From assembly GCA_027063755.1 (NCBI GenBank), contig JAMORD010000055.1, positions 1 through 10,591 of the forward strand: a stretch of DNA of 10,591 bases. The letters run 5' to 3'. This DNA comes from a bacterium (lineage in GTDB: Bacteria > Coprothermobacterota > Coprothermobacteria > Coprothermobacterales > JAADFF01). The notes beneath the pieces were generated by a model. The model made no database searches and was not told the DNA's origin. It worked only from the letters and a program-made list of their open reading frames with translations. This document shows, piece by piece, positions 1-10,591 of the stretch. The number at the start of each line of letters is the position of its first letter. The stretch's first letter is position 1. Made by a program: the position numbers and the translations under genes.

Positions 1-249
1 TTTACAGAGCGTGGGGCTTTTGTGCCGGTAATGCATCCAGTAGCTGGCTATGCCAAAGAGGAGATATTTGATCACCTTGCACGCTTTGGTATGCGAAAAG
101 CTGTAGAAAAGTCTGCTCCCGGTTGTGAGTTTGTGCCGCCCAAAGTTGTTTCTAAGCCCCGTATTAGCGTTCATGATCTTAGAAAGCTGAAATTTCCCAA
201 GGATTATAAAGTAGAAAAGATAGATGCCCAGAAACTTTGGCAGTTTTAG
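1..249 (+). CDS. C-terminal end of a ThiI-like PP-loop sulfurtransferase (5' partial)
   Basis: The reading frame is open from base 1, so the gene begins left of the window and only its last 82 residues are visible. The fragment has a HPVAGYAKEEIFDHLARFG stretch, then an APGCEF segment and KVVSKPRI. This arrangement resembles the end of the PP-loop (AANH) domain of ThiI, where a PL-G-KEEI helix is followed by a cysteine-containing loop and a TKP-like motif. ThiI-type enzymes transfer sulfur to tRNA uridine 8 and, in some species, to the thiamine thiazole pathway. No rhodanese domain follows, so this would be the short form that ends after the PP-loop domain. The stop lies 12 bases before the next start, which suggests an operon. 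The nucleotide-binding PP-loop motif is outside the window, so another member of the AANH superfamily is possible. Confidence 0.5.
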   Translation, partial: FTERGAFVPVMHPVAGYAKEEIFDHLARFGMRKAVEKSAPGCEFVPPKVVSKPRISVHDLRKLKFPKDYKVEKIDAQKLWQF

Positions 250-261
250 GGAGGGGTATAT

Positions 262-1521
262 ATGTTTGATACATCGTGGACGATATATCAGATGTTTCCG
301 AGATATTACGGCAGTTTTAGGGCTATGACCGAAGACCTTGAGAGGCTAAAAAATCTTGGGGTTGATGTGCTCTATCTCATGCCATTTCACCCCACAGGAG
401 AAGAAGACAGAAAAGGTGCATATGGTTCTCCGTATGCTATAAAAGATTATTTTTCCATTGATTCTATGCTTGGCACGGAAAGGGATCTTGCCGTGTTTAT
501 ATCAGAGGCCCATGCTATGGGATTTCGGGTACTTTACGATGCCGTGCTTCACCATACGGCAACAGATAGCAATATAGTTAAGGACCATCCAGAGTGGATT
601 TTAAAAGATGAAGACGGTAACTTTACCAGACAGATAGATGATTGGTGGGATGTCTACGATTATGACTTTGATGTGGGCGATGTATGGTATTATCTTGCCG
701 ATGTTCTTGCTTACTGGAAAAACTTTGGCTTTGATGGTTTTAGGGCCGATGTGGCTGGTCTTATACGTCCAGATTTCTGGACATTTGTCAAAGACCAGGT
801 AGACCCCGAAGGAAATCTCATATGGTTTTCCGAGTCTCCACAATATGAACTGTGTCAGGTATTTGATGCCATATACAACTATGAGCTTTATAAGACCATG
901 TATGCCATATGGACAGGCACAGGAACATACGACAAGATGTATGAAAAGGTATGGATGATGAATGACATCTATTCAGAAAAGTGTGTGCTTGTCAATTTCC
1001 TTGAAAATCACGATTGGCCCCGTGCTGCGGCCATGATAAAGGAGCCAGAGAGACTTCTTCACTGGACAGTGTTTATGTACTTTCTTCCCGGGGTGCCTAT
1101 GATTTCCCAGGGACAAGAGTATGGAGAGACTGAGAAGATGGATATCTTTTCTTCGTATGGCACATGGACAACGAAGGATAGAGATATGACATGGTTTAAC
1201 CTCTTTAAGGGGTTAAATAGACTGCGTCATAGCCTTGGTGTATGGCAGGAAGGAGATGCTGTTCCTCTAAGGGTTGATGCCCCCGATGGTATATTTGCAC
1301 TGCTTCGTTATACCGATGAGGAATATCTACTTGGTATTTTTAACCTCTCGGGTGTATCGGTAGATGGTGTGAGGGTGGAGATGGGTACCCAGTGGGATAG
1401 TGGTGTTCAGAAGGCTAGAGATATTCTATCTGGTAAGGATGTTGAAATCAAAGGTTTAGGCGATGGCTACGCTTACATTTCTATAGATACTCCGAAACTC
1501 TTATATTTACCTAAGCTGTAA
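262..1521 (+). CDS. GH13 alpha-amylase-family glycoside hydrolase, cytoplasmic, 419 aa
   Basis: This is a single-domain alpha-amylase-family TIM-barrel enzyme, expected to act on alpha-glucosidic bonds by a retaining mechanism. The GH13 signature regions appear in order. Region I is DAVLHH at residues 93-98. Region II is GFDGFRADVA at 156-165, with nucleophile Asp163. Region III is LIWFSES at 186-192, with acid/base Glu191. Region IV is FLENHD at 246-251, with the transition-state stabiliser Asp251. The PGVPMISQGQEYGE stretch at 276-289 is the usual late-barrel motif, and a short beta C-domain follows. There is no signal peptide or carbohydrate-binding module, so the protein is probably cytoplasmic and acts on glycogen, maltodextrins or a small glucoside. 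Region I normally reads DxVxNH; here His97 replaces the Asn. GGGAGGGG at 249-256 supports the ATG. nadB starts 12 bases downstream. Family is certain, but the substrate cannot be read from the sequence. Confidence 0.9.
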   Translation: MFDTSWTIYQMFPRYYGSFRAMTEDLERLKNLGVDVLYLMPFHPTGEEDRKGAYGSPYAIKDYFSIDSMLGTERDLAVFISEAHAMGFRVLYDAVLHHTATDSNIVKDHPEWILKDEDGNFTRQIDDWWDVYDYDFDVGDVWYYLADVLAYWKNFGFDGFRADVAGLIRPDFWTFVKDQVDPEGNLIWFSESPQYELCQVFDAIYNYELYKTMYAIWTGTGTYDKMYEKVWMMNDIYSEKCVLVNFLENHDWPRAAAMIKEPERLLHWTVFMYFLPGVPMISQGQEYGETEKMDIFSSYGTWTTKDRDMTWFNLFKGLNRLRHSLGVWQEGDAVPLRVDAPDGIFALLRYTDEEYLLGIFNLSGVSVDGVRVEMGTQWDSGVQKARDILSGKDVEIKGLGDGYAYISIDTPKLLYLPKL

Positions 1522-1533
1522 GAAGGTGATTGT

Positions 1534-3048
1534 ATGGCTATTAGGGATGTTGTTGTTGTCGGTGCAGGTCTATCGGGACTGATGGCCGTATATAGGTTGA
1601 AAGCCTTGGGTATCCCTACAATATGGGTTGTTGGTGGTGGTATAGACCGTTCCAACAGTGTGCTTGCTCAGGGTGGAATAGCCGCTGCGCTTTCTCCCGA
1701 AGATAGTGTGGATGTTCACCTGAAAGATACTGTTATTGCCGGTGATGGCCTTGTTGAAGAAGATGTGGCCCGAGGAATTATTTCTGAGGGAGCACAGATT
1801 GTTTCACATCTTGTTCATCTTGGTGTGCCGTTTGATAAAAATCCCGATGGTACCCTTAATATGACAAGGGAAGGAGCCCACTCTCGTAGGCGTATTCTCC
1901 ATATCAAAGATGAGACAGGTAAGGGTATGATGCACTATCTTTTCAAGTTTGTCTCAGGAGTGGAGAAAGTAGAGGGTAGGCTTGTTGACCTTCTTGTAAA
2001 AGATGGAGAGGCATACGGTATTAGGGTGAAGACAAACGGCCACACAGAAGATATATATGCATCTGCTGTGATACTGGCAACGGGTGGGTATACGGGCATG
2101 TATATTCACTCAACAGGTAATGCCGACCAAGATGGGGTGGGTATAGCTCTTGCATCCTATTATGGTGCTGTGTTGAGGGATTCAGAATTTATACAATTTC
2201 ACCCTACTGTGTTTTTTGGTGGGGGCAAGGCATTTCTTATTACAGAGGCCGTGAGGGGTGAAGGTGCTATTCTACTTGACAGTAAAGGAGAAAGATTTAT
2301 GGTAGACGAACATCCCATGGCAGAGCTTGCACCCAGAGATGTGGTTGCCCGTGCTATACACCGTCGTGGTGGAGCCTACCTTGATTTTAGTCCTATTCAG
2401 AAAAAAGGTATAGACATAGAAGAGAGATTTCCGCATATTGTTGATGTTCTTCGTAAAGAAGGGATAGACCCCCTAAAGGAGCTTGTGCCAGTGTATCCAG
2501 CTGCCCATTACTATATTGGTGGCATAAAGGTAGACTGGTGGGGCCAAAGTGACATAAAGAGACTTATGGTGATAGGTGAAGCTGCATCAACGGGTCTTCA
2601 CGGTGCAAACAGATTGGCATCTAACTCACTGCTTGAGTGTGTGGTTATGGGCTATCGCTCAACATTTAGGGCTTGGTGGTACGCTACACAAGAGCCCCAC
2701 AACGAAAGACCTCGGTTTGATATGAAAGAATATAAAAATATATCTCCAGATGGACATCTTAAGGGCCAGATGAGCCGTCACGGTGGTATTATACGCAACG
2801 GTTATGGATTGAGAAAAGTTGCCCGGAAACTGCTATCACATATGGAAAATGGTAATTTGCCTTTTGGTTCCCAGCGTTGGGCCCAGATTATGCTATCGGG
2901 GGCCACTATATGCAGTGGGTGGTGGCGAACAGAAAGCAGAGGTGCCCACTACCGTGAAGATTATCCAGAAAAGTGGAAGGAAAAAAAGCATAGCCATATT
3001 ACGCTAAAGGAAATAAAGCAGTGTCTTGAAAGGATAGGAGGAGTGTAG
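1534..3048 (+). CDS. nadB: L-aspartate oxidase NadB
   Basis: NadB is a cytoplasmic FAD flavoenzyme that oxidises L-aspartate to iminoaspartate, the first step of de novo NAD synthesis. At 504 residues it has the usual family length. The N-terminal FAD dinucleotide fold shows GAGLSG at residues 10-15. SVLAQGGIAAAL at 42-53 and GAHSRRRILH at 114-123 are typical of the NadB/succinate dehydrogenase flavoprotein superfamily. FIQFHPT at 219-225, TEAVRGEGAIL at 237-247, PRDVVARAI at 267-275 and AAHYYIGGI at 323-331 form the substrate-binding core. HGANRLASNSLLE at 356-368 contacts FAD. The C-terminal helical domain ends with ESRGAHYREDYP at 467-478, characteristic of this superfamily. The NadB-type HSRRRILH motif and the adjacent nadC favour NadB over SdhA or FrdA. 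AAGGTGAT at 1523-1530 supports the ATG. The stop is one base before the nadC start, implying co-translation. Confidence 0.96.
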   Translation: MAIRDVVVVGAGLSGLMAVYRLKALGIPTIWVVGGGIDRSNSVLAQGGIAAALSPEDSVDVHLKDTVIAGDGLVEEDVARGIISEGAQIVSHLVHLGVPFDKNPDGTLNMTREGAHSRRRILHIKDETGKGMMHYLFKFVSGVEKVEGRLVDLLVKDGEAYGIRVKTNGHTEDIYASAVILATGGYTGMYIHSTGNADQDGVGIALASYYGAVLRDSEFIQFHPTVFFGGGKAFLITEAVRGEGAILLDSKGERFMVDEHPMAELAPRDVVARAIHRRGGAYLDFSPIQKKGIDIEERFPHIVDVLRKEGIDPLKELVPVYPAAHYYIGGIKVDWWGQSDIKRLMVIGEAASTGLHGANRLASNSLLECVVMGYRSTFRAWWYATQEPHNERPRFDMKEYKNISPDGHLKGQMSRHGGIIRNGYGLRKVARKLLSHMENGNLPFGSQRWAQIMLSGATICSGWWRTESRGAHYREDYPEKWKEKKHSHITLKEIKQCLERIGGV

Positions 3049-3049
3049 T

Positions 3050-3898
3050 ATGTTTAGCCCTGTGTATGTAAGAGAAAGTGTAAAAAGATTTTTATCTGAA
3101 GATTTGCACTTTGGCGATATCTCTATTCCCTATGTATCACAGATGAAAACACCTGTTCGTGGTGAGTTTATAGCCAAAGATGAGGGGGTACTTGCAGGTA
3201 GTATATTTGCCAAGTATTTCTATGAAGAGATTGCCCCCGTAGACATATATTGGTATAAAGAAGATGGTGAAAGTTTTCGTATAGGTGATGTGCTTGGATA
3301 TATAGAGGGACCTGCCTATGCCCTTTTGATGGTAGAACGCACATATCTTAATCTTCTACAGAGACTCAGTGGTATAGCCACCTCTGCCCGCAAGTTTGTC
3401 TCGTCTTTGCCTGAGGGGTTTACCCTTCTTGATACCCGTAAGACGACCCCAGGGCTGAGACTGTTTGAGAAATATGCCTCATGGGTAGGGGGCAGTGTCA
3501 ATCACCGATACACACTCATGGATGCAGTGATGATAAAGGATAATCACATTATGGTCTTTGGTTCTATAACAAAGGCCGTAGAGGCCGTAAGGAAGACGGC
3601 TCCGTATACGGCTAAGATAGAGGTTGAATGTGAAAGTGTAGATATGGTTCTTGAGGCGGCTGGGCTTGGTGTAGATATCATCATGCTTGACAATATGAAT
3701 GATGACGATATATTGAAATCTATAGAGATTATTAGGGATATCTCACCAACAACAGCTATTGAGATATCTGGGGGTATCACAGCCGATAGGGTAAAGACAC
3801 TGGCCGAGAAAGGTGTAATTGGTGTATATGTTTCCTCATCTTCAACTATTACAAAGAGTAGATGGCTTGATATCTCCTTTGAGGTGATGAAGGTTTGA
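3050..3898 (+). CDS. nadC: Nicotinate-nucleotide pyrophosphorylase (quinolinate phosphoribosyltransferase) NadC
   Basis: NadC converts quinolinate and PRPP to nicotinate mononucleotide, CO2 and pyrophosphate in the cytoplasm, the third step of de novo NAD synthesis. Family length is normal at 282 residues. Visible motifs are EDLHFGDI at 17-24, ERTYLNLLQRLSGIAT at 96-111, DTRKTTPGLR at 128-137, the NHRYTLMDAVMIKDNH block at 151-166, EVE at 191-193, IMLDNM at 211-216 and EISGGI at 238-243. These supply the basic pocket (Arg130, Lys131, His152, Arg153, Lys163) and acidic residues expected for quinolinate and PRPP. One departure is the loop after the last barrel strand. Family members usually read VDxISxGxxTHS, but here it is VYVSSSSTITKS at 259-270, losing the Gly and the His. 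AGGAGG at 3036-3041 supports the ATG. The stop codon overlaps the fluC start. Confidence 0.95.
   Translation: MFSPVYVRESVKRFLSEDLHFGDISIPYVSQMKTPVRGEFIAKDEGVLAGSIFAKYFYEEIAPVDIYWYKEDGESFRIGDVLGYIEGPAYALLMVERTYLNLLQRLSGIATSARKFVSSLPEGFTLLDTRKTTPGLRLFEKYASWVGGSVNHRYTLMDAVMIKDNHIMVFGSITKAVEAVRKTAPYTAKIEVECESVDMVLEAAGLGVDIIMLDNMNDDDILKSIEIIRDISPTTAIEISGGITADRVKTLAEKGVIGVYVSSSSTITKSRWLDISFEVMKV
3881..3888 (+). promoter_or_regulatory. Ribosome binding site of fluC inside nadC
   Basis: GAGGTGAT is an eight-base match to the usual bacterial 16S 3' tail. It lies 6 bases before the TTG at 3895, within the last codons of nadC. It supports TTG as the genuine fluC start. Confidence 0.75.
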
Positions 3899-4257
3899 AG
3901 TACCTTATCGTATTTATCGGTGGTGGATTTGGTGCGTTGTCTCGCTTTGTGCTTGGTGGTCTTGTGCAGAATGTCTACGGAGGGGATTTTCCTCTTGGTA
4001 CATTTGCCGTAAATATGATAGGTTCATTCCTTATAGGTTTTCTCTTTTCCCTTGAGGGGTTTGGTTTTCTGTCCTATGAGAGTCGTCTTCTTCTTATGGT
4101 TGGCTTCCTTGGGGGATTTACAACATTCTCATCGTTTATGCTTGAAAGTGTCAACCTTATACCACTACCTCAGTTTTGGCTCAATGTTATAGGTCAGGTG
4201 GGTATAGGACTTATTAGTGTATATGCCGGCATTATTGTGGGGAGGTGGATTGTATGA
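3895..4257 (+). CDS. fluC: Fluoride ion channel FluC/CrcB
   Basis: FluC is a small inner-membrane protein that forms an antiparallel dimer and lets fluoride leave the cytoplasm, protecting enzymes such as enolase. The 120-residue chain has four hydrophobic segments at about 3-24, 34-53, 64-83 and 96-117. The family signatures are present: GGFGALSRF at 10-18, PLGTFAVNMIGSFLIG at 33-48 with pore Asn40, and GFLGGFTTFSSF at 70-81. The last one holds the sodium-site GG and the phenylalanine pair Phe75 and Phe78 of the fluoride pathway. A single gene is enough for a homodimer. The start is TTG, whose bases overlap the nadC stop as TTGA. The stop overlaps the next gene as ATGA, so the three genes are probably translationally coupled. 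As an internal operon gene it has no room for its own fluoride riboswitch, and I see none. Confidence 0.95.
   Translation: MKYLIVFIGGGFGALSRFVLGGLVQNVYGGDFPLGTFAVNMIGSFLIGFLFSLEGFGFLSYESRLLLMVGFLGGFTTFSSFMLESVNLIPLPQFWLNVIGQVGIGLISVYAGIIVGRWIV
4241..4247 (+). promoter_or_regulatory. Ribosome binding site deciding the DUF190 gene start
   Basis: GGAGGTG lies 6 bases before the ATG at 4254, at the very end of fluC. It favours that ATG over the in-frame GTG at 4245, which falls inside the ribosome binding site. Confidence 0.75.
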
Positions 4258-4604
4258 AGATCGTAGAAGAAGATGTACTGCTGCGAATATTTATAGGTGA
4301 TAGTGATAGGTGCCAAAGGTGTGATAAGTATAAGGGCAAGCACATGTATGAGGCCATTGTCCTAAAGGCCAAAGAAATGGGGCTTGCTGGTGCTACGGTG
4401 CTAAGAGGTATTATGGGGTTTGGTGGTGCCAGCAGAGTGCATACAGTATCTATTCTGAGGCTTTCGGAAGATATGCCTGTTGTTATAGAGATTGTAGATA
4501 AGATGGAAAATATCAAGCCCCTCCTTGAGTGGCTTGATGATGTCATGGTGGAGGGGCTTATTACCGTGGAAAAGGTTATGGTGTATAAGTACACCAAGGG
4601 CTAA
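4254..4604 (+). CDS. DUF190 family protein, FluC-associated, with a CxxC insertion
   Basis: This 116-residue soluble protein belongs to DUF190, a small alpha/beta family often encoded next to fluC/crcB. Its fold has been compared with PII-like signalling proteins, and its function is not established. Family-typical stretches are LLRIFIGDSD at 9-18, KGKHMYEAIVLKAKEMGLAG at 27-46, ATVLRGIMGFG at 47-57, SILRLSEDMPVVIEIVD at 66-82, and GLITVEKVMVYKY at 101-113. Between the first strand and first helix lies a cysteine pair, Cys20-Gln-Arg-Cys23. As I remember family members, GESDKYKGK runs straight on, so this looks like an insertion of about five residues that could bind metal or act in redox. The ATG overlaps the fluC stop (ATGA), which suggests coupled translation. 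Its last four bases overlap the end of nadA on the other strand. Confidence 0.85.
   Translation: MKIVEEDVLLRIFIGDSDRCQRCDKYKGKHMYEAIVLKAKEMGLAGATVLRGIMGFGGASRVHTVSILRLSEDMPVVIEIVDKMENIKPLLEWLDDVMVEGLITVEKVMVYKYTKG
4515..4559. repeat. Perfect 10-bp inverted repeat within the DUF190 gene, possible terminator for nadA
   Basis: AAGCCCCTCC at 4515-4524 is exactly complementary to GGAGGGGCTT at 4550-4559, with a 25-base loop. Seven of the ten pairs are G-C. Read on the minus strand it sits 42 bases past the nadA stop codon and is followed by GATATTTTCC, a modest T-rich run. It may terminate or stabilise nadA mRNA although it lies within a gene on the plus strand. The role is inferred. Confidence 0.4.
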
Positions 4605-5509
4605 TGGCTTAGTTCAAGCATTTTTTCAATGCCAGCCTTTGCCTTCTTGGCGATGTGTTCAGGTACATGCACAGGGTATATCTCTTCTTTAAGACTTCTC
4701 AGTATATCTTCGGCTGTGATAGCCTTCATGTTTTTGCATATCATTGGTCGCTTTACGGCATAAAACTCTTTATCTGGAAAGAGTGTTTTTAGTCTATAGA
4801 TCATACCTACATCTGTGCCGACAATAAACTCTTTAACATCAGGGTGTGCTTCAACATACTTCACCATGCCGCTTGTTGATGTTACAACATCTGCATATTT
4901 CCATACCTCAGGTGGTGTTTCTGCGTGCACCATTACATGGGCCTCTGGGTGCTTTTTTTTCACATCCAGTATGTCTTCTGGTCTAAGGTAATTGTGTACA
5001 TAACAAAAACCATCGTGGAATATAAACTCTTTATCGGGAAAGTGTTTGGCTACCCATCTGCCCAAGTTCCTGTCTGGTAGGAAGATAATCTTCTTGGCAT
5101 CTACCTTTTCTATAATTTTTAGCGCACTGGCAGAGGTAACCACAACATCACACTCTGCCTTGACTGCTGCTGTTGTGTTGATATAGCATGCCACCAGGGC
5201 ATCGGGATGCTGAGCCTTAAGGCGTTTTACATCTTGTGGTTCTATGGTCCATGCCATACCACAACCTGCCATGGGTACAGGATGGAGTATTGTTTTCTCT
5301 GGTGCCAGTATCTTGGCTGTTTCTGCCATAAATCTTACACCGGCAAAAATAATTTTTTCCTGAGGTATTTCTGTAATCTTACGTGCCAGTGCCAAAGAAT
5401 CTCCTAAAAAGTCTGCAACATCTTGAACGATTGGTGACTGATAGTTATGGGCTACGATAATGATATCTTTTTCTTTCTTAAGTTTCAGTATTTCATCTTT
5501 AATAGGCAC
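4601..5509 (-). CDS. nadA: Quinolinate synthase NadA ([4Fe-4S] enzyme)
   Basis: NadA condenses iminoaspartate from NadB with dihydroxyacetone phosphate to make quinolinate, using an oxygen-sensitive [4Fe-4S] cluster. The 302-residue length matches the compact form of the enzyme. Three family repeats each give one cluster cysteine: Cys83 in PMAGCGMA, Cys169 in HDGFCYVH and Cys258 in MICKNMK. Other typical motifs are VAHNYQSP at 19-26, GDSLALAR at 36-43, FAGVRFMAETAKIL at 55-68, CYINTTAAVKAECDVVVTSA at 108-127, VHAETPPEV at 194-202, and STSGM at 211-215. The start is GTG, supported by AAAGGAGG on the minus strand at 5518-5525, 8 bases upstream and overlapping the end of the preceding membrane-protein gene. 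The gene converges on the plus-strand operon holding nadB and nadC, and its stop overlaps the DUF190 stop by four bases. Confidence 0.96.
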   Translation of the reverse strand: MPIKDEILKLKKEKDIIIVAHNYQSPIVQDVADFLGDSLALARKITEIPQEKIIFAGVRFMAETAKILAPEKTILHPVPMAGCGMAWTIEPQDVKRLKAQHPDALVACYINTTAAVKAECDVVVTSASALKIIEKVDAKKIIFLPDRNLGRWVAKHFPDKEFIFHDGFCYVHNYLRPEDILDVKKKHPEAHVMVHAETPPEVWKYADVVTSTSGMVKYVEAHPDVKEFIVGTDVGMIYRLKTLFPDKEFYAVKRPMICKNMKAITAEDILRSLKEEIYPVHVPEHIAKKAKAGIEKMLELSH

Positions 5510-5512
5510 TGT

Positions 5513-6100
5513 TTATTCCTCCTTTGTGTTGGACTGTATAAGTATGTTGATGTAATACTGTTTCCCATCGCTTATCATGGTTTTTAATTTTTCAAGGTCA
5601 ATGTTCTTGGTATAGTAAGCCATGGCCTGGTCATTTTGCTCTTTGTAGAGCATTTCTAAAGTTTGACTAAGGTAATATGCCACAGATGAAATCTCTGTGC
5701 GAAATTCTTTCAGTTTAGTATCTATATTTTCATCACCACTTTCAACAGATATCACTTTTAGTGTTAGACCGGCTACATTGAAGGCATGTGTGAGTGTTTC
5801 TTGGGCAGTGGCAAAATCGCCGTCTGTCATCTGATCGTGAGCTGTTTTAAGGTCGGTATACAGCACTTCTGCAAGATCATATCCTACAATAGCCTTCTCT
5901 TGTACTGTCGTTGTTGCAGTTCTTGTTATCGTGGCTGTGCTTATGGTTTCCTCTACAATCTGAGATTTCAGTTTCTGGTAGTAATTCCACATAAAGAAAA
6001 TAAGCGCAATATTGATGACAAGTATAATGATCCATAAAATAGGACTATCTTTTTTCTTCTGTTGTGTTTCTTGACCATTTGCGTTTTCGTTTTCTGCCAT
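5513..6100 (-). CDS. Unknown single-pass membrane protein with an extracytoplasmic helical domain, 195 aa
   Basis: I do not recognise this family. The protein has a short polar, lysine-rich N-terminus (residues 1-19, with KKK at 15-17), then one strongly hydrophobic segment at about 20-38. A short amphipathic stretch follows, then a Thr/Ser/Ala-rich linker (STATITRTATTTVQ, 54-67) and a largely helical domain at 70-190. The layout suggests a membrane anchor with the N-terminus inside and the helical domain outside. The helices contain spaced FATAQETLTHAF and LSQTLEML elements that look alpha-hairpin or TPR-like. There are no cysteines and no catalytic motif. AAGGGAGGG on the minus strand at 6108-6116 supports the ATG. 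nadA starts 3 bases after this gene ends, so the two are probably co-transcribed, but nothing in the protein itself points to NAD metabolism. Confidence 0.75.
   Translation of the reverse strand: MAENENANGQETQQKKKDSPILWIIILVINIALIFFMWNYYQKLKSQIVEETISTATITRTATTTVQEKAIVGYDLAEVLYTDLKTAHDQMTDGDFATAQETLTHAFNVAGLTLKVISVESGDENIDTKLKEFRTEISSVAYYLSQTLEMLYKEQNDQAMAYYTKNIDLEKLKTMISDGKQYYINILIQSNTKEE
5518..5525 (-). promoter_or_regulatory. Ribosome binding site of nadA
   Basis: On the minus strand the sequence AAAGGAGG stands 8 bases before the GTG start of nadA. It lies in the last codons of the upstream membrane-protein gene, so nadA is probably translated from the same message. Confidence 0.7.
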
Positions 6101-6152
6101 CTGTGGTCCCTCCCTTACATATGGTATTTATATTCTACTATGCACATGCTTA

Positions 6153-6168
6153 TGTTAGAATGCTAACA
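6153..6168. promoter_or_regulatory. Perfect 16-base inverted repeat, candidate operator
   Basis: TGTTAG and CTAACA are exact inverted copies separated by AATG. The element overlaps the candidate -10 box of plsY and the candidate -35 box of the divergent unit. This is a natural position for a repressor acting on either gene set. I do not recognise it as the site of a named regulator. Confidence 0.45.
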
Positions 6169-6182
6169 GAAAGGAATGAAAT

Positions 6183-6189
6183 GGAGGGG
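6183..6189 (+). promoter_or_regulatory. Ribosome binding site deciding the plsY start
   Basis: GGAGGGG ends 5 bases before the GTG at 6195. The earlier in-frame GTG at 6189 overlaps this site, so it cannot use it. The GTG at 6195 is therefore preferred. Confidence 0.65.
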
Positions 6190-6194
6190 TGTCT

Positions 6195-6806
6195 GTGGAA
6201 CCTTATTGGTGGCTGCCTGTTTTGTTTGCCTATTTTTTAGGTGCCATTCCCTTCGGTTATCTCATTGGTAAATATATGTACGGTGTTGATGTGCGTAAAA
6301 AAGGTAGTGGCAATACAGGGGCAACCAATGTCTATAGGGTACTTGGAGCTAAGGCCGGTGGTCTAACATTTCTTTTAGATGCTTGTAAGGGATTCATTCC
6401 AGTAATCATTGCCCGCATGTTCTTTGCGGATCCTAAGGTGTGGGCGCTGACAGGTGCTGCCGCAGTTGTGGGGCATATCTTCTCTATATATTTGAAGTTT
6501 AGAGGAGGAAAAGGTATGTCCACTTCCTTTGGTGTGGGACTTGCTTTATGTCCTATTTGTGCCTTATGTGGTTTTATTACATGGTTGGCAGTGACTTCTA
6601 TTACTAATTATGTTTCCCTGGCATCTATTTTGGGATTTTTATTTGGCGCTGTATGCGCCTATTTCCTTGCCCCTATGCCTATTACTTTGACATTCCTTTT
6701 TATGTTTTTACTTATATTGTTTGCACACAGGAGCAATGTTGTTAGACTTATTAATGGTACAGAACGGAAAACACGTATGCCTTGGCAGAAGAAAGAGGAT
6801 GTATAA
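6195..6806 (+). CDS. plsY: Acyl-phosphate:glycerol-3-phosphate acyltransferase PlsY
   Basis: PlsY is an integral membrane enzyme that moves an acyl chain from acyl-phosphate to sn-glycerol 3-phosphate, giving lysophosphatidate, the first step of bacterial phospholipid synthesis. The usual PlsX partner is not in the window. At 203 residues the length is typical. Hydrophobic segments lie at about 5-28, 55-77, 84-100, 112-135 and 138-178. The three cytosolic motifs are present: GSGNTGATN at 37-45, then GHIFSIYLKFRGGKG at 93-107, and HRSNVVRLINGTE at 178-190. The middle motif usually has a Pro after the His-containing stretch, and Ser97 stands there instead. The start is GTG, chosen by ribosome-site spacing. 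The next gene begins 67 bases downstream on the same strand, so the two may share a transcript. Confidence 0.94.
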   Translation: MEPYWWLPVLFAYFLGAIPFGYLIGKYMYGVDVRKKGSGNTGATNVYRVLGAKAGGLTFLLDACKGFIPVIIARMFFADPKVWALTGAAAVVGHIFSIYLKFRGGKGMSTSFGVGLALCPICALCGFITWLAVTSITNYVSLASILGFLFGAVCAYFLAPMPITLTFLFMFLLILFAHRSNVVRLINGTERKTRMPWQKKEDV

Positions 6807-6860
6807 AAACTTTTCTTATCTGGTAAACCTCATGTGGAGGGTATCATAAAAATCTTTGGC

Positions 6861-6867
6861 GGAGGTG
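6861..6867 (+). promoter_or_regulatory. Ribosome binding site deciding the repeat-protein start
   Basis: GGAGGTG lies 6 bases before the ATG at 6874. An upstream in-frame TTG at 6856 would place this site inside the coding region, so ATG 6874 is the better start. Confidence 0.75.
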
Positions 6868-6873
6868 AATGGC

Positions 6874-8670
6874 ATGGTTATACTGAAAGATCATGCACTG
6901 ATGATTCAAAGTCTTTATAGAAAAGGTGAAGTTGATGTTAGCTTTTATAGTGATTCTCAGCGTGAAACACTATGGCAGCTTGAACTTGCAGGTCTTGTGA
7001 GGTTGGCAGGTATTGATGAATATGAGCTGACATTTGCAGGTAATATGCTTGCAGAGATTATGGAGAACCTTGTAGACGCAGGTAAACTGCCAAAGCCTGA
7101 GGAGTGGGAAGACTCCTTTAGATGGGTTGGCAGTGAAGTCATATCCATGATTAGGTATAGCCGTCAGGCTCAGGGTAGGGTAAAAGGTAGAGTTGCTGAA
7201 GAACTCTCAAAGAGAGGGTTTGCCGAGGATGGCAAACTAACTCCAGAGGCAGAGGCGCTTTCTGATGTTTACGATGCAAGCCACCCCAAACTGGTTATTA
7301 CCAAAGAACTTGCAGAATATCTGAAGGATATGCCACCAGGTCCTGGTGAAAGGGGAAGGCTTCCTGCATCTGGTGATAAACTTCTTGAGCTTGAGTCTAT
7401 GAGGCTTATTGCATTTTCTGTTCCAACATCTGACATTTATGCCCTTACAGGACTTGGCCAGCAGATTCGCATGGCCCTTAAGAAGGGTGCAGCAACATTT
7501 ATGGATGTTGTTATTGACGAGAGCATCTTGGAACTTATTGCCCGTGCTGTGAGAGGTGATATGCTTTCTGAATCTGAGAAAGAGATACTCATGGTTCGTG
7601 GTTTTATGGGGATGAACGAGGAGATACTTCCAGCCGGGGAGCATCTCTATCTTGCCTATAAGATTTATCGCAAAGGTGTTTACAAGAAAATACCGACATT
7701 CCATATTGATGACCTTGAGATTAAGCTCATGGATGTTATTGAAACTCTGTGGGAGAAGTTTGAGCAGAATCCTGAGATATTCCCCACAGTAGATCAGATC
7801 AAGAAGTATGTAAAAGAGAACTGGGAGTTTAAAGAGTATGATGTGCCCCTGGCACTGTTTAACCTTGAGGCATTTGACCTTATTAAATCCCGTGAGCACC
7901 GAAAGGGTAGTGGCAAGTATCTTGTTTATGAAATAACCCCTTATGGTAAAGAGGTTATGGAGAACCGTACTGGCAAAGATGTAAACTCCGAGGCAGTTAA
8001 ATCCATTACCATCACCCGTCTTGAGTTTGCAGCACCCAATGTAGAGTGGTATGGCCTTGCCCGTGAGGAAGGTCTTGTATCTGATGCATATCCTACCAAG
8101 GCAGGTCTGATGTTTGCCAGACTGGCAACAGAAGTTCGCAAGAGACCACTTATTACCAAGATAGAGGCAAAGCTGCTTGGTCGTATACCGTTTACAAGAG
8201 GACTTTTTGTAGAAGAGGAACTTATTCAGCCATATTTCAAAGGAGAAGAAGACGATGCCCGTGTTGGTTTGCAGAAGCTTGAGGCTAAGGGACTTGTTAA
8301 TCTACTACCTACAGGTGTTGTTGTGCTTACACAGGCTGGCCAATATATGAAGAGGGCCCTTTCTGGTACACCAACAGGATTGGCAACACCTGTTACACCA
8401 CTTGTTATCAGACTCCTGGAGGCAGTTAGGGATGTTGGTTCTCTCTATGTCAAGGAGCACAAAGTGAGAATTAAACCAGAAAACTGGAAACATGTAGAAA
8501 AAGCTGTGGGGGTAGACCCCGATACATTTAATAAGACCCTTGTCCTTGCCCGTGAGGCTAAGTTTATCTTGACAAACAGCTTGTCTGAGGCAGGTCAATA
8601 TCTGCTTAAAGCTGTTGATGAAATTAATAAGAAAGAGCACGATTGGGTAGAAGTTCTTATAGAAGCATAA
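6874..8670 (+). CDS. Large protein of repeated winged-helix-like units (resembles DUF505), 598 aa
   Basis: No enzyme motif is recognisable. Overall character recalls DUF505, an uncharacterised family I associate with archaea and thermophilic bacteria; this assignment is from memory and tentative. A degenerate unit recurs: a Leu-rich helix ending LExxGLV or similar, a short variable hairpin, then an (L/I)TxxGxxLxxxL helix. Copies appear near residues 36-62 (LELAGLVRL, LTFAGNML), 110-132 (LSKRGF, LTPEAEAL), 172-202 (LESMRLIAF, LTGLGQQI), 240-264 (MVRGFMGM, LPAGEHLYL), 328-364 (LFNLEAFDLI, ITPYGKEVM), 395-420 (LAREEGLV, PTKAGLMFARL), 468-496 (LEAKGLVNL, LTQAGQYM) and 558-582 (LAREAKFIL, LSEAGQYLL). 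This matches the recognition-helix and wing pattern of winged-helix domains strung in tandem. The protein is soluble, rich in Lys and Glu, with no signal peptide and no cysteines. A strong terminator follows. A nucleic-acid-binding or scaffolding role is only inference. Confidence 0.7.
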   Translation: MVILKDHALMIQSLYRKGEVDVSFYSDSQRETLWQLELAGLVRLAGIDEYELTFAGNMLAEIMENLVDAGKLPKPEEWEDSFRWVGSEVISMIRYSRQAQGRVKGRVAEELSKRGFAEDGKLTPEAEALSDVYDASHPKLVITKELAEYLKDMPPGPGERGRLPASGDKLLELESMRLIAFSVPTSDIYALTGLGQQIRMALKKGAATFMDVVIDESILELIARAVRGDMLSESEKEILMVRGFMGMNEEILPAGEHLYLAYKIYRKGVYKKIPTFHIDDLEIKLMDVIETLWEKFEQNPEIFPTVDQIKKYVKENWEFKEYDVPLALFNLEAFDLIKSREHRKGSGKYLVYEITPYGKEVMENRTGKDVNSEAVKSITITRLEFAAPNVEWYGLAREEGLVSDAYPTKAGLMFARLATEVRKRPLITKIEAKLLGRIPFTRGLFVEEELIQPYFKGEEDDARVGLQKLEAKGLVNLLPTGVVVLTQAGQYMKRALSGTPTGLATPVTPLVIRLLEAVRDVGSLYVKEHKVRIKPENWKHVEKAVGVDPDTFNKTLVLAREAKFILTNSLSEAGQYLLKAVDEINKKEHDWVEVLIEA

Positions 8671-8789
8671 ATTGTTGTAGAATAGCGACTTGGAAAGGGG
8701 GGACATGTGTCTCCCCTTTGTTTTTGTAGCAGAAAAGATATACAACTTTGTGGTTATGGAGAGATTTATTATTGTGTTATGTTTACAAA
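8671..8789. other. Convergent intergenic region between the repeat protein and ftsI
   Basis: These 119 bases separate two converging genes. Apart from the intrinsic terminator at 8694-8726 for the plus-strand gene, I see no gene or RNA. I also see no clear hairpin with a T-run that would stop minus-strand transcripts leaving ftsI, and the plus-strand hairpin lacks a T-run on its other side. Confidence 0.6.
8694..8726 (+). terminator. Rho-independent terminator of the plsY/repeat-protein unit
   Basis: AAAGGGG (8694-8700) pairs with CCCCTTT (8713-8719). The stem continues inward through GGACA and TGTCT with one G-U pair, giving about 12 base pairs and a very small loop. TTTGTTTTTG follows. It begins 24 bases after the stop codon. 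This is a classic intrinsic terminator for plus-strand transcription. Confidence 0.88.
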
Positions 8790-10523
8790 TTACTTATCTG
8801 GAAGCATGCCCTCTCTTGTTGCTATAAATGTGGCGATTTCTCTGAATATAGGAGCTGCTACTTGAGAGGCAAATCTTACACCTTTAGGGAGATTTTGCGG
8901 TCTGTATACGGTTGTCATTATGATATATTCAGGCTTGTCAGCAGGAAACATGCCTATAAACGTAAACATGCGTTGCTTAGAAGAATATTCGCCGTGCATG
9001 GCTATTTCTGCGGTGCCTGTTTTCCCGGCAACCTTGATCTCTTTGCCCGAGACAAATACCCTTGCTCTGACGATAGAGTCATGTACTACCTCAGTGAGAG
9101 CTTGTCTAACAGTATTTGCTACATTTTCAGATATGACCCTTTTAGGTGGTCTGTGGGGTGCTGGTGTGTACTTATCTCCTATATATATACCTTCTATAAG
9201 TGTGGGATTATATAGCAGCCCCCCTGTTGCAATGGGGGTATATGCTCTTAGAAGTTCAATAGGTGTGATGTATATACCATATCCAAACCCCGATACAGCG
9301 AGATAGACATTACCTTTAGGTGGCAATATGCCAGATATTTCCCCTGGAAGTTCTATGCCTGTTGGCTTGTCAAGGCCAAAGAGTCTTGCCTCAGATATGT
9401 AATTTTCATATCCCAGTTTTAGTGCTACTTGTGCAAACACGACATTGGAAGAAAGCTTTAAGCCTTTTAACACTGTTGCATGTTTACCGGCAGGTATAAC
9501 GGATTTAATAACATATTTGTCTACTTTAAGACTGCCCGTGTCGTCAAATGTGTCGGTGAGTTTTAGTCCTATCTTTTCCATAGCCCACATAAGTGTAAGA
9601 GGTTTTAATACAGAGCCCATCTCAAACCGTCCGCTGATAACAGGGTTGTATACAGGTTGACGATTTTTGTCAAGACGGGTTGTGGGTCTTATAGCCATAG
9701 CCCTTATAGCTCCTGTTGGGGTCATAACGACAATCCACGATGACATAGGGTGGATTTCTCTTTCTATTTGGTCAAGTAAGATCTCCGCCTTATATTGTAT
9801 GCCTAAATCTATGGTTGTTTTTACGGCTATATCAGGTGTTCTCAGTAAGAAACTTTTATAAGGTATATATTTGGCCCTAATTATATCATTGAGTGTTAGT
9901 TCAAGACCATCTATGCCTGTGCCATCAGGAGTAGTGAAACCAATAATCGGAGCAGCTATTGTGTATGATGCTGTGTGGTGAGGGTATATACGTTCTTGTG
10001 TATCATCTACCCACCAATATTTATGATTTGTATATCTAACATTTATAGGCATATCCTCAGGAATTTTTCCATGGACAATGTCGGATACCTCTCTGATAAT
10101 GGCCTCTTTCTTCTCACGAGATGCTGAAGGGCTGATGAGCCCCAATCTGTAGGCTATCATAAGATATTGACCTTCTGTGGAAGGTTCATGGGGGTTGATC
10201 CACAGCGTATATGTGGGAATAGAGTATGCAAGTGGCAGATTATACTTACCACCTTCTACAATAGCACCTCTTACTCCCTTGCCTATGTCTATCCCAAAGG
10301 GAGAGTATAACTGTAGTAATTTGGGACTGTATCCAAATGTTATGGTCATATGAATATTGATAAACATGAGAAATGCTATAGAAAATAATATAACAACAAC
10401 AAGAAAGCCCTGTTTTGAATAACAGGGCTTCCCTATATAGGTTTTCTTCTCCTCTTGTTTTTTACGAATTTGTTTCTTCGGTTGTGTTTGTTTCTGTCTT
10501 GCTGTTTGTCTTCTCTTCCTCAT
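8790..10523 (-). CDS. ftsI: Septal peptidoglycan transpeptidase FtsI (class B penicillin-binding protein)
   Basis: FtsI/PBP3 is a bitopic inner-membrane D,D-transpeptidase that crosslinks septal peptidoglycan in the divisome with FtsW and FtsL. The 577 residues start with a strongly basic, Gln-rich tail (1-37), then a membrane segment at about 39-58. The pedestal domain has RGAIV at 85-89, YTLWINP at 105-111 and GTGIDGLELTLND at 201-213. The transpeptidase domain shows all three catalytic motifs: SxxK as Ser304-Val-Leu-Lys307, SxN as Ser358-Ser-Asn360, and KTGT at 501-504. The RDRNG-like motif seen after RGxI in many homologues is degenerate here (EGGKYN, 90-95). There are no C-terminal PASTA domains. 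ATG at 10523 is the first possible start after an in-frame stop, with only a weak GAAAGG upstream. The start overlaps the preceding gene by 62 bases. The closely related PBP2 is less likely given this neighbourhood. Confidence 0.92.
   Translation of the reverse strand: MRKRRQTARQKQTQPKKQIRKKQEEKKTYIGKPCYSKQGFLVVVILFSIAFLMFINIHMTITFGYSPKLLQLYSPFGIDIGKGVRGAIVEGGKYNLPLAYSIPTYTLWINPHEPSTEGQYLMIAYRLGLISPSASREKKEAIIREVSDIVHGKIPEDMPINVRYTNHKYWWVDDTQERIYPHHTASYTIAAPIIGFTTPDGTGIDGLELTLNDIIRAKYIPYKSFLLRTPDIAVKTTIDLGIQYKAEILLDQIEREIHPMSSWIVVMTPTGAIRAMAIRPTTRLDKNRQPVYNPVISGRFEMGSVLKPLTLMWAMEKIGLKLTDTFDDTGSLKVDKYVIKSVIPAGKHATVLKGLKLSSNVVFAQVALKLGYENYISEARLFGLDKPTGIELPGEISGILPPKGNVYLAVSGFGYGIYITPIELLRAYTPIATGGLLYNPTLIEGIYIGDKYTPAPHRPPKRVISENVANTVRQALTEVVHDSIVRARVFVSGKEIKVAGKTGTAEIAMHGEYSSKQRMFTFIGMFPADKPEYIIMTTVYRPQNLPKGVRFASQVAAPIFREIATFIATREGMLPDK
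10405..10430 (-). repeat. Terminator-like hairpin inside the 5' end of ftsI
   Basis: AAGCCCTGTT (10405-10414) and AACAGGGCTT (10421-10430) form a perfect 10-bp stem around a 6-base loop. In the ftsI mRNA the stem lies about 32 bases after the stop of the overlapping upstream gene, and is followed by the T-rich run TCTTGTTGTTGTTATATT. It encodes residues 32-40 of FtsI. It may act as an attenuator or RNA-stability element, but the T-run is interrupted by G. Confidence 0.4.
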
Positions 10524-10591
10524 TATTTTGTGTCAACCTTTCTATAACAGCCAGCTGTTTGTTATACATCTCTCTAAGCTTTTTTAGTTCA
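10462..10591 (-). CDS. C-terminal tail of the gene upstream of ftsI, probably FtsL-like (5' partial)
   Basis: An open minus-strand frame enters from the right edge and ends with TAA at 10464-10462, giving 42 visible residues. It begins with a heptad-like stretch, ELKKLREMYNKQLAVIERLT, typical of a coiled coil. It finishes in an acidic, Asn/Thr-rich tail (NNEEEKTNSKTETNTTEETN). In division clusters the small membrane protein FtsL usually sits just upstream of ftsI and has a coiled coil, so FtsL is the best guess. The membrane segment lies outside the window, and FtsL sequences are too divergent to confirm from this piece. The last 62 bases overlap the ftsI start in another frame. Confidence 0.55.
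   Translation of the reverse strand, partial: ELKKLREMYNKQLAVIERLTQNNEEEKTNSKTETNTTEETNS

Follow-up and report, generated by a model that had tools for sequence, protein, structure and literature searches.

An acidic DUF505 protein of eight predicted winged-helix-like units is a candidate scaffold of a KaiC-linked module in thermophiles

Introduction

The RNA polymerase III subunit C82/RPC62 is a multi-winged-helix chain that acts via protein contacts. That winged helices arranged in tandem can make up the architecture of a protein complex has a precedent in ESCRT-II (PMC9192718). The DUF505 family has already been named but is uncharacterised, and the protein studied here is a member of it. 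A literature search on the family name yielded no described function in the sources examined, and some of the matches pertained to DUF5059; literature found under PF04458 dealt, going by the abstract, with an unrelated subject, and searches for COG1542 and TIGR03879 returned no literature under either name.

The gene under study resides on a contig of a Dictyoglomota bacterium (JAMORD010000055.1), of which we analyzed a stretch of 10,591 nucleotides; this entire stretch is referred to as the window. A first-pass annotation of the window, made from the sequence alone, had described the encoded protein as a tandem array of about eight degenerate winged-helix-like repeats without an attached enzymatic or ligand domain, and had considered a DNA- or RNA-binding scaffold, a chromosome-organising protein and a protein-interaction platform as possible roles. 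Here, we compare this protein with its family, with solved winged-helix proteins and with the gene neighbourhoods of its relatives.

Results

The DUF505 gene and its surroundings

The open reading frame at positions 6874-8670 of the plus strand encodes a protein of 598 amino acids. A direct reading of the sequence identified the Shine-Dalgarno-like motif GGAGGTG at positions 6861-6867 (+), upstream of the ATG codon at 6874, and the alignment of the homologs starts at the Met encoded by this codon. Because of this motif and the start Met shared with the relatives, we prefer the ATG codon at 6874 over the upstream TTG codon at 6856. A pattern scan revealed a terminator-like stem-loop with 11 pairs followed by a T tract 3' of the stop codon (positions 8694-8719, plus strand), which represents a consensus match only.

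The gene upstream of that for the DUF505 protein is plsY. The minus strand encodes, at positions 5513-6100, a protein of 195 amino acids with one N-terminal membrane segment predicted by eye; it has no Pfam match above the cut-off and is kept beside plsY and the DUF505 gene in a sister genome. An NAD biosynthesis cluster occupies positions 1534-5509, and comprises genes for an FAD-binding protein that is likely NadB (1534-3048), for the quinolinate phosphoribosyltransferase NadC (3050-3898) and, in convergent orientation, for the quinolinate synthase NadA (4601-5509). Genes for a CrcB-like protein (3895-4257) and a DUF190 protein (4245-4604) are packed among them. Models of anti-phage defence systems matched neither the window protein nor two neighbour families.

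Family membership and distribution

A likeness to DUF505 had been suggested in the first-pass annotation, and it was borne out by a full-length match of the window protein to the Pfam model PF04458 (E = 4.6e-196; 653.4 bits versus a cut-off of 28.7), to which all 50 aligned homologs match as well. The window protein covers profile positions 1-319 and 358-622. The intervening segment corresponds to a helical insert of 38-52 residues that long-form members of the family (from Aquificota, Caldisericota and others) carry between helices 2 and 3 of the fifth structural unit. Since the window protein and other short-form members lack this insert and are still strong PF04458 matches, we regard it as a variable and not as a defining feature of DUF505. 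The corresponding stretch in long-form loci (L015, L018, L004 and others) is 60 or 74 residues long, compared to 22 in the window, and holds a conserved KEYKxLxxxYGR motif (including YGR).

The closest named relative of the window protein stems from a Dictyoglomota MAG (96% identity), and DUF505 was present in only two of the nine Dictyoglomota genomes, both of which belong to the genus of the window. Further relatives were found in Aquificota, Caldifarciminota (WOR-3, Hydrothermota), Aminicenantes, Thermodesulfobacteriota, Caldisericota, MAGs of Bacteroidota/Chlorobiota, and others; Thermotoga maritima and Methanocaldococcus jannaschii, which served as controls, possess the family as well. 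Phyla are intermixed in the DUF505 tree, and the window protein groups with that of a Thermotogaceae MAG (55% identity; SH-aLRT of 100%). The family may have been spread by horizontal transfer, and mis-binning of MAGs is possible for single records. As the search of viral contigs found no relative, there is no sign that DUF505 is a phage gene. A sequence search for a solved relative returned nothing significant.

The repeats alternate between two classes

To detect internal repeats, we compared the profile of the 50-sequence alignment with itself. This self-comparison gave matches with E-values of 1.2e-12 (residues 2-361 on 141-492), 9.8e-9 (32-268 on 327-587) and 2.5e-5 (31-140 on 464-588), and the best value without realignment was 3.8e-11. 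In contrast, no E-value better than 0.087 came from twenty column shuffles, and the reversed profile gave 0.02, so that a chance origin of the repeats was rejected.

Units 1, 3, 5, and 7 are mutually alike (each pair reaching a probability of 52-94% in its better direction, with most values above 80%), and so are units 2, 4, and 8 (67-92% in the better direction). This likeness among odd-numbered and among even-numbered units indicates an (A-B)x4 array; the protein is thus more ordered than the first-pass annotation had seen, consisting of four alternating A-B pairs. The weakest of the units, unit 6, has a best profile match of 26% (to unit 8) and is recognisable mainly through its position and its predicted secondary structure.

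Predicted structure of the eight units

An AlphaFold2 model built from the 50 sequences had a mean pLDDT of 93.1 and a pTM of 0.91, and it predicts a winged-helix-like array of eight units. Each of the motif positions noted in the first-pass annotation (residues 36, 110, 172, 240, 328, 395, 468, and 558) lies in this model where a helix ends, with a short strand or turn and then another helix coming next; together with the significant self-comparison, the confident model upholds the description of the protein as eight degenerate winged-helix-like repeats. According to the prediction, the A units carry a beta-hairpin wing, and the B units are mostly reduced to three helices.

All units are encoded on the plus strand. 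The A class comprises unit 1 (residues 1-71; positions 6874-7086), unit 3 (residues 140-205; 7291-7488), unit 5 (residues 276-366; 7699-7971), and unit 7 (residues 425-500; 8146-8373), and the B class comprises unit 2 (residues 85-137; 7126-7284), unit 4 (residues 209-270; 7498-7683), unit 6 (residues 368-423; 7975-8142), and unit 8 (residues 505-588; 8386-8637). In structure comparisons with VIA, where according to the tool's note a Z below 8 can reflect a common arrangement and a Z under ~13 is weak for helical bundles, unit 1 matched the pNOB8 centromere-binding protein 4rs8 (Z 9.6, rmsd 1.9, 68 aligned, residues 4-71), unit 5 the PadR-family protein Rv1176c 8ioi (Z 11.7, rmsd 2.1, 83 aligned, residues 276-368), unit 7 MarR 4jba (Z 10.4, rmsd 2.6, 75 aligned, residues 424-503), and unit 8, whose winged-helix matches range from Z 7.3 to 9.0, the N-terminal region of Rio2 (Z 9.0, rmsd 4.5, 84 aligned) and the MarR-like protein 3oop (Z 8.9, rmsd 3.0, 76 aligned). 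The matches of unit 8 were obtained with a model of residues 500-598 alone (pLDDT 88.5). Units 1, 5, and 7 have the H1-H2-H3-hairpin topology of solved winged helices. Unit 3 possesses a hairpin (E179-181/E188-191) and is assigned via profile likeness only (unit 5, 91%; unit 7, 88%); unit 1 likewise matches unit 7 in its profile (91%). Units 2, 4, and 6 are modelled as three helices plus a turn and are therefore degenerate in comparison with a full winged helix; the winged-helix kinship of units 2 and 4 is seen by profile only (unit 2 with unit 4, 92%; unit 4 with unit 2, 89-92%, and with unit 8, 66-71%).

At the level of domain models, PadR (PF03551) reached 18.5 bits in unit 5, below its gathering cut-off of 27. 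In agreement with the earlier description, neither Pfam nor NCBIfam contained an enzymatic or ligand domain matching the protein. Foldseek, queried with the complete model, returned no match over the entire chain that could be trusted, the best row being C82 with a TM of 0.09.

Acidic character of the array

The window protein has a pI of 5.41 and a net charge of -14, and all of the 50 homologs are acidic (pI 5.04-6.05; net charge -8 to -31). Averaged over the family, the recognition helices of the four A units carry charges of -3.1, -0.5, -1.6, and -0.6 and their wings charges of -1.2, -0.6, -0.28, and -1.40, whereas 13 PadR-like controls from related genomes have a mean wing charge of +2.3 and a mean helix charge of -0.1. 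A wing charge of +3 was found in the window protein for unit 5, alone among the A units, and it is not conserved. Hence, there are no conserved basic recognition helices or wings in the A units, which are neutral to negative in comparison with PadR. With such acidic or neutral helices and wings, the two DNA-related roles considered in the first-pass annotation, that of a nucleic-acid-binding protein and that of a chromosome organiser, found no support when judged by the conserved basic faces that this annotation had itself named as the sign of nucleic-acid binding.

We therefore consider it unlikely that DUF505 uses its tandem winged helices to bind nucleic acids, be it as a multi-site transcription regulator or as an architectural chromosome protein. 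The fold matches are mostly to DNA-binding regulators (PadR, MarR, and a centromere-binding AspA-like protein), and other DUF505 members match the HTH_45, HxlR, and HVO_A0261_N models; however, a fold match speaks for shape and not for function, and the helical insert of the long forms separates the second and third helices of unit 5. Several Lys and Arg residues are near-invariant (K5, R83, R114, R177, R513, and R532). They might form part of a non-canonical site for nucleic acids or a ligand, and the net charge calculated from the sequence is compatible with a local basic patch, but it would argue against a classical reading of DNA.

Gene neighbourhoods and co-occurrence

Our neighbourhood survey comprised 84 bacterial loci with neighbours. 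A near_KaiC gene (TIGR03879; one representative per group scored, the others assigned by BLAST likeness) is found at position -1 on the same strand in 11 of the 84 loci, eight of them from WOR-3/Hydrothermota and three from MAGs of Bacteroidota/Chlorobiota. These two groups occupy separate, well-supported parts of the DUF505 tree. A gene for a KaiC-like ATPase is present at position -2, again on the same strand, in six of the eight WOR-3/Hydrothermota loci, and two representatives scored against TIGR03878 gave E-values of 1.5e-131 and 2.5e-132. The gene for an SDH-type ClpP-like serine proteinase (PF01972) lies nearby in 13 loci, mostly just downstream; exceptions are L065, where it is just upstream, and L046, where it is six genes away.

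In the window and in most other loci, DUF505 does not adjoin KaiC or near_KaiC. The genome of the window has near_KaiC on another contig, and the KaiC-like ATPase is present in the sister species, again on another contig. The near_KaiC protein of the window's genome (L094:856-1224) has 122 amino acids, compared to about 200 in most relatives, and is apparently shortened. Loci of the Desulfurobacteriaceae type (L018-L020, L029-L031, L086, and L003) possess at position +1 a same-strand gene whose conserved product has up to 374 amino acids; the L029 copy has no Pfam match.

Across genomes, near_KaiC was present in four of five genomes with DUF505 versus 4/55 others (p = 7e-4), in four of five versus 4/49 others in a second sample from another phylum (p = 1e-3), and the two genes also co-occurred within family f16 (p = 0.02); these p values ignore phylogeny as well as thermophily or temperature, and both samples share G021. 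The link between DUF505 and KaiC is partial, since several genomes contain near_KaiC and KaiC without DUF505. Co-occurrence of the SDH proteinase was dropped as evidence, because every one of the nine Dictyoglomota genomes has this gene and only its adjacency is informative.

Discussion

The picture drawn by the first-pass annotation holds in its description of the protein, namely eight units, no enzymatic or ligand domain, and membership in DUF505; for nucleic-acid binding and chromosome organisation it finds no support. Its third suggestion, a protein-interaction platform, fits better than the roles tied to DNA and draws support from the neighbourhood of the KaiC-like ATPase and near_KaiC. 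Because the would-be DNA-reading surfaces are acidic and a KaiC-type ATPase is a neighbour in several thermophiles, a scaffold is more likely than DNA binding. We tentatively propose that DUF505, whose four A-B pairs would stem from one duplicated pair, serves as the scaffold of a KaiC-linked module and not as a DNA reader.

In such a module, the A-B pair would have arisen once, and its duplication to four copies would have given rise to a rigid, soluble scaffold or adaptor for protein interactions. Judging from the neighbourhoods in other thermophiles, its partners may be the KaiC-like ATPase (TIGR03878), the near_KaiC regulatory protein (TIGR03879), or both, and the ClpP-like SDH-type serine proteinase (PF01972) might be a further partner or a component that processes clients. 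DUF505 would thereby belong to a thermophile module centred on KaiC, with a role in signalling or regulation. A more specific version, in which the KaiC-like ATPase, near_KaiC, and the SDH-type protease are assembled on the eight-unit winged-helix rod as a dedicated, hitherto undescribed thermophile module, strikes us as improbable; if it were true, regulated proteolysis or signalling would become nucleotide-dependent. The acidic (A-B)x4 array and the clustering with KaiC in separate thermophile lineages lead to a testable hypothesis on KaiC-type signalling, one that covers a family of unknown function also found in T. maritima and M. jannaschii.

About as improbable as the dedicated protease module is a function as a sensor of small molecules or stress, in which the degenerate winged helices would form ligand pockets and pass signals on to a partner, for instance the KaiC-like ATPase. 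The conserved uncharged motifs FRWxGSE, MPPGPxxxxLP, LEaMRLIAFSVPxSDVY, LLPAGE, and SGxPxG possibly exceed the needs of the fold, but they may equally reflect the packing of units against each other; furthermore, a ligand-domain match is lacking in Pfam and NCBIfam, and among the 50 homologs a single His is invariant and no Cys is conserved. We consider it very unlikely, finally, that DUF505 has a structural or assembly role in a machine for transcription or RNA processing, as a subunit with an architecture like that of C82/RPC62. The C82/RPC62 chains that head the Foldseek rows for the whole model do so with weak scores (E 3e-3 and worse, TM ~0.1, rmsd ~25 A), so that the two have in common no more than the notion of several winged helices in one chain, and no transcription genes occur among the conserved neighbours.

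The scaffold that we tentatively favour can be set against the known systems as follows. Within DUF505 (PF04458), the window protein shares its start and its conserved motifs with the rest of the family, and it represents the short form, without profile positions ~320-357, the helical insert of unit 5. With C82/RPC62 of RNA polymerase III, Foldseek found no significant structural superposition. The Vps22 and Vps25 proteins of ESCRT-II possess two winged helices per chain compared to eight in DUF505, and we regard them as a precedent for the architecture only, with no claim of homology. Individual A units share their fold with PadR and MarR regulators (VIA Z 9-12); these regulators, however, are dimers of single winged helices with basic wings, whereas DUF505 combines eight units in one chain and presents acidic faces.
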